Below, in pieces: positions 1 through 64,000 of a DNA stretch of 64,000 nucleotides (position 1 is its first letter; every line of letters begins with the position of its first letter). The translations under genes were made by a program, and so were the position numbers. This DNA comes from Lysobacter soli (GTDB taxonomy: Bacteria; Pseudomonadota; Gammaproteobacteria; Xanthomonadales; Xanthomonadaceae). The stretch spans positions 496,001-560,000 of the forward strand of contig NZ_QTJR01000001.1 of the NCBI RefSeq assembly GCF_003382285.1, read 5' to 3'. The notes under the pieces are model-generated. The model had not been told where the DNA came from. It was given only the letters and a program-made list of their open reading frames with translations, and did not search any database.

Positions 1-2729
<2,729 letters not shown>

Positions 2730-2733
<4 letters not shown>

Positions 2734-3257
2734 GCGACGCCGCAACACCGAAGGTCCGCAAGACGCCTGCCCGCCGGCGCAAGCCGGCGGCGAAGAAGAC
2801 CACCGAAAGCGCGGCGCCTGCCGCTGCGCCCCCAACGCAGCCCGCCGAAGAAAACGCAGCACCCGTCGCGCTGATCCGCGTCCCGCTGTCGGTACGCTGG
2901 CGCGACCTGGACGCGTTCAACCACGTCAACAACTCGAAGTACCTGAGCTATCTCGAGGAAGCGCGCCTGCGCTGGATGCTCGGCGTGCCGGGTCAGGGGC
3001 TGGACGATCACGTCGCGCCCGTCGTCGCCGCTGCGCACCTCAACTATCGCCGTCCGATCGAATGGCCGGCGGAAGTGGACGTCGAACTGTTCGTGGAACG
3101 CCTGGGCAACACGAGCGTCAGCATCGGCCACCGCATCGTCGATGCGAAGGACGACACGGTGCTCTATTGCGATGGCAACGTCGTGATGGTGTGGATCGAC
3201 CGCGGCACGGGACGTGCGGCGGAACTGCCGGTGGCGGTGCGCGAGGCGTGTTCTTGA
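2730..3257 (+). CDS. Acyl-CoA thioesterase, 4HBT hotdog family
   Basis: A 175-residue protein. The hotdog domain begins near residue 50 with [20 protein letters not shown], the YbgC/4HBT signature whose Asp is catalytic. It probably hydrolyses acyl-CoA thioesters in the cytoplasm; the substrate is unknown. The first 45 residues are a Lys/Ala/Pro-rich, probably disordered extension not usual for the family. The ATG overlaps the uvrA stop by the ATGA arrangement, indicating co-translation. No functional link with excision repair is evident. Confidence 0.88.
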
Positions 3258-3291
3258 GGCATCGCGATCGACGGTCGGCCGCGTCTTGCTG

Positions 3292-3393
3292 CCGTCATTC
3301 CCGCATAGGCGGGAATCCATCGATCAGACGCTTCACGGCTGACGGATGTGGTGATGCACGCCGGCGTGGATTCCCGCCGTCGCGGGAATGACA
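3292..3393. repeat. Pair of inverted REP-like palindromes (family 1)
   Basis: Two oppositely oriented copies of the dispersed palindrome CGTCATTCCCGC...GCGGGAATCC, at 3292-3319 and 3366-3393. The same family recurs throughout the window, always between genes. Confidence 0.85.
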
Positions 3394-3402
3394 GCTGAAA
3401 AA

Positions 3403-3430
3403 AACAGCGCCCCAAGCGCTGTTTTTTTTT
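3403..3430. terminator. Rho-independent terminator between convergent genes
   Basis: An 8-bp stem AACAGCGC/GCGCTGTT with a five-base loop, flanked by A-run on the left and a T-run to 3430 on the right. It can serve the thioesterase on + and the copper chaperone gene on -. Confidence 0.85.
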
Positions 3431-3447
3431 GAGTGGCGCCGCGCGCC

Positions 3448-3891
3448 CTACTCGCCCGCCTTCTTCGCCGTGAATTCGCCGAGCGCCTTCCCGCCGTCCT
3501 TCAGCGTGAACTCGATGGCGACCTTGCTGCCCGGCTTCAGCGGCGCGCCCGGCTCCATCAGCATCAGGTGCAGGCCGCCGGGCTTGAACGTCGCCGACTC
3601 GCCCGGCGCCAGGCGCAGTTCCGGCACGGCGCGCATGCGGCTCACGCCGTCGACCACGCGCGTCTCGTGCATCTCGACTTCACCGAACGCCGCGCTGCTC
3701 GCGCCGGTGATCGTGAGCGGCTTCGCGCACGGATTCTCGATGCGGCCGAAGCCGGCCATCATCGGCATCGCGGCCGGCGGCAGGCGCACCCAGCCGTCGA
3801 CGACCTTCAGGGTGCAATCCGCAGGGGAAGCGGCGGACGATGCCGCCATCATTAGGGCCAGGAGGCCGAGTCGAATCGTGGTCGCGTTCAT
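3448..3891 (-). CDS. Periplasmic copper chaperone, PCu(A)C family
   Basis: A 147-residue secreted protein with an N-terminal signal peptide (MNATTIRLGLLALMMAASS). The PCu(A)C signature is present: a Met near MPMMAGFGRIEN, MHET (His/Met ligands), and the C-terminal LHLMLMEP. The family delivers Cu(I) to cytochrome oxidase CuA centres in the periplasm. I chose the ATG at 3891 because the signal peptide begins there; the frame stays open upstream but encodes nothing signal-like. No senC/sco partner is adjacent. Confidence 0.9.
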   Translation of the reverse strand: MNATTIRLGLLALMMAASSAASPADCTLKVVDGWVRLPPAAMPMMAGFGRIENPCAKPLTITGASSAAFGEVEMHETRVVDGVSRMRAVPELRLAPGESATFKPGGLHLMLMEPGAPLKPGSKVAIEFTLKDGGKALGEFTAKKAGE

Positions 3892-3991
3892 GGGCCTATG
3901 ATACCCGCGACCCTCCGCGCGGTTTTGACGCCGCGGGGCGCCGTTCACGCCGCGCTGCAACGACAGCGCCTCCGCCAGGAATACGCACGCA

Positions 3992-4765
3992 ATGAGCCTA
4001 GTCGAAACCCATTCCGCCGACGGCATCGTCGAACTCCGCCTGGCGCGCGCGCCGGTCAACGCGCTCAATCCGCAGCTGTGCAACGACCTGGTCGAGGCGC
4101 TGGCAAAGGCGGTGGACGACGGCGCGCAGGGCATCGTGCTCGGCGGCGGCGCGAAGGTGTTTTCCGCGGGTCTCGACGTGCCTCACCTGCTCTCGCTCGG
4201 CGACGACCGCGATGCGCTCATGGCTGCGTGGGAGACCTTCTTCCTCGCTGCACGCGCCCTCGCCGAATGCCCGGTGCCGGTCGTCGCGGCGATCGGCGGC
4301 CACGCGCCCGCTGGCGGCTGCGTGCTCGCGCTGTGCTGCGACTACCGCGTCATGGCGCGCAGCGAGGATCCCACGAAACCCTTCCGCATCGGCCTCAACG
4401 AAACGCAGGTCGGGCTGGTCGTGCCGGTCGGCATCCTGAAGTTGATGCAGCGCGTGGTGGGCACGCATCGCGCCGAGCGCCTGGTCGTCGCGGGCGACAT
4501 GGTTGAAGCCGAGCGCGCCGAACGCATTGGTCTGGTCGACGAACTCGTGCCGCTCGACCAGGTGAACGCCCGTGCACGCGAATGGCTTGCGCAGCTGCTG
4601 AAGCTGCCGCAGCCGGTGATGCGCCAGACCCGTGCGATCGCGCGCGCGGATCTGGTCGCCGCGATGCAGCCGGAACAGATCCAGCTGCCGAAGTTCATCG
4701 CGGCGTGGAGCGATCCTTCGACGCAGGCCGCGCTGAAGGCGCTGGTGGCGAAGCTGGGCAAGTAG
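3992..4765 (+). CDS. Enoyl-CoA hydratase/isomerase family protein (ECI-like)
   Basis: A 257-residue crotonase fold. Oxyanion-hole segments are FSAGLDVPHL and GHAPAGGCVLAL. The active-site strand reads IGLNETQVGLVVP, which resembles the single catalytic Glu of mitochondrial delta3,delta2-enoyl-CoA isomerase rather than the two-Glu hydratases. That makes isomerisation of unsaturated fatty acyl-CoA intermediates in beta-oxidation the best guess. It is convergent with the gene at 4793 and 27 bp away. Substrate is not shown by sequence. Confidence 0.85.
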   Translation: MSLVETHSADGIVELRLARAPVNALNPQLCNDLVEALAKAVDDGAQGIVLGGGAKVFSAGLDVPHLLSLGDDRDALMAAWETFFLAARALAECPVPVVAAIGGHAPAGGCVLALCCDYRVMARSEDPTKPFRIGLNETQVGLVVPVGILKLMQRVVGTHRAERLVVAGDMVEAERAERIGLVDELVPLDQVNARAREWLAQLLKLPQPVMRQTRAIARADLVAAMQPEQIQLPKFIAAWSDPSTQAALKALVAKLGK

Positions 4766-4792
4766 GCGCCGCAGCTTCGACGACCTGCGACG

Positions 4793-6127
4793 TCACAGCA
4801 TCCAGATTTCCACGCGCTCGTTGCGATAGCGCGCGCCCGAGGCTCCGGCCGCCGCCAGCGGCACCTGTGCGCCGACGCCGCGCGCGTGCAGTACCGGCAG
4901 GCCGCGCGCCATCAACTCGTGCGCGACGAGGTCGGCGCGATCGTTGCTGGTCATCGTCGCGGCAACCGAACTGCCGGCCGTGTCGGCGAATCCCACCACC
5001 AGCAGCCGGCGGCCGCGATTCACCGGCAACTGCATGAAGGCGACGATGCGATCGATGTCGCGCACGGCGCGGCTGTCGTACACGCTCGCCGCCACGCCGC
5101 TCTCGTTGTTGCCGGTGAGGTTGAAACGCAGGCTCAGCGGCAATCGCGTGGCCTTGCCGACGAGATCGCGGTAATCCTTCGGCCCGACCAGCGTCGGCGG
5201 CGCATAGCCCGGACGCAGCGTCACCGCGAAATGCCCGGCGCGCGCGACCGCGTCCTGCCCGCGCTGGCCCATCGTGTACAGCGCGAAACTGCGGCTGAGC
5301 GCGCCCATCATCTGGCTGCCGTAGAGATGGAAACGACGCGTGAGCGGATAGTCCTCGCTCTGCACGGCCAGCCGCGTCGGCGCGACCGCACGACCGCCGT
5401 CGGACAACGCAAGCGGGCGCACGCTCGCGCCCCACGGCTGGCGCAGCGTGACGAAACCGATCGCATTGGGATCCTTCGCGATGGAACGCACCAGCGATTC
5501 GCCATCGGCATGCAACGACGCCGGCGCATACGGCGAGCCCTGCATCACGCGTTCGTCGATGAGATCACGCGCGGAGTTCGCGCCGGCGACCATGTGCAGG
5601 TGGATCGCGCCGCGGCCGCCGAATTCGCGCCAGTCGCGCGCCTGCCCCGTCAATACGCGACGCAGCTGCGCGAACCCGAGCTGCGCCAGCGGGTTGTCCC
5701 GATGCACGACGACGGCCGCACCGTCCAGCGCCATCGCGAATTCCTGGTCGTGCGACGCCAGATCGCCAAGCTGCCAGCCCGCGTCGAGTTCCTCCGCGTT
5801 CGGCCGGCGCGTCATCATCGCGATGTGCGCGTTGCCGTCGACGACGTCCTGGAAACCCTGCGCGGAACTGCTCGCCTGGATCTCCACGATCAGCGGCATC
5901 CCGTCGCGCTGGGCGTGGATTTCGGTCAGCGTCGGACTCGGCTGCGTGCGCCGGATGTCCTGGTAGCCGATGTCGTGCAGCCACGACTCCGCCACCGCCG
6001 GCACCAGCCGCGCGGCCATCGTCTGCGACCCATGGATGCGGACGCGTTCTGCGTCCACCTGTGCGTGCGCGGCCGACGCTGCGACCGACAACACCATTGC
6101 AACCAACCAACCCGCGATGCGTGACAT
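4793..6127 (-). CDS. Phosphate-type substrate-binding domain fused to an OmpA peptidoglycan-binding domain
   Basis: A secreted protein of 444 residues. The signal peptide is MSRIAGWLVAMVLSVAASAAHA. A PstS-like type-2 periplasmic binding domain follows (roughly residues 30-330, with RIHGSQTMAARLVPA, MMTRRPNAEELDAG and the helix NSARDLIDERVM). A C-terminal OmpA/MotB-like domain (about 330-444) contains GFADT and NERVEIWML. The OmpA part would anchor the binder to peptidoglycan, so sensing or buffering of an anion is more likely than feeding an ABC permease, none being adjacent. The start at 6127 places the signal peptide at the N-terminus. Confidence 0.82.
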   Translation of the reverse strand: MSRIAGWLVAMVLSVAASAAHAQVDAERVRIHGSQTMAARLVPAVAESWLHDIGYQDIRRTQPSPTLTEIHAQRDGMPLIVEIQASSSAQGFQDVVDGNAHIAMMTRRPNAEELDAGWQLGDLASHDQEFAMALDGAAVVVHRDNPLAQLGFAQLRRVLTGQARDWREFGGRGAIHLHMVAGANSARDLIDERVMQGSPYAPASLHADGESLVRSIAKDPNAIGFVTLRQPWGASVRPLALSDGGRAVAPTRLAVQSEDYPLTRRFHLYGSQMMGALSRSFALYTMGQRGQDAVARAGHFAVTLRPGYAPPTLVGPKDYRDLVGKATRLPLSLRFNLTGNNESGVAASVYDSRAVRDIDRIVAFMQLPVNRGRRLLVVGFADTAGSSVAATMTSNDRADLVAHELMARGLPVLHARGVGAQVPLAAAGASGARYRNERVEIWML

Positions 6128-6237
6128 GGCGCACGCCCCCTGTGCGAAATCGCGCAAGGATCCGGGATGCGTATGACGCGCAGATTACGTGTTACGCACT
6201 TCTGAAACGTATAGTGCGAACGGACGGTTCGGGTATA

Positions 6238-7101
6238 TCAGGCGCCGCGCGCGACCGGCCGCGAAGGGTCGTCGATCCAGCCGCTCCACGACCCCGTCGA
6301 CAAACGCGCGCCCTCGAAACCCGCATGTTCCAGCGCGAGCAGCAGGTGGCAGGCCGTGACGCCGGAGCCGCACATCGCCACGACATCGCACGCGCTGCGG
6401 CCCTGCAACAGTTCGGCGAATTCGCGTGCGAGTTCCTGCGATGGACGAAAGCGCCCGTCGCGCATCGTCTGCGCATACGGGCGGTTGCGCGCACCTGGGA
6501 CATGGCCGGCGACGCGGTCGATCGGTTCGACATCCCCACGGAAGCGTTCGGCCGCGCGCGCGTCGAGCAGCACGCCGCCTGCATCCAGGTGCGCCTGCAC
6601 CTGCGTCGAATCGAGCAGCCGTCTTTCATCGAACGTCGCCGGATACGGCGGCGCCGGCGTGGCGACGGGCATGTCGGCTTCGACCGGCAATCCGAGCGAT
6701 TGCCAGCGCTGCAGCCCGCCGTCGAGCACGGCGACGCGCCGGTGACCCAGCGCGCGCAGCAGGAACCACATGCGTGCGGCGGCGAGCGCGCCATCGGCCG
6801 CGTCGTACACGACGACCTGATGCTGCGCCGTCACGCCCCAACGGCCGAGCGCGGCGGTGAAATCCTGCAGCTTCGGCCACGGATGGCGACCGGCGTGCTG
6901 CTTGCGGTGATCGGACAGGTCGCGATCCAGATGCGCATAGAACGCGCCCGGGATGTGCGCGGCACGATGCGCCGCTTGGCCCGCTTCGGGTTCGGCGAGG
7001 CTGTGGCGCGTGTCGAAGACGATGACGTCGTCGCGACCCAGCGCGGCAGCCAGTTCTTCGGCCGACACCAGCGTGGCCCAGCTCGGGGTCGCGTCGCTCA
7101 T
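6238..7101 (-). CDS. sseA: 3-mercaptopyruvate sulfurtransferase (two-domain rhodanese)
   Basis: A 287-residue tandem rhodanese protein. The N-terminal half is an inactive domain (VFDTRHSLAEPEAG); the C-terminal half carries the active-site loop CGSGVTAC. CGSGVTA is the mercaptopyruvate-type loop, distinct from the CRxGxR of thiosulfate sulfurtransferases. It transfers sulfur from 3-mercaptopyruvate to thiophilic acceptors in the cytoplasm. Its ATG overlaps the stop of the upstream NUDIX gene, so the two are coupled. Confidence 0.92.
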   Translation of the reverse strand: MSDATPSWATLVSAEELAAALGRDDVIVFDTRHSLAEPEAGQAAHRAAHIPGAFYAHLDRDLSDHRKQHAGRHPWPKLQDFTAALGRWGVTAQHQVVVYDAADGALAAARMWFLLRALGHRRVAVLDGGLQRWQSLGLPVEADMPVATPAPPYPATFDERRLLDSTQVQAHLDAGGVLLDARAAERFRGDVEPIDRVAGHVPGARNRPYAQTMRDGRFRPSQELAREFAELLQGRSACDVVAMCGSGVTACHLLLALEHAGFEGARLSTGSWSGWIDDPSRPVARGA

Positions 7102-7724
7102 CGGATCGCCTCCAGGCGTTGGCGCAGGTTGTAGAGCATCGAGGCGGTCGCGCCCCAGATGCGCTGCGCGGGATAGCGGTACTCGAACACTTCGCGCGGA
7201 CGGCCGCGGAAATCGAGCGTGTGCGTGGCCAGGTTGGCCGGATCGAGCAGGAACGCGAGCGGCACTTCGAACACGTCGGCTACTTCGTTCGGATCGGGAT
7301 GCGCGACGTAATCGCTGGCGAGCACCGCGACGACCGGCTGCACGCGGTAACCGGTGATCGTGGCCAGCGGATCGAGGAAACCCAGCGGATGGATCTGCCG
7401 CGCGCCGACGCCGATTTCCTCGTGCGTCTCGCGCAATGCGGCGGCGACGGCGTCGCTGTCGTCCGGTTCGATGCGACCGCCGGGGAAACTCACCTGCCCC
7501 GCGTGCTGGCGCAGCGCATCGGTGCGACGCGTGAGCAGCACGTGCGTGCCTTCCTCGCGCGGAACCAGGCCGACCAGCACCGCGGCTTCGATGCTCACCG
7601 CATCGTTCGGTACGAGGTCGTGCAGCTCGGCGAGGTTCCAGCCCGGACCGTGCGGTGGATCGTTGAGTGGATGCAGCGCCGAGGCGAGGTCGGGCCAGTC
7701 GGTCAATGCGGACGAGGCGGCCAT
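7098..7724 (-). CDS. nudL: CoA pyrophosphatase, NUDIX family (NudL type)
   Basis: A 208-residue NUDIX hydrolase. The CoA-specific motif LLTRRTDALRQHAGQVSFPGG precedes the NUDIX box GGRIEPDDSD...RETHEEIGVG. This combination is diagnostic of enzymes that cleave CoA or oxidised CoA to phosphopantetheine and 3',5'-ADP. I chose the ATG at 7724 (MAASSALTDW); the frame upstream overlaps the next gene and is Arg-rich shadow. It lies 5 bp downstream of the DUF1289 gene and overlaps sseA by 4 bp, forming a three-gene transcription unit. Confidence 0.9.
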   Translation of the reverse strand: MAASSALTDWPDLASALHPLNDPPHGPGWNLAELHDLVPNDAVSIEAAVLVGLVPREEGTHVLLTRRTDALRQHAGQVSFPGGRIEPDDSDAVAAALRETHEEIGVGARQIHPLGFLDPLATITGYRVQPVVAVLASDYVAHPDPNEVADVFEVPLAFLLDPANLATHTLDFRGRPREVFEYRYPAQRIWGATASMLYNLRQRLEAIR

Positions 7725-7729
7725 CCGGT

Positions 7730-7915
7730 TCACCGGCGGCGCGTCTCGCGTTCGGGCAGCACGGTTTCCATCAGGCGCAGGCGCTCGTCGTCGTTCATCT
7801 GCGACCAGCGTGCGATTTCCGCGGTGGTGCGATGGCAACCGGTGCACAGGCCGTCGTCGTCGAGCGAGCAGATGCCGATGCAGGGGCTGAGCACGGCGCG
7901 GAAAAAGGTATTCAT
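7730..7915 (-). CDS. DUF1289 small cysteine protein
   Basis: A 61-residue protein. The four cysteines fall in the DUF1289 pattern PCIGICSLDDDGLCTGCHRTTAEIARW, split here as CIGIC (12,16) and CTGC (24,27). The spacing suggests metal binding. No function is established for the family. It is the first gene of the run DUF1289-nudL-sseA, with 5 bp to nudL. Confidence 0.85.
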   Translation of the reverse strand: MNTFFRAVLSPCIGICSLDDDGLCTGCHRTTAEIARWSQMNDDERLRLMETVLPERETRRR

Positions 7916-8011
7916 CGATCGACCAACGTAAGGCGGACGTGCCTGGGATTCAACCGGCGCAGGCGTCGTAAACGCGTCGTGGTGCGCTGGCGCCGGATTT
8001 TGGGTGCTCAC

Positions 8012-8044
8012 AAAAACGTCGAGCCGGCGGGGCCGGCTCGACGT
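8012..8044 (-). terminator. Rho-independent terminator on the - strand
   Basis: A 13-bp perfect stem ACGTCGAGCCGGC/GCCGGCTCGACGT with a GGG loop, followed on the - strand by TTTTT. It terminates transcription from the FKBP gene at 8149-8832. Confidence 0.88.
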
Positions 8045-8078
8045 GGTGTGTTGCTTTGCGCTTCGCGTCGCGAAGCGC

Positions 8079-8105
8079 TGGATCCCCGCTTTCGCGGGGA
8101 TGACG
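8079..8105. repeat. REP-like palindrome (family 1)
   Basis: Single copy, GGATCCCCGC/GCGGGGATGACGG, in the 3' trailer of the FKBP gene. Confidence 0.75.
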
Positions 8106-8148
8106 GTTCGGCAAAGCCGCTCGCGCGATGCGCGAGCGGGCCGAAACG

Positions 8149-8832
8149 TCACTTCACGCTGACGAGCTTGACTTCGAACTGCACGGCGACGTTCGGCGGG
8201 AACGGCGTACGCGGGTCGGCGCCATAGGCCTTGTCCGACGGCAGCGTGATTTCCCACTTCGAACCGGCCGGCATCTGCAGCAGCGCTTCGCGCATGGCCG
8301 GCATCTCGATGTCGCTGACCTTGATCGACGGGATCTGCTGCGCCGGACGGGCCTGCTGCGGACGCTCGCCCCAGGCGTACGGACCGGCGACTTCCAGCTG
8401 CACGGTGCTGGCCTGCGTCGGCTTGGCGCCCGAGCCCTTCTCGATCTCGCGGTACTGCACGCCGCTCGGCAGCGACTTCACGCCGGCCTTGGACTTGTTG
8501 GCGGCGATGAACTGGTCGCTCTTGGTCTTGTTCTCGGCGGCAGCCTTGTCCCACGCGGCCTTCGCCTTGGTCTGCTGGCGCTGCTGCATGTTCTGCACGG
8601 CGGTGCGCAGCTGGTCGACCGGCACCGACGGCTGCTTCTTGCCGTAGCCGTCCTGCAGGCCCTTGATGATGGTGTTGACGTCGACCTGCTCGCCGCTTTC
8701 GATGGCGTTGCGGCCCAGGTCGTAACCGAGCGCGTAGCTCAGCTTGCCCTGCTCGGTCGAAGTGTTCTGCGCGGCGGCAGTGCCGGTCAGGGCCAGGGCC
8801 GCGACGGCGGCAGCGATCAAACGCAACTTCAT
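8149..8832 (-). CDS. FKBP-type peptidyl-prolyl isomerase-like secreted protein with a degenerate active site
   Basis: A 227-residue protein of the Mip/FkpA layout. It has a signal peptide (MKLRLIAAAVAALALTGTAAA), an alpha-helical dimerisation domain (about 25-110, KLSYALGYDLGRNAIESG) and an FKBP-like domain (about 118-227). The C-terminal FKBP strands are recognisable (MPAGSKWEITLPSDKAYG and FPPNVAVQFEVKLVSV). The usual VHYTGxLxDGxxFDSS segment is replaced by VQLEVAGPYAWGERPQQARP, so aromatic pocket residues needed for proline isomerisation are missing. A chaperone-only role is likely. Confidence 0.85.
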   Translation of the reverse strand: MKLRLIAAAVAALALTGTAAAQNTSTEQGKLSYALGYDLGRNAIESGEQVDVNTIIKGLQDGYGKKQPSVPVDQLRTAVQNMQQRQQTKAKAAWDKAAAENKTKSDQFIAANKSKAGVKSLPSGVQYREIEKGSGAKPTQASTVQLEVAGPYAWGERPQQARPAQQIPSIKVSDIEMPAMREALLQMPAGSKWEITLPSDKAYGADPRTPFPPNVAVQFEVKLVSVK

Positions 8833-9051
8833 TCGAATGAATCTCCGTAATGGATCGGGGCGGGACTACCGCTCCTTAGTGATAAGGCCCGCACCGGTCG
8901 AATGGACCCGGATGGACGCGCTAGGATACCGGCGCCAGTACTTAATCGCCACTGACGCCGAACGGCTCAGACAGCGTCTCCCGGGCGAAGTTCCGGGCCC
9001 GATGCAGCGCGATTCCCGCCACTTTCGCAGCCTCCTGGACCCGCCGCCTCC

Positions 9052-9834
9052 ATGTCCGAAACGCCCGTCCTCACCGCCGACCGCGGCGCCGTCCGCGTCG
9101 TCACCGTCAACCGCCCCGACAAGCTGAATGCGCTCAACGCCGCCACGCTGGACGCCCTGCTGGCGGCGTTCGAGGCCGCCGCGGCCGATCCGTCGGTCCG
9201 CTGCGTCGTCCTGACCGGCGCCGGCCCCAAGGCCTTCGTCGCCGGGGCGGATATCGCGGAGATGAACGGGCTGACCGCTGTCCAAGGCCGCGACTTCTCG
9301 CTGCGCGGTCAGAAGCTGATGCGCCGGGTGGAAAAAATGCCCAAGCCGGTGATCGGCATGATCAATGGCTTCGCCCTCGGTGGCGGGCTGGAACTGGCGA
9401 TGGGCTGCCACCTGCGCATCGCGGCCGACACGGCCAAGGTCGGCCAGCCGGAGATCAACCTCGGGCTGATCCCCGGCTTCGGCGGCACGCAGCGCCTGCT
9501 GCGCCTGGCCGGCCGTGCGGCGACGCTGGAACTGTGCCTGGTCGGCGCGCCGATCGACGCCGCCCGTGCGCGCGAGCTCGGCATCGTCAATCGCGTCGTG
9601 CCGGCGGCTGAGCTGGAGGCCGAGACGATGAAGCTCGCCGAGCAGATCGCGAACTCCGCGCCGCTCGCGCTGCGAGGCGTGCTCGACTGCGTCAACGTCG
9701 GCGGCGAATGCGGCATCGAGGAAGGCCTGGAATACGAAACGGCGCAGTTCGGGCTGATGTTCGCCACGCAGGACATGCGCGAAGGCACGACCGCGTTCCT
9801 CGAACGCCGCAAGCCGAACTTCAGCGGCCAGTGA
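9052..9834 (+). CDS. Enoyl-CoA hydratase (crotonase)
   Basis: A 260-residue crotonase. Motifs are AFVAGADIAEM and NGFALGGGLELAMGCHLRIA (first catalytic Glu) followed by GQPEINLGLIPGFGGTQRLLRL (second catalytic Glu). Both hydratase glutamates are present, so it should hydrate trans-2-enoyl-CoA to 3-hydroxyacyl-CoA in fatty-acid or butyrate-type metabolism. The stop overlaps the next start by ATGA. Genes downstream (Cys-rich protein, nth) are not metabolic partners. Confidence 0.92.
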   Translation: MSETPVLTADRGAVRVVTVNRPDKLNALNAATLDALLAAFEAAAADPSVRCVVLTGAGPKAFVAGADIAEMNGLTAVQGRDFSLRGQKLMRRVEKMPKPVIGMINGFALGGGLELAMGCHLRIAADTAKVGQPEINLGLIPGFGGTQRLLRLAGRAATLELCLVGAPIDAARARELGIVNRVVPAAELEAETMKLAEQIANSAPLALRGVLDCVNVGGECGIEEGLEYETAQFGLMFATQDMREGTTAFLERRKPNFSGQ

Positions 9835-10226
9835 TGCACGACGCGTCGAGCGCCTGCGTGTGCGGTTGCGATGATCCGCGCGGCGCCGCGGCGCACGCGG
9901 TCAACGCCGCGTTGCGCGTCGACGACGTGGACGGCGCGATCGAAGCGGGGCTGCTCGATCGCGAGGTCGAATGCACGCTCTGCAGCGACCAATGCCGCGC
10001 GCGCCTGCACGAAGCGCGTGCTGCACGTCTTGCTGCGTTGGCCGCGCGCGAACGCTATCGCGCACGCGCTGCACGACTCGAACGCCGTGCACGCGAACGC
10101 GCGGAGAAGCGCGTGTCGCCGCCGGGCACCGCGGTGGTGACGCCCACGCCCTCCGCCCTGCCCTCGGCCGCCGCCGCTGCGCTCGCACGTGCGCGCGAGA
10201 AGGCCGCGCAACGCCACAAGCCATGA
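9834..10226 (+). CDS. Small hypothetical protein with paired cysteine clusters
   Basis: A 130-residue protein of unrecognised family. Six cysteines lie at 8, 10 and 12 (CVCGC) and at 47, 50 and 54 (CTLCSDQC), a layout suggesting one or two metal sites. An Arg/Ala-rich helix follows (about 55-93) and then a Pro/Ala-rich tail. It overlaps the stop of the crotonase and the start of nth by 4 bp each (ATGA twice), so it is tightly coupled to both. Being coupled to an Fe-S DNA glycosylase gene makes nucleic-acid binding conceivable, but this is inference. Confidence 0.72.
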   Translation: MHDASSACVCGCDDPRGAAAHAVNAALRVDDVDGAIEAGLLDREVECTLCSDQCRARLHEARAARLAALAARERYRARAARLERRARERAEKRVSPPGTAVVTPTPSALPSAAAAALARAREKAAQRHKP

Positions 10227-10969
10227 CGCCTGTCGCATCGAAGAAGAAAATCGCCACGAAGAAGGCCGCGCCGAAGAAGGTCGTGACCAAGCGCGCCCGG
10301 CACGGCAGCCGCCTGTCCGCCGAGGAAATCGAGACGATGTTCGCGCGGTTGAAGGCGCTCAATCCGGCGCCGAAAACCGAACTCGAATACGCGACGCCGT
10401 ACGAACTGCTGGTGGCGGTGACGCTGTCCGCGCAGGCGACCGATGTCGGCGTCAACAAGGCTACGCGCAAGCTGTTTCCGGTCGCCAACACGCCGCAGAA
10501 GATCGCGAAGCTCGGCGTCGAAGGCCTCAAGCCGTACATCTCGACGATCGGCCTCTACAACACCAAGGCCGCCAACGTCGTCGCGATGGCGCAACAGCTG
10601 ATCGAACACCACCGCGGCGAAGTGCCGCGCGACCGCGACGCGCTCGAAGCGTTGCCGGGCGTCGGGCGAAAGACGGCGAACGTCGTCCTCAACACCGCGT
10701 TCGGCGAGCCGACGATGGCGGTGGACACGCACATCTTCCGTGTCGCCAACCGCACCGGCCTTGCGCCGGGCAAGACCGTGCGCGCAGTCGAGGACGGCCT
10801 GCTGAAAGTCGTTCCGCCCGAGTACCTGCACGACGCCCACCACTGGCTGATCCTGCACGGCCGCTACGTGTGCAAGGCGCGCCGGCCCGATTGCCCGCAT
10901 TGCGCGATCCGCGACATCTGCCGCTACCCGGACAAGACGCCGGGCGAGCCGGACGCGATCGCCACCTGA
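10223..10969 (+). CDS. nth: Endonuclease III (DNA glycosylase/AP lyase)
   Basis: Removes oxidised pyrimidines and cleaves at AP sites in base excision repair. The helix-hairpin-helix LPGVGRKTANVVLNTAFG contains the catalytic Lys; the catalytic Asp is in AVDTHIFRVANR. The C-terminal 4Fe-4S loop has the classical C-x6-C-x2-C-x5-C spacing (CKARRPDCPHCAIRDIC). The protein is 248 residues, about 35 longer than E. coli Nth because of a Lys-rich N-terminal extension (KKKIATKKAAPKKVVTKRAR). The start overlaps the preceding stop. Confidence 0.96.
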   Translation: MTPVASKKKIATKKAAPKKVVTKRARHGSRLSAEEIETMFARLKALNPAPKTELEYATPYELLVAVTLSAQATDVGVNKATRKLFPVANTPQKIAKLGVEGLKPYISTIGLYNTKAANVVAMAQQLIEHHRGEVPRDRDALEALPGVGRKTANVVLNTAFGEPTMAVDTHIFRVANRTGLAPGKTVRAVEDGLLKVVPPEYLHDAHHWLILHGRYVCKARRPDCPHCAIRDICRYPDKTPGEPDAIAT

Positions 10970-11065
10970 TCGCCGCCACGACCGCGATCGGCCGTCATCG
11001 CCGCGAAGGCTGGGATGGATGCCTCCGGAACGACGCGGCCTTCGAAGGACATGACACGCCGGTGA

Positions 11066-11147
11066 GTTGGATTCCCGCCTTCGCGGGAATGACGTCGAGG
11101 CATGTGATCGCGTGACGGCCTGGGTCCCGGCCTGCGCCGGGATGACG
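11066..11147. repeat. REP-like palindromes (family 1) downstream of nth
   Basis: Two copies, at 11066-11095 (GGATTCCCGCCTTCGCGGGA) and 11120-11147 (GGTCCCGGCCTGCGCCGGGA). A decayed copy may lie near 10990-11012. Together with the site below they fill the 354-bp gap between nth and the porin gene. Confidence 0.8.
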
Positions 11148-11213
11148 CTGTTTCTTTGCATCCCATGGGTATCGGCACCCGCCAGTTCACATATCGCGCC
11201 GCCGTCGCCACTC

Positions 11214-11258
11214 GCGTCATCCCCGCGTCATCGCAGCGAAATAAGTCAGCGCTGTCAC
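11214..11258 (+). promoter_or_regulatory. Candidate PhoB box region before the phosphate porin
   Basis: Two 7-mers GCGTCAT at 11214 and 11225 are 11 bp apart, as in a PhoB box (CTGTCAT-n4-CTGTCAT). A further CTGTCAC stands at 11252. The match is partial, and the first pair resembles part of a REP copy, so confidence is low. Context (a phosphate porin next to pst genes) supports it. Confidence 0.4.
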
Positions 11259-11323
11259 ATTTACGCAACTTTCACGACCTAGCCTGCGCAGCGTCTTCTC
11301 ACTACGCCCCAAGGGCTACGTCC

Positions 11324-12610
11324 ATGAAACTGTCCCGCAGCACCCTGTCCGTCGCGCTGCTCGCCGCCCTCGTCGCGCCGGCCGCGCATGCCGAAATCGC
11401 GCTCGACGTGATCGGCAACTCCGAAGTCTCCTTCGAAGGCCTGGTCCAGGCCGACTACAACTACTTCGACAGCGACTTCGCCGACCTCAACGCCGGTGGC
11501 GACGCCCTTGACGGCCGCGACAGCGACAACGAACTGCGCCGCGCCGAGCTGGTGCTCAAGGGCAAGGGCCCGGGCAACTTCGAGTGGGTGGTCGGTTACG
11601 ACGCCAAGGCCGACAAGTGGCTGGACGTCAACGCCAAGTACAAGATCCGCGGCGATTCGAACCACTACTTCCAGCTCGGCCAGTTCAAGCAGCCCAACAG
11701 CATGGAAGAGCTGTCCTCGACCAAGAACAACGACTTCATCGCCAAGGCGCTGGTCACCAACACCTTCGGCGTCGCCCGTCGTCTCGGCGGCCAGTACCGC
11801 TACGGCGCCAACGACTGGGGCGTGACCGCCAGCTACTTCACGCGCGAGCTCACCGAGCATCCGGCTCCGACGCCGCACGGCCCCGGCTACGGCCTGCGCG
11901 GCAACTGGGCGCCGATCAACGAGAAGGGCAACATCTTTCACCTGGGCCTGTCGTACGTTGACTACGACACCTTCCAGGACACGGTCCGCCTGCGCGCCCG
12001 TCCGGGCGCCGACCTCGCCGGCACGCGCCTGGTCGACACCGGCAACATGACCAACACCGACCGCCAGAAGACCGTCGGCGCCGAAGCGATGTACGTCACC
12101 GGCCCGGTCAAGCTGCAGGGCGAGTACATGCAGACGAAGGTGGAGCGCTACAACAACGGCAATCCGCGCCAGTCGCACAACTTCGACGGCAACAGCTGGT
12201 ACGTCAGCGGTCTGTGGAACATCACCGGCGAGACCTGGGGCTACAAGGAAGGCACGCCGACCACCCCGCTGCCCGACGAACCCGCCAGCGGCATGTGGCA
12301 GGTCGGCGCGCGCTTTGATTCGATCGACCTGGACGACGGCATCGTCATCGCGCCGACCTCGCCGACCGCCGCCGCGGCCGTCGACGGCGTGCTGGGTGGC
12401 CAGATGGACACGTGGACCGTCGGCGTGAACTGGTACTGGCGTTCGAACTTCAAGTTCATGCTGAACTACGTGATGGTCGACAGCTCGAAGTTCATGGCGC
12501 GCACTCCGACCACCGGCCTGGTCAATCCGGCCGACCAGAACCAGCTCGTCAACCGCAAGGTCGACGACAACCCGAACATCTTCGAAGCCCGCATGCAGTT
12601 CTACTGGTAA
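11324..12610 (+). CDS. oprP: Phosphate-selective porin, OprO/OprP family
   Basis: A 428-residue outer-membrane beta-barrel with a signal peptide (MKLSRSTLSVALLAALVAPAAHA). The N-terminus (EVSFEGLVQADYNYFDSDF) and the segment LVLKGKGPGNFEWVVGYDAKADKW...LGQFKQPNS, quoted here in pieces, match the OprO/OprP family. The last residues (EARMQFYW) end in an aromatic, as barrels do. It would bring phosphate or polyphosphate across the outer membrane for the PstS proteins encoded next. The start is the ATG that opens the signal peptide. Confidence 0.93.
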   Translation: MKLSRSTLSVALLAALVAPAAHAEIALDVIGNSEVSFEGLVQADYNYFDSDFADLNAGGDALDGRDSDNELRRAELVLKGKGPGNFEWVVGYDAKADKWLDVNAKYKIRGDSNHYFQLGQFKQPNSMEELSSTKNNDFIAKALVTNTFGVARRLGGQYRYGANDWGVTASYFTRELTEHPAPTPHGPGYGLRGNWAPINEKGNIFHLGLSYVDYDTFQDTVRLRARPGADLAGTRLVDTGNMTNTDRQKTVGAEAMYVTGPVKLQGEYMQTKVERYNNGNPRQSHNFDGNSWYVSGLWNITGETWGYKEGTPTTPLPDEPASGMWQVGARFDSIDLDDGIVIAPTSPTAAAAVDGVLGGQMDTWTVGVNWYWRSNFKFMLNYVMVDSSKFMARTPTTGLVNPADQNQLVNRKVDDNPNIFEARMQFYW

Positions 12611-12653
12611 TCGACGCTTCAAAGGTTCCAGCTCCCTCCCTTTGTGAACCTCC

Positions 12654-12684
12654 GGGCGCGGTCGTTTGGCCGCGCCCTTTTTTT
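12654..12684 (+). terminator. Rho-independent terminator of the porin gene
   Basis: An 8-bp stem GGGCGCGG/CCGCGCCC followed by seven T (12678-12684). Confidence 0.92.
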
Positions 12685-12692
12685 CGCCCGTG

Positions 12693-12794
12693 CCGTCATT
12701 CCCGCGAAGGCGGAACCCAGCGTCCAGACGCGATCCCGCTATCCGACAGCCCGATGCATCGGGCAGATGGATCCCCGCCTTCGCGGGGATGACA
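12693..12794. repeat. Inverted pair of REP-like palindromes (family 1)
   Basis: Copies at 12693-12720 and 12768-12794 face each other between the porin terminator and the pstS promoter region. Confidence 0.82.
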
Positions 12795-12808
12795 GCAGGA
12801 AGCTTGCG

Positions 12809-12866
12809 CCGTAACACGCGTGTCACACACCCGACCCGGCGCTGTCATCCAACGGTTATCAAATGC
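12809..12866 (+). promoter_or_regulatory. PhoB-box ladder and promoter of the first pstS
   Basis: Five 7-mers recur every 11 bp: CCGTAAC (12809), GTGTCAC (12820), CCGACCC (12831), CTGTCAT (12842) and CGGTTAT (12853). The fourth is a perfect PhoB half-site and the others are degenerate. ATCAAATG starting at 12859 is shared at exactly the same distance from CTGT with the second pstS, and may hold the -10 element. No good -35 is visible, as expected for a PhoB-activated promoter. Confidence 0.68.
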
Positions 12867-12908
12867 GCCACGAACGGGCACGGCCCGTCGTCACTCCAGG
12901 AGAGCATC

Positions 12909-13928
12909 GTGTTCAAGTCCATACAGTTCCGCCTCGCCACGCTCGCGCTGGCCAGCACTGTCGCCATGGGCGCGCAGGCGGCCGACGTCACCGGCGCCGG
13001 CGCCTCGTTCGTGTATCCGGTCATGTCGAAGTGGTCGGCCGACTACAACAAGGCGGCCGGCAAGAAGGTCAACTACCAGTCCATCGGTTCGGGCGGCGGC
13101 ATCGCGCAGATCAAGGCCGCGACGATCGACTTCGGTTCCTCCGACGCCCCGCTAAAGCCGGAAGAGCTGGCGCAGGCAGGCCTCGCGCAGTTCCCGTCGG
13201 TCATCGGCGGCGTGGTGCCGGTCGTCAACGTGCCGGGCGTCGCTTCCGGCGCGCTGAAGCTCGACGGCGACACGCTCGCCAACATCTTCCTGGGCAAGAT
13301 CACCAAGTGGAACGATCCGGCGATCGCCGCGCTCAACGGCGGCGTCCAGCTGCCGGATCGCAAGATCACCGTCGTGCACCGCTCGGACGGTTCGGGCACC
13401 ACGTTCAATTTCGTCAACTATCTCTCGAAGGTCTCGCCGGACTGGAAGTCGAAGGTCGGTGAAGGCACGTCGGTCAAGTGGCCGGTCGGCATCGGCGGCA
13501 AGGGCAACGAAGGCGTCGCCGCGTACGTGAAGCAGATCGTCGGCGGCATCGGCTACGTCGAGCTGTCGTACGCGCTGCAGAACAAGATGTCGTACTCGCG
13601 CCTGAAGAACGCCGCCGGCAACTTCGTGCTGCCGTCTGACGAGAGCTTCTCGGCCGCCGCCGCCAGCGCCGACTGGGCGAACGCGAAGGACTTCTACCTG
13701 GTGATGACCAACGCCCCGGGCGCGAACGCCTGGCCGATCACCGCCACCAACTTCATCCTGATGTACAAGCAGCCCAAGAATGCCGCGGGCGCGAAGAACG
13801 CCAAGGAATTCTTCCGCTGGGTCTACGCCAACGGCGACCAGCAGGCCAAGGCGCTGGACTACGTCCCGCTGCCGGACGCGCTGGTGAAGCAGATCGAGAC
13901 CTACTGGTCGACCTCGATGAACTACTGA
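12909..13928 (+). CDS. pstS: Phosphate ABC transporter substrate-binding protein PstS (secreted form)
   Basis: A periplasmic phosphate-binding protein of 339 residues. A GTG start at 12909 gives MFKSIQFRLATLALASTVAMGAQAAD, a Sec signal cut after AQA; AGGAG stands 7-11 bases upstream. Phosphate-ligand motifs are GAGASFVYPVMSKW, IGSGGGIAQIKAATIDFGSSDAPL and HRSDGSGTTFNFVNYL. It should hand phosphate to PstCA. It is closely similar to the next gene but lacks a lipobox, so the pair probably differ in localisation. A terminator follows. Confidence 0.96.
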   Translation: MFKSIQFRLATLALASTVAMGAQAADVTGAGASFVYPVMSKWSADYNKAAGKKVNYQSIGSGGGIAQIKAATIDFGSSDAPLKPEELAQAGLAQFPSVIGGVVPVVNVPGVASGALKLDGDTLANIFLGKITKWNDPAIAALNGGVQLPDRKITVVHRSDGSGTTFNFVNYLSKVSPDWKSKVGEGTSVKWPVGIGGKGNEGVAAYVKQIVGGIGYVELSYALQNKMSYSRLKNAAGNFVLPSDESFSAAAASADWANAKDFYLVMTNAPGANAWPITATNFILMYKQPKNAAGAKNAKEFFRWVYANGDQQAKALDYVPLPDALVKQIETYWSTSMNY

Positions 13929-13954
13929 TCCCCTCGCGGGTTCAGCGATACGGA

Positions 13955-13982
13955 AAGGCGGGCTTCGGCCCGCCTTTTTTTC
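13955..13982 (+). terminator. Rho-independent terminator between the two pstS genes
   Basis: Stem AAGGCGGGC/GCCCGCCTT with a TTCG tetraloop, then a T-run to 13982. It would make the first pstS a mostly monocistronic, separately dosed transcript. Confidence 0.93.
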
Positions 13983-13988
13983 CTTGTA

Positions 13989-14028
13989 ACCCCTCTCCCG
14001 CTTGCGGGAGAGGGGTTGGGGTGAGGGC
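13989..14028. repeat. Dispersed repeat, family 2
   Basis: CCCCTCTCCCG-CTTG-CGGGAGAGGGG followed by TTGGGGTGAGGG. The same unit occurs near 41161 (opposite orientation) and 60434. A decayed related stretch continues to about 14110. Confidence 0.75.
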
Positions 14029-14180
14029 AAGGCAGACTTTCGCAGGGCCGCGGGCTCGCCCTCATCCGCCTGCCGGCACCTTGTCCCGCCGGCGGGAGAA
14101 GGGCTTCTCCGTCCTGCGTTCCGTGTGGCGGACGCCCCCGCGACCCCGCCAGGCCCGCATTGCAGAAATGTGACCGCTGG

Positions 14181-14215
14181 ATGTCATTGGGCTGTAACAA
14201 AAGAATCATCAAATG
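14181..14215 (+). promoter_or_regulatory. PhoB-box ladder and promoter of the second pstS
   Basis: Three 7-mers 11 bp apart: ATGTCAT (14181), CTGTAAC (14192) and GAATCAT (14203), with spacers TGGG and AAAA. ATCAAATG at 14208-14215 sits at the same offset as before the first pstS. This fits direct PhoB control. Confidence 0.68.
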
Positions 14216-14260
14216 GCGCAGCCCGGCCAGCAGGCCGGATCCTTCCCCTTGGAGTTGCGC

Positions 14261-15358
14261 ATGAACCCGTCGTCGGCCCGCATTGCCGCCCTCGCCTTCG
14301 CCATCGCCCTGACCGTCGCGGCCTGCAAGCCCGCCGGCGACACCAACGCACCGGCCACCGGCGCGGACGCCGGCGCTTCCGCTGCGAACGCTCCGGCCGG
14401 CGACAAGGTCGCCGCGCAGATCACCGGCGCCGGCGCGACCTTCATCTACCCGCTGATCTCGAAGTGGTCGGACGACTACAACAAGGCCACCGGCGCGAAG
14501 GTCAACTACCAGTCCATCGGCTCCGGCGGCGGCATCGCGCAGATCAAGGCCGGCACGGTGGACTTCGGTTCCTCCGACAAGCCGCTGCCGTCCGACGAAC
14601 TCGCTGCCGCGGGCCTGGGCCAGTTCCCGTCCGCCATCGGCGGCGTCGTGCCGGTGGTGAACATCGAAGGCATCGAGCCGGGCAAGCTGCGCCTCACCGG
14701 CCCGCTACTCGCCGACATCTTCAGCGGCAAGGTCGCGACCTGGAACGATCCGGCGATCGCCGCGGTGAACCCGGGCCTGACGCTGCCGTCGACGAAGATC
14801 AACATCGTCCACCGCTCCGACGGTTCGGGCACCACGTTCAACTTCACCAACTACCTCTCCAAGGTCTCGCCGGACTGGAAGTCGGAGGTCGGCGAAGGCA
14901 CGTCGGTGCAGTGGCCGGGCGGCGTGGGTGGCAAGGGCAACGAAGGCGTCGCCTCGTACGTGAAGCAGATCAAGGGTTCGATCGGTTACGTCGAACTCGC
15001 GTACGCGCTGCAGAACAAGATGGCGTTCGCGTCGCTGCAGAACGCCGCCGGCAACTGGGTGCTGCCGAGCGCGGAGAGCTTCCAGGCCGCCGCCGCCGGC
15101 GCCGACTGGGCCAGCGCGAAGGACTTCAACCTGGTGATCACCAACGCGTCGGGCGACCAGGCCTGGCCGATCACCGCGACCAATTTCATCCTCATGTACA
15201 AGACGCCGAAGGACGCGAAGCGTTCGGCGGACACGCGCGAGTTCTTCAAGTGGGCCTTCGAACAGGGCCAGTCGCAGGCGCAGGCGCTGGACTACGTCCC
15301 GCTGCCGCCGGCGCTGGTGCAGCAGGTCGAGGCGTACTGGGCAGCCGAGTTCAAGTGA
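14261..15358 (+). CDS. pstS: Phosphate ABC transporter substrate-binding lipoprotein PstS
   Basis: A 365-residue second phosphate-binding protein. The ATG at 14261 (preceded by TTGGAG) gives a lipoprotein signal peptide ending in the lipobox VAAC (Cys21 or nearby), then a Thr/Ala/Gly linker and the binding domain. All ligand motifs of the first paralogue recur (IGSGGGIAQIKAGTVDFGSSD, given in part, and HRSDGSGTTFNFTNYLSKVS). It is presumably tethered to the inner or outer membrane. A 457-bp repeat-filled gap separates it from pstC. Confidence 0.95.
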   Translation: MNPSSARIAALAFAIALTVAACKPAGDTNAPATGADAGASAANAPAGDKVAAQITGAGATFIYPLISKWSDDYNKATGAKVNYQSIGSGGGIAQIKAGTVDFGSSDKPLPSDELAAAGLGQFPSAIGGVVPVVNIEGIEPGKLRLTGPLLADIFSGKVATWNDPAIAAVNPGLTLPSTKINIVHRSDGSGTTFNFTNYLSKVSPDWKSEVGEGTSVQWPGGVGGKGNEGVASYVKQIKGSIGYVELAYALQNKMAFASLQNAAGNWVLPSAESFQAAAAGADWASAKDFNLVITNASGDQAWPITATNFILMYKTPKDAKRSADTREFFKWAFEQGQSQAQALDYVPLPPALVQQVEAYWAAEFK

Positions 15359-15400
15359 CGATCCGGCGCCTGCGCGCTTTGCGCGCAGGCCTTTGCCGGA

Positions 15401-15790
15401 TCGTCATCCCCGCGAAGGCGGGGATCCACAACCAACCGATGCGTCATCCCGGCGAAAGCCGGGATCCAGGCTGACCACGGAACAGATCGCGTCATCCCCG
15501 CGAAGGCGGGGATCCAAGTGTCCGGACTCATTCCGCTCTCCGGATAGCGTGCTGGAACTGGAAGATGGATTCCCGCCTGCGCGGGAATGACGGCAAAAGC
15601 AAAGACCAAAACGTCGACTCTGCCTCCGCGGGAATGACGGCAAGAAACGCAACACGCAACGCGTACCACGTCATCCCGCGAACGCGGAGACGCCATGAAC
15701 GCAGCACCGGGTCGCACTCCCTCTCTCTCCCTGCGATACGGCAATCGCGTCCATGGCCTCCCGCCTTCGCGGGAATGACGGCCCAGAACC
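15401..15790. repeat. Cluster of about seven REP-like palindromes (family 1) between pstS and pstC
   Basis: Copies begin near 15404, 15441, 15491, 15567, 15621 (half copy), 15671 (decayed) and 15750, in both orientations. They fill the 457-bp space between the second pstS and pstC and leave no room for a gene. Such clusters can stabilise upstream mRNA or reduce read-through, which would favour high PstS and low permease synthesis. Confidence 0.85.
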
Positions 15791-15815
15791 CGGAACGGCC
15801 ACACGAACCCCTCGG

Positions 15816-16787
15816 ATGAATGCCACTTCCCTCCCCGCCGTTGAAGTTCCCAAGTCGCGCGACCACAAGGACGCGCGCAACGACCGGCTGTTCCGGTACG
15901 TCCTCACCGGCACCGTGATCTTCGTGCTCGTCGCGCTGGCCAGCGCGGCGCTGTCGATGCTCTGGGGCGGACGCCACGTGCTCGAAGCCGAAGGATTGCG
16001 CTTCTTCTTCAGCACCGAATGGAACCCCGTCGAGAACCGCTACGGCGCGCTGGTGCCCATCTACGGCACCGTCGTCACCGCGCTCATCGCGATGCTGATC
16101 GCGGTGCCGGTGAGTTTCGGCATCGCGTTCTTCCTCACCGAAGTCGCACCGCGCTGGGCACGCAGCCCGATCGGCACGGCGATCGAACTGCTCGCCGGCA
16201 TTCCCTCGATCATCTACGGCATGTGGGGCCTGTTCGTGCTCGTGCCGGTGATGACCGAATACGTCACGCCGTGGCTCAACGACCACGTCGGCACGCTGCC
16301 GGTGATCGGCGCCCTGTTCCAGGGCCCGCCGCTGGGCATCGGCATGCTGACCGCCGGCATCGTGCTGGCGATCATGGTGATCCCGTTCATCTCGTCGGTG
16401 ATGCGCGAGGTCTTCCTCACCGTGCCCACGCGCCTGAAGGAATCGGCGTACGCGCTGGGTTCGACCAAGTGGGAAGTGAGCTGGGACATCGTGCTGCCGT
16501 ACACGCGCTCGGCGGTGATCGGCGGCATCTTCCTGGGCCTTGGCCGCGCGCTCGGCGAAACGATGGCGGTGGCCTTCGTGATCGGCAACAGCGTGAACTT
16601 CTCGGCGTCGCTGCTCGAACCGGGCACGACCATCGCCGCGCTGATCGCCAACGACTTCGGCGAGGCGACGGAAACCTACCGCTCCGCGCTGCTGCTGCTG
16701 GGCTTCGTGCTGTTCATCGTGACCTTCGTAGTGCTCGCGATCGCGCGCTTCATGCTGCTCAAGCTCGCCCGCAAGGAGGGCAACTGA
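15816..16787 (+). CDS. pstC: Phosphate ABC transporter permease PstC
   Basis: Inner-membrane permease half of the high-affinity phosphate importer, 323 residues. Six or so hydrophobic segments are visible from VLTGTVIFVLVALASAAL onward. The cytoplasmic EAA loop reads KESAYALGSTKWEVSWDIVLPYTRSAVIGG, quoted in parts; GRALGETMAVAFVIGN follows. I chose ATG 15816 (MNATSLPAVEV), since the upstream frame is translated REP sequence. The stop overlaps the pstA start (TGATG). Confidence 0.96.
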   Translation: MNATSLPAVEVPKSRDHKDARNDRLFRYVLTGTVIFVLVALASAALSMLWGGRHVLEAEGLRFFFSTEWNPVENRYGALVPIYGTVVTALIAMLIAVPVSFGIAFFLTEVAPRWARSPIGTAIELLAGIPSIIYGMWGLFVLVPVMTEYVTPWLNDHVGTLPVIGALFQGPPLGIGMLTAGIVLAIMVIPFISSVMREVFLTVPTRLKESAYALGSTKWEVSWDIVLPYTRSAVIGGIFLGLGRALGETMAVAFVIGNSVNFSASLLEPGTTIAALIANDFGEATETYRSALLLLGFVLFIVTFVVLAIARFMLLKLARKEGN

Positions 16788-17686
16788 TGAGCGCTCCCAC
16801 CGTTTCGGTGAAGACCGCGCACGACTTCAAGGTCGCCGACGCGCTCTATCGCCGCCGCCGCGTCATCAACGTCGTCTCGCTGGTGCTGGCCTGCGCGGCC
16901 GCCTTGTTCGGCCTGTTCTTCCTGGGCTGGATCCTGTGGACGCTGATCGCCAAGGGCATCGGCGGCATCAACTGGGCGCTGTTCACGCAGAACACGCCGC
17001 CGCCGATGCAGGAAGGCGGCCTGCTCAACGCCTTCTTCGGCAGCGCCGTGATGTGCGTCATCGCGATCCTGATCGGCACGCCGCTGGGCATCGCCGCGGG
17101 CACATGGCTCGCCGAATACGGCCACGCGCGCAAGTTCGGCACGGTGGTGCGCTTCGTCAACGACATCCTGCTGTCGGCGCCGTCGATCGTGCTGGGCCTG
17201 TTCGTGTACACGCTGGTGGTGATGCAGACCGGCGGCAACTTCTCGGCGCTGGCCGGTGCGATCGCGCTCGCCTTCATCGTGCTGCCGGTGGTGGTGCGCA
17301 CGACCGACGAAATGCTGCGACTGGTGCCGGCGCAGATGCGCGAAGCCGCGCTGTCGCTGGGCGTGCCGCAGTGGAAGGTCATCATGCAGGTGCTCTACCG
17401 CAGCGCCTCGGCGGGCATCGTCACCGGCGTGCTGCTCGCGCTGGCCCGCATTTCCGGCGAAACCGCGCCGCTGCTGTTCACCGCCTTCGGCAACCAGTAC
17501 TGGTCGACCAACGTGCTGCAGCCGATGGCCTCCGTGCCGGTGGTGATGAACCAGTTCGCCGGCAGTCCGTACGAATCGTGGCAGGTGCTGGCCTGGGCCG
17601 GCGCGCTGGTGCTCACCGTCTTCGTCCTCCTCATCAGCCTCATCGCGCGCGCCATCGTGCTGCGCAACCGGATCAGCCATGACTGA
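16787..17686 (+). CDS. pstA: Phosphate ABC transporter permease PstA
   Basis: Second permease half, 299 residues, with six predicted membrane segments. The EAA loop is [20 protein letters not shown] and the neighbouring motif [14 protein letters not shown] is typical of PstA. An ATG at 16787 overlaps the pstC stop; the end overlaps the pstB start by 8 bp. It forms the membrane channel with PstC, powered by PstB. Confidence 0.96.
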
Positions 17687-18536
17687 CCTCTCCAACCTCT
17701 CGGGCCTTTCGGGCCGGAACACCGCCATGAACGACGCCCGCATCGCCCTTGCCACGCCCGAGCGCAAGACCGCCGCCGCCGCGCCGGTGAAGCTCGCCGC
17801 ACGCGGCCTGAACTTCTACTACGACAAGTTCCATGCGCTGAAGGACATCAACCTGGAAATGCCGGAAAAGCGCGTCACCGCGCTGATCGGCCCCTCCGGT
17901 TGCGGCAAGTCCACGCTGCTGCGCATCTTCAACCGCATCTATGCGCTGTATCCGAAGCTGGAAGCGCGCGGCGAAGTGATCCTGGACGGCGAGAACATCC
18001 TGGATTCGCGCTATCCGATGAACCGCCTGCGCAGCAAGGTCGGCATGGTGTTCCAGAAGCCGGTGCCGTTCCCGATGACGATCTACGAGAACGTCGCCTA
18101 CGGCATCCGCCACCACGAAAAGCTGTCCAAGGCCGAGATGGATTCGCGCGTCGAACACGCGCTGCGCCAGGGCGCGCTGTGGGACGAGGTGAAGGACAAG
18201 CTGGGCGCGAGCGCGCTCGGCCTGTCGGGCGGCCAGCAGCAGCGCCTGTGCATCGCGCGCGCCGTCGCGCTGCGCCCGGACGTGCTGCTGCTCGACGAGC
18301 CGACGTCGGCGCTCGACCCGATCTCCACCAGCCGCATCGAGCAGCTGGTCGAGGAGCTGAAGAAGGACTACACGATCGTCATCGTGACCCACAACATGCA
18401 GCAGGCTGCGCGCGTGTCGGACTTCACCGCCTTCATGTACCTGGGCGACCTGATCGAACACGGCACGACGGACACGATCTTCTCCAATCCTACGAAGCAG
18501 CAGACCGAGGATTACATCACCGGGCGGTTTGGGTGA
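17679..18536 (+). CDS. pstB: Phosphate import ATP-binding protein PstB
   Basis: ATPase of the Pst complex, 285 residues. Walker A is GPSGCGKST, the ABC signature [14 protein letters not shown], Walker [13 protein letters not shown], followed by the switch His in [13 protein letters not shown]. The ATG at 17679 overlaps pstA; an alternative ATG at 17727 would remove an atypical 16-residue start and cannot be excluded. PstB with PhoU also signals phosphate status to PhoR. Confidence 0.97.
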
Positions 18537-18573
18537 GGCAGGCCGCTTGCGCGGCACTGCCGCGCGGCCTGCC
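18537..18573. other. Long hairpin between pstB and phoU
   Basis: GGCAGGCCGC (18537-18546) pairs with GCGGCCTGCC (18564-18573), with further pairing inside (GCGGCA and TGCCGC). There is no T-run, so this may be an RNA-processing or mRNA-stability element rather than a terminator. It sits directly after the pstB stop in the 142-bp gap before phoU. Confidence 0.6.
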
Positions 18574-18678
18574 GAACGACCGGCCATGGATGGCCGGGCG
18601 GGACGATCCGAAGCCGGTTGAGTTTCGCCACGGATGGCAGCAGCGCCTTGATAAGGGCATGACGCGGACACCACACAC

Positions 18679-19389
18679 ATGAGCACCCAGATGCACGACC
18701 ACATCGTCAAGAGCTACGACGACGAGCAGCGCCGGCTGCTCAACGAGACCCTGCGCATGGGCGAGATGGCCGCCTCGCAGCTGGAGGCCGCGCTCGACGT
18801 GGTCCAGCGTCGCGACGACAAGGCCGCCGAACGCATCATCGCCAACGACGAGGCGATCGACGCCCTCGAAACCGAGGTCAGCCACGACGTCATGAAGCTC
18901 GCGCTGCGCGGGCCGATGGCGCGCGACCTGCGCGAGATCCTCGCCGCGATCCGCATCGCGTCCGACATCGAACGTGTCGGCGATTACGCGGCCAACGTGG
19001 CCAAGCGATCGCTCGCGCTGAACCTCTCGCCGCCGCTGCCGCACGTGAGCGGCCTGCACGCGATCGGCACGCTGGCGGTGCAGCAGGTGCGCGACGTGCT
19101 GGTGGCCTATCGCGACAACAACGTCGAACTTGCCCAGCGCGTGCGCGCCCGCGACGCGGACCTCGACGTCGCCTACACGGCGCTGTTCCGCGAATTGCTC
19201 ACCTACATGATGGAAGACGCGCGCAGCATCACGCCGTGCACGCACCTTCTGTTCATGGCGAAGAACATCGAGCGCATCGGCGACCACGCCACCAACATCG
19301 CCGAGAACGTGTGGTTCCTCGTGCGCGGCGAGGAAGCCCTGCCCCCGCGCGAGAAGCGCGACGGCAGCTCGACGACGGCGGCGCCTTGA
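18679..19389 (+). CDS. phoU: Phosphate-specific transport system accessory protein PhoU
   Basis: A 236-residue negative regulator of Pst/PhoR signalling. Two PhoU helical repeats are seen, each with its metal-binding E/DxxxD-type motif: IRIASDIERVGDYAANVAK (near 95) and LLFMAKNIERIGDHATNIAE (near 200). It links the phosphate importer to the sensor kinase and lowers uptake when phosphate is sufficient. It is the last gene of the pst unit; phoB and phoR are not in the window. Confidence 0.97.
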   Translation: MSTQMHDHIVKSYDDEQRRLLNETLRMGEMAASQLEAALDVVQRRDDKAAERIIANDEAIDALETEVSHDVMKLALRGPMARDLREILAAIRIASDIERVGDYAANVAKRSLALNLSPPLPHVSGLHAIGTLAVQQVRDVLVAYRDNNVELAQRVRARDADLDVAYTALFRELLTYMMEDARSITPCTHLLFMAKNIERIGDHATNIAENVWFLVRGEEALPPREKRDGSSTTAAP

Positions 19390-19392
19390 GCC

Positions 19393-19420
19393 TTCGTGAT
19401 TCGTGATTCGTGATTCGTGA
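19393..19420. repeat. Heptanucleotide tandem repeat (TTCGTGA)x4
   Basis: Four exact TTCGTGA units right after phoU, followed by imperfect variants (GATTGGCGATTGGCGA, GATTCGTGGCTCGTGATGATTCG) to about 19466. Confidence 0.9.
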
Positions 19421-19484
19421 TTAGCGATTGGCGATTGGCGACGCGATTCGTGGCTCGTGATGATTCGGGAAAGCGCTTCCCGAA

Positions 19485-19682
19485 GCCGTCATCCCGGCGA
19501 AAGCCGGGACCCAGGCCCGTAACGCACGGGCACGCACCGTGCGGTGAACCATCACCGCGTCACTCCAGCGAATGCTGCAATCCACCGGCCCTTCGCTGTT
19601 CCGCGCGATCAGGCGGCCTGACTGGCAGCGTGAATCGGATGACATGACAGCCTGGATCCCGGCCTTCGCCGGGATGACGGCT
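19485..19682. repeat. REP-like palindromes (family 1) in the phoU/precursor gap
   Basis: Copies near 19488-19515 and 19651-19682, facing each other. The remaining gap to 19987 has no gene that I can support; it holds a candidate promoter near 19812. Confidence 0.8.
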
Positions 19683-19811
19683 CCGGTTGCCGGACTGCAC
19701 ATCCGCGCAATCCACTCGCCGCACGCATCGCTCGCTTCGCCGATTTCATTGCCTCCTCCGCCATTGCGCCGCCACGCCCACGACTCATGGCCTATGCGCC
19801 GGCACCGTCGA

Positions 19812-19839
19812 TTGCGCAAAGTTGCGTCTTCGATAGCAT
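19812..19839 (+). promoter_or_regulatory. Candidate sigma-70 promoter of the MNIO operon
   Basis: TTGCGC (19812-19817), a 16-bp spacer and TAGCAT (19834-19839) lie about 140 bp before the precursor gene. This is pattern matching only. No metal-responsive operator is recognisable. Confidence 0.4.
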
Positions 19840-19987
19840 CCGCTCCGGAAAACGGTTTCGCGCATGCTGCGCCGCATCAAGCGCGACGCTGTTCACCGCA
19901 CGCTAGCTAACGCCCTGTCATCGTTCCCAGGCCTGAAAACCGGGCCATCTCCGCGGGTTCCCCCGCATCGCGCACAGGAGTTCTCCC

Positions 19988-20344
19988 ATGTCCAGCAAGA
20001 CCAGCAAGACCGTCGTCCTCGTCGCCGGCGCCGCCCTGGCCGGTGGTATTGCGCTCTCGGGGTCGGCGTTCGCCATGACCGACCTTGCGTCCGGCTACAT
20101 GGTCAGCGCCGGCGAAGGCGCGAAGGCCGGCGAAGGCAAGTGCGGCGTCGAGAAGATGGACACCGACAAGGACGGCAAGGTGTCGCAGGCCGAGTTCGGC
20201 GCGGCGCACAACGGCGACACCAGCAAGTTCGCCACGCACGACGCGAACAAGGACGGCTTCCTTTCCGCCGACGAACTGAAGGCGAAGAAGGGCGACAAGA
20301 TGGAAGGCAAGTGCGGCGAAGGCAAGTGCGGCGGCATGGCCTAA
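19988..20344 (+). CDS. EF-hand precursor peptide with three EGKCG motifs (HvfA/bufferin type)
   Basis: A 118-residue secreted protein. The signal peptide is residues 1-29 (cut after SAFA). EGKCG occurs at 49-53, 106-110 and 111-115, giving cysteines 52, 109 and 114 as the only cysteines. Two canonical EF-hand loops stand between: DTDKDGKVSQAE (58-69) and DANKDGFLSADE (85-96). EGKCG cysteines in Haemophilus-type HvfA peptides are oxidised by the MNIO enzyme to copper-binding heterocycles. The next genes encode such an enzyme and its partner, so this is very likely the substrate. AGGAG precedes the ATG. Confidence 0.85.
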   Translation: MSSKTSKTVVLVAGAALAGGIALSGSAFAMTDLASGYMVSAGEGAKAGEGKCGVEKMDTDKDGKVSQAEFGAAHNGDTSKFATHDANKDGFLSADELKAKKGDKMEGKCGEGKCGGMA

Positions 20345-20365
20345 GTGCGAGTCCCTCGCAACAGC

Positions 20366-20383
20366 CCGCACATCCATGTGCGG
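20366..20383 (+). other. Intercistronic hairpin after the precursor gene
   Basis: Stem CCGCACA/TGTGCGG with a TCCA loop in the 73-bp space before the MNIO gene. Such hairpins can protect or partly terminate the mRNA so that precursor is made in excess over enzyme. The T content afterwards is weak. Confidence 0.55.
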
Positions 20384-20417
20384 ACTCTTCACGAAGAGCG
20401 CCGCACGTTGATCGGAA

Positions 20418-21281
20418 ATGAATAAACCGCCTGACCACTCGGTCGGACTCGGACTGCGGCGGGCCCTGCTGGGCCCGCTGCGGAACGCCGCCGCGGGCGA
20501 TTTCGATTTCCTCGAATGCGCGCCCGAAAACTGGATCGGCGTCGGCGGAAAACTCGGCGAAGCGCTTGACGAACTCAGCGCCCGCCACACGCTGACGTGC
20601 CACGGCCTCTCGCTCTCGCTCGGCGGTTTCGCGCCGCTGGACGAAACCTTTCTCGCGCGCGTGCGTCGCTTCCTCGATCGCCACCACGTCGCGCTCTACA
20701 GCGAACACCTGAGCTACTGCGCCGACGACGGCCAGCTCTACGACCTGCTGCCGCTGCCGTTCACCGACGAGGCCGTGCGCCACGTCGCCGCACGCATTCG
20801 CCAGACGCAGGACATCGTCGGCCGCCGCATCGCGGTGGAGAACGTGTCCTACTACGCGACCATGCCGGTGGATGGCGACCAGCAGGCGCTCGACGAAGCT
20901 GCCTTCACCAACGCGGTATTGGACGAGGCCGATTGCGACCTGCTGCTGGACGTCAACAACGTCTACGTCAACGCGATCAACCATCGCTACGATCCCCTCG
21001 CCTTCCTCGACGCGATGCCCGCGCATCGCATCGCCTGCTATCACGTCGCCGGCCACTTCGATGAAGCCGACGACCTCAAGGTCGATACGCACGGCGCCGC
21101 GGTGAAGGACGCCGTGTGGTCGCTGCTCGGCGAGGCGTATCGCCGCTTCGGCGCGCGCCCGACGCTGCTGGAGCGCGACTTCAATATTCCGCCCTACGCC
21201 GAACTGCTCGGCGAACTGGACACCGTGCGTCGCGTCATGCGCGAACACGCGGCCGCACCGAACGCGCATGCCCACGCCTGA
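20418..21281 (+). CDS. Multinuclear non-haem iron oxidase, DUF692/MNIO family (HvfB/BufB-like)
   Basis: A 287-residue TIM-barrel enzyme. Likely iron ligands by family comparison are His62 (CHGLSLS), His97 (YSEHLSY), Glu141 (AVENVSYY), Asp178 ([12 protein letters not shown]), His209 (CYHVAGH), Asp223/His225 (VDTHG) and Glu252 (LLERDFNIP). MNIO enzymes convert cysteines of precursor peptides to oxazolone/thioamide or thiooxazole groups. It is sandwiched between its presumed substrate and its partner protein; its end overlaps the latter by 14 bp. The modification chemistry is inferred. Confidence 0.93.
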
Positions 21282-22035
21282 CGCACCGCCGCGCCTGCGC
21301 GCGCAGCAACTCGCCCTCACCCGCCACCTGCGCGATCCGCAAGCCACGGCCGCGCCCGATGGCGTGGAAGACCGGCGCATCGCGATCTATCGCGACCTGG
21401 TGTTCAACAATGTCGAAAGCCTGCTTGCCGGCAATTTCCCGGTGCTGAAGCAGGTGCTCGGCGATGCCGACTGGCGCGCGCTCGTGCGCGATTTCTTCCG
21501 CGTGCATCGGGCGCAGACGCCGCTGTTCCCCGAACTCGGCCGAGAATTCCTGCGTTTCCTCGACGCACGCGATGACGCATCACCGACGCTGCCGCCCTTC
21601 GCCGGCGAACTCGCACATTACGAATGGGTCGAACTGGCGTTGCAGATCAGCGACGCGGAGCTGCCCGCATTCGATGCGAACGGCGATCTGCTCGACGGCG
21701 TCCCGGTGCTGTCGCCACTCGCCTGGCCGCTGGCGTACGCGTGGCCGGTGCACCGGATCGGCCCCGATCATCGCCCCGATGCTCCGCCGGTCGAACCGAC
21801 CTTGCTGCTGGTGCGCCGCGGGCCCGACGGTGAGGTGCGGTTCTCGCAGCTGAGCCCGCTGGCGTTCCGGCTGCTGCAGCGACTGGATGAATCGCCGTCG
21901 CTGACCGGGCGCGCGCAGCTGGAGGCATTGGCGGTCGAGGCTGGGCATGCGGATGTGGACGCCTTCGTGGCGCAGGGCCGTGCGTTGTTCGAGCAGATGC
22001 GCAGCGTCGGGGTCGTCCCGGGAACGCTTCCGTAG
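21268..22035 (+). CDS. DUF2063 partner protein of the MNIO enzyme (HvfC/BufC-like)
   Basis: A 255-residue protein. The N-terminal DUF2063 domain (about 8-95) has the hallmarks [48 protein letters not shown] and [20 protein letters not shown], and the C-terminal half is less conserved. In characterised systems this protein binds the precursor leader and presents it to the MNIO enzyme. It overlaps the MNIO gene by 14 bp. No DoxX-type fourth gene (hvfD) follows. Confidence 0.9.
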
Positions 22036-22036
22036 C

Positions 22037-22138
22037 TGTCATCCCCGCGAAGGCGGGGATCCAGCAGCCCGCCGCATCACCCTTCCGTCGAGCGTGATGC
22101 ATGCGCAGTTGGATTCCCGCCTTCGCGGAAATGACGGC
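22037..22138. repeat. Inverted pair of REP-like palindromes (family 1)
   Basis: Copies near 22037-22065 and 22109-22138, between the DUF2063 gene and rnt. Confidence 0.82.
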
Positions 22139-22209
22139 AAAGGCGACAGCGCCGCAAACGCCGAGCCCGCCACCCAGCCACATTTGACCCGTCTGCTAAC
22201 CTTTCGGCC

Positions 22210-22854
22210 ATGCAGAACGCCGACGCACCCGCCCCGCCCGCCCGACTTTGCACCCGTTTCCGCGGCTTCCTGCCGGTGGTGGTGGACGTGGAAACCGGTG
22301 GCTTCGACTGGAACCGCCATGCGCTGCTCGAGATCGCCGTGGCGCCGATCGACCTGGACGAGAACGGGCTGCTGGTCGTCGGAGAGATCACCAGCAGCCA
22401 CGTCGTGCCCGCGCCGGGGCTGGACATCGATCCCAAGTCGCTGGAAGTCACCGGCATCGACATCGACCATCCGTTCCGCGACGCGAAGACCGAGCGCGTC
22501 GCGCTGGAAACCGTCTTTGCGCCAGTGCGCGCCGCGCTGAAGAAGCACGGCTGCCAGCGCGCGATCCTCGTCGGTCACAACGCGCATTTCGACCTGAACT
22601 TCCTCAACGCGGCGGTCGCGCGCAGCGGCCACAAGCGCAATCCGTTCCATCCCTTCAGCGTGTTCGACACGGTGAGCCTGGCCGGCGTCGCGTACGGGCA
22701 GACGGTGCTCGCGCGTGCGGTGCAGGCGGCCGGATTGTCGTGGAACAGCGAGGAGCAGCATTCGGCCGTGTACGACACCGAACGCACGGCACAGTTGTTC
22801 TGCCGCATCGTCAACGCGTGGCCTTCGCCCGTGCCGCCGGTGGTGGCGCCGTGA
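22210..22854 (+). CDS. rnt: Ribonuclease T
   Basis: A 214-residue DEDDh 3'-5' exoribonuclease that trims tRNA and stable RNA 3' ends. Catalytic residues are Asp26/Glu28 (VVDVETGG), the Asp in [11 protein letters not shown] and the His/Asp of [14 protein letters not shown]. RNase T-specific features such as [11 protein letters not shown]-like strand and [12 protein letters not shown] are present. The TGA overlaps the following GTG start. Confidence 0.94.
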
Positions 22855-23426
22855 GCGACACGCGCACGCCGATGCAGCGCATGCTCGCCGGCGAGCTGTA
22901 CCGCGCCGACGATGCGGAGATCCAGGCGGCGCAAGCCGCCACGCGCGAATGGCTCGTTCGCTACAACGCCGCACTGGGCATGACGCCGGCGCAACGCCAC
23001 GCCTTGCTCGCCGAGCGACTGGGCGCCGCGGGCGAAGGCAGCGAGATCCGACCGCCCTTCCATTGCGACTACGGCTTCAACGTGCATCTGGGCCGCGGCG
23101 TGTTCCTCAATTTCGACTGCGTGATCCTCGACGTGGTGCGCGTGGAGATCGGCGACGGCACGCAGATCGGTCCCGCGGTGCAGATCTACACGGCCGACCA
23201 CCCGCGCGATCCTTCGCAGCGCCGCGAAGGCTGGGAATTCGGCAAGCCCGTGCGCATCGGCCGCAACGTGTGGATCGGCGGCGGCGCGATCGTGCTGCCC
23301 GGCGTGACCATCGGCGACGACGCGCTGATCGGCGCGGGCAGCGTGGTCACGCGCGACGTGCCGGCGGGCGCGACGGTGGCGGGCAATCCGGCGCGCATCG
23401 TTTCGAAGGGCGCTGCCGTCCGATAG
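22851..23426 (+). CDS. Maltose/galactoside O-acetyltransferase family protein
   Basis: A 191-residue left-handed beta-helix acetyltransferase. [14 protein letters not shown] is the N-terminal maltose O-acetyltransferase (Mac) motif; hexapeptide repeats run from about 70 to 180. The presumed catalytic His is in YTADHPRDP. It transfers acetyl from acetyl-CoA to a sugar hydroxyl. I take the GTG at 22851, which overlaps the rnt stop; the ATG at 22872 is an alternative. Confidence 0.9.
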
Positions 23427-23573
23427 CGGCCGCGCGGTCCGGCCGGATCGCCGCATTGTCCCGTTCGATGCAACGCGCTGTGGACGCGCCGGGGTGTTCC
23501 CGCCGTGCGCGCAGATGTCGACAATCTCCTTCCGCTGTCGCACGGCACCGGCAAGCGTCGGTCTGATCGGCGC

Positions 23574-23588
23574 TTAAAACCGTTTTAA
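23574..23588. promoter_or_regulatory. AT-rich perfect palindrome, candidate operator
   Basis: TTAAAAC-C-GTTTTAA, a 7-bp inverted repeat around one base, in the otherwise GC-rich 297-bp gap before the LpxR-like gene. The form suits a dimeric repressor. No regulator gene is nearby and the rest of the gap shows nothing recognisable. Confidence 0.45.
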
Positions 23589-23723
23589 AGAAGCGCTGCT
23601 GGAATGCTCCATCGCAGCCGGCGCATCGCGGCCACACGCGCGTCGATGCGATCCTTCCGCTCCTTTCCGACGGCCTGTCGCGTGTCCACGACCGCACGGG
23701 CCGTCGCCAGCCTGGATGCCCCC

Positions 23724-24773
23724 ATGAACCGTTCCGGATGGCTGTTGCCGGCCTTCCTGCTGTCCGCCTTCGCAAGCGCCGCGCACGCGAGCGGCCGCGC
23801 CGATTGCACCAGCGGCCCCACCCGGCTGCCGCCGATCGTCAACCTGCGCGTCGACAACGACCTGCTCGGTGGGCAGGACCAGGGCTACAGCAACGGCGTG
23901 CAGCTCACGCTGGTGTCGCCGAACCTGCGCGACTACACCGACGATCCATGCATCCCTCGCCTCGCCCGCTGGGTGAATCGCCATCTGGAAGCGCTGCAAC
24001 CGGAGACGTTCGAGCAGCAGAACATGATCGCGACGTTCTCGCAGGGCATTTTCACGCCGACCGATTTCAGCCGCGCCGATCTGATCGAGGACGACCGCCC
24101 GTACGCGGCCGCGCTGCTCGTCGGGCTGGGCTACAACGCGCGCGAAGGCGATGCCTTGCGCACGACGCAGCTGCAGTTCGGCGTGGTCGGCCCCGCGGCG
24201 CTGGGCCAGGAAGCACAGGACGCCGTCCACGGCATCACCGGCAGCGAGAAATTCCGCGGCTGGGACAACCAGTTGGAGAACGAACCGGTTTTCCGCATCG
24301 TGCATGAGCGCATGCGCCGGTTCTCGCCGAACGACGGCGCGCGCGGCTGGGGCTGGGATGCGATCGCGCACTACGGCGGCAGCTTCGGCAACCTCGCCAC
24401 GTACGCGAATGCGGGTGCGGAGCTGCGTTTCGGCCGCAACCTGCCCGACGATTTCGGCAGCACGCCGCTGCGTCCGGCCGGCGAGAACACCGCGCCGACG
24501 CGCGAACCGCAAAGCCAGTACACGCCCGGCGCGCACCTGTTCCTGACGATGGACACGCGCTGGGTCCTGTGGGACATCACGCTGGACGGCAACGCCTTCC
24601 GCGACAGCCACAGCGTCGACAAGCGCCACGCCGTGGCCAATGTCGGCTACGGCGTGGCGGTGATGTTCAATCGGTGGAAGTTCGCGCTCGCGCGCTACCA
24701 CGGCACGCGCGAGTTCGACGGGCAACAGGAAACCCCGGTGTTCGGAAGCTTCACGATCAGCCGGGCGTTCTGA
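23724..24773 (+). CDS. Lipid A deacylase LpxR-family outer-membrane protein
   Basis: A 349-residue outer-membrane barrel with a signal peptide (MNRSGWLLPAFLLSAFASAAHA). The LpxR signature is present: LRVDNDLLGGQDQGYSNGV with the catalytic Asn-Asp, then DDRPYAA, VHGITGS (presumed catalytic His) and RGWDNQLENEP (Glu). It ends in Phe. LpxR removes the 3'-acyloxyacyl group of lipid A. The YTNG motif of Salmonella LpxR reads YSNG here. The frame extends upstream but the ATG at 23724 opens the signal peptide. Confidence 0.87.
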   Translation: MNRSGWLLPAFLLSAFASAAHASGRADCTSGPTRLPPIVNLRVDNDLLGGQDQGYSNGVQLTLVSPNLRDYTDDPCIPRLARWVNRHLEALQPETFEQQNMIATFSQGIFTPTDFSRADLIEDDRPYAAALLVGLGYNAREGDALRTTQLQFGVVGPAALGQEAQDAVHGITGSEKFRGWDNQLENEPVFRIVHERMRRFSPNDGARGWGWDAIAHYGGSFGNLATYANAGAELRFGRNLPDDFGSTPLRPAGENTAPTREPQSQYTPGAHLFLTMDTRWVLWDITLDGNAFRDSHSVDKRHAVANVGYGVAVMFNRWKFALARYHGTREFDGQQETPVFGSFTISRAF

Positions 24774-24809
24774 TCCGTGCCGTCGTCCCCGCGCAATATG
24801 GGGATGAGG

Positions 24810-25127
24810 TTACGGCGAAGCCAGCTTCAACCCCACCAGCCCGGCGACGATCAGTCCCACGCTGACCAGGCGCAGCGCATTGACTGGCTCGTTGAACAGC
24901 ACGATGCCAAGGATCACGGTGCCGACGGCGCCGACACCCACCCAGATCGCATAGGCGGTGCCCACCGGCAACGACTTCATCGCGATGCCGAGCAGGCCGA
25001 GGCTGATCGCCATCGCGGCGACGGTGCCGACGGTCGGCCAAAGCTTCGTGAAACCGTCGGTGTATTTGAGGCCGATCGCCCAGCCCACTTCGAACAGGCC
25101 GGCGAGTACGAGGATGATCCAGGGCAT
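24810..25127 (-). CDS. sugE: Guanidinium exporter of the SMR family (SugE/Gdx)
   Basis: A 105-residue protein with four membrane helices. The sequence start MPWIILVLAGLFEVGWAIGL contains the essential membrane Glu, and KSLPVGTAYAIWVGVGAVG is the SugE-type signature rather than EmrE. Gdx proteins exchange guanidinium for protons across the inner membrane. The guanidine-II riboswitch immediately upstream independently supports guanidinium as the substrate. GGAG lies 6 bases before the ATG. Confidence 0.95.
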   Translation of the reverse strand: MPWIILVLAGLFEVGWAIGLKYTDGFTKLWPTVGTVAAMAISLGLLGIAMKSLPVGTAYAIWVGVGAVGTVILGIVLFNEPVNALRLVSVGLIVAGLVGLKLASP

Positions 25128-25145
25128 GACAGTCTCCAGTCGGGT

Positions 25146-25189
25146 GGGGCCGTCCCCGGGTGCGAATGGAGCGGCGGGGTCGTCCCCGC
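25146..25189 (-). ncRNA. Guanidine-II riboswitch (mini-ykkC)
   Basis: On the - strand two short hairpins with ACGR loops occur in tandem: GCGGGG-ACGA-CCCCGC (25189-25174) and GGGG-ACGG-CCCC (25157-25146), 16 bases apart. The second lies 8 bases before the sugE GGAG. Paired ACGR stem-loops ahead of an SMR gene define the mini-ykkC class. Ligand binding should stabilise loop-loop contact and expose the ribosome-binding site. A candidate -10 (GGAATAATCC) is at 25210-25201. Confidence 0.92.
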
Positions 25190-25294
25190 TTCCTGGATCG
25201 GGATTATTCCACAGGGCTTCGCGCGCGGCCCTCACGCGGCGGCACGCGTTTACAGCCGGGTTACACGTGCGCGTTGCCGCATGCGCGTGCGCGA

Positions 25295-28200
25295 TTAAAG
25301 CCGCGCTTCCGGCGGATTGGCGTCCACGCAGATGATGTTGCGGCCCTGGTTCTTCGCGCGGTACATCGCCGCATCCGCCCGTTCGAGCAGGCGGGCGGGC
25401 GTATCGTCGAAGCGGCACTGCGCGATGCCGACGCTGAAGGTGACGCGCAGGCCGTCGACGCCCGCCCACGACGCGTGCGTCTCGAAGGCGTGCTGCATGC
25501 GCTCGCAGATGGCGATCGCCTCCTCCAGCGAGGTATCCGGCAACAGCAGCGCGAACTCCTCGCCGCCCAGCCGTGCGAGCAGGTCCGCCGCGCGGCTGCC
25601 GGCCGCGAACACCAGCGCCGCCTCGCGGAGCACGGCGTCGCCGACGGCGTGCGAGTGCGTGTCGTTGATGCGCTTGAAGTGATCCAGGTCGATCAACGCC
25701 AGGCACAACGGATGGCCAGCGCGCTGCGCCACGGCCATGTCGCGCTTGAGGATCTCGTCGAAACGGCGGCGGTTCGGCAGGCCGGTGAGTGCGTCCTCGC
25801 GCGCCTGTCGCTCGTACGCGACGGCCTGCCTGCGCACGCGTTCGAGCAGTTGCGCGCGCTCGCGATCGGCCGCGAGCAGGCGCTCGGCCTGGGCCTGCAG
25901 ATCGCGCGTGCGCTCGTTGACCAGCCGCGCGAGGCGAACGTTCTTGGTGCGATAGCGATGCACGAGGTAGCGATACAGCGCCCACAGGACCAGCAGCAAC
26001 AGCAACGCGGCGGCGGCACGCGTGTCGGTACGCTGCCACCACATCGGCTTGATCGTGAACGACCACGTCGCCGTGTCGGTGGTCCATGGGCCGCCCGGAT
26101 GCGCGGCGGCGACCTGCAGCACGTAATCGCCCGGCGGCAGGCCCATGTATTCGACGGTGCGCTGGCGATCGCGTTCGACCCAGTCGTGGTCGAGGCCGAT
26201 CAACCGCGTGCGATAGCGGATGCGATCGGAAATCACGTAACTGAGGCCGACGTACGACACGCCGATGCGCTTGCCGCCCGGGAGCGAGGCGCGCGAATCG
26301 AACGGCACGTCGCGGCCGTCGAGTGCAACGCGCTCGATCACCGTCGGCGGCGGGCGGCGATCGACATAGCGTTGCAGCCGCACGGGATCCACCGATGCAA
26401 CGCCCGCGGCGGTGGCGATCCACACGCTCCCGTCGCGACGCAGGATCGCCGACGGCGACGAACTGCCGTTGGCCTGCGCGCTCGGCAGGCCGTCGGCTTC
26501 GGTGTAGCGCTCGTTTGGCAGCGGCGTGGCGCTGCCGTCGGCCGCGGTATCGAGCGCGTCCTTGCGGATGCGCAGCACGCCGCGGTTGCTGGTCACCCAG
26601 ACGTTGCCGACGCGATCGGGCACGAACTGGAATACCGCGTCGACCGGCAGGCCCTGTTCGAGTCCGACGCGCGCGAGCCGACCGTCGCGATAGCGGTACA
26701 GGCCGCGGTCGGTCGCGATCCACACGTCGCCGTGGACGCTGCGGAAGCCGAACACCGAACGCGCCCCGCTGGCGCTGAGGTCGATGCGCTCGACCTTGTC
26801 GCCGCGCAGCACGTGCGCGCCTTCGACCGAGCCGATCCACAGCGCGCCGTCGATGCTCGCCAGCGACGTGATGAGGCCCTGCGGCAGGCCCGCCGCCGTG
26901 GGCGCGTGCGCGCCGTCCGCGTCCAGCTTCACCACGCCGCGTCGTGTGCCCGCCCACACCCCGCCCGCGTCGTCGACGGCGATCGCGCGGACGTGCCCGC
27001 TCGGCACGCCTTCGCCCTGCGCGTAACGACGCTGCAGGCGGCCGTCGCGCATGCGGTACACGCCATCGGCATAGGTGCCGACCCACAGGTCGCCATCGGC
27101 GCCCTGCGCGATGCTCAGCACTGACGGGGCGTCGCTGCCGCTTTCCGCATGGACGATATCGACGTGGTGGATGCGGCCGTCGGCGCCCAACCGGTCGAGG
27201 CCGCCACCGCCGCCGATCCACAGGTCGCCGTCGCGGTCTTCCAGGATCGCGCGGACGTATTCGCCCGACACGCCGCCACGTCGCGTGATCGCGCTGAAGA
27301 GCGTTTCGCGCAGGCGGAACAGGCCGCCGTTCGCGCCGATCCAGATGTTGCCTTCGGCGTCTTCCAGCAGGCTGGCGATGCGGCCGTTCGGCAGCACGTC
27401 GCCGGCCGGCAGCCGCTCCACGCCGTGCGAGCCGATGCGCACCAGGCCATGGTTCTCGGTGCCCAGCCACAGGTCGCCGTTGCGGTCGCGCAGCATCGCG
27501 GTGAAATGACCGAGGCCCGGCACCTGCTTCACCAGCGCCACGTCCTTGCCGAGCAGCCGGTAGACGCCGTCACCTGCCACCAGCCACATGGAGCCGTCGG
27601 CGGCGCGATACGGCCAGGCCAGCCCCGGCGGCAGCTTCCAGCGGGCCGGTGCGCGCTCCCAGCGGCCGTCTGGCTGGCGGATCACCAGCCCGTCCATCGT
27701 GCCGACCCAGATGCGTTCCTCGGCATCGATGGCGACGCGCGGGAAGCTCGCGGGCAGCGGAATCCCCGCCGGCGGCGGAAAGTATTCGAACCGATCGTCG
27801 CGATCCAGGCGCCCCATGCCGTGGTTCTCGAACAGCAGCCACAGGCGGCCGCGATCGTCCATCGCCATGTCGTGGATGAGCGCCTGCGGCCAGTCGGCGG
27901 TGCGTTCCCAGAAACGCCACTGGCCGTCGGGCTGCAGTCGCCCGAGGTTGCCGCGCGAGTCGCTGAGCCACAGCCGGCCCGCCGGGTCGACGTACAGCGC
28001 ACCGATGCCGTTGTCGCGAAGGGCCGGCGTGGTGCCGCGACCGATCACGGTGAAATCGATGCCGTTGTAGCGGACCGCGCCTTCCCAGGTGGCGAACCAC
28101 AGGTGCCCTTCGGGTGTCTGCGCGATGTCGCGCAGCGAGTTGTGCGGCAGGCCGTTGCGCGTGGTCCATGCATCGACCACGTAATCGCGCAGCGGCGGTG

Positions 28201-28330
28201 GTCCGAGTGCCGAGGACGTGCCCGGCGACGGCGACGCGAACGCCATCGCCACGGCCGGGAGCCACGACGCGCAAAAGGCGAGCCATCGCCGCCAACCGCG
28301 GCGCCCTCCCCGTGTTTGCGTAGCCCCCAT
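25295..28330 (-). CDS. Diguanylate cyclase with periplasmic propeller sensor
   Basis: A 1011-residue membrane sensor. A signal/anchor segment (residues about 14-32) precedes two-component regulator propeller repeats (about 50-640, many LWxGT-like motifs such as GHLWFATWEGAVRYNG and GDLWLGTENHGLVRI), a YYY-type beta-sandwich (about 660-750) and one membrane helix (AAAALLLLLVLWALYRYL). A coiled coil and a C-terminal GGDEF domain follow. GGEEF is intact and preceded by an RxxD inhibitory site (RAADLLARLGGEEF). It should make c-di-GMP in response to a periplasmic signal. Confidence 0.94.
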   Translation of the reverse strand: MGATQTRGGRRGWRRWLAFCASWLPAVAMAFASPSPGTSSALGPPPLRDYVVDAWTTRNGLPHNSLRDIAQTPEGHLWFATWEGAVRYNGIDFTVIGRGTTPALRDNGIGALYVDPAGRLWLSDSRGNLGRLQPDGQWRFWERTADWPQALIHDMAMDDRGRLWLLFENHGMGRLDRDDRFEYFPPPAGIPLPASFPRVAIDAEERIWVGTMDGLVIRQPDGRWERAPARWKLPPGLAWPYRAADGSMWLVAGDGVYRLLGKDVALVKQVPGLGHFTAMLRDRNGDLWLGTENHGLVRIGSHGVERLPAGDVLPNGRIASLLEDAEGNIWIGANGGLFRLRETLFSAITRRGGVSGEYVRAILEDRDGDLWIGGGGGLDRLGADGRIHHVDIVHAESGSDAPSVLSIAQGADGDLWVGTYADGVYRMRDGRLQRRYAQGEGVPSGHVRAIAVDDAGGVWAGTRRGVVKLDADGAHAPTAAGLPQGLITSLASIDGALWIGSVEGAHVLRGDKVERIDLSASGARSVFGFRSVHGDVWIATDRGLYRYRDGRLARVGLEQGLPVDAVFQFVPDRVGNVWVTSNRGVLRIRKDALDTAADGSATPLPNERYTEADGLPSAQANGSSSPSAILRRDGSVWIATAAGVASVDPVRLQRYVDRRPPPTVIERVALDGRDVPFDSRASLPGGKRIGVSYVGLSYVISDRIRYRTRLIGLDHDWVERDRQRTVEYMGLPPGDYVLQVAAAHPGGPWTTDTATWSFTIKPMWWQRTDTRAAAALLLLLVLWALYRYLVHRYRTKNVRLARLVNERTRDLQAQAERLLAADRERAQLLERVRRQAVAYERQAREDALTGLPNRRRFDEILKRDMAVAQRAGHPLCLALIDLDHFKRINDTHSHAVGDAVLREAALVFAAGSRAADLLARLGGEEFALLLPDTSLEEAIAICERMQHAFETHASWAGVDGLRVTFSVGIAQCRFDDTPARLLERADAAMYRAKNQGRNIICVDANPPEARL

Positions 28331-28382
28331 CGCGACCCCGAATCCAGTACCCGCAGGCGTTATCGGCCCCGTTCGCCCACGC

Positions 28383-29129
28383 TCAACCCCGCTGGCGCAC
28401 CGCTTCGAACAGCGTCACGCCGGCGGCCACCGACACGTTGAGGCTTTCGACGCTGTCGCCGCCGGGCATCGGAATGCGCACCAGTTGGTCGCAGTTCTCG
28501 CGCGTGAGGCGGCGAAGGCCGTCGGCCTCGCCGCCGAGCACCAGCCCGACGTTCCCCTTCAGGTCCAGCGCATACAGCGAGGTGTCCGCTTCGCCGGCCA
28601 GGCCGTAGAGCCACACGCCGAGCTTCTGCAGATCGCGCATCGTGCGGGCCAGGTTGGTCACCGGAATGACGGCGACGCTGTCGGCCGCACCGGCGGAGGT
28701 CTTGCGGACGGTCGCATTGACCTGCACCGACTTGTCCTTCGGGATGATCACCGCCGTCGCGCCGGCCGCGGCCGCGCTGCGCAGGCATGCGCCGAGGTTG
28801 TGCGGGTCCTGCACGCCGTCGAGGATCAACAGCAGTGCGCGGCCTTCGGCACCTTCGACGAGGCTTTCCAGCTCGTTCTCGTTCCACGTCTTCGCCGCCG
28901 CATAGCGCGCGACCACGCCCTGGTGGCGCAGGTTGCCGACCACGCCGTCCAGCGCCTGCGTCGCCACGCGGCGCACGTCGATGTCGAGGCGGCGCGCATT
29001 GCTCTCGATCTCGGTGATGCGCGGGTTCTTCGCGCCGGCCTCGATCAGCACCTCGCGCACGTGTTCGGCATCGTGTTCGAGCGCCGCCGACACGGCGTTG
29101 ATGCCGGCGATCCATTGTTTCTGGCTCAT
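28383..29129 (-). CDS. rlmB: 23S rRNA (guanosine-2251-2'-O)-methyltransferase
   Basis: A 248-residue SpoU-type methyltransferase. The N-terminal substrate-binding domain begins WIAGINAVSAALE. The knotted SPOUT domain has motif 1 LDGVQDPHNLGACLRSA, motif 2 VGLVLGGEADGL and motif 3 IPMPGGDSVESLNVSVAAGV. It methylates the ribosomal P-loop nucleotide G2251. It lies downstream of rnr on the same strand, as in many gammaproteobacteria. Confidence 0.96.
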   Translation of the reverse strand: MSQKQWIAGINAVSAALEHDAEHVREVLIEAGAKNPRITEIESNARRLDIDVRRVATQALDGVVGNLRHQGVVARYAAAKTWNENELESLVEGAEGRALLLILDGVQDPHNLGACLRSAAAAGATAVIIPKDKSVQVNATVRKTSAGAADSVAVIPVTNLARTMRDLQKLGVWLYGLAGEADTSLYALDLKGNVGLVLGGEADGLRRLTRENCDQLVRIPMPGGDSVESLNVSVAAGVTLFEAVRQRG

Positions 29130-29307
29130 GGGAATTCCAGGGAACGGGGCGCAATAGGCGCCCGAAAGCCGTTATCGTCGTGCGCGCGCGGGCACAGGTC
29201 CAGTGTTTTGTGCGGCAGGTCGCGGATCGGCCCTTTCTGAACGGGTTTCGCCCGATCAGGCAAGGCGCAGGGCGCGGGGCCATGCGAGGGGCTGTTGCCT
29301 TTCAGCG

Positions 29308-29340
29308 GCAGCCCGGGTGCCCTTCGCTCACCCGGGCTGC
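29308..29340. other. Strong 12-bp hairpin downstream of rnr
   Basis: GCAGCCCGGGTG pairs with CACCCGGGCTGC around a nine-base loop, 12 bp after the rnr stop on the - strand. It lacks a downstream T-run on that strand; a factor-dependent terminator or a mRNA end barrier is possible. Confidence 0.6.
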
Positions 29341-29351
29341 AAAAGCAGGCG

Positions 29352-31844
29352 TCAGTACTTCTGCTTCACCCGCTTCGCCGGCAGCCCACGCGGAGGCAGC
29401 GGCTTCACGCCGCGGTCCTCGACGAGCTTGAAGTCGATTTTCCGGTCCTCGACGCTCGCCTTCATCACCACGATGCGCACGCGGTCGCCGAGACGGAACT
29501 GCCGTCCCGCGCGTTCGCCCGACAACGTCTTGCGGATCGGATCGAACTGGTAATAGTCGTGCGGCAGCTGCGTGACGTGGACCATGCCGGTGACCTTCGA
29601 TTCCACCAGCTCGACGAAGAGCCCGAAGCTGGTGACGCCGCTGATGACGCCATCGAATTCGCCGCCGACGTGCTGCTCCATCCACGCGGCGCGGTAACGC
29701 TCGTCGACTTCGCGCTCGGCTTCGTCGGCGCGACGTTCGCGCTCGGAACACTGCAGCGTGAGCGCCGCCATTTCACTGGGCGAATAGCGGTACTTTTCCG
29801 GCTTGCCGCCGGTGAGCGCGTACTTGATCGCGCGATGCACCAGCAGGTCGGGATAGCGGCGGATCGGCGAGGTGAAGTGCGTGTACGCCTCCAGCGCCAG
29901 GCCGAAATGGCCGACGTTCTCCGGCGAATACACCGCCAGCGACTGGCTGCGCAGCAGCACTGATTCGATCAGCGCGGCATCGGGACGCTCGCGGATCTTC
30001 TTCAGCAGCGCGGTGAAATCGCGCGGTTCGACGCGGTTCCACGGCGGCATGCGCAGCTTGAACTCCTTCAGGAACTCCAGCAGGTCGGCGTACTTCTGCT
30101 CCGGCGGGCGCTCGTGGATGCGGAACGGCGACGGCACGTGGCTGGCCATCAGGTACTTCGCCGCCTCCACGTTCGCGGCGATCATGCATTCCTCGATCAG
30201 CTTGTGCGCGTCGTTGCGCTGGAGCATGCCTGCCTGCACGACCTCGCCCTTCGGACCGAGCACGAAGCGCACTTCGCTGGATTCGAACTCGATCGCGCCG
30301 CGGCGTTCGCGGGCCTTGGCGAGGATCTGGTACAGCTGGTGCAGGCGCTGCACGTTGGGCAGCAGCGAGCCGATGCGCTCGATGGCGTCCTGCCTGTCTT
30401 CCTCGCGCACGTCCTCGCCGACGGCGTTCCACACCTGCGTGTAGGTCAGGCGCGCGTGCGAGTTCATCACCGCCTCAAAGAACTTCGATCGGGTGACCTC
30501 GCCTTCGCGATCGATCTGCATGTCGCAGACGAAGCACAGGCGGTCGACCTTCGGATTGAGCGAACAGATGCCGTTGGACAGCGTCTCCGGCAGCATCGGC
30601 ACGACGAACCCGGGGAAATACACCGACGTGGCGCGCTTCTGCGCTTCGTCGTCGAGCGGCGTGCCGGGGCGCACGTAATGCGAGACATCGGCGATGGCGA
30701 CGACCAGGCGGAAGCCGTTGCGGTTGGGTTCGCAATACACCGCATCGTCGAAGTCCTTCGCGTCCTCGCCGTCGATGGTCACCAGCGGCAGTTCGCGCAG
30801 GTCCACGCGCTGTGCGGCGATTTCTTCGGGCACGGTGAGCGGCACGTGGGAGGCTTCGTCGAGCACGGCCTGCGGGAATTCGTGCGGGATCTCGTGCCCG
30901 TGGATCGCCGCCTGCACGGCGAGCGACGCGGTGAGGCGATCGCCCAGCACCGCGAGCACGCGCCCGATCGGCGTGCGCTGCGGGCCGTGTTCGTCGGGCG
31001 ACTCGATCAGTTCGACCACGACCAGCTGGCCGTTCTGCGCGTTCATGCGCTCGTCCGGCGGCACCTGCACGTTGCGCTGGATGCGGCGGTCATCGGGCAC
31101 GACGTAGCTGATGCCGGCTTCCAGGCAGAAGCGGCCGATCAGCCGGTTGAGGCGGCGTTCGAGCACGCGCAGGATCGCGCCTTCGCGACGGCCGCGACGA
31201 TCCACGCCGGTGACGCGCGCGAGAACGCGGTCGCCGTGCATGGCCTTACGCATTTCCATCGGCGGCAGGAAGAGATCGTCGCCACCGCCCGACTCGGGGC
31301 GCAGGAAACCGAATCCGTCGGGATTGGCGATGACGACGCCGGGAATCAGGTCCAGCTGCTGCGCCGGCAGGAATTCGCCCATGCGGTTTCGCAGCAGTTG
31401 CCCGTCGCGCACCATCGCGGCCAGGCGCTTGCCCAGCGCGTCGAAGCGGCTCTCTTCAGTCAGCGACAGGCGCTGCGCGATCTCGTCGGCGGACAGCGGG
31501 CCGTCGGCCTGCGCGAGCAATTGCAGGATCATTTCGCGACTGGCAATGGGCTGCTCGTAGCGCGCGGCTTCGCGTGCAGCGTACGGATCGTGGAAACCCG
31601 AACCGGCACCGCCGCGACCGCGATGCGCCGGAGGAAGCGGTTCGGGCATCCAGCCCGGCCGCGCCGGTGGCGCCTTGCGACCGCCGCCGGAAGCGCCGGC
31701 GAACTTGCCGGACTTCGCCGACTTGGCCTTGCCTGCGCCGGGCTTGCCGGACGCGTTCTTCCCGCTACGGGAGCCTGACTTGGGAGAGCCCGATTTCGAG
31801 CCGGATTTCGATGAGCCGGAGGCTTTTTTCTTCATGCCGCGCAT
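29352..31844 (-). CDS. rnr: Ribonuclease R
   Basis: An 830-residue processive 3'-5' exoribonuclease for structured RNA. The N-terminus is a Lys/Ser/Gly-rich tail (about 1-60), then a winged-helix segment (ILQLLAQADGPLSADEIAQR), cold-shock domains, the RNB domain with TIDGEDAKDFDDAVYCE (catalytic aspartates) and a C-terminal S1 domain (GEFDGVISGVTSFGLFVELV). In E. coli RNase R the basic tail is C-terminal, whereas here the extra basic region is N-terminal. An alternative start is the ATG at 31835. Confidence 0.96.
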   Translation of the reverse strand: MRGMKKKASGSSKSGSKSGSPKSGSRSGKNASGKPGAGKAKSAKSGKFAGASGGGRKAPPARPGWMPEPLPPAHRGRGGAGSGFHDPYAAREAARYEQPIASREMILQLLAQADGPLSADEIAQRLSLTEESRFDALGKRLAAMVRDGQLLRNRMGEFLPAQQLDLIPGVVIANPDGFGFLRPESGGGDDLFLPPMEMRKAMHGDRVLARVTGVDRRGRREGAILRVLERRLNRLIGRFCLEAGISYVVPDDRRIQRNVQVPPDERMNAQNGQLVVVELIESPDEHGPQRTPIGRVLAVLGDRLTASLAVQAAIHGHEIPHEFPQAVLDEASHVPLTVPEEIAAQRVDLRELPLVTIDGEDAKDFDDAVYCEPNRNGFRLVVAIADVSHYVRPGTPLDDEAQKRATSVYFPGFVVPMLPETLSNGICSLNPKVDRLCFVCDMQIDREGEVTRSKFFEAVMNSHARLTYTQVWNAVGEDVREEDRQDAIERIGSLLPNVQRLHQLYQILAKARERRGAIEFESSEVRFVLGPKGEVVQAGMLQRNDAHKLIEECMIAANVEAAKYLMASHVPSPFRIHERPPEQKYADLLEFLKEFKLRMPPWNRVEPRDFTALLKKIRERPDAALIESVLLRSQSLAVYSPENVGHFGLALEAYTHFTSPIRRYPDLLVHRAIKYALTGGKPEKYRYSPSEMAALTLQCSERERRADEAEREVDERYRAAWMEQHVGGEFDGVISGVTSFGLFVELVESKVTGMVHVTQLPHDYYQFDPIRKTLSGERAGRQFRLGDRVRIVVMKASVEDRKIDFKLVEDRGVKPLPPRGLPAKRVKQKY

Positions 31845-32027
31845 GGTCGCACATCCGCATGAATGCGGCGTCTTGGCGGGTTTGCGACTTCAACAAGCCC
31901 CAAAATCGTGGGTTTGCGTCGTGGACGAATGCGATCGCTGCACGCGCACTTCACGTTGCGCATAACGGTCGTGCGTCGCGACGGCCATGGCGAACCAGTT
32001 CGTTTCGCTCCAGCAGGCGCGGAAAAC

Positions 32028-32053
32028 AAAAAACCCGCGCAGTGCGCGGGTTT
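32028..32053 (-). terminator. Rho-independent terminator of tRNA-Leu
   Basis: Stem CCCGCGC/GCGCGGG with a three-base loop, followed on the - strand by six T. It lies about 40 bp beyond the tRNA 3' end. Confidence 0.9.
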
Positions 32054-32091
32054 CGTGTGCCGGGCCCGGAGGCCATTCAGCGTGAATCATG

Positions 32092-32176
<85 letters not shown>

Positions 32177-32209
32177 ATCGCGTCGGTGTTTCGCCGAGCG
32201 AGGCCGCGT

Positions 32210-32238
32210 ATGTTGCGGTGCGATGGCCGCCTTGTCAA
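32210..32238 (-). promoter_or_regulatory. Promoter of tRNA-Leu
   Basis: On the - strand TTGACA (32238-32233) is followed after 17 bp by CAACAT (32215-32210), about 33 bp before the tRNA 5' end. The -35 is perfect and the -10 weak. Confidence 0.55.
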
Positions 32239-32426
32239 CGCCTCGTCACGAAAATTTTCACTTTCGATCCTGCCCCGCCCGGCGCCCCCCGTTGGAACCT
32301 GTCCGAACCCGCCGATCCGGCATTGTCGGCTTGAAAGCCCGGACCGCTCGGGGCTATGGTCGCCGGACATTTTCCTCTGCGGGCGGCGCACCCGGTGCGG
32401 CGCCCGTATTGCTTTGGAGATTTGAA

Positions 32427-32840
32427 ATGTCCGAACCCAATCCCCCGCTGCTGATGTCGCGCCTGGACGTGGAACGCATCGAGTCGCTGCTCGAATCGCC
32501 CGCCGCGCAGAACATCGATACCACCGCGCTCGAAGCCGAACTCGAGCGCGCGACGATCGTCGAGCCCGCGCAAATGCCGCCGGACGTCATCACGATGAAC
32601 TCGACCGCCCGCTTCCTCGACGAGAACAGCGGCGAGGAGCGCGAGATGACGCTGGTGTTCCCACGCGACGCCGACGGCAGCGCCGAGAAGGTGTCGATCC
32701 TGGCGCCGGTCGGCAGCGCCCTGCTCGGCCTGCACGTGGGCGACGCCATCGAATGGCCCCTGCCTGGCGGCCGCACGATCCGCCTGCGCGTGCTTTCGAT
32801 CCGCTACCAGCCCGAAGCCGCCGGCGAGCTGCATCGCTGA
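32427..32840 (+). CDS. rnk: Nucleoside diphosphate kinase regulator Rnk
   Basis: A 137-residue GreA/GreB-related protein. The N-terminal short helix pair (LMSRLDVERIESLLES) and the C-terminal FKBP-like Gre domain (MTLVFPRDADG...LHVGDAIEWPLPGG) match Rnk. It lacks the long acidic coiled coil of true Gre factors. Rnk binds RNA polymerase and influences nucleotide pools. I chose the ATG at 32427 (MSEPNPPLL); the frame further upstream crosses the tRNA. The gene is 89 bp ahead of parC. Confidence 0.9.
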   Translation: MSEPNPPLLMSRLDVERIESLLESPAAQNIDTTALEAELERATIVEPAQMPPDVITMNSTARFLDENSGEEREMTLVFPRDADGSAEKVSILAPVGSALLGLHVGDAIEWPLPGGRTIRLRVLSIRYQPEAAGELHR

Positions 32841-32929
32841 ACCGTGCGGCGCGCCGCTTGCGCCGCGCACCGCTTGCACGCGCCGTTAAAATCGACGCAT
32901 CCCGACACACCCAGGCCCGCATCGTCTAA

Positions 32930-35173
32930 ATGAACGACACCGTCCGACCGGCTTTCCACGGCTTCGAGCAGATCCCGCTGCGCGAATACGCCGAGCGCGC
33001 CTACCTCGATTACTCGATGTACGTGGTGCTCGACCGCGCCCTCCCGTTCCTCGGCGACGGGCTCAAGCCGGTGCAGCGCCGCATCATTTATTCGATGAGC
33101 GAGCTGGGACTGAACGCGGCCTCCAAGCCGAAGAAGTCCGCACGCACCGTCGGCGACGTCATCGGCAAGTACCATCCGCACGGCGACAGCGCCTGCTATG
33201 AGGCGATGGTGCTGATGGCCCAGCCGTTCTCGTACCGCTATCCGCTGGTCGAAGGTCAGGGCAACTTCGGTTCGACCGACGACCCCAAGTCGTTCGCCGC
33301 CATGCGTTACACCGAAGCCAAGCTGACGCCGATCGCCGAGGTGCTGCTGGGCGAACTCGGCCAGGGCACGGTCGACTGGACGCCCAACTTCGACGGCACG
33401 CTGGAAGAGCCCTCGTGGATGCCGGCGCGCCTGCCGCACCTGCTGCTCAACGGCACCACCGGCATCGCGGTCGGCATGGCCACCGACGTGCCGCCGCACA
33501 ACCTCAACGAAGTCGTCAGCGCCTGCGTGCGCCTGCTCGACGATCCCGACGCCACCACGCGCGACCTGTGCGAGCACGTGCGCGGCCCGGACTACCCGAC
33601 CGCCGCGGAGATCATCACGCCTGCGGCCGACCTGCAGCAGATGTACGAGACGGGCCTGGGCAGCGTCCGCGCCCGCGCCGTGTATGTGAAGGATGGCGCG
33701 AACCTCGTCATCACCGCCCTGCCTTACCAGACCTCGCCCGGCAAGGTGATCGAGCAGATCGCCACGCAGATGCGCGCGAAGAAGCTGCCGTGGCTGGAAG
33801 ACATCCGCGACGAGTCCGACCATGCGAACCCGACGCGCATCGTGCTCGTGCCGCGCAGCAATCGCGTCGACGCCGAACAGCTGATGGGCCACCTGTTCGC
33901 GACGACGGACCTGGAAAAGAGCTTCCGCGTCAACTTCAACATCATCGGTCGCGACGGCCGCCCGCAGGTCAAGGGCCTGAAGGCGCTGCTGACCGAATGG
34001 CTGGCGTTCCGCACCGAAACGGTGACGCGCCGCCTCAAGCACCGCCTCGACAAGGTCGAGCGCCGCCTGCACCTGTTGGAAGGTTTGCTGGTCGCGTTCC
34101 TCAACCTGGACGAAGTGATCCGTATCATCCGCACCGAGGACGAGCCCAAGCCCGTCCTGATGAAGCGCTTCAAGCTCAGCGAGGAGCAGACCGACTACAT
34201 CCTCGAAACCAGGCTGCGCCAGCTGGCGCGCCTGGAAGAGATGAAAATCCGCGGCGAGGAAGACGAGCTGAAGGCCGAGCGCGAGCGCATCATCGCCACG
34301 CTGGAAAGCCGCGCGAAACTGAAGAAGCTGGTGAAGGACGAACTGCTCGCCGATGCGAAGAAGTTCGGCGATGCACGCCGTTCGCCGCTGGTCGCGCGCG
34401 GTGCCGCGCAGGCGCTGAGCGAGACCGAGCTGGTCGCCAGCGAGCCGATGACCGTCGTCCTCAGCGAGAAAGGCTGGGTGCGCGCGGCGAAGGGCCACGA
34501 CGTCGACGCCGCCTCGCTGAGCTACCGCGAAGGCGACGAACTGCTGGCCTCGGCGAAGAGCCGCAGCACGCAGCAGGTTGCATTCCTCGATTCGACCGGC
34601 CGCGCGTATTCGACCGTCGTGCATTCGCTGCCATCCGCGCGCGGCAACGGCGAACCGCTGACGGGTCGCTTCTCGCCCGCGCCGGGCGCGTCGTTCCAGG
34701 CGCTTGCCAGCGGCGACAACGACACCCGCTTCGTGCTGGCGTCGAGCCACGGCTACGGTTTCGTCACCCGCTTCGAAAACCTCACCGGCCGCAACAAGGC
34801 GGGCAAGGCGATGCTTTCGCTCACGCCGGGCGCGAAGGTCGTGCAGCCGGCGCCGGTAAGCAGCGTCGAACAGGACCGCATCGCCGTGGTCACCAACGTC
34901 GGCCACCTGCTGGCGTTCCCGGTCGGCGAGCTGCCGGAACTCGACAAGGGCAAGGGCAACAAGCTCATCGACATTCCGAAGGCGAAGCTCGGCACCGAAC
35001 GCGTGGTCGCCGTCGCGGTCGTCGCGCCGGGCGGCACGCTCGTCGTGAAGTCCGGCGCGCGCACGATGTCGCTGTCGTTCAAGGACCTGGACACCTACCT
35101 CGGTGCACGCGCGACTCGCGGCGGGCTGCTGCCGCGCGGGTGGCAGAAGGTCGAGGGGTTGGGCGTCGAGTAA
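32930..35173 (+). CDS. parC: DNA topoisomerase IV subunit A
   Basis: A 747-residue decatenating type II topoisomerase subunit. The active-site Tyr is in [11 protein letters not shown]. The quinolone region reads [16 protein letters not shown], carrying the wild-type Ser and Glu equivalents of E. coli positions 80 and 84, so no ParC-type quinolone resistance is predicted. The C-terminal domain (about 500-747) has degenerate propeller blades. ParE is not in the window. Confidence 0.97.
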
Positions 35174-35202
35174 GGCCGCAGCCGAAGTCACCGCTTCCGA
35201 AG

Positions 35203-35230
35203 CGTCATCCCGGCGAACGCCGGGATGACG
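35203..35230. repeat. REP-like palindrome (family 1)
   Basis: CGTCATCCCGGCGAACGCCGGGATGACG, split as CGTCATCCCGGC / GCCGGGATGACG, between parC and tpm. Confidence 0.85.
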
Positions 35231-35268
35231 GCGGCAGTGTCATCGGATCAACAACGCAAGGACGAACG

Positions 35269-35928
35269 ATGCACCACGACTTCTGGCACCAGCGCTGGGC
35301 CGACAACCAGATCGGCTTCCATCAGGACACCCCGACGCCGCTGCTGCTCAAGCATTGGCCGTCGCTCGGCGTCGCACCCGGCACGCGCGTGTTCGTGCCG
35401 CTGGCGGGCAAGACGTTGGACATGGCGTGGTTCGCCGCGCAGGGCTACCGCGTGCTGGGCGTGGAGTTGTCGCGCATCGCCATCGAAGCGTTCTTCGAAG
35501 GCCACGGCGTGACGCCCGAAGTGAGCGAATCGAAGTACGGCACGCATTACCGCGCCGGCGACATCGAACTGATCTGCGGCGACGCCTTCGGCCTGGACGA
35601 CGCGGCGCTGGCCGGCTGCGGCGCGGTGTTCGACCGCGCGGCCTTGATCGCGCTGCCGGCGGACCTTCGCCAGCGTTACGTGCATGAGCTGTACGCGCGG
35701 CTTCCGTCGCACTGCCGCGGCCTGTTGATCTCGCTGGAATACCCGCAGCACGAGAAGGCCGGCCCGCCCTTCAGCGTGGTCGAGGACGAAGTGCACGCGC
35801 TTTATGCGCGTGACTGGCACGTGGAGACGCTGGAGCGGCGCGACATCCTGTCGACGCAACAGCGCTTCATCGACGAAGGCGTCACGGCGCTCGACACGGT
35901 CGTGTACCGCCTGTTGCGTCGCGAGTGA
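35269..35928 (+). CDS. tpm: Thiopurine S-methyltransferase
   Basis: A 219-residue SAM-dependent methyltransferase. Family motifs are FWHQRWADNQIGFHQ near the N-terminus, VFVPLAGKTLDMAWFAAQGY (SAM site) and GVELSRIAIEAFF. Bacterial Tpm also methylates selenium and tellurium oxyanions. Its start at 35269 is the ATG before the conserved WHxRW motif. It is convergent with bfr. Confidence 0.94.
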   Translation: MHHDFWHQRWADNQIGFHQDTPTPLLLKHWPSLGVAPGTRVFVPLAGKTLDMAWFAAQGYRVLGVELSRIAIEAFFEGHGVTPEVSESKYGTHYRAGDIELICGDAFGLDDAALAGCGAVFDRAALIALPADLRQRYVHELYARLPSHCRGLLISLEYPQHEKAGPPFSVVEDEVHALYARDWHVETLERRDILSTQQRFIDEGVTALDTVVYRLLRRE

Positions 35929-35939
35929 CGCAACGCGAC

Positions 35940-35960
35940 GGGCCGGCATCGCGCCGGCCC
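35940..35960. terminator. Hairpin between convergent tpm and bfr
   Basis: GGGCCGGC/GCCGGCCC with a five-base loop in a 39-bp gap. There is no clear T-run on either side after the stem, so termination strength is uncertain. Confidence 0.5.
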
Positions 35961-35967
35961 GAAAACC

Positions 35968-36453
35968 TCATTCCTGCGACGGCTTCTGCGCCAGGCGCGC
36001 CGTCAGGTAGTTCTGGATGCCCAGGCGCTTGATCAGGCCAAGCTGCTGCTCGAGCCAGTGCGCGTGGTCTTCCTCGGTGTCCTGCAGTTGCACGCGGAGG
36101 ATCTCGCGACTCACGAAGTCGCCAACGCGTTCGCACAGCGCCATGCCCTCGGCCAGCGCCGCGCGCACGCGGTATTCGACCTCGAGGTCACGCTGCAGCA
36201 TTTCCTCGACCGTGTAGCCGGCGATGAACTCGTCGGGCCGCATGTCCGGATCGCCTTCCAGGAACAGGATGCGACGCAGCAGCGCATCGGCGTGCTCGGT
36301 CTCTTCCTGCATCTCGTGGTTGATGCGCTCGTAGAGCGACATCAGCCCCATGTCCTCGTAGCGACGGGAATGGATGAAGTACTGGTCGCGCGCGGCGAGT
36401 TCGCCACGCAGCAGCACCTTGAGGTAGTCGACGACGTCGGGATGGCCTTTCAT
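35968..36453 (-). CDS. bfr: Bacterioferritin lacking the haem-ligand methionine
   Basis: A 161-residue iron-storage protein. Ferroxidase ligands align with E. coli Bfr: Glu18, Glu51, His54, Glu93, Glu127 and His130. Position 52, which is the haem-binding Met in E. coli, is Thr (QEETEHAD). Subunits without this Met occur in hetero-oligomeric Bfr of other species. A perfect ribosome-binding site (AAGGAGGT) precedes the ATG. A loose Fur-like sequence lies upstream. No bfd or second bfr is in the window. Confidence 0.94.
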
Positions 36454-36510
36454 GGGGGAAACCTCCTTGCCAGGCGCATAGGGTGCCCGATCGCAGCGGC
36501 CCGCGTTCTA

Positions 36511-36535
36511 ATCAGAATCAGTCGCATTGACTTTC
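36511..36535 (-). promoter_or_regulatory. Possible Fur box upstream of bfr
   Basis: On the - strand AATGCGACTGATTCTGATTAG is an AT-richer block resembling GATAAT hexamers of a Fur site, about 65 bp before the start codon. The match is imperfect. Confidence 0.3.
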
Positions 36536-36573
36536 GCGACGAGCCGAATTCACGACTCGTCGCGACAGAGGTT

Positions 36574-38262
36574 TCACAACGCCGCTTCGTGCACCCCCGC
36601 CACCGCGCGGCCTGACGGGTCGGCCATCTTCGCGAACGCCGCATCCCACGCGATCGCCACCGGCGACGAACAGGCGATCGATTTGCCGCCCGGCACCGTC
36701 TGCGCGCAGGCCACGCCCGGGAAGAACTGCTCGAAGATGTGGCGGTACAGGTACGCCTCCTTCGTCTGCGGCGGGTTCACCGGGAAGCGGCTGGCCGCGG
36801 CGGCAAACACGCGATCGCTGACCTGCGCTTCCGCATGCGCCTTCAGGCCGTCGATCCACCCGTAGCCGACGCCGTCGCTGAACTGCTCCTTCTGCCGCCA
36901 CAGGATTTCGTCGGGCAGGTAACCCTCGAACGCCTCGCGGAGGATCGCCTTCTCGATCGGCCGTCCGCTCGGCCCCGGCTTGACCATCTTGTGCGAGGCA
37001 TCCATGCGCATCGCGACGTCGAGGAACTCCACGTCGAGGAACGGCACGCGCGGCTCCACGCCCCACGCCATCATCGACTTGTTCGCGCGCAGGCAATCGT
37101 AGTTGTACAGCGCGTCGAGCTTGCGCACGGTTTCGGCGTGGAATTCGCGCGCATCCGGCGCCTTGTGGAAATACAGGTAGCCGCCGAACACTTCGTCGCT
37201 GCCCTCGCCCGACAGCACCATCTTCACGCCCATCGCCTTGATGCGGCGCGCGAGCAGGAACATCGGCGTGGACGCGCGGATCGTCGTGACGTCGTAGGTT
37301 TCGATGTGGCGGATCACTTCCGGCAGCGCGTCGAGGCCTTCCTCGAAGCTGTAGGTGAAGCCGTGGTGCACGGTGCCGAGCGCCTTCGCCGCGACTTCCG
37401 CAGCCGCGAGATCGGGGGAACCTTCGAGTCCGATCGCAAAGGAATGCAGTCGCGGCCACCAGGCCTCCGTCGCATCGTTGTCCTCGATGCGCTTGCGCGC
37501 GAACCGCGCGGCGACCGCGGCCACGAGCGAGGAATCCAGCCCACCCGACAGCAGCACGCCGTACGGCACGTCGCTCATCAGCTGGCGATGCACAGCGCGT
37601 TCGAAGGCTTCGCGCAATTCCTTCTTCGAGACCTCGACACCGTGCGTCGCGGCGTGCTCGCGCCATGGACGCTCGTACCAGCGCACCAGTTCGCCGACTT
37701 CGCTGTCGTAGCAATGACCCGGCGGGAACTGCGCGACGTCGGCACACGTATCGGCCAGCGCCTTCATCTCCGATGCAACGCACAGGCGGCCGTCGCGATC
37801 GTGCCCCCAATACAGCGGGCACACGCCGATGGCGTCGCGCGCGATGACGAAGCGATCCTTCGCCCTGTCCCACAACGCGAACGCGAAGATGCCGTTGAGC
37901 GCGTTGAGCCACTGCGCGACGTCATCGCGCTCGCGATACAGCGCGTTGATGACCTCGCAGTCCGAGCCGGTCTGGAACGCGTAGCCCGTCGCGAGCGACT
38001 GCTCCAGTTCGCGATGGTTGTAGATCTCGCCGTTGACGGCCAGCGCGAGCTCGCCATCGGCCGAGCGCAGCGGCTGCGAACCGCCCGCCGGATCCACGAT
38101 GGCCAAGCGCTCGTGGACGAGGATCGCGCCGTCGTCCAGATGCACGCCGCTCCAGTCCGGGCCGCGATGGCGCTGGCGTTGCGAGAGTTCCAGCGCGCGC
38201 CGGCGCAGGGCCTGCACGTCGTCGCCGGGTTGGAGGCCGAAGATTCCGAGGATCGAACACAT
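36574..38262 (-). CDS. asnB: Asparagine synthase (glutamine-hydrolysing)
   Basis: A 562-residue cytoplasmic enzyme converting aspartate, glutamine and ATP to asparagine. Cys2 (MCSILGIFG) is the glutaminase nucleophile of the N-terminal Ntn domain (1-190); RHRGPDWSG and NGEIYNHREL are conserved there. The synthetase domain has the pyrophosphatase loop LLSGGLDSSLVAAVA. The start codon is preceded by AAGGAA. The gene sits behind an Asn-rich leader peptide and terminator (38308-38484), which indicates control by charged tRNA-Asn. Confidence 0.97.
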   Translation of the reverse strand: MCSILGIFGLQPGDDVQALRRRALELSQRQRHRGPDWSGVHLDDGAILVHERLAIVDPAGGSQPLRSADGELALAVNGEIYNHRELEQSLATGYAFQTGSDCEVINALYRERDDVAQWLNALNGIFAFALWDRAKDRFVIARDAIGVCPLYWGHDRDGRLCVASEMKALADTCADVAQFPPGHCYDSEVGELVRWYERPWREHAATHGVEVSKKELREAFERAVHRQLMSDVPYGVLLSGGLDSSLVAAVAARFARKRIEDNDATEAWWPRLHSFAIGLEGSPDLAAAEVAAKALGTVHHGFTYSFEEGLDALPEVIRHIETYDVTTIRASTPMFLLARRIKAMGVKMVLSGEGSDEVFGGYLYFHKAPDAREFHAETVRKLDALYNYDCLRANKSMMAWGVEPRVPFLDVEFLDVAMRMDASHKMVKPGPSGRPIEKAILREAFEGYLPDEILWRQKEQFSDGVGYGWIDGLKAHAEAQVSDRVFAAAASRFPVNPPQTKEAYLYRHIFEQFFPGVACAQTVPGGKSIACSSPVAIAWDAAFAKMADPSGRAVAGVHEAAL

Positions 38263-38307
38263 CGCGGGATTTCCTTGAGGGCGGAGGGATGTCGAAGGGC
38301 CAGAAAC

Positions 38308-38334
38308 AAAAAACCCGCGCTTTTCGGCGCGGGC
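38308..38334 (-). terminator. Attenuator terminator in the asnB leader
   Basis: On the - strand GCCCGCGC (38334-38327) and GCGCGGG (38320-38314) pair around CGAAAA, followed by TTTTTT (38313-38308). It stands 45 bp before the asnB start and 31 bp after the leader-peptide stop. The 5' arm can alternatively pair with 38375-38381 (antiterminator), as described for the leader. Confidence 0.92.
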
Positions 38335-38364
38335 TTCGTGGGTGCTTAGTGCGGTTGCAACGCG

Positions 38365-38484
38365 CTAATCACCGGCCCGCGGGAGGCTGGCGTTATTGCG
38401 GTTGTTATTGTTCAGGCCGGACATGGGCGCGCCGCCGCGCAGGGCGGCGATGGCGATGTAGGCGGTGGCCTGGACGGAAGACAT
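38365..38484 (-). CDS. Asparagine attenuator leader peptide of asnB
   Basis: A 39-codon ORF on the - strand. It begins MSSVQATAYIAIAALRGG and ends PMSGLNNNNRNNASLPRAGD, with six Asn codons among residues 25-31, then TAG. AGGA precedes the ATG at 38484; a shorter start at 38424 would give a 19-residue peptide. CCGGCC before the Asn codons (38420-38415) pairs with GGCCGG after them (38377-38372). The overlapping CGCGGGC (38381-38375) can instead pair with the terminator 5' arm. Stalling at Asn codons would therefore free the antiterminator; reaching the stop would allow termination. Confidence 0.88.
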   Translation of the reverse strand: MSSVQATAYIAIAALRGGAPMSGLNNNNRNNASLPRAGD

Positions 38485-38591
38485 GGCCCGATCCTGCTGG
38501 ACGCGAGCGCCGCTTGCAAGGGGGCGGGCGCACGCCGACGCCGCCGTTCATCGGATAAGCTCGCCCCGGGGAATTCAAAGGCGACAGGCCC

Positions 38592-40940
38592 ATGAGGAAG
38601 TGGATCCGACGCGTGCTCGTCGCGCTGGTGCTGGTGCTGCTGGCCGCGGCGCTGCTCGGCTGGTGGCTGATGCGCGGCAGCCTGCCGCGCCTGGACGGCG
38701 AACTCGCCCTGCCCGGCCTGTCGGCATCAGTCACGGTGCAGCGCGACGCCAACGGCGTGGTAACGGTCGATGCCGCCAACGAGAACGACGCGATGCGCGC
38801 GCTCGGCTACGTCCACGCGCAGGAACGCTATTTCGAAATGGACCTGTTGCGCCGCACGGCCGCGGGCGAACTGGCAGCGCTCTTCGGCCCGGTCGCGATC
38901 GGCGTGGACAAGCAACATCGCGTGCATCGCATGCGCGCGCGCGTGACGCAGCACATGGACGCGATCCTCGGCGACAAGCGCGACATGGCGCAGGCCTACG
39001 TCGACGGCGTGAACGCCGGACGCACCGCGCTGAAAGTGCGTCCGTGGCCGTACCTGCTGCTGCGCGCCGAACCCGAACCGTGGACGCTCGCCGATTCGGC
39101 GCTCACCGGCTACGCGATGTACTTCGACCTGCAGGACGCGCAGAACGAGCGCGAACTGGCGATGTGGCGCCTGCGCCCGCACCTTCCGCCGGCGCTGTAC
39201 GCGCTGCTCGCGCACGACGGCTCGAGCTGGGACGCGCCGGTTGCCGGACGCCCGCGTGGCGATGCGACGCTGCCCGATGCCGCGACCGTCGACCTGCGCT
39301 CGCTGCCGATGCAGGAAGGCCCGCGCCCGGCCGACGTGCCCGAGCGTTCCGACGTCGGCAGCAACAACTTCGCCGTCTCGGGCCAGCTCACCGCCGACGG
39401 TCGCGCGATCGTCGCCGACGACATGCACCTGGGCCTGCGCGCGCCGAACATCTGGTTCCGTGCGCGACTGCGCTACCCCGACGCACGCGCCGAAGGCGGC
39501 CGCGTCGACGCGAATGGCTTCACCCTGCCCGGCCTGCCGGCGCTGGTGGTCGGCAGCAACGGCCACGTCGCGTGGGGCTTCACCAACAGCTATGGCGACT
39601 GGCTCGACTGGAAGCGCGTGACCGATTGCACCAAGGACGCGTGCGCCGGCGCGACGCGCACCGTCGAGACCATTCGCGTCGCCGGCAGCGACGACGTCGA
39701 ATTCCCGGTAGATGAAACCGCGTGGGGCCCAATCCTCCATCGCGAAGCCGACGGAAGCGCGCTCGCACTGCGCTGGATCGCGCACCAGCCCGGCTCGATG
39801 AACCTCGGCCTTGCGGATTTCCTGCATGCGCGGTCGCTGGACGACGCGCTGGCAGCGGCCGACCGCACGGCGATTCCCGCGCAGAACCTCGCCATCGGTG
39901 ATTCGCAGGGCCGCATCACCTGGCGCCTGCTCGGGCCGATGCCGCTGCGCGGCGCCGGTTGCGATGCGACGCAGGTCATCGAACCCGACGCCTGTGCGCC
40001 GTGGCCGATCACCACCGCACACGGCACGGCACTGCCGATCGGCACGGTGCAACGCCTGTGGACGGCGAACTCGCGCGTGGTCGATGGCGCGCTGCTGGCG
40101 CGCGTCGGCGATGGCGGCTACGCCAACGGCGCACGCGCGAAGCAGATACGCGACGACCTGTTCGCGAAGGACCGCTTCGCCGAACGCGACCTGCTTGCGA
40201 TCCAGCTCGACGATCGCGCGTTGTTCCTGCAACGCTGGTGGACGCTGCTGCGCGAACGCGATGGCGCGGCGAAGACGCCCGCGCTGCACGAACTCGCCGG
40301 CGCCGCATCCACCTGGCAGGGCCGCGCGAGCACGGATTCGACGAGCTATCGCGTCGTGCGCGCGTGGCGACTGGCCGTGCACGACCGGCTGCTCGATGGC
40401 CTCACCGCACCGGCGCACGCCGCGCTGGGCGAGTCGTTCGAGATGCCGAACCTGTCGCACTTCGAAGGCGTTGCATGGCCGCTCGTCACGCAGCGTCCGG
40501 CGAACCTGCTGCCGCGGCGCTTCGCGTCGTGGGACGCGTTGTTCGAGGACGCCGCGCGCGAAGTGCGCGACGAGCTGGCGAAGGACGGCCCCATCGCGCA
40601 GCGCACGTGGGGCGAGCGCAACACGGCGCGCATCTGCCATCCGCTGTCGCGCGCCCTGCCTGGTTTCCTGAAGCCGCAGTTGTGCATGCCGGCCGACGAG
40701 CTCCCCGGCGACAGCGGCATGCCGCGCGTGCAGGGCCCGGATTTCGGCGCGTCAGAGCGCATGGTCGTCTCGCCGGGGCACGAGGCCGACGGCATCATCC
40801 ACATGCCCGGCGGCCAGAGCGGCCATCCGATGTCGCCGTTCTGGGGCAAGGGCCACGACGACTGGGTGCACGGCCGCGCGACACCGTTCCTGCCGGGCGA
40901 GGCGAAGTATTCGATGACGTTGGTGCCGGGGAAACGGTAA
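38592..40940 (+). CDS. Penicillin acylase family Ntn hydrolase
   Basis: A 782-residue secreted or membrane-anchored amidase precursor. An N-terminal hydrophobic segment (VLVALVLVLLAAALLGWWLM) follows KWIRR. The alpha-subunit part includes RDANGVVTVDA and ALGYVHAQERYFEMDLLRR. The autocatalytic site is DVGSNNFAVSG, with Ser257 predicted to become the beta-subunit N-terminal nucleophile. Relatives hydrolyse beta-lactam side chains, acyl-homoserine lactones or other amides; which applies here cannot be told. It is transcribed divergently from the asnB leader. Confidence 0.92.
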   Translation: MRKWIRRVLVALVLVLLAAALLGWWLMRGSLPRLDGELALPGLSASVTVQRDANGVVTVDAANENDAMRALGYVHAQERYFEMDLLRRTAAGELAALFGPVAIGVDKQHRVHRMRARVTQHMDAILGDKRDMAQAYVDGVNAGRTALKVRPWPYLLLRAEPEPWTLADSALTGYAMYFDLQDAQNERELAMWRLRPHLPPALYALLAHDGSSWDAPVAGRPRGDATLPDAATVDLRSLPMQEGPRPADVPERSDVGSNNFAVSGQLTADGRAIVADDMHLGLRAPNIWFRARLRYPDARAEGGRVDANGFTLPGLPALVVGSNGHVAWGFTNSYGDWLDWKRVTDCTKDACAGATRTVETIRVAGSDDVEFPVDETAWGPILHREADGSALALRWIAHQPGSMNLGLADFLHARSLDDALAAADRTAIPAQNLAIGDSQGRITWRLLGPMPLRGAGCDATQVIEPDACAPWPITTAHGTALPIGTVQRLWTANSRVVDGALLARVGDGGYANGARAKQIRDDLFAKDRFAERDLLAIQLDDRALFLQRWWTLLRERDGAAKTPALHELAGAASTWQGRASTDSTSYRVVRAWRLAVHDRLLDGLTAPAHAALGESFEMPNLSHFEGVAWPLVTQRPANLLPRRFASWDALFEDAAREVRDELAKDGPIAQRTWGERNTARICHPLSRALPGFLKPQLCMPADELPGDSGMPRVQGPDFGASERMVVSPGHEADGIIHMPGGQSGHPMSPFWGKGHDDWVHGRATPFLPGEAKYSMTLVPGKR

Positions 40941-40988
40941 CCCTCGGCGGAATCCGAGGCTGGTGGTCGACGTCTCACTGAAGGAAAC

Positions 40989-41086
40989 GTCATCCCGGCG
41001 AACGCCGGGACCCAGCCCCACCACACGCGGGCACTGCCTCATCCGTGAACCACACCATCGTCATTCCAGCGAACGCTGGAATCCAC
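40989..41086. repeat. REP-like palindromes (family 1)
   Basis: Copies at 40989-41016 (CATCCCGGCGAACGCCGGGA) and 41059-41086 (CATTCCAGCGAACGCTGGAA; compensatory change in the stem), both in the same orientation. Confidence 0.82.
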
Positions 41087-41160
41087 TTTGATCTTTGTTG
41101 ATACGTCAGCAACACCGCAGCGCGGTGCCCTACCGGCAAGTCGATGCGTCCCCTTCGTTA

Positions 41161-41197
41161 CCCCTCACCCCAACCCCTCTCCCGATGGGAGAGGGGC
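41161..41197. repeat. Dispersed repeat, family 2 (inverted orientation)
   Basis: CCCTCACCCCAA then CCCCTCTCCCG-ATG-GGAGAGGGG, the reverse of the copies at 13989 and 60434. It lies at the 3' end of dapE. Confidence 0.78.
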
Positions 41198-41216
41198 TAA
41201 CCGCCGACACGCCCGG

Positions 41217-42368
41217 TCAGTCCAGCAGCATCCGCTCGATCAGTTCGCGATACAGCCCCGGCAGACGCTGCAGGTCGGCGACGGATACGTTCTCGTCGAC
41301 CTTGTGGATGCTCGCATTCACCGGCCCGATCTCGATGCACTGCGCACCCAGCGGCGCGATGAAGCGCGCGTCCGACGTGCCGCCGCCGGTGCTTTCCTCC
41401 GGCGCGCCGCCGCAATAGCGACCCAGCACCGAACGCGCCGCAGCGCGGAGCGGGCCTTCCGGCGTGTAGAACGGTTCGCCGCCGCGATGCCAGCGGATCG
41501 TGTATTCCAGCCCGTGGCGGCGCAGCACGTCCTCGCATTCGCGTTCGAGCTGCTCGGCGCGCCAGTTCGGGTTGAAGCGCAGGTTGAACAGCGCCTGCAA
41601 TTCGCCGGGGATCACGTTGTTCGCACCCGTGCCCGAATGGATGTTGCTGATCTGCAGGCTCGTCGGCGGGAAAGTTTCGAAGCCATCGTCCCAGCGGCGC
41701 GCGGCGAGTTCGGCCAGCGCCGGCATCGCCTGGTGGATCGGGTTGCGCGCCTTGTCCGGGTACGCCACGTGCCCCTGCACGCCGATCACGTTGAGCGTCG
41801 CCGACAGCGTGCCGCGACGCCCGACTCGCAGGAGGTCGCCCAGCGTCTTCATCGACGAGGGCTCGCCGGTGACGCACCAGTCGATGCGTTCGCCGCGCTT
41901 GCGGAAGGTCTCCGCGACCTGACGCACGCCATCGACGGCGTCGCCTTCCTCGTCGGACGTGAGCAGCAGCGCGACGCGGCCGGAATGATCCGGATGCGCC
42001 GCGACGAAATCCTCCAGCGCGACGACGAATGCCGCCACGCTGCCCTTCATGTCCGCCGCACCGCGTCCGTAGAGCACGCCGTCGCGGATCTCGGGCGCGA
42101 ACGGATCGCTGCACCACGATTCGCGCGGGCCCGGCGGCACGACGTCGGTGTGGCCGAGCAAAACCAGCGTCGGGCCGTCGGTACCATGCACCGCCCACAG
42201 GTTGTCGACATCGCCGAATCGCAGCGATTCGCAGCGGAAACCGGCCGCGCTCAGTCGACGCGCGATGAGCGCCTGGCAGCCGGCATCGCCCGGCGTCACC
42301 GAAGCGCGCGCGATCAGGTCGCAGGTGAGCGCGAGGACGCCTTCTTCGGTCACGTCGAGATCAGCCAA
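41217..42368 (-). CDS. dapE: Succinyl-diaminopimelate desuccinylase
   Basis: A 383-residue M20 zinc amidohydrolase of lysine/meso-DAP synthesis. Metal-ligand motifs are [11 protein letters not shown] (His, catalytic Asp), GRGAADMKG (Asp), [11 protein letters not shown] (catalytic Glu and ligand Glu), VTGEPSS and the C-terminal IHKVDENV. It overlaps the ArsC/Spx-like gene by 8 bp and is grouped with dapD on the same strand. Confidence 0.97.
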
Positions 42369-42726
42369 GCGAACCCACTCCGAAGCGCTTCTTGAACCCG
42401 TTGTCGCTGAAGCCCTGCGCGATGGTGCCGTCGTCGGCGACCACCAGCGGGCGGCGGATCAGCTGCGGGTATTCCTTCAGCAGCAGCTTCCATTCCGCGT
42501 CCGAACCCGGCGTCCTGCGGTTGTCGGGCAGCGTGCGCCACGTGGTGGACGACTTGTTGATCATCGCGTCCCAGCCGCCGAGCTTGTCCTTCCACTCCAC
42601 CAGCGTGTCCGGCGCCTGGCGCTGGTCGCGGTAATCGACGAAGGAATACGCGACGCCGAAGCGTTCCAGCCACTTGCGCGCCTTCTTGCAGGTGTCGCAG
42701 TTGTTGAGCCCGTAGAGCGTGGTCAA
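42361..42726 (-). CDS. ArsC/Spx family protein (YffB-like)
   Basis: A 121-residue thioredoxin-fold protein. The active-site motif is [13 protein letters not shown] (CxxC), with KSSTTWR and IRRPLVV (the Arg of the ArsC family) conserved. Members between dapD and dapE (YffB) are glutathione-dependent reductase-like proteins of uncertain function; arsenate reduction is not implied. It sits 4 bp after dapD and overlaps dapE by 8 bp. Confidence 0.9.
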
Positions 42727-42730
42727 GGCG

Positions 42731-43630
42731 TTACTCCGCCAGCCCGCGCAACAGGTCGTTGATGCTCGTCTTGCTGCGCGTCTTCGCGTCGACCTGCTTC
42801 ACGATCACCGCGCAATACAGCGAATGCGAGCCGTCCTTCGCCGGCAGCTGGCCGGAAACGACCACGCTGTAGGGCGGCACGTAGCCGTAGGAAACCTCGC
42901 CCGTCGCGCGGTTGTAGATGCGCGTGCTCTGGCCGAGGAACACGCCCATGCCGATCACGCTGTGGTGGCCGACGACGACGCCTTCCACCACTTCCGAACG
43001 CGCGCCGATGAAGCAGTGGTCCTCGATGATCGTCGGGCTGGCCTGCAGCGGTTCCAGCACGCCGCCGATGCCCGCGCCGCCGGAGAGATGGCAATGCTTG
43101 CCGACCTGCGCGCACGAACCGACCGTCGCCCAGGTATCGACCATCGTGCCTTCGCCGACGTGCGCGCCGATGTTGACGAAGCTCGGCATCAGCACGACGT
43201 CCTTGCCGATGTGCGCGCCGCGACGCGCGATCGCGCCCGGCACGACGCGCGCGCCAAGCTTTCGGAAGTCCGATTCGCCGAAGCCTTCGAAACGTGCCGG
43301 CACCTTGTCCCAGAACGGCGCGGGCGCGCCATCGACGACCTGCATGTCGTTCACGCGGAAGTACAGCAGCACGGCCTTCTTCAGCCACTCGTTGACGGTC
43401 CAGCCACCCTTGCCGTCGGGCTCGGCGACGCGGAACTCGCCGGTTTCCAGGCCCGAAATCACGCGTTCGACCGTCGGGCGCGTCGAGCCTTCGATCTCGT
43501 CCAGCGTCAGCATCGCACGGCGCTCGAACGCGCTGTCGATCATGAACTTCAGCTCGTCCACGCCCGGCGCGGCCGGCACCACCTTCTTCTTGCGCGCGGT
43601 CTTGCGGACGGTCTTCTTCTGCACAGCCAT
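42731..43630 (-). CDS. dapD: 2,3,4,5-tetrahydropyridine-2,6-dicarboxylate N-succinyltransferase
   Basis: A 299-residue left-handed beta-helix enzyme catalysing the succinylation step of lysine/DAP synthesis. Motifs include [27 protein letters not shown], quoted in part as [13 protein letters not shown], and [19 protein letters not shown]. It is about 25 residues longer than E. coli DapD because of a Lys-rich start ([14 protein letters not shown]). It follows glnD with no gap, and precedes the other dap genes. Confidence 0.97.
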
Positions 43631-46264
43631 TCAACAGTCTCCTTCGAGGCAGGCGAGCAAGGCCTGGCGTAGCGCCTGCCGTTGCGTTTCGTCGAGCGCG
43701 CCGTCGCGCCCGTCGTGATGGGGATGGGTGATCTGGAACACGTCCTCGGCGCGCTCGCCGAAGGTCGCGATGCGCGCATCGTGCACGCGCAGCCCCTGGC
43801 TGCGGATCGCGTGCGTCACGTCGGCGAGCAGTCCCGGACGGTCGGTGCACACCAGGCTCAGCATCGTGCGCGTGCCCTGCTCGCCTTCGAGCGTGTCGAA
43901 GCCGATCTGCGGCGCGATGCGGAAGTGCTTCAGATGGCGCGGCTGCGCGCGACGCGCGGGCCTGATGCGGTCGAGGTCGCCGTCGAGCGCCGTGCCGAGG
44001 CGCTCCTCGACCTCGTCCGTCGTCGGCGGGCAACGCGGGTCGATCGGCACGACTTCGAAGCTGTCGAACACCATGCCGTTGGGCCCATCGAGCACGCGCG
44101 CCTGCTGGATCGCGAGGCCGAGGCGGTCGAGCGTGGCGACGATCGCGGCGAACAGGCCATCGCGGTCGGGCGAGTGCACGAAGACTTCCAGCGCACCGGC
44201 GTGTTCGCCGAGCGCACGCGCACGCACGCGCGTCTCGCCGATTTCGACGCCGCGCAGCGACGCCGCCTGCCACGCGATCTGGTCGGGGCGGCCGCGCTGG
44301 AAGCCGATGTCCGGCATGCGCGCGTACAGCGCGTCGACTTCCTCGTCGCGAACGCCCATCGTCGCGAGCATCGCCCGCGCGGCATCACGCGTTTCGTTCG
44401 CACGTTCGTCGCCCGCGACCGGGTGTTCGAGTCCGCGACGCAACGCCAGGCGTGTGGCGGTGTACAGGTCGGCCAGCAGCCGGTCCTTCCACGCGTTCCA
44501 CAGCTTCGGCGACGTGCCGGCGATGTCGGCGCACGTCAGCAGGTACAGATGATCTAGGCGTTCGCGGTCGGCGACCTTGCCGGCGAAGCGGTGGATCACG
44601 TCGGGGTCGGCGATGTCCTGCTTCTGCGCGGTCACCGACATCAGCAGATGCTGGCGTACGAGCCATTCGACCAGCGCGCCGTCGGCCTGCGACAGGCCCA
44701 TGGTGCTGCAGAAGATGCGCGCATCCTCCGCACCGAGTTCGGAATGATCGCCGCCGCGGCCCTTGCCGATGTCGTGGAACAGGCCGGCGAGCAGCAGCAG
44801 TTCCGGCTTGCGCAGGCGCGGCCAGACTTCGTGCGCGATGCTGAAGCGCTCATCCGCGATGCCCGACGCGAAACGCGCGAGATTTCGCAGCACGGCGAGC
44901 GTGTGCTGGTCGACCGTGAATACGTGGAACAGGTCGAACTGCATGCGGCCGGAGACTTTCGCGAACGCGGGAATCCAGCGTCCGAGCACGCCCAGGCGTG
45001 CCATGCGCTCGAGCGCGTGCACCGGATGCGGGCCGCGCAGCAGCGCGATGAAACGCTCGCGCAGTGCGGGCTCGGCCTGCTGGAACGCCGGCACGCGCGA
45101 CAGCGATTCGGCCAACGCGCGCGCCGTTCGCGAATGCAGACCGCGTACCGCATCGTGCGAGGCCCACACGGCGAACAGCGCGAACACGTCGTAGGCATCG
45201 CGCGGCCAGTGCGGATCGCGCGCGCAGAGGTAATCGCGGCGAAGTTCGAAGGCGTGGTCGATCTCGATCGGCGTGCTTTCGCCTTCGATCTGCTCCTCGA
45301 ACCGCTGCAGCAGGCGCTCACCGATGCGCAGCACCAGCGCGGCGCTGCGGTAGAAGCCCTGCATCATCTGCTCGACGGCAAGGTTGTCGGCGTTGTCGAC
45401 ATGGCCCAGCCGCTGCGCGAGCACCTTCTGGTAATCGAAACGCAGGCGTTCCTCGCGCTTGCCGGCCACCAGGTGCAGGCCGAAGCGCAGGCGCGAGAGC
45501 GCGCGACGTTCGCGTTCGAGCGTGGACAGTTCGTCCGCGCCGAACTGGCCGATGGCCACCAGCGATTCAAGGTCGCCCGTGCCGACGATGCGCAGCGCCA
45601 TCCAGCGCAGCGTCTGCACGTCGCGCAGGCCGCCCGGGCCTTCCTTCAGGTTGGGCTCGAGGTTGTCGGCGGTGTCTTCGTAGCGCGCGTGGCGCAGGCG
45701 CAGTTCCTCGCGCTTGGCGGCGAAGAACTCGCGTGCCGGCCAGACGAGGCTGGGCGCGATGGCCGCCTGCAACGCATGCAGGTGTTCGACCTGCGCGATC
45801 AGCGGGCGTGCTTCCAGCATCGAGGTAAGCACGGTGATATCGACCGCCGCCTCGGTGCACTGCGCGGGCGAGCGCACGGCGTGGCCGACTGGCACGCCGC
45901 CGTCCCACAGCAGCGCGACGAAGCGCGACAACGCGTCGGCATGCGCGACCTGTGCGTCCGGTTCGGCCAGCACCAGCAGGTCGACGTCGGATTGCGGGAA
46001 CAGTTCGGCCCGGCCGTAGCCGCCGATGGCGAACAGCGCCAGCGGCGCGTCGGCGGGAATGCATGCATTCCACGCCGCGCGCACCTGCGCGTCCATCGCA
46101 CCCGCGCGCGCGGCGAGCAGGCGGTCGATGTCGGCGTTCGGGTCGGCGTCGAAGGCCTTGGCGAGGCCGGCGTCTACCGTGGCGATGGCCGCGCGGATGG
46201 ACGCGGCCGGATCGGCACTGCCCTGCGCCGCCGAGGGTTCATCGACGGCGGAAGGCTCGCTCAT
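43631..46264 (-). CDS. glnD: Bifunctional [protein-PII] uridylyltransferase/uridylyl-removing enzyme
   Basis: An 877-residue nitrogen-status sensor that uridylylates and deuridylylates PII proteins in response to glutamine. The nucleotidyltransferase site is GGYGRAELFPQSDVDLLVL. The HD hydrolase site is GLFHDIGKGRGGDHSELG. Two ACT domains occupy the C-terminus (about 690-877). Its ATG overlaps the stop of map; dapD follows immediately. Confidence 0.97.
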   Translation of the reverse strand: MSEPSAVDEPSAAQGSADPAASIRAAIATVDAGLAKAFDADPNADIDRLLAARAGAMDAQVRAAWNACIPADAPLALFAIGGYGRAELFPQSDVDLLVLAEPDAQVAHADALSRFVALLWDGGVPVGHAVRSPAQCTEAAVDITVLTSMLEARPLIAQVEHLHALQAAIAPSLVWPAREFFAAKREELRLRHARYEDTADNLEPNLKEGPGGLRDVQTLRWMALRIVGTGDLESLVAIGQFGADELSTLERERRALSRLRFGLHLVAGKREERLRFDYQKVLAQRLGHVDNADNLAVEQMMQGFYRSAALVLRIGERLLQRFEEQIEGESTPIEIDHAFELRRDYLCARDPHWPRDAYDVFALFAVWASHDAVRGLHSRTARALAESLSRVPAFQQAEPALRERFIALLRGPHPVHALERMARLGVLGRWIPAFAKVSGRMQFDLFHVFTVDQHTLAVLRNLARFASGIADERFSIAHEVWPRLRKPELLLLAGLFHDIGKGRGGDHSELGAEDARIFCSTMGLSQADGALVEWLVRQHLLMSVTAQKQDIADPDVIHRFAGKVADRERLDHLYLLTCADIAGTSPKLWNAWKDRLLADLYTATRLALRRGLEHPVAGDERANETRDAARAMLATMGVRDEEVDALYARMPDIGFQRGRPDQIAWQAASLRGVEIGETRVRARALGEHAGALEVFVHSPDRDGLFAAIVATLDRLGLAIQQARVLDGPNGMVFDSFEVVPIDPRCPPTTDEVEERLGTALDGDLDRIRPARRAQPRHLKHFRIAPQIGFDTLEGEQGTRTMLSLVCTDRPGLLADVTHAIRSQGLRVHDARIATFGERAEDVFQITHPHHDGRDGALDETQRQALRQALLACLEGDC

Positions 46265-47037
46265 AGATCGTTGTCGTCACCCGGCACGCGGGTGAGGATT
46301 TCCACACCGTCCTCGGTCACGGCGACGGTGTGCTCCCACTGCGCGGACAACTTGCGGTCCTTGGTCACCACGGTCCAGCCGTCGGGCAGCAGCTTGGTGT
46401 AGCGCGTGCCCTCGTTGATCATCGGCTCGATGGTGAAGGTCATGCCGGGCTTCAGCACCAGGCCTTCGCCATTGCGGCCGTAATGCAGGACCTGCGGATC
46501 CTCGTGGTAGATCTTGCCAATGCCGTGGCCGCAGTACTCGCGCACGACGCTGAACCGCTCGGATTCGGCGTACTGCTGGATCGCCGCGCCGATGTCGCCC
46601 AGGGTCGCGCCGGGCTTGACGGTGCGGATGCCGCGGAACATCGCCTCGCGGGTCACGTCGACCAGGCGCCGGGCCATGACCGACGGACTGCCGACGACGT
46701 ACATCCGGCTGGTGTCGCCGTGCCAGCCGTCCTTGATGACGGTGACGTCGATATTGACGATGTCGCCGTCCTTCAGGACCTTGGCGTCGCTGGGGATGCC
46801 GTGGCAGATGACGTTGTTGACCGAGGTGCAGACGGTCTTGGGGAATCCCTTGTAGCCGACGTTGGCCGGGATCGCCTTCTGCACGTTGACGATGTGATCG
46901 TGGCAGATGCGGTCCAGTTCCTCGGTGGTCACGCCCGCCTTTACGTGCGGCGCGACGACCTGGAGCACCTCGGCGGCCAGGCGGCCGGCGACGCGCATCT
47001 TCTCGATCTCTTCGGGGGTCTTGATGGTGATGGGCAT
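46261..47037 (-). CDS. map: Methionine aminopeptidase, type I
   Basis: A 258-residue metallopeptidase removing initiator Met. It starts [19 protein letters not shown]. Metal ligands are seen in [20 protein letters not shown] (two Asp), [14 protein letters not shown] (His) and [10 protein letters not shown] (Glu), with a final Glu near [13 protein letters not shown]. The ATG at 47037 is chosen over one six codons upstream. It is divergent from rpsB, the usual arrangement. Confidence 0.97.
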
Positions 47038-47090
47038 GGCGCCATTATGGCCCATCCGCAGTCCGTTCAGGCTCTCCGGGTTGCCCGAAG

Positions 47091-47119
47091 TTGCCGTAAC
47101 AGCCTGTTGCGGCTACACT
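47091..47119 (+). promoter_or_regulatory. Promoter of rpsB-tsf
   Basis: TTGCCG (47091-47096), a 17-bp spacer and TACACT (47114-47119). It predicts a 5' leader of about 260 nt before rpsB. A long rpsB leader is typical where S2 represses its own synthesis, but I could not fold it into a known motif. The rest of the 351-bp map/rpsB gap shows no gene. Confidence 0.75.
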
Positions 47120-47388
47120 TCCGCGGCTCAGCGACCGGCCTTGCGCCGATCCTGACGCCCACGCCAGGGCGAAAGCGCACCGGACCCCTCCGGACGCAGG
47201 CGAATACACACCCGCAGCCACACGTCGTGCCGGGGTGCCGGACGTCCACCAGGACGCCTGGTTCGGCCACGAACGCTGCGGGGAGGCCCAACCCCGGAAC
47301 CCTTGCCCCCGGCCCTGCCGGCGGCACCGCCATCACACCGTGCTCTGTTCACGCTGGCGGCCGGTTCCACTGCCTGGAGTTACAAGCA

Positions 47389-48195
<807 letters not shown>

Positions 48196-48205
48196 GGACC
48201 GCGTC

Positions 48206-48239
48206 ATGTGGCCGCGCGACGCTGTCGTCGCGGCCACAT
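48206..48239 (+). other. rpsB-tsf intercistronic hairpin
   Basis: ATGTGGCCGCG pairs with CGCGGCCACAT, extended inside by CGAC/GTCG. A short T-run (CACGTTTTCG) follows. It may act as a partial terminator that lowers tsf relative to rpsB or as an mRNA processing site. Confidence 0.65.
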
Positions 48240-48330
48240 CCACGTTTTCGCGTCGGTGGGTCGATCCCGCCCACGTATCGAAATCGCAAAGGCGGGTCCT
48301 GCCCGCCCTTCACCATTCAGAGGTACCCCC

Positions 48331-49212
<882 letters not shown>

Positions 49213-49235
49213 GCCTTCCGTTCCTTCGGACAGAG

Positions 49236-49264
49236 AAAAGGCCGCGAGCGATCGCGGCCTTTTC
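49236..49264 (+). terminator. Rho-independent terminator after tsf
   Basis: AAAGGCCGCGA/TCGCGGCCTTT with a short loop and a following T-run. Confidence 0.92.
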
Positions 49265-49876
49265 CGTTTGCTGCGGCGCGGGGGAGAGGCGGCGCCGCCG
49301 GGGGAAGGTCTGGAGAAGCCGTCCGGGGCCTCTCCAGAAGGGATCTAGGCGGCAGGGTCCGCTTCGATCCGGTGGCGAGTCCCGTGGTTCCCGCCAGTAC
49401 GCACCCTCCTGGTACGCATGAGTCGTGGCCGCCCAAGATGGACCGCCGAAGAAGTGCGCCATCCGTGGCGCGGAGACATCCGTATCCGTCGTCCTGATTT
49501 CTCTTCGTTCTCCATAACGCGCGCCGATTGCATCCCCCCTACCCCGTTCCGACATTTTTTGAGGTCGCCGGCTGAATGCGACGTGGGGACGCGGCAGGCG
49601 ATGGTTCTAGCGCCGCAGGTTCCCCGCTCCTGCTCGTCATTCCCGCGAAGGCGGGAATCCAGGGACGTTCCATGCTTTCCCGCGTGCGCCCCCGTGACGG
49701 GAACCACCAGACGCCTTGACCGTGTAGTGAGAGCGTGGAAAGTCGTGGATTTCCGCCTTCGCGGGAATGACGGTGAAGTGCGCTCGAGTGTGTGCGAGTG
49801 CCAGCTACGGCCGGATTGCCGCTGAGCCAGGCGAGCGTTGTCGCCAGCAGCGACAAACGCGCCTCAAGCCGTCATG
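49265..49876. other. Gene-free stretch between tsf and the TonB receptor gene
   Basis: No ORF here has coding character. It holds a perfect palindrome GGCGGCGCCGCC (49289-49300), a hairpin CTGGAGA/TCTCCAG (49310-49337) and two facing family-1 REP copies (about 49636-49664 and 49745-49773). I recognise no RNA family in it. Confidence 0.6.
49636..49773. repeat. Inverted pair of REP-like palindromes (family 1)
   Basis: CGTCATTCCCGCGAAGGCGG at 49636 onward and the facing CCGCCTTCGCGGGAATGACG ending at 49773. Confidence 0.82.
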
Positions 49877-52717
49877 TCAGAACCGGTAAGCCGCGCTCAC
49901 CAGGTAATAACGACCGCGCGGGTCGTCGTAGGCGATGTCGTAACCGCCCTTCGCCGGATCGTAGTTGCGCGGCTCGCGATCGGTGAGGTTGTCGATGTTC
50001 AGCGACAACCGCCAGTTGTCGAACCCGGTGTACGCGAGATACAGGTCGGCCGTGGTCGACGACGGCGTGCGGCAACGCCCCGCCTGCGTGTTGAGCGTCG
50101 GGCACTTGCCCGCGGGCGATGCGATCTCCACCGGACCGAGCTGGTGCACGTTGAGCGTCGTGATCCAGTCGCCGAACATCCACTCCGCTCCCGCCAGCAC
50201 CGAACGCTTCGGCGAACCGTGTCCGGCGTAATCGAGTTCCGGTGCGTCCGGGCTCGCCTGTCGCGTCAGCGATTCGAGGTAGCTTGCCGCGAGCCGGAAG
50301 GTGAAGCGCCCGGCCGATGTCGTGTCGAGGCGGTACTCCGATTGCAGTTCCCAGCCGTCGACCTGCGTGCGGCCGACGTTGGTGAAGTAGTCGTTGATCG
50401 CGACGAGTTGCCCCTGCTCGTTGCGTTCGTGCGACAGCGGGAACGCTTCCGGATCCGACAACGCATCGGTCGTCACGATTTCGTTGCGACGACGGATGCG
50501 GAAGCGGTCCAGGCTCACGTCGAACGCCTGCGTCGGCGCCCACACCAGGCCCAGCGTCTGGCTGCGGGAGGTCTCCGGCGCGAGGTCCGGATTCTCGATC
50601 GCCCCGTGCGTGACGATGCAGTAGTCCACGCCCATGAAGTTCGTCGGAATCGCGCAGGGCGCCATCGCCGGCGTCGCTTCGACGACTTCGAACGTGCCGC
50701 CGGCGATGCTCGGCCGGCGCAGTTCGAACAGCGATGGCGCGCGATACCCGGTCGCCGACGTCGCGCGCACGGTGAGCGTCTCCATCGGCATCCACTTCAG
50801 CCCGAACATCGGCGAGGTTTCGCTGCCGTAGCCCTGGCGGCTGTCGATGCGCCATGCGAGGTCGGCGTGCAGCCACGTCGCGACCGGCAGGCTCATCTCG
50901 GCATAGAACGCCGAACTGGTCTGGCTGTCGTCGAGCCGGCTTTTCTGCGCGCCGAGCGCGACGTCACCGTCGAGCATGCGCTGGTCGGGTTCGTTGCGCA
51001 GCGCATCGCGCATCCATTCCACGCCGAGCGCGGTCTGCGCCTCGCCGCCAGGCAGCGAGAACCACGAGCCATTCACCGCGAAGGTGAACTGGTCGAAGCG
51101 CGCCTCCCCTTCCACTTCCACCCGCGGCGACAGCGCGCGCAGCACGTCGGGCGGGTTGTCGGGCGAATTGAAGCGGTAGCTGTAGTCGACCAGCGCCTGC
51201 GACAGCGCAGCGTTGCTGATCAGCCCGTCGATCTGGTTGTCGACACGGCTTTGATGGTGCGACGCGCCCGCGCGCCACTCCCAGTCGCGCCACAAGCCCG
51301 ACAGCCCCAGGTCGAGGTCGACCGTGCGCGACTCGCTGCGACTGCGGATCGGGCCAACGTCGAAGAAGGCGTAGTCCAGCTGCGTGGGAATATCGGGAAA
51401 CAGGTTGTCCGGATGTCCATCCGGCATCGGGATCGCGCCGTGCAGCGGCGCCGCCTGCAGACTCTGGCGCACCTGTCCCAGGCGAAGCGAGCCGTCGAAC
51501 TCCAGCGTGTCGCCGAGCGGCTGGCGCAGGCGCGTGTAGACCGCTCCGCTTTCCAGTTCCGGCTGCAGCGTCAGGTAACGCGGCACGTCGAGAAAGCAGC
51601 CGCCGTTCGCGGCGCGTACATCGTCCGGGCACGCGGGCTGGATGATTTCCAGGTCGAACAGGCTGAAATAGCCCAGCGGAATGCGCCGGTCGGCCAGGCC
51701 ATGGCGACTCAGGTCGGCGGTGCGCCACGAGCGCGCATCGCCCTCCAGGGCCTCGCGGTGGAAGTAATCGGCACCGAGGAAGAAGTTGCCGCCGCGCTTT
51801 GTTCCTTCGCCATAGCTCAGCGACAGGCGTCGCTGCTCGGCATCGCCGCGCTCGGACAGGCCATAGCGCGCGGTGACTTCGCCACCCTGCTGTTCCTTCT
51901 TCAGGATGATGTTGATGACGCCGGCCATGGCATCGGCGCCGTAGATGGCCGAGGCACCGCCGCGCATCACTTCGATGCGGTCGACCATCGTGAGCGGAAT
52001 GCCGTTGAGGTCGGTCAGGCCGCCGAGGTCGGCCGACGCAAGGCCGTAGTTCGCTACGCGACGTCCGTCGATCAGGATCAGTGTCGCCCGCGGACCCAGG
52101 CCGTAGAGGCTCGTCGTCGCCGCGGCGGCGAAGGGCTGCTGCGAGTTGAAGCTGCCGTCGGTCGCCACGTCAACCGGATGGTGGCTGATCATGCCGGGCT
52201 GGTAGCTCAGCAGCTCGAACACCGTCTGGTAGCCGCTCGCCTCGATCTGCGCGCGGCTGATGCGCGTGAGCGGCGCGGGCGTGACGACGTCGATCGACGC
52301 GCGCGGAATGTGCGTGCCGGTCACTTCCACCGTCGCCAGTTCGACCGGCTCGCGCACTGGCGCGGGCACCGGGGCCGCAACCTCAGGCGTCGGGGCGCGT
52401 TCGATCAGGAACGTGTTCGGCGTGACCTGTACGGCGTGCAGATCGCTGCCCTGCAACAGCACGTCGAGTGCGCGCGCCGCCGGCAGGTCGGCCTGCAGGC
52501 CGGACGAGCGGCGTTCGCCGACCAGCGCGGGCGCGTACATCAACTGCACGCGGCCCTGCGTGGCGAGCGTCTGCAATGCGTGGTCGAGGCTGCCCGCCGG
52601 AATGACGAAGCGTACGGACGCGGGCGACGTCGACTCCGCGGCGCACACCGGCGCCGCCGCGCAGGCCATCGAAAGGGCTCCGGCAATGGCGAGGGCGAGT
52701 CGGAACTTCCTGGCCAT
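49877..52717 (-). CDS. TonB-dependent receptor with N-terminal STN signalling domain
   Basis: A 946-residue outer-membrane receptor. A signal peptide (about 1-26) is followed by a secretin/TonB short domain (STN, about 35-105, FVIPAGSLDHALQTLATQGR), a plug (about 140-270, with VDRIEVMRGGASAIYGADAMAGVINIILKK quoted in part as RIEVMRGGASAIYGADA) and a barrel ending SAAYRF. The STN domain contacts a FecR-type anti-sigma, and a FecR gene lies 139 bp upstream on the same strand. The ligand is unknown; four barrel-loop cysteines (PACPDD, GGCFLD) may form disulfides. Confidence 0.94.
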   Translation of the reverse strand: MARKFRLALAIAGALSMACAAAPVCAAESTSPASVRFVIPAGSLDHALQTLATQGRVQLMYAPALVGERRSSGLQADLPAARALDVLLQGSDLHAVQVTPNTFLIERAPTPEVAAPVPAPVREPVELATVEVTGTHIPRASIDVVTPAPLTRISRAQIEASGYQTVFELLSYQPGMISHHPVDVATDGSFNSQQPFAAAATTSLYGLGPRATLILIDGRRVANYGLASADLGGLTDLNGIPLTMVDRIEVMRGGASAIYGADAMAGVINIILKKEQQGGEVTARYGLSERGDAEQRRLSLSYGEGTKRGGNFFLGADYFHREALEGDARSWRTADLSRHGLADRRIPLGYFSLFDLEIIQPACPDDVRAANGGCFLDVPRYLTLQPELESGAVYTRLRQPLGDTLEFDGSLRLGQVRQSLQAAPLHGAIPMPDGHPDNLFPDIPTQLDYAFFDVGPIRSRSESRTVDLDLGLSGLWRDWEWRAGASHHQSRVDNQIDGLISNAALSQALVDYSYRFNSPDNPPDVLRALSPRVEVEGEARFDQFTFAVNGSWFSLPGGEAQTALGVEWMRDALRNEPDQRMLDGDVALGAQKSRLDDSQTSSAFYAEMSLPVATWLHADLAWRIDSRQGYGSETSPMFGLKWMPMETLTVRATSATGYRAPSLFELRRPSIAGGTFEVVEATPAMAPCAIPTNFMGVDYCIVTHGAIENPDLAPETSRSQTLGLVWAPTQAFDVSLDRFRIRRRNEIVTTDALSDPEAFPLSHERNEQGQLVAINDYFTNVGRTQVDGWELQSEYRLDTTSAGRFTFRLAASYLESLTRQASPDAPELDYAGHGSPKRSVLAGAEWMFGDWITTLNVHQLGPVEIASPAGKCPTLNTQAGRCRTPSSTTADLYLAYTGFDNWRLSLNIDNLTDREPRNYDPAKGGYDIAYDDPRGRYYLVSAAYRF

Positions 52718-52856
52718 TGGCGATTGCGCGAGTCAACGTGAAAGTTGCTCACACGATACGAGAGCGCGGCTTCGCCGCGCAACGTTTGTTTAACGATCCG
52801 GTGTGCGCGCAATGCCGCCGTTCGCTTGACCGCTACCGGCGGGAGCGTCGTACGCG

Positions 52857-53831
52857 TCAGTTGTCGCGACGATGCAGCACGATCTCGTCCGCTCCGCGAC
52901 GTTCGGCACGCAGCGACCAGCCGCGCTCCAGCACCGCCACCAGGGCATCCTGGTCGCCGGCGTGGAAGACGCCACTCACCGTCAGCCCGCCGAGTGCCGG
53001 ATCGGCCAGCCGCACCTGCTGCTTCGAATACTTGTTCATCTCCGCCAGCAGTTCGTCCAGGCGGCGCTGCTTGAACACCAGGTCGCCCTGCGGCCAGGCG
53101 CGCGCGCTCGCCACGTCCAGCGGCGCCTTCGGACCGATGCGGCCAGCGGCATCCACGCTCACCGCCTCGCCAGGCGCCAGGCGCGCGACGGCGCGGTCGC
53201 CCGTCGTGCTTACATCGACGCGGCCTTCGAGCAGCCCTACGTCCACCGCGCCCTCGCGCCGAGCGACCTGGAAGGTCGTGCCGACGTCGCGCACGACGCT
53301 CGGGCCGGCCTTCACCAGGAACGGCCGCTGCGCATCGACGCCGACGACGAACTGCGCACGGCCGCGTTCGAGTTCGACGACGCGTTCGCGCGAATCGAAC
53401 GTGGCCGTCAGCTGCGTGCCGGTGTCGAGCAGTACGACGGTGCCGTCGGCGAGCGTCACTTCGCTCTGCTGGCCCGTCGTGGTGGCGTAGCGGTGCGAAG
53501 TCGCGGCGGTTTCCGGCTCGTAGCGCCACCAGATCGCCGCCACGGCGACCACCAGCACCGCGGCAGCGGCGGCCGGCAGCCACGCGTTGAACGGGCGTGC
53601 GGGCGTGCGACGGATGGCGCGCGTGGTCGCGCGCAGCATCTCGTCGGAGCGCAGTTGCGCCGACAGCGCCTGCACGCGCTCCATTTCCAGCCACGCTTCG
53701 ATGTTTCGCGGCGACTGCGCCAGCCAGTCCTCGAAGGCCGCCCGGTCGGCCGGCGTGCAGTCGGGCGCCATCAGGCGCGCCATCCACGCTTCGGCCTCGC
53801 CGTCGGCCGGCTGCCACGTCCGTGTGTTCAT
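52857..53831 (-). CDS. FecR-family anti-sigma factor
   Basis: A 324-residue transmembrane regulator. A cytoplasmic N-terminal domain (DUF4880-like, EAWMARLMAPDCTPADRAAFEDWLAQ, quoted in part as FEDWLAQSPRN) is followed by one membrane helix (AWLPAAAAAVLVVAVAAIWW, about 85-105) and a periplasmic FecR domain (GQQSEVTLADGTVVLLDTGTQL in part, then RGRAQFVVGVDAQRPF and DVGTTFQVARR). It should transduce the receptor signal to the sigma factor. Its ATG overlaps the sigma-factor stop. Confidence 0.94.
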   Translation of the reverse strand: MNTRTWQPADGEAEAWMARLMAPDCTPADRAAFEDWLAQSPRNIEAWLEMERVQALSAQLRSDEMLRATTRAIRRTPARPFNAWLPAAAAAVLVVAVAAIWWRYEPETAATSHRYATTTGQQSEVTLADGTVVLLDTGTQLTATFDSRERVVELERGRAQFVVGVDAQRPFLVKAGPSVVRDVGTTFQVARREGAVDVGLLEGRVDVSTTGDRAVARLAPGEAVSVDAAGRIGPKAPLDVASARAWPQGDLVFKQRRLDELLAEMNKYSKQQVRLADPALGGLTVSGVFHAGDQDALVAVLERGWSLRAERRGADEIVLHRRDN

Positions 53832-54658
53832 GTGCGTTCCTCGCGATCGGCGCCTTCGCTGCGCAGCTTCGTACGCAGCAGCGACAGCGCCTTTCCGATG
53901 TGCTTCTCGACGGCCTTCACCGAGATCCCGCAGTGCTGCGCGATCTGGCTGTAACTGAGGCCATCGATGCGGTTGAGCAGGTACACCTGCCGGCAGCGCT
54001 CCGGCAGTTGCAGGATCGCCGCGCGCACCAGCGCCAGTTCCTGTTCGTGCCCGATGCGCGTCTCGTGGGTGGGTTCCAGCGACGGCAGGCCGACGAAATC
54101 CTGGTCCAGGCTCACGTGCGCAAAGACCTGCCGCGTCGAATCGCGGCGACCGCGGTCGTGGATCACGTTGATGGCGATGCGGTACATCAGCGGGCGCAGC
54201 TGTTCGACCGGCTGCGCGCGGTAGCGCATGAGGCGCACCAGCGCTTCCTGCGCGACGTCCTGGGCGTCGTCGTCGCCGATGCGGCGGCTCAGCCACGCGA
54301 CCAGCATCGGACGGTGTTCGCGCAGGAACTGGTCGAAGCCGTCCCCACCCGCGCCTGTCGCGGCGTGGGCGTCCTCGTCCTGGCTGGATCGCATCGCGCC
54401 CGACGGGGTCATGCCGATCGCCTTGCCGTGCGGCAGGGCCAGCCCGAAGGCCGAGAACGATTCGAACGCATGGTAGGGACCGGCGGCTCCAGCGGGGACG
54501 GGTTCGGCGCGGTCCGGATCGCCCCACTTCCAGCCCGCTTCCACGTCGGAAAGCAGGCCCTCATCACCGGACAGCACTTCGCTCAAGGCGAATTTGTAGC
54601 ATGCGCGCGCCGCCCATGCGGAGGCCTCGGCCGCCGTCAAGGCATCCGGATCCGTCAT
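53828..54658 (-). CDS. ECF sigma factor (FecI type)
   Basis: RNA polymerase sigma factor. Region 2 is QFLREHRPMLVAWLSRRIGDDDAQDVAQEALVRLMRY (in part) and region 4 is LQLPERCRQVYLLNRIDGLSYSQIA...VEKHIGKAL, both complete. The sigma core needs only the last 185 or so residues. The frame stays open to 54685, adding about 90 residues (MTDPDALTAAEASAWAARAC onward) of no known family. Starts at 54412 or 54394 would give a standard-length sigma, so the N-terminus is uncertain. Confidence 0.85.
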   Translation of the reverse strand: MTDPDALTAAEASAWAARACYKFALSEVLSGDEGLLSDVEAGWKWGDPDRAEPVPAGAAGPYHAFESFSAFGLALPHGKAIGMTPSGAMRSSQDEDAHAATGAGGDGFDQFLREHRPMLVAWLSRRIGDDDAQDVAQEALVRLMRYRAQPVEQLRPLMYRIAINVIHDRGRRDSTRQVFAHVSLDQDFVGLPSLEPTHETRIGHEQELALVRAAILQLPERCRQVYLLNRIDGLSYSQIAQHCGISVKAVEKHIGKALSLLRTKLRSEGADREERT

Positions 54659-54738
54659 GAGTGCGTGGTGCGCGCGTCCGTCCATGCCAGATCAACGCAG
54701 GCTGCCGCCCCTACCCCACCGCCCACGGCCGCGTCCGT

Positions 54739-56289
54739 TCAGCTCTGCAACGCGGTTCTCATTGGCTCAAGCCATCGGGAATAGCGGCGCCATTTGGGTT
54801 CCGCGCGGCTGAGCACGCCTTCACGAACCTGCACGGCGCTGGCCGTGGCGACGCCGCGGCCTTCGCCACGCGGGTCGAGCATGGCCGGCATGAAGTCCAA
54901 CCCGCAGAAGGCGGCGACTTGGCGCATCACCGGCTCGGGGTCGGCGGTCAGGGCCGCGTAGTCGACGTCGAGCACGCGCCCGGGGAAGCGCGCCTGCCAG
55001 TGCGCCATCAGGCGCTGGTACTGCGCGTGGTAGTCGGCCAGTTCGTGCTGCCCGTAGGAATGCGGGTTCGCGTCGGAGAACAGCTCGCGCAGGTTGGAGA
55101 AACACGTCTCCATCGGGTCCCGCCGCATGTGGAGGATCTTCGCGTTGGGCAGCGCGCGGCAGATATGGCCGATGTGGAAGAAGTTGGTCGGCAGCTTGTC
55201 GATGAACGCGGTCGCGCCGTCGAGTCGCCAGGCGACCCCGTCGAGGTAACCACGCCCGACCCCGGTGAAATCGACGTCGCGCGCACGCTGCACGACGGCC
55301 GTGTCGATCACGCCGCGGCAATGCCGATCGGTGGCTTCGCGCATGCGCGAAGTGAAGTCGTACAGCTCGCCCAGCGCGGCGACAGCCGGATGCGCCGCGA
55401 GCAGCTGTTCGAGCAGCGTCGTGCCCGAACGGTGCATGCCGACGATGAAGATCGGCGTGGCGTCGTCGGCAGAAACGGAATGCGACGCCGGCGAGGTCGG
55501 CGCGGCAATGAGCGCGTCCACCAGCGCAGCGGTTTCCGACGCCGAGTAGCGCAACGTCGAGCGCTTGGCGCGGCAGCCCAGCTCCAGCGCCTGCCAGGCC
55601 GCGGCGGCGTCGCCGAGGTCGTCGTATTCCTTGTGCAGCGCGAACGCGAGCAGCGCGACCTCGTCCGCGCGACGGCCCGGGCGCGCCAGTTGCGCGCGGA
55701 TCGCGTCGACGTGGTTCGACTCCGGCGTCTGCCTGCGCAGGCGGGACAGCGCCCACCATGCCGAGGCGAGTTCCGGCGCGCGTCGCACGCAGCGCATCAG
55801 ATCGGCTTCGGCCTCGTCGAAACGACCCAGGTAGGTGAGCACCTGCCCGCGCGACACCAGCGTCGGCGGGTAATCGGGATCGCCACGCCTGGCTTCGTCC
55901 AGCAGCGCGAGCGCTTCTTCCTGGCGGTTGAGGTAACTCAACTGCGCGGCCATGGTCAGCAGCAGCGGAATGCCCACCTCGCGCAGCGGTGGCAGGCGCT
56001 GGAGGATGTCGCGGATCGCGCCGGCTTCGTTGAACGTGCGCAGCCGGCGCACGAGTTCCTGCAGCGACGCCTCGTTCCGTGGCTTGAGCGCGTGCGCGCG
56101 CATCGCGGCCTCGCGTGCGGCGCGGTAATGGCCATCGAGCGATTCGACGTACGACAACTGCAACGACGCGCGCGCATCGTCGGGCGCGAGCGTCTGCGCG
56201 GCGTGCAGCGCGTGCCGCGCCTGGGCGAAGTCGCGCTGCGCGGCCATCCGCTCGGCGCGTTCCAGCAGGGAATCGATGTTCTGGCTCAT
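54739..56289 (-). CDS. TPR-containing sulfotransferase
   Basis: A 516-residue protein. TPR-like helices cover about 1-260 (LLERAERMAAQRDFAQARHAL and similar). The C-terminal sulfotransferase domain (about 275-516) has the PAPS-binding loop IFIVGMHRSGTTLLEQLLAAHP in part and the 3'-phosphate region RRDPMETCFSNL. Acceptor unknown. Such genes commonly follow TonB receptors in Xanthomonadaceae. I chose ATG 56289 because a terminator ends only 8 bp before it. Confidence 0.9.
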   Translation of the reverse strand: MSQNIDSLLERAERMAAQRDFAQARHALHAAQTLAPDDARASLQLSYVESLDGHYRAAREAAMRAHALKPRNEASLQELVRRLRTFNEAGAIRDILQRLPPLREVGIPLLLTMAAQLSYLNRQEEALALLDEARRGDPDYPPTLVSRGQVLTYLGRFDEAEADLMRCVRRAPELASAWWALSRLRRQTPESNHVDAIRAQLARPGRRADEVALLAFALHKEYDDLGDAAAAWQALELGCRAKRSTLRYSASETAALVDALIAAPTSPASHSVSADDATPIFIVGMHRSGTTLLEQLLAAHPAVAALGELYDFTSRMREATDRHCRGVIDTAVVQRARDVDFTGVGRGYLDGVAWRLDGATAFIDKLPTNFFHIGHICRALPNAKILHMRRDPMETCFSNLRELFSDANPHSYGQHELADYHAQYQRLMAHWQARFPGRVLDVDYAALTADPEPVMRQVAAFCGLDFMPAMLDPRGEGRGVATASAVQVREGVLSRAEPKWRRYSRWLEPMRTALQS

Positions 56290-56296
56290 CTCGCTC

Positions 56297-56343
56297 AAAA
56301 AAAGCCGCGTCCGCCCCGTGCGTGTGCACGAGGCGGGCGCGGC
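56297..56343 (-). terminator. Rho-independent terminator between the second TonB receptor and the sulfotransferase
   Basis: On the - strand an imperfect 18-bp stem (GCCGCGCCCGCC.. with GGCGGACGCGGC) closes on ACAC and is followed by seven T. It ends 8 bp before the sulfotransferase start. Confidence 0.9.
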
Positions 56344-56353
56344 GCACTGCGGG

Positions 56354-59300
56354 TTACCAGTTGTACTGCACCATGAAACGCACCGCACGCGGCGCCTGGT
56401 ACACGGTCGGCGTCAGGTAGGTGATGTCGCGCAGCGAGTTGCCGGTGCTGTCCTCGCCGGACTCGTCCACCGCCAGCGCATCCTGGCGGTTGAAGACGTT
56501 GAACACGTCCACCTTCAGCGCCAATCGTCCTTCGGCGAAGGACGGGCGATACGCCACGTTGAGGTCCAGGTTGTAGATGTCGGACGTACGGCCGGCCGTA
56601 CCACGCGGCACCACCGCGCCGTCGCAGTAGAAGTAGCTGTTGCCGTAACCGATGTCGTCATCCACCGGATTCACGCCGAAGCAGTTGACCGGGCGCCCGC
56701 TCTGGTAGAGGAAGTTCGCGCCGGCCGACCACTGGTCGTTGAACTCGTAGTTGCCGAACAGCTTCAGCGTGTGGCGACGGTCGTTGGGCAGGTAGCCTTC
56801 CGAACCGATCATCAGCTCCGGATAGTCGAAGTCCTGCGTCACGCCGGTGTCGTCCTGGCCGATGTCGGACTTCACGCCACCTTCGGCGTTGCCCTTGTTC
56901 TTCGCCCAGGTGTACGAACCCTGCAGGAAGAACCTGTCGGTCAGCTGGCCCTCGGCGAAAAACTCCAGCGCCTGGTAGGTGCGCTTGGCCTTCGGACCGA
57001 TGCGGTCGGCCGGGATGTACACGTCTTCCAGCGTGCCGTCGGCGTCGATGTCGATCTGGATGTCCAGGTCGCTGCCGGGGTTGTAGATGTGGCAGAACGC
57101 GAACGCCGGGTTGTACGAGTCGATGGCGTACCCGTTCTCGTCGGCCCACTCGGCCAGGATGCGGTAATCGCACTGGTCGTCGATGCCGCGCTTGAGGTCG
57201 CGGTAGATCGCGCGAACGCCGCCGGAGAAGTTGTCCGTGATCGCCGCCTGAAAGCCGAGGATGTACTCGTCCTGGTACTGCGGATCGAGGTTCCTGGACG
57301 TCACCGTGCGCGGATCCTTGCCGGTGCCGAACTCGTTGTTGAGGTAGGACAGCGCGTCGCGCGCATCGCCCGTGGCGTGCGGGTTGATCGGTGCGCCGGT
57401 GACCGGATCGACGCCGTCGTAATACAGGTATTCCTGGCTGTACAGCGACGGGCTTGAACCGCGAATGGCCACGTTCGAGGCGATCGGCAACGCGTAGCGA
57501 CCGGCGTTACCGAAGATCTTGAACGTCGAATCGCCGTTGACGTCCCACGAGAAGCCCAGGCGCGGACCGAACTGGTTGTCCTGCTTGACGTAGGTCTGGC
57601 CTTCGCCGTTCTTGTTCTCGAAGCTGTCCCAGCGCAGGCCGACGTAGGCGATGAAGTTGTCGGTGATGCTCCAGTTGTCCTCGACGTAGAACGCACGCGA
57701 ATCGACCTCGACGTTCGCGCCGGTCTGGAAGACGCGGCGACGCACCATCTCCTCGTCGCGGCGGACCACGTAACGCCATGCGGCGCCGCCCTCGCTCGCC
57801 TCGCCGTCGCGCGACTTGAACGTGTCGGTGTCGTAGCCGAAACGCAGCAGGTGTGCGCCCAGCTGCCATTCGGCATCGATGCGGAACTGCTCGCGCTTGT
57901 CGCGTGCGTCCTGCAGGCCGAGGTTGTGCGCGGTGGTGTCTGCGCCGGTCAGGAACGCGCACGAGCTGGTGTACGCCGGGATGAGGCCGGCGACCGCATC
58001 TGGACGGCCATCGGTCACCAGCGGGCAACCCTGCGCGCCGACGATGCCGGTGGCGTTGTCGGGGCTGACGTTGCCGTCGTAGACCAGGCGCTGGCCGGCG
58101 GCGTTCACCGCGTAGTTGTTGCGCTTGTACTCGCCGGTGCCGTAGAGCGCGCTCAGCGTGAAGGTGTCGGTGAAATAGCCCGTGTACTTCAGGACGTAGT
58201 TTTCGCCGCCGTTCTCGTCGTGCACCGTGCCCAGGTAGTTCTGGCGGACGCTCTGGCCCTGCGGATTGGAGAAGACGTCGCGCTCGCTTTCCTTCTTGTC
58301 GGAGAAGCCGGTGAATTCCAGCAGGTTGGCGTCGTTGATGTTCCAGTCCAGCTTGACGAGCCAGTTCGGGTTCTTCGCGGTTTCGCTGTCGTTGGCGACG
58401 CTGATGTTGTCGCCGAAGTTGCGGATGCCGCTTTCCCGGCCGTACTGCACCAGCGCGTAGCCGAACAGCGTGTCCTTCACCAGCGCGCCGCTGGCCCACA
58501 CCGACGCGATGGTCTCGTCGCCGAGCTTGTCGCGCGAGTTGTCTTCCACGAGCAGGCCGCTGGGCGAATAGCGGCTCTTGCCGTCCCCGCGCAGGCTTTC
58601 GGGCGTGTAGAAGATGTTGCCGCCCGCGTGGAACTCGTTGGTGCCGCGCTTGGTGATCAGGTTGACCACGCCGCCCAGCGCGCGGCCGAACTCGGCGCCG
58701 TAGCCGCCGGTCTTGATCTGCTGCTCGCCGATCGCCTCGAACGGGATGTTGGCGAAGTTCAGGCCCTTGAACGAGTTGGTGATGTTGAAGCCGTTGACGA
58801 AGTAGGCGTTCTCTGCCACCGACGCACCGCCGAACGAGGCGAGGTTGCCGAAGGCCGCATCGCCCTTCACCGTGCCCGGCGCCAGCAGCGCGACGCTGGT
58901 GACGTCACGCGGCACCGGGATCTTCGCGATCTGCTCTGCGGTGAGGATCGTGGTCGATTCCACCGACGAGACGTCGATGGGGTTGACCATCGCCATCGCG
59001 GTGACCTGCACCGCGTCCAGCGTCGTCGCGCCGCTGGCAGCGGCTGCGGCGAAATTCACCGACGTACCGGTACCGACGTTGACGGTGACGTTCTCGCGCG
59101 TCGAGGTGGTGCCGTCGGCGCGTTGCAGGGTGACGCGATAGTTGCCGGTCGGCAGTGCGGACGCGCGATACGAGCCATCGCTGCCGACGCGGATCTCGCG
59201 TTTGAAACCGGTCGACGGATTCTCGACCAGCACGGTGTCGCCCGCCTGCGCTTGGCCGAAGACGGCGCCGGCCGTATTCGACTGGGCGTGGACGTTACTC

Positions 59301-59371
59301 GCAAAACAAAGGCCAAGCGCTACCGTCAGCGCGCTGCGTCGCAGCGCACGATTCATCGTTGTTCTTGCCAC
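56354..59371 (-). CDS. Oar-like TonB-dependent receptor with carboxypeptidase-regulatory domain
   Basis: A 1005-residue outer-membrane protein. A signal peptide ends near AHAQ|SNT. A CarboxypepD_reg/transthyretin-like domain (about 30-115, SDGSYRASALPTGNYRVTLQ) precedes the plug (about 130-240, TSVALLAPGTVKGDAAFGN, GGYGAEFGRALGGVVNLITK) and a large barrel ending VRFMVQYNW. This layout matches OmpA-related/Oar receptors that take up large peptides or polysaccharides. The ligand is unknown. Start could also be the ATG at 59356. Confidence 0.94.
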   Translation of the reverse strand: MARTTMNRALRRSALTVALGLCFASNVHAQSNTAGAVFGQAQAGDTVLVENPSTGFKREIRVGSDGSYRASALPTGNYRVTLQRADGTTSTRENVTVNVGTGTSVNFAAAAASGATTLDAVQVTAMAMVNPIDVSSVESTTILTAEQIAKIPVPRDVTSVALLAPGTVKGDAAFGNLASFGGASVAENAYFVNGFNITNSFKGLNFANIPFEAIGEQQIKTGGYGAEFGRALGGVVNLITKRGTNEFHAGGNIFYTPESLRGDGKSRYSPSGLLVEDNSRDKLGDETIASVWASGALVKDTLFGYALVQYGRESGIRNFGDNISVANDSETAKNPNWLVKLDWNINDANLLEFTGFSDKKESERDVFSNPQGQSVRQNYLGTVHDENGGENYVLKYTGYFTDTFTLSALYGTGEYKRNNYAVNAAGQRLVYDGNVSPDNATGIVGAQGCPLVTDGRPDAVAGLIPAYTSSCAFLTGADTTAHNLGLQDARDKREQFRIDAEWQLGAHLLRFGYDTDTFKSRDGEASEGGAAWRYVVRRDEEMVRRRVFQTGANVEVDSRAFYVEDNWSITDNFIAYVGLRWDSFENKNGEGQTYVKQDNQFGPRLGFSWDVNGDSTFKIFGNAGRYALPIASNVAIRGSSPSLYSQEYLYYDGVDPVTGAPINPHATGDARDALSYLNNEFGTGKDPRTVTSRNLDPQYQDEYILGFQAAITDNFSGGVRAIYRDLKRGIDDQCDYRILAEWADENGYAIDSYNPAFAFCHIYNPGSDLDIQIDIDADGTLEDVYIPADRIGPKAKRTYQALEFFAEGQLTDRFFLQGSYTWAKNKGNAEGGVKSDIGQDDTGVTQDFDYPELMIGSEGYLPNDRRHTLKLFGNYEFNDQWSAGANFLYQSGRPVNCFGVNPVDDDIGYGNSYFYCDGAVVPRGTAGRTSDIYNLDLNVAYRPSFAEGRLALKVDVFNVFNRQDALAVDESGEDSTGNSLRDITYLTPTVYQAPRAVRFMVQYNW

Positions 59372-59697
59372 GTTTTGGATCCCCTAAGTGATGGGTGTGC
59401 CTTCCCCCCGAAGGCGAGCCGAATATGACTTTCGGCATCCCGGCGCTTCAATGCACGCGACGTGAAATAGTCTTAATCAAGCCATAACAGGCGGATTCAG
59501 AAAGTTTTGGCGACAACATCGGCAAAGCCCAAAGTGGCTTTCCGGACAAAACGGCGCTTGCCCGTACGTTGCGATTGCTCTAGCTACGTGGTGCGCCGCG
59601 GCAGGGGGCACTCCCGGCGACCCTTGGCGGCATCCCGCGGCCAAGGGGCCCGATCCCGTACAATTCCGCCGTTTGCCCACCCACCACCGAGGCCCCC
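59372..59697. other. Divergent control region of the Oar-like receptor and pyrH
   Basis: No gene. An AT-richer patch (59461-59520) probably carries the receptor promoter on the - strand. For pyrH, two candidates exist: TTGCCC-17 bp-TAGCTA (59558-59586) and a lone -10 TACAAT (59659-59664) 34 bp before the start codon. Confidence 0.5.
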
Positions 59698-60423
59698 ATG
59701 TCCCAGCTCGCCTATCGCCGTGTCCTGCTCAAACTTTCCGGCGAGGCGCTGATGGGGGACGAGGATTACGGGATCGACCCGAAGATGATCGGGCGCCTCG
59801 CCCGCGAGGTGATCGAGGCGCAGCAGGCCGGGGCCGAAGTCGCGCTGGTGATCGGCGGCGGCAACATCTTCCGCGGCGCCGGCCTGGCTGCAGGCGGCAT
59901 GGACCGCGTGACCGGCGACCAGATGGGCATGCTCGCCACCGTCATCAACGCGCTGGCGATGCAGGACGCGCTGGAAAAGCTCGGCGCCCGCTGCCGCGTT
60001 ATGAGCGCGATCAAGATCAACGACGTGTGCGAGGACTACATCCGCCGCCGCGCGATCCGCCACCTGGAAAAGGGCCGGATCGCGATCTTTGCCGCCGGCA
60101 CGGGCAATCCGTTCTTCACCACCGATTCGGGCGCGGCGCTGCGCGCCATCGAGATCGGCGCGGACCTGCTGCTGAAGGCGACCAAGGTCGACGGCGTGTA
60201 CGACAAGGATCCGAAGAAGCACACCGACGCGGTGCGTTTCGAAAAGCTCAGCTACGACGAGGTCATCGCCCGCGACCTGCAGGTGATGGACACCGCCGCC
60301 TTCGCCCTCTGCCGCGACAGCGACCTGCCGCTGCGCATTTTCGACATGGGGCAGCCGGGCCAGCTGCTGAAGATCCTCAACGGCGAACATATCGGCACGC
60401 TGGTGCAGGGCCGCAACAACTGA
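59698..60423 (+). CDS. pyrH: UMP kinase
   Basis: A 241-residue amino-acid-kinase-fold enzyme phosphorylating UMP to UDP. Motifs are [42 protein letters not shown] and [13 protein letters not shown]. It is normally next to frr; here a CDF transporter intervenes. Confidence 0.98.
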
Positions 60424-60433
60424 GAGCCCGTGC

Positions 60434-60472
60434 CTGGGCCCCTTTCCCACCGGGAGAGGGGTTGGGGTGAGG
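60434..60472. repeat. Dispersed repeat, family 2
   Basis: CCCCTTTCCCACCGGGAGAGGGG then TTGGGGTGAGGG, same orientation as the copy at 13989; arms shown here in pieces. A decayed family-1 copy follows at about 60530-60556. Confidence 0.72.
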
Positions 60473-60630
60473 GTCGGTGAGGGCCAACCTCCGCGTTTGC
60501 GGTGCATGCCTCCCATGCCGGAACGCGAAAATCGATCCCGGCGTTCGCCGGATGACGTCTGAGAAGGCCGCCTCGACAACTGCATCGCTGTAATAGAGTC
60601 CGCGCCGATGCCCATGCCACCATCCGGCGC

Positions 60631-61599
60631 ATGGGCCACGGACACCATCACGACCACACTGCCATCAGCTCGACGCGCGCCTTCGCCGCCGTCACGCTGA
60701 TCAACCTCGCCTACACCGCGCTCGAAGCCGGCTACGGTTTTGCGACCAACTCGCTCGCGCTGCTGTCGGACGCGCTGCACAACTTCGGCGACGTGCTGGG
60801 CCTCGGCCTGGCCTGGGGCGCGGCGGCGCTGGCACGACGCGCGCCCACCGACCGCCACACCTACGGCTGGCGCCGCGCCACACTGCTTTCCCCGCTCGCT
60901 AACGCCGTGCTGCTGGTCGGCTTCTCCGGCGCGCTGGCCTGGGAAGCGATGCGCCGTTTCAACGCGCCGCCGCAGATCCCGGCGCTGCCGGTGATGATCG
61001 TCGCGGCGATCGGCATCGTGGTGAATCTCGGCGCCGCCTGGCTGGTACGCGAGGGTCATGAGCAGGACCTCAACCGTCGCGGCGCGTTCCTGCACCTGAT
61101 CGCCGATGCCGCGGTGTCGCTCGCCGCCGTCATCGCAGGCGCCGGCATCTGGTGGCTGGGCTGGGCGTGGCTCGACCCGGCGATCGCGCTGCTGGTGAGC
61201 GTCGTCGTCGCGGTGGGCGCCTTCGGGCTGCTGCGCGACGCCTTCAACGCCGCGATGGACGCGGTGCCGCCAAGCATCCGCCAGACAGACGTGCAGGACT
61301 TCCTTGCGTCCCAGCCCGGCGTGCAGGCCGTGCACCACCTGCACATCTGGTCGCTCGGGGCGGGCGAAATCGCGATGACGGCGCACTTGGTGCGCCCCAT
61401 GGCCGGGACCGATCTGGGCGAACACGACGCCTTCATCGACCGGCTGAACCGCGAGCTCGACCAGCGTTTCGGCATCAACCACCCGACCCTCCAGGTCGAG
61501 CTGGGTCGCGCGTGCGAACACGATCGTCACGACCGCGCCCCGCACGGGGCCCACGAACACCGCCACCCGCACGGCCACGACCACGACCACGCCCACTGA
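60631..61599 (+). CDS. Cation diffusion facilitator (zinc-type) exporter
   Basis: A 322-residue inner-membrane metal/proton antiporter of the ZitB/CzcD type. Six helices are visible. Metal-site residues lie in LLSDALHNFGDVLGL (helix 2, HxxxD) and LHLIADAAVSLAAV (helix 5). Both ends are His-rich (GHGHHHDH at the start, HEHRHPHGHDHDHAH at the end). It sits between pyrH and frr, an unusual position. Substrate is likely Zn2+, possibly Co2+ or Cd2+. Confidence 0.94.
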   Translation: MGHGHHHDHTAISSTRAFAAVTLINLAYTALEAGYGFATNSLALLSDALHNFGDVLGLGLAWGAAALARRAPTDRHTYGWRRATLLSPLANAVLLVGFSGALAWEAMRRFNAPPQIPALPVMIVAAIGIVVNLGAAWLVREGHEQDLNRRGAFLHLIADAAVSLAAVIAGAGIWWLGWAWLDPAIALLVSVVVAVGAFGLLRDAFNAAMDAVPPSIRQTDVQDFLASQPGVQAVHHLHIWSLGAGEIAMTAHLVRPMAGTDLGEHDAFIDRLNRELDQRFGINHPTLQVELGRACEHDRHDRAPHGAHEHRHPHGHDHDHAH

Positions 61600-61672
61600 G
61601 GCGGCCGCCCGGGATCACGTTCCGTCCACGTGCCGGCCGCGCCCCGCGGGCGGGGATGCGCTGCGTGCCTAT

Positions 61673-61678
61673 ATAATC
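61673..61678 (+). promoter_or_regulatory. Consensus -10 element before frr
   Basis: TATAAT within TATATAAT, 33 bp before the frr ATG. No good -35 is seen at 16-18 bp spacing. It would let frr-uppS-cdsA be expressed independently of pyrH and the CDF gene. Confidence 0.5.
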
Positions 61679-61710
61679 CCGCGATTACCGCAACAGGACC
61701 GGAGCCGGCG

Positions 61711-62268
61711 ATGCTCAACGACATCAAGAAAGACGCACAGACCCGCATGGCCAAGAGCGTCGACGCGTTTCGCCACGACCTGATCAAGATCCGCACCGGG
61801 CGCGCGACGACCGCGCTGGTCGATCACCTGAAAGTGAACTACTACGGCTCCGACATGCCGCTCTCGCAGGTCGCCACCGTCGCCATCTCCGATGCGCGCT
61901 CGCTCACGATCACCCCGTGGGAGAAGCAGATGGTCGGCGCGGTCGAGAAGGCGATCCTCGCCTCCGACCTCGGCCTCACCCCGAACACCGCCGGCACCGT
62001 GATCCGCCTCAACCTGCCGGCGCTGACCGAGGAGCGCCGCAAGGAGCTGTCCAAGCTCGTGCACTCGGAGAGCGAGAACGCCAAGGTGGCGATCCGCAAC
62101 ATCCGTCGCGACGCCAACCACCAGGTCAAGGAACTGCTGAAGGACAAGCAGGTGACCGAGGACGACGTGGCGCGCGCCGAGACCGAGATCCAGAAGATCA
62201 CCGACGCGGCGATCAAGGACGTCGACGAAGTGGTCAAGGCGAAGGAACAGGAACTCATGGCGGTCTGA
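61711..62268 (+). CDS. frr: Ribosome-recycling factor
   Basis: A 185-residue factor that dissociates post-termination ribosomes with EF-G. It opens MLNDIKKDAQTRMAKSVDAF; RTGRATTALVDHLKVNYYG and the helix RRDANHQVKELLKD are typical. I chose the ATG at 61711, which is preceded by GGAG. uppS follows 17 bp later. Confidence 0.98.
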   Translation: MLNDIKKDAQTRMAKSVDAFRHDLIKIRTGRATTALVDHLKVNYYGSDMPLSQVATVAISDARSLTITPWEKQMVGAVEKAILASDLGLTPNTAGTVIRLNLPALTEERRKELSKLVHSESENAKVAIRNIRRDANHQVKELLKDKQVTEDDVARAETEIQKITDAAIKDVDEVVKAKEQELMAV

Positions 62269-62285
62269 CGGGTCAGAGCCCCGTC

Positions 62286-63053
62286 ATGTCGTCCGACCCT
62301 GCCACCGCAGCCGTCCGCATTCCGCGCCACCTCGCCGTCATCATGGACGGCAACGGGCGCTGGGCGGAGCGTCGTCGTCGCCCTCGCGCGATCGGCCATC
62401 GCGCCGGCGCGCGCGCGGTCAACGTGTGCATCGACTTCTGCCTCGAGCGCGGCATCGAGGCGCTCACCCTGTTCGCGTTTTCCAGCGAGAACTGGGGCCG
62501 CCCCGAGGATGAGGTCGGCGCGCTGATGAAGCTGTTCCTTGGTGCGCTGGAACGCGAGGTCGACGAACTCGACCGCCGCGGCGTGCGCGTGCGCTTCATC
62601 GGCGAGCGCGAGCGCTTCAGCGAAGCGATCGGCCGGCAGATGTCCGCCGCCGAGGACCGCACCCGCGCAAACACGCGCCTGCACCTGACCATCGCCGCCA
62701 GCTACGGCGGGCGATGGGACATCGCGCAGGCGGCACGCTCGCTCGCCCGCGACGTCGCCGCAGGACATCTGGATCCGGACGACATCGACGAGCGTGCCCT
62801 CGCGTCGCGCATGTCGCTGGCCGAGCTGCCGCCGCCGGACCTGTTCATCCGTACCGGCGGCGAAACGCGCATCAGCAACTTCCTGCTGTGGCAGCTGGCG
62901 TACACCGAGCTGTGGTTCACCGAGCTGTTGTGGCCCGAATTGGATGCCGCCACACTGCAGCGCGCCCTGGACGACTATTCCGGCCGCCAGCGCCGCTTCG
63001 GCCTCACCGGCGCGCAGGTCGCGCCGGCCCCGACCAACGAGATTTCCGAATGA
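62286..63053 (+). CDS. uppS: Undecaprenyl diphosphate synthase (cis-prenyltransferase)
   Basis: A 255-residue enzyme making the C55 carrier lipid for peptidoglycan. The catalytic Asp is in HLAVIMDGNGRWA; other signatures are LTLFAFSSENWGRP and DLFIRTGGETRISNFLLWQ. Its stop overlaps the cdsA start (ATGA). Confidence 0.97.
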   Translation: MSSDPATAAVRIPRHLAVIMDGNGRWAERRRRPRAIGHRAGARAVNVCIDFCLERGIEALTLFAFSSENWGRPEDEVGALMKLFLGALEREVDELDRRGVRVRFIGERERFSEAIGRQMSAAEDRTRANTRLHLTIAASYGGRWDIAQAARSLARDVAAGHLDPDDIDERALASRMSLAELPPPDLFIRTGGETRISNFLLWQLAYTELWFTELLWPELDAATLQRALDDYSGRQRRFGLTGAQVAPAPTNEISE

Positions 63054-63901
63054 CCCGAACCCGCCTGCTCGCCGCACTGGTGATGGCGCCGGTCGCGATC
63101 GCCGCGATCCTGCTGCTGCCCACGCCCTGGATGGTCGCGGTCGCGGCGGTGCTGTTCCTGGCGGGACTTTGGGAGTGGTTCGACCTCGCCGAGATCGAGG
63201 ACACCCTCGCCCGCACCGTGCTGCTGGTCGCCCACCTCGCGGTGATGGTCGCCGTCGTGTGGGCGTCGCGTTCGTCCACGGGCTACAGCATGGTGCTGTT
63301 CCAGCTCGCCTGCGTCATCGGCGTGGTGTGGTGGCTGCTGGCACTCGTGTGGCTTGGACGGTACGAATTCGCCAGCGACCACGAAACCTACGCGCGCGTC
63401 TTCAAGCTAGCGGCCGGCGCACTGAGCGTGATTCCGGCGTGGTGCGCGCTGGCCTGGATCCATGCGGGCCAGCCCAATGGTCACCGCTGGCTGCTCACGG
63501 CGCTCGCCATCGTCTGGGCTGCCGACAGCGGCGCCTACTTCGCCGGCCGCAAACTCGGCGGCAAGCTGTTCGGGCCGCGCAAGCTCGCGCCGCGCATCAG
63601 TCCGAACAAGACGATCGAAGGCCTGATGGGCGGCGTGCTCGCCGGCATCGTGGTCGGCATCGCGTTCGCGCTGCTGGCCGGCGCGACGCCGAACCAGCTG
63701 CCGGCCGTCGCACTGGTGGCGCTGGTGGCTGTGCTGTTCTCCGTGGTCGGCGACCTGTTCGAAAGCCTGCTCAAGCGGCACGCGGGCGTGAAGGATTCCG
63801 GCCACCTGATTCCCGGCCATGGCGGGATCCTCGACCGCATCGACGGCGTGCTTGCCGCGCTGCCGGTGTTCGCCGTCGGCAAGGCGTTCCTTGGTTTCTG
63901 A
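63050..63901 (+). CDS. cdsA: Phosphatidate cytidylyltransferase
   Basis: A 283-residue integral membrane enzyme forming CDP-diacylglycerol. About eight hydrophobic segments are present. The C-terminal signature KRHAGVKDSGHLIPGHGGIL with LDRIDG is diagnostic. It is coupled to uppS by a 4-bp overlap. Confidence 0.97.
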   Translation: MTRTRLLAALVMAPVAIAAILLLPTPWMVAVAAVLFLAGLWEWFDLAEIEDTLARTVLLVAHLAVMVAVVWASRSSTGYSMVLFQLACVIGVVWWLLALVWLGRYEFASDHETYARVFKLAAGALSVIPAWCALAWIHAGQPNGHRWLLTALAIVWAADSGAYFAGRKLGGKLFGPRKLAPRISPNKTIEGLMGGVLAGIVVGIAFALLAGATPNQLPAVALVALVAVLFSVVGDLFESLLKRHAGVKDSGHLIPGHGGILDRIDGVLAALPVFAVGKAFLGF

Positions 63902-63954
63902 TCCGATGGTTCCCGCTTCCGACGATCGCGATCTTCCGATGGGTGTGCACTGAT

Positions 63955-64000
63955 ATGCGCCGCGTCGCCGTCCTGGGTGCCACCGGTTCGATCGGCACGT
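63955..64000 (+). CDS. dxr: 1-deoxy-D-xylulose 5-phosphate reductoisomerase, first codons only
   Basis: The frame MRRVAVLGATGSIGT runs into the window edge. GATGSIG is the NADPH-binding start of Dxr (MEP isoprenoid pathway), and dxr normally follows cdsA. Only 15 codons are visible. Confidence 0.85.
   Translation, partial: MRRVAVLGATGSIGT

Follow-up and report, generated by a model that had tools for sequence, protein, structure and literature searches.

A predicted asparagine-codon transcription attenuator of asnB in the Lysobacterales, with an apparently independent counterpart in the Rhodothermota

We have identified a putative ribosome-mediated transcription attenuator that, with a probability we place at about 0.9, senses charged tRNA-Asn and controls asnB. 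The locus lies in a 64,000-nt stretch of the Lysobacter soli genome (contig NZ_QTJR01000001.1, positions 496,001 to 560,000), hereafter referred to as the window. The Asn run, the terminator, the alternative pairings, their spacing and their conservation are read directly from the sequence, and from them we infer that the ribosome stalls, that transcription terminates and which way the switch responds. We also lean, if only slightly, toward the broader proposal that Asn-codon attenuation is an undescribed specificity with two or more independent origins on asnB, one in the Lysobacterales (three families, with Stenotrophomonas and Fulvimonas among their genera) and one in the Rhodothermota, with a possible third in another family of the Lysobacterales, that of locus L139, and that the Lysobacterales version acts on a leaderless leader mRNA, has its stop codon built into the antiterminator and is melted by the terminating ribosome.

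The features of the locus are listed in Table 1. The AsnB of the window scores 854 bits against the NCBIfam model PRK09431 'asparagine synthase B' (cut-off 499), and 45 nt separate the end of the T-run from the asnB start at 38262. The sequence-only reading of this DNA had described a 39-codon ORF, an Asn run, a stop, a terminator and asnB on a single strand, and every coordinate agreed base for base; the complementary segments it named, CCGGCC (38420-38415), GGCCGG (38377-38372), CGCGGGC (38381-38375) and GCCCGCG (38334-38328), are present as described. Comparison with relatives lends strong support to its core claim of an Asn-codon transcription attenuator acting on asnB. A divergent 782-aa ORF (38592-40940, plus strand) lies about 107 nt from the leader ATG; its match to the PvdQ acylase model is weak, at 27.6 bits against a cut-off of 950.

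Table 1. Features of the candidate asnB attenuator in the Lysobacter soli window
Feature	Position	Strand	Basis
Promoter-like element: TTGCAA (38519-38514), 17 nt, CAGGAT (38496-38491)	38491-38519	-	Pattern shared with leaders of relatives
Leader ORF, 39 codons plus stop, MSSVQATAYIAIAALRGGAPMSGLNNNNRNNASLPRAGD	38365-38484	-	Equivalent ORF in relatives
Control codons AAC AAT AAC AAC CGC AAT AAC (NNNNRNN, 6 Asn in 7)	38392-38412	-	Sequence
Region 2, CGCGGGC, putative 5' strand of the antiterminator, within the leader ORF	38375-38381	-	Fold and covariation in relatives
Predicted inner helix of the antiterminator, pairing the stop codon (38367-38365)	38341-38373	-	Predicted folds
Intrinsic terminator: regions 3 and 4 plus T-run (hairpin 38337-38310, T-run to 38308)	38308-38337	-	
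Region 3, GCCCGCG, with region 2 and region 4 as alternative partners	38328-38334	-	Predicted fold
asnB, glutamine-hydrolysing asparagine synthetase, putative controlled gene	36574-38262	-	NCBIfam PRK09431

Judging from the promoter position, transcription would begin at the leader AUG or right beside it, and ribosome loading would take place near the 5' end. When Asn-tRNA is ample, this ribosome would pass the Asn codons, reach the UAG and cover region 2 together with the stop-codon helix; region 3 would then pair with region 4, and transcription would end ahead of asnB. When Asn-tRNA is scarce, the ribosome would stall soon after entering the Asn run, leaving region 2 and the stop-codon segment unmasked, the antiterminator would form before region 4 is synthesized, and the polymerase would continue into asnB. 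With a stalled ribosome and a transcript extending to region 3, the predicted probability of the 2:3 helix exceeded 0.5 in 113 of 124 leaders, a figure that is favored because region 2 was picked as the strongest duplex partner of region 3; the shuffled-tail control is free of this bias, and there the region-3 bases were paired with the tail at 0.65 versus 0.32 for shuffled tails. With the ribosome at the stop, the predicted probability of 3:4 exceeded 0.5 in all 124 leaders. At equilibrium, the full transcript with a stalled ribosome still favored the terminator in 98 of 124 leaders, the window's included, and the 2:3 helix would therefore have to form first and persist. A kinetic model of classical attenuators handles 2:3 and the terminator as a race, according to the available part of the source (PMC1183508).

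The 3.95-Mb genome to which the window belongs contains the Asn pattern AAYAAYAAYNNNAAYAAY a single time, at the asnB leader. We scanned both strands of the window and 45 loci (395,562 bases) for ORF ends that precede a terminator and carry a given residue five or more times within 10 codons, using 15 residues (all except A, G, P, R and S). There were 31 Asn matches, every one an asnB leader, whereas the other 14 residues gave 2 matches, one of which is an alternative frame of an asnB leader. The mean best count of Asn per 10 codons was 5.0-5.2 in families f1, f11 and f2, compared with 1.6 in families f7 and f9; just 3 Asn were present in 8 of the 124 leaders. Among the variable columns of the Asn and neighboring codons, 5 of 6, 5 of 6 and 2 of 4 were third-position changes in three small sets of sequences. 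Of the 804 Asn codons in the 124 Lysobacterales leaders, 391 are AAU, versus 54 of 332 in the asnB bodies of 40 related loci, and none of the 9 Asn codons in the window's asnB; the high share in leaders perhaps reflects a choice of slower or repeat-breaking codons.

Upstream regions were taken from 80 loci and from 179 genomes of the same order, two sets that overlap (e.g. the contigs of G012 and L002 are of equal length, as are those of G205 and L025); the 179 are those with an upstream region taken out of 234 with a strong asnB match, among 298 searched. A leader was called when at least 3 Asn in 10 codons lay near the end of an ORF with a terminator 12-45 nt past its stop. By this single criterion, 88 of 93 f1 genomes, 34 of 39 f11 genomes and 3 of 3 f2 genomes have a leader and terminator ahead of asnB, compared with 1 of 44 genomes of the other four families (1/23 in f7, 0/19 in f9, 0/1 in f5 and 0/1 in f4). 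Asn-rich leaders were found at loci of Xanthomonas, Stenotrophomonas, Pseudoxanthomonas, Lysobacter, Luteimonas, Thermomonas and Arenimonas, as well as Rhodanobacter, Dyella, Fulvimonas and Frateuria. Ten genomes of f1 and f11 gave no leader call, and 7 of these have a more distant asnB that is 61-66% identical to that of the window. The leader lies farther upstream of asnB in L189, as do the leader end and terminator in L184, where the leader end alone was retrieved; L123 has a six-Asn leader whose hairpin fell short of the T criterion, and no leader was found upstream of the asnB of L198, which is 79% identical to that of the window. The part of the leader before the Asn run is strongly divergent between clades and the peptide end is alike within them; across families, the Asn codons and the 2:3:4 pairings are shared and nothing else. 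This comparison, which the sequence-only reading had proposed as its check, found the Asn codons, the terminator, the spacing and the 2:3 antiterminator all conserved.

Among 22 other gammaproteobacterial loci, the leader scan flagged only L312 and L314, at 203 and 196 nt from asnB, and both were judged by eye to be chance. Another 39 loci of the 80-locus set yielded a single Asn leader (L062). No leader was found upstream of asnB in L009, recorded as Holophagales, or L020, recorded as Rhodococcus; their AsnB proteins (85% and 76% identical, respectively) are so close to those of the Lysobacteraceae as to suggest contamination, mislabelling or transfer. Repeat blocks like GGTTCCATCCGCGCAAGAGCAAC...CCGGCCATCCATGGCC, seen by eye between terminator and asnB in Rhodanobacter L026, L027 and L033, widen the gap between the attenuator and asnB at these loci.

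Families f1, f11 and f2 have 126 leaders with three or more Asn, and in all of these but L198 and L123 (124 leaders) a terminator lies 19-34 nt past the stop, whereas the distance from stop to asnB ranges from 82 to 219 nt in the 124 leaders. Pairing between regions 2 and 3 was examined in a structure-blind alignment of 117 distinct leader tails, in which 79.7% of the cells of the 2:3 helix pair, compared with 71.7% (sd 0.8%, maximum 74.4%) after row exchange and 25-40% when the columns were slid by 1-3; the relatedness of the rows remains in such exchange tests. Within this ten-pair helix the six central pairs are present in 84-100% of rows and the outer pairs in 43-82%. At the central pair, the 117 leaders have 111 G-C, 4 A-U and 2 C.C combinations, and neither G.U nor A.C occurs. 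The leaders with A-U belong to four genera and carry an Arg to Gln change in the peptide, and three of them are left with a U.G at the central position of the terminator, as if selection were guarding the 2:3 pairing. A loose string count found CAGG anywhere in the tail of 4 of 120 C-arm leaders; the central-pair result itself comes from the blind alignment. Leader tails paired with their own terminator arms at -15.88 kcal/mol, as opposed to -13.97 (sd 0.19) with exchanged arms, a value reached in 0 of 5000 exchanges.

Enclosed by the 2:3 helix is a predicted inner helix, which in 96 of 124 leaders includes the stop codon; its energy is -9.8 kcal/mol versus -7.6 in mononucleotide shuffles (lower in 107 of 124). 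The antiterminator of the sequence-only reading therefore stands in its 2:3 pairing and falls short in its extent, since this second helix lies inside it. The window's antiterminator fold (38392-38327) has a z-score of -1.5, so its total stability alone is unremarkable. In the 124 leaders, 25-59 nt separate the first Asn codon of the run from the beginning of the region-2 helix, and 1-20 nt (median 7) lie between the end of that helix and the stop codon, as the model requires. An upstream partner for region 2 was predicted in 113 of 124 leaders, a count made without a control, at positions from about -40 to +38 nt relative to the Asn run. A conserved 1:2 stem was sought in the 124 leaders and none was found, the position of the partner not being fixed; the 1:2 stem with CCGGCC that had been proposed for the window is thus not conserved, and the preferred partner there is CCTGCG.

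The promoter-like element of the window ends 6 nt before the leader ATG. The pattern TTG-N3, 16-18 nt, NANNNT, 4-9 nt, ATG precedes the leader ATG in 89 of 123 leaders, compared with a mean of 1.18 and a maximum of 4 in shuffles, and a broader pattern, run without a control, in 109 of 124. A -10 element could be placed in 81 of 102 distinct sequences, ending 5-7 nt ahead of the ATG, while a stricter consensus promoter scan found none in the leader region of the window. Because the promoter-like sequence ends just upstream of the ATG, the leader mRNA may be leaderless, starting at or next to the A of the ATG. The trp attenuator RNA of S. meliloti starts with its leader ATG, according to the accessible part of PMC7298713, and provides a precedent. 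An SD-like 4-mer lies ahead of an in-frame ATG in 19 of 124 leaders, and in the window, which is one of these, the AGGA of the -10-like CAGGAT could instead be a Shine-Dalgarno sequence.

The leader could alternatively encode a functional Asn-rich small peptide, with a terminator that merely ends its transcript and an asnB served by its own promoter. Peptides of attenuator RNAs can work in trans, as the available part of PMC7298713 describes for peTrpL of S. meliloti, and the likeness of the peptide end within clades would fit such a role. However, it is the RNA of this conserved end that pairs with the terminator, and the Arg to Gln change there tracks the terminator base; the region before the Asn run is strongly divergent between clades, and the Asn residues, not the remaining peptide, are common to the families. 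We regard this explanation as very unlikely. Sensing of another amino acid, such as Arg, or of slow translation in general appears more improbable still. Arg is frequent in f1, f11 and f2 (mean best 4.0-4.3 per 10 codons) and Ala is high as well (3.8-4.7), but Arg is also high where the leader is absent (3.1 in f7, 2.8 in f9, and 5.0 and 4.0 in the single genomes of f5 and f4), whereas Asn climbs from 1.6 in f7 and f9 to 5.0-5.2, and the gene to be controlled makes asparagine.

A further alternative is that a metabolite- or tRNA-binding RNA of riboswitch or T-box type runs the terminator, with the ORF being incidental, and alternative terminator and antiterminator folds are indeed predicted. 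T-box elements of Firmicutes control asparagine genes by termination through the charging state of tRNA-Asn; they bind the tRNA directly and have no leader peptide. No Rfam family, the T-box and riboswitch families of Rfam 15 included, reached its gathering score at the leader of the window or in 17 relatives, though, and the best permissive match of the leader was to Leu_leader (RF00512), at 28.7 bits against a gathering score of 50; the Asn codons and the 2:3:4 pairings are, moreover, the sole parts conserved across families. We consider this the least likely of the three explanations, and ribosome-mediated attenuation through the Asn codons remains our preferred interpretation.

AsnRS scored above the cut-off in 39 of 40 genomes, including that of the window, and gatB was found in none of 40 genomes (12 of 14 controls were positive); on this basis tRNA-Asn charging by amidation was set aside. 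The gene asnA was found in 1 of 46 genomes and not in that of the window. AsnB looks like the sole asparagine synthetase of the L. soli genome, with AsnRS charging tRNA-Asn, and the regulatory loop would therefore close; weaker asnB-like matches are also present in this genome.

The leader is not restricted to the Lysobacterales, an idea ruled out by L062 and its relatives. L062 is a Rubrivirga metagenome-assembled genome (Rhodothermota) in which NLTNANRNP, a stop and a terminator precede asnB. We searched 244 Rhodothermia genomes, 22 of which have asnB at E <= 1e-200, and in 6 of these 22 asnB is preceded by an Asn leader (3-5 Asn in 10 codons) whose stop is followed by a terminator after 22-25 nt; AsnRS was above the cut-off in all 6. 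The end of the stop codon lies as much as 25 nt beyond their region 2, a wider spacing than most Lysobacterales show. Own arms did not pair better than exchanged arms (n = 6), an uninformative test here because the arms are too alike. TTGAC-like and TANNCT-like boxes were seen by eye ahead of the Rhodothermia leaders of L266, L268-L271 and L278, and nothing clearly of another kind. A tree of 72 AsnB proteins, built quickly with SH-aLRT support alone and compatible with losses, placed the leader carriers of the Lysobacterales (26) and the Rhodothermia (5) in separate groups and required two changes. A single common origin was rejected on this basis, with leaderless asnB lying between the groups, and the Rhodothermia leader is apparently independent of that of the Lysobacterales. 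The only leader in f7 is that of L139 (genome G073), where MFAIYNTINTTNNRLLRSAGSF, containing YNTINTTNNR, is followed by a stop and a terminator 21 nt farther on, and is accompanied by a promoter-like TTGACA...ATAGTC; the 22 other f7 genomes have no leader. L139 is possibly a lone candidate for a third origin. It was scored as leaderless in the AsnB tree, so counting it among the leader carriers might raise the number of changes.

The trp, his, leu, thr, ilv and pheA leaders of Proteobacteria (e.g. Leu_leader and Thr_leader, RF00506) likewise have a run of codons for the product residue, alternative 2:3 and 3:4 helices and a terminator before a biosynthetic gene. The asnB leader differs from them in its Asn codons, its gene, the lack of a conserved 1:2 stem and the stop codon inside the predicted antiterminator. 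The trpL of S. meliloti shares the leaderless leader mRNA predicted here, according to the accessible part of PMC7298713, and is unlike the asnB leader in its Trp codons, its 14-aa leader, its gene trpE(G) and its occurrence in Alphaproteobacteria.

The sequence-only reading had named no Asn attenuator of this kind in the gammaproteobacteria, and full-text searches of the open-access literature in PMC listed none; any claim to priority extends no further than that literature. A survey of proteobacterial attenuators is reportedly that of Vitreschak et al. 2004. The only word beginning with 'asn' in the available text of PMC2965389 is an author-name artifact in the references, and that of PMC1262725 contains no such word. 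AsnB2 of Xanthomonas appears in the accessible part of PMC3771888 only as a candidate sRNA target that did not change, and PMC6685928 was discarded as a prior report, its subject being mistranslation in the text available. The mechanism is known; within the open-access literature, what is new is the asparagine specificity, the control of asnB, the distribution and details of the design.

If the proposal is correct, asparagine joins the amino acids under leader-peptide attenuation, and the control of asnB, apparently the sole asparagine synthetase gene, is accounted for in a large group that includes Xanthomonas and Stenotrophomonas. The available text of PMC2965389 names leader peptides for Proteobacteria, Actinobacteria and Firmicutes, and the Rhodothermota leaders would place a ribosome-mediated attenuator in a phylum beyond these. 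Recurrent origin on one gene would also provide a natural experiment on the ease with which such switches evolve.

Elsewhere in the window, a Guanidine-II (mini-ykkC) riboswitch aptamer was detected at 25145-25191 on the minus strand (49.3 bits, gathering score 32).
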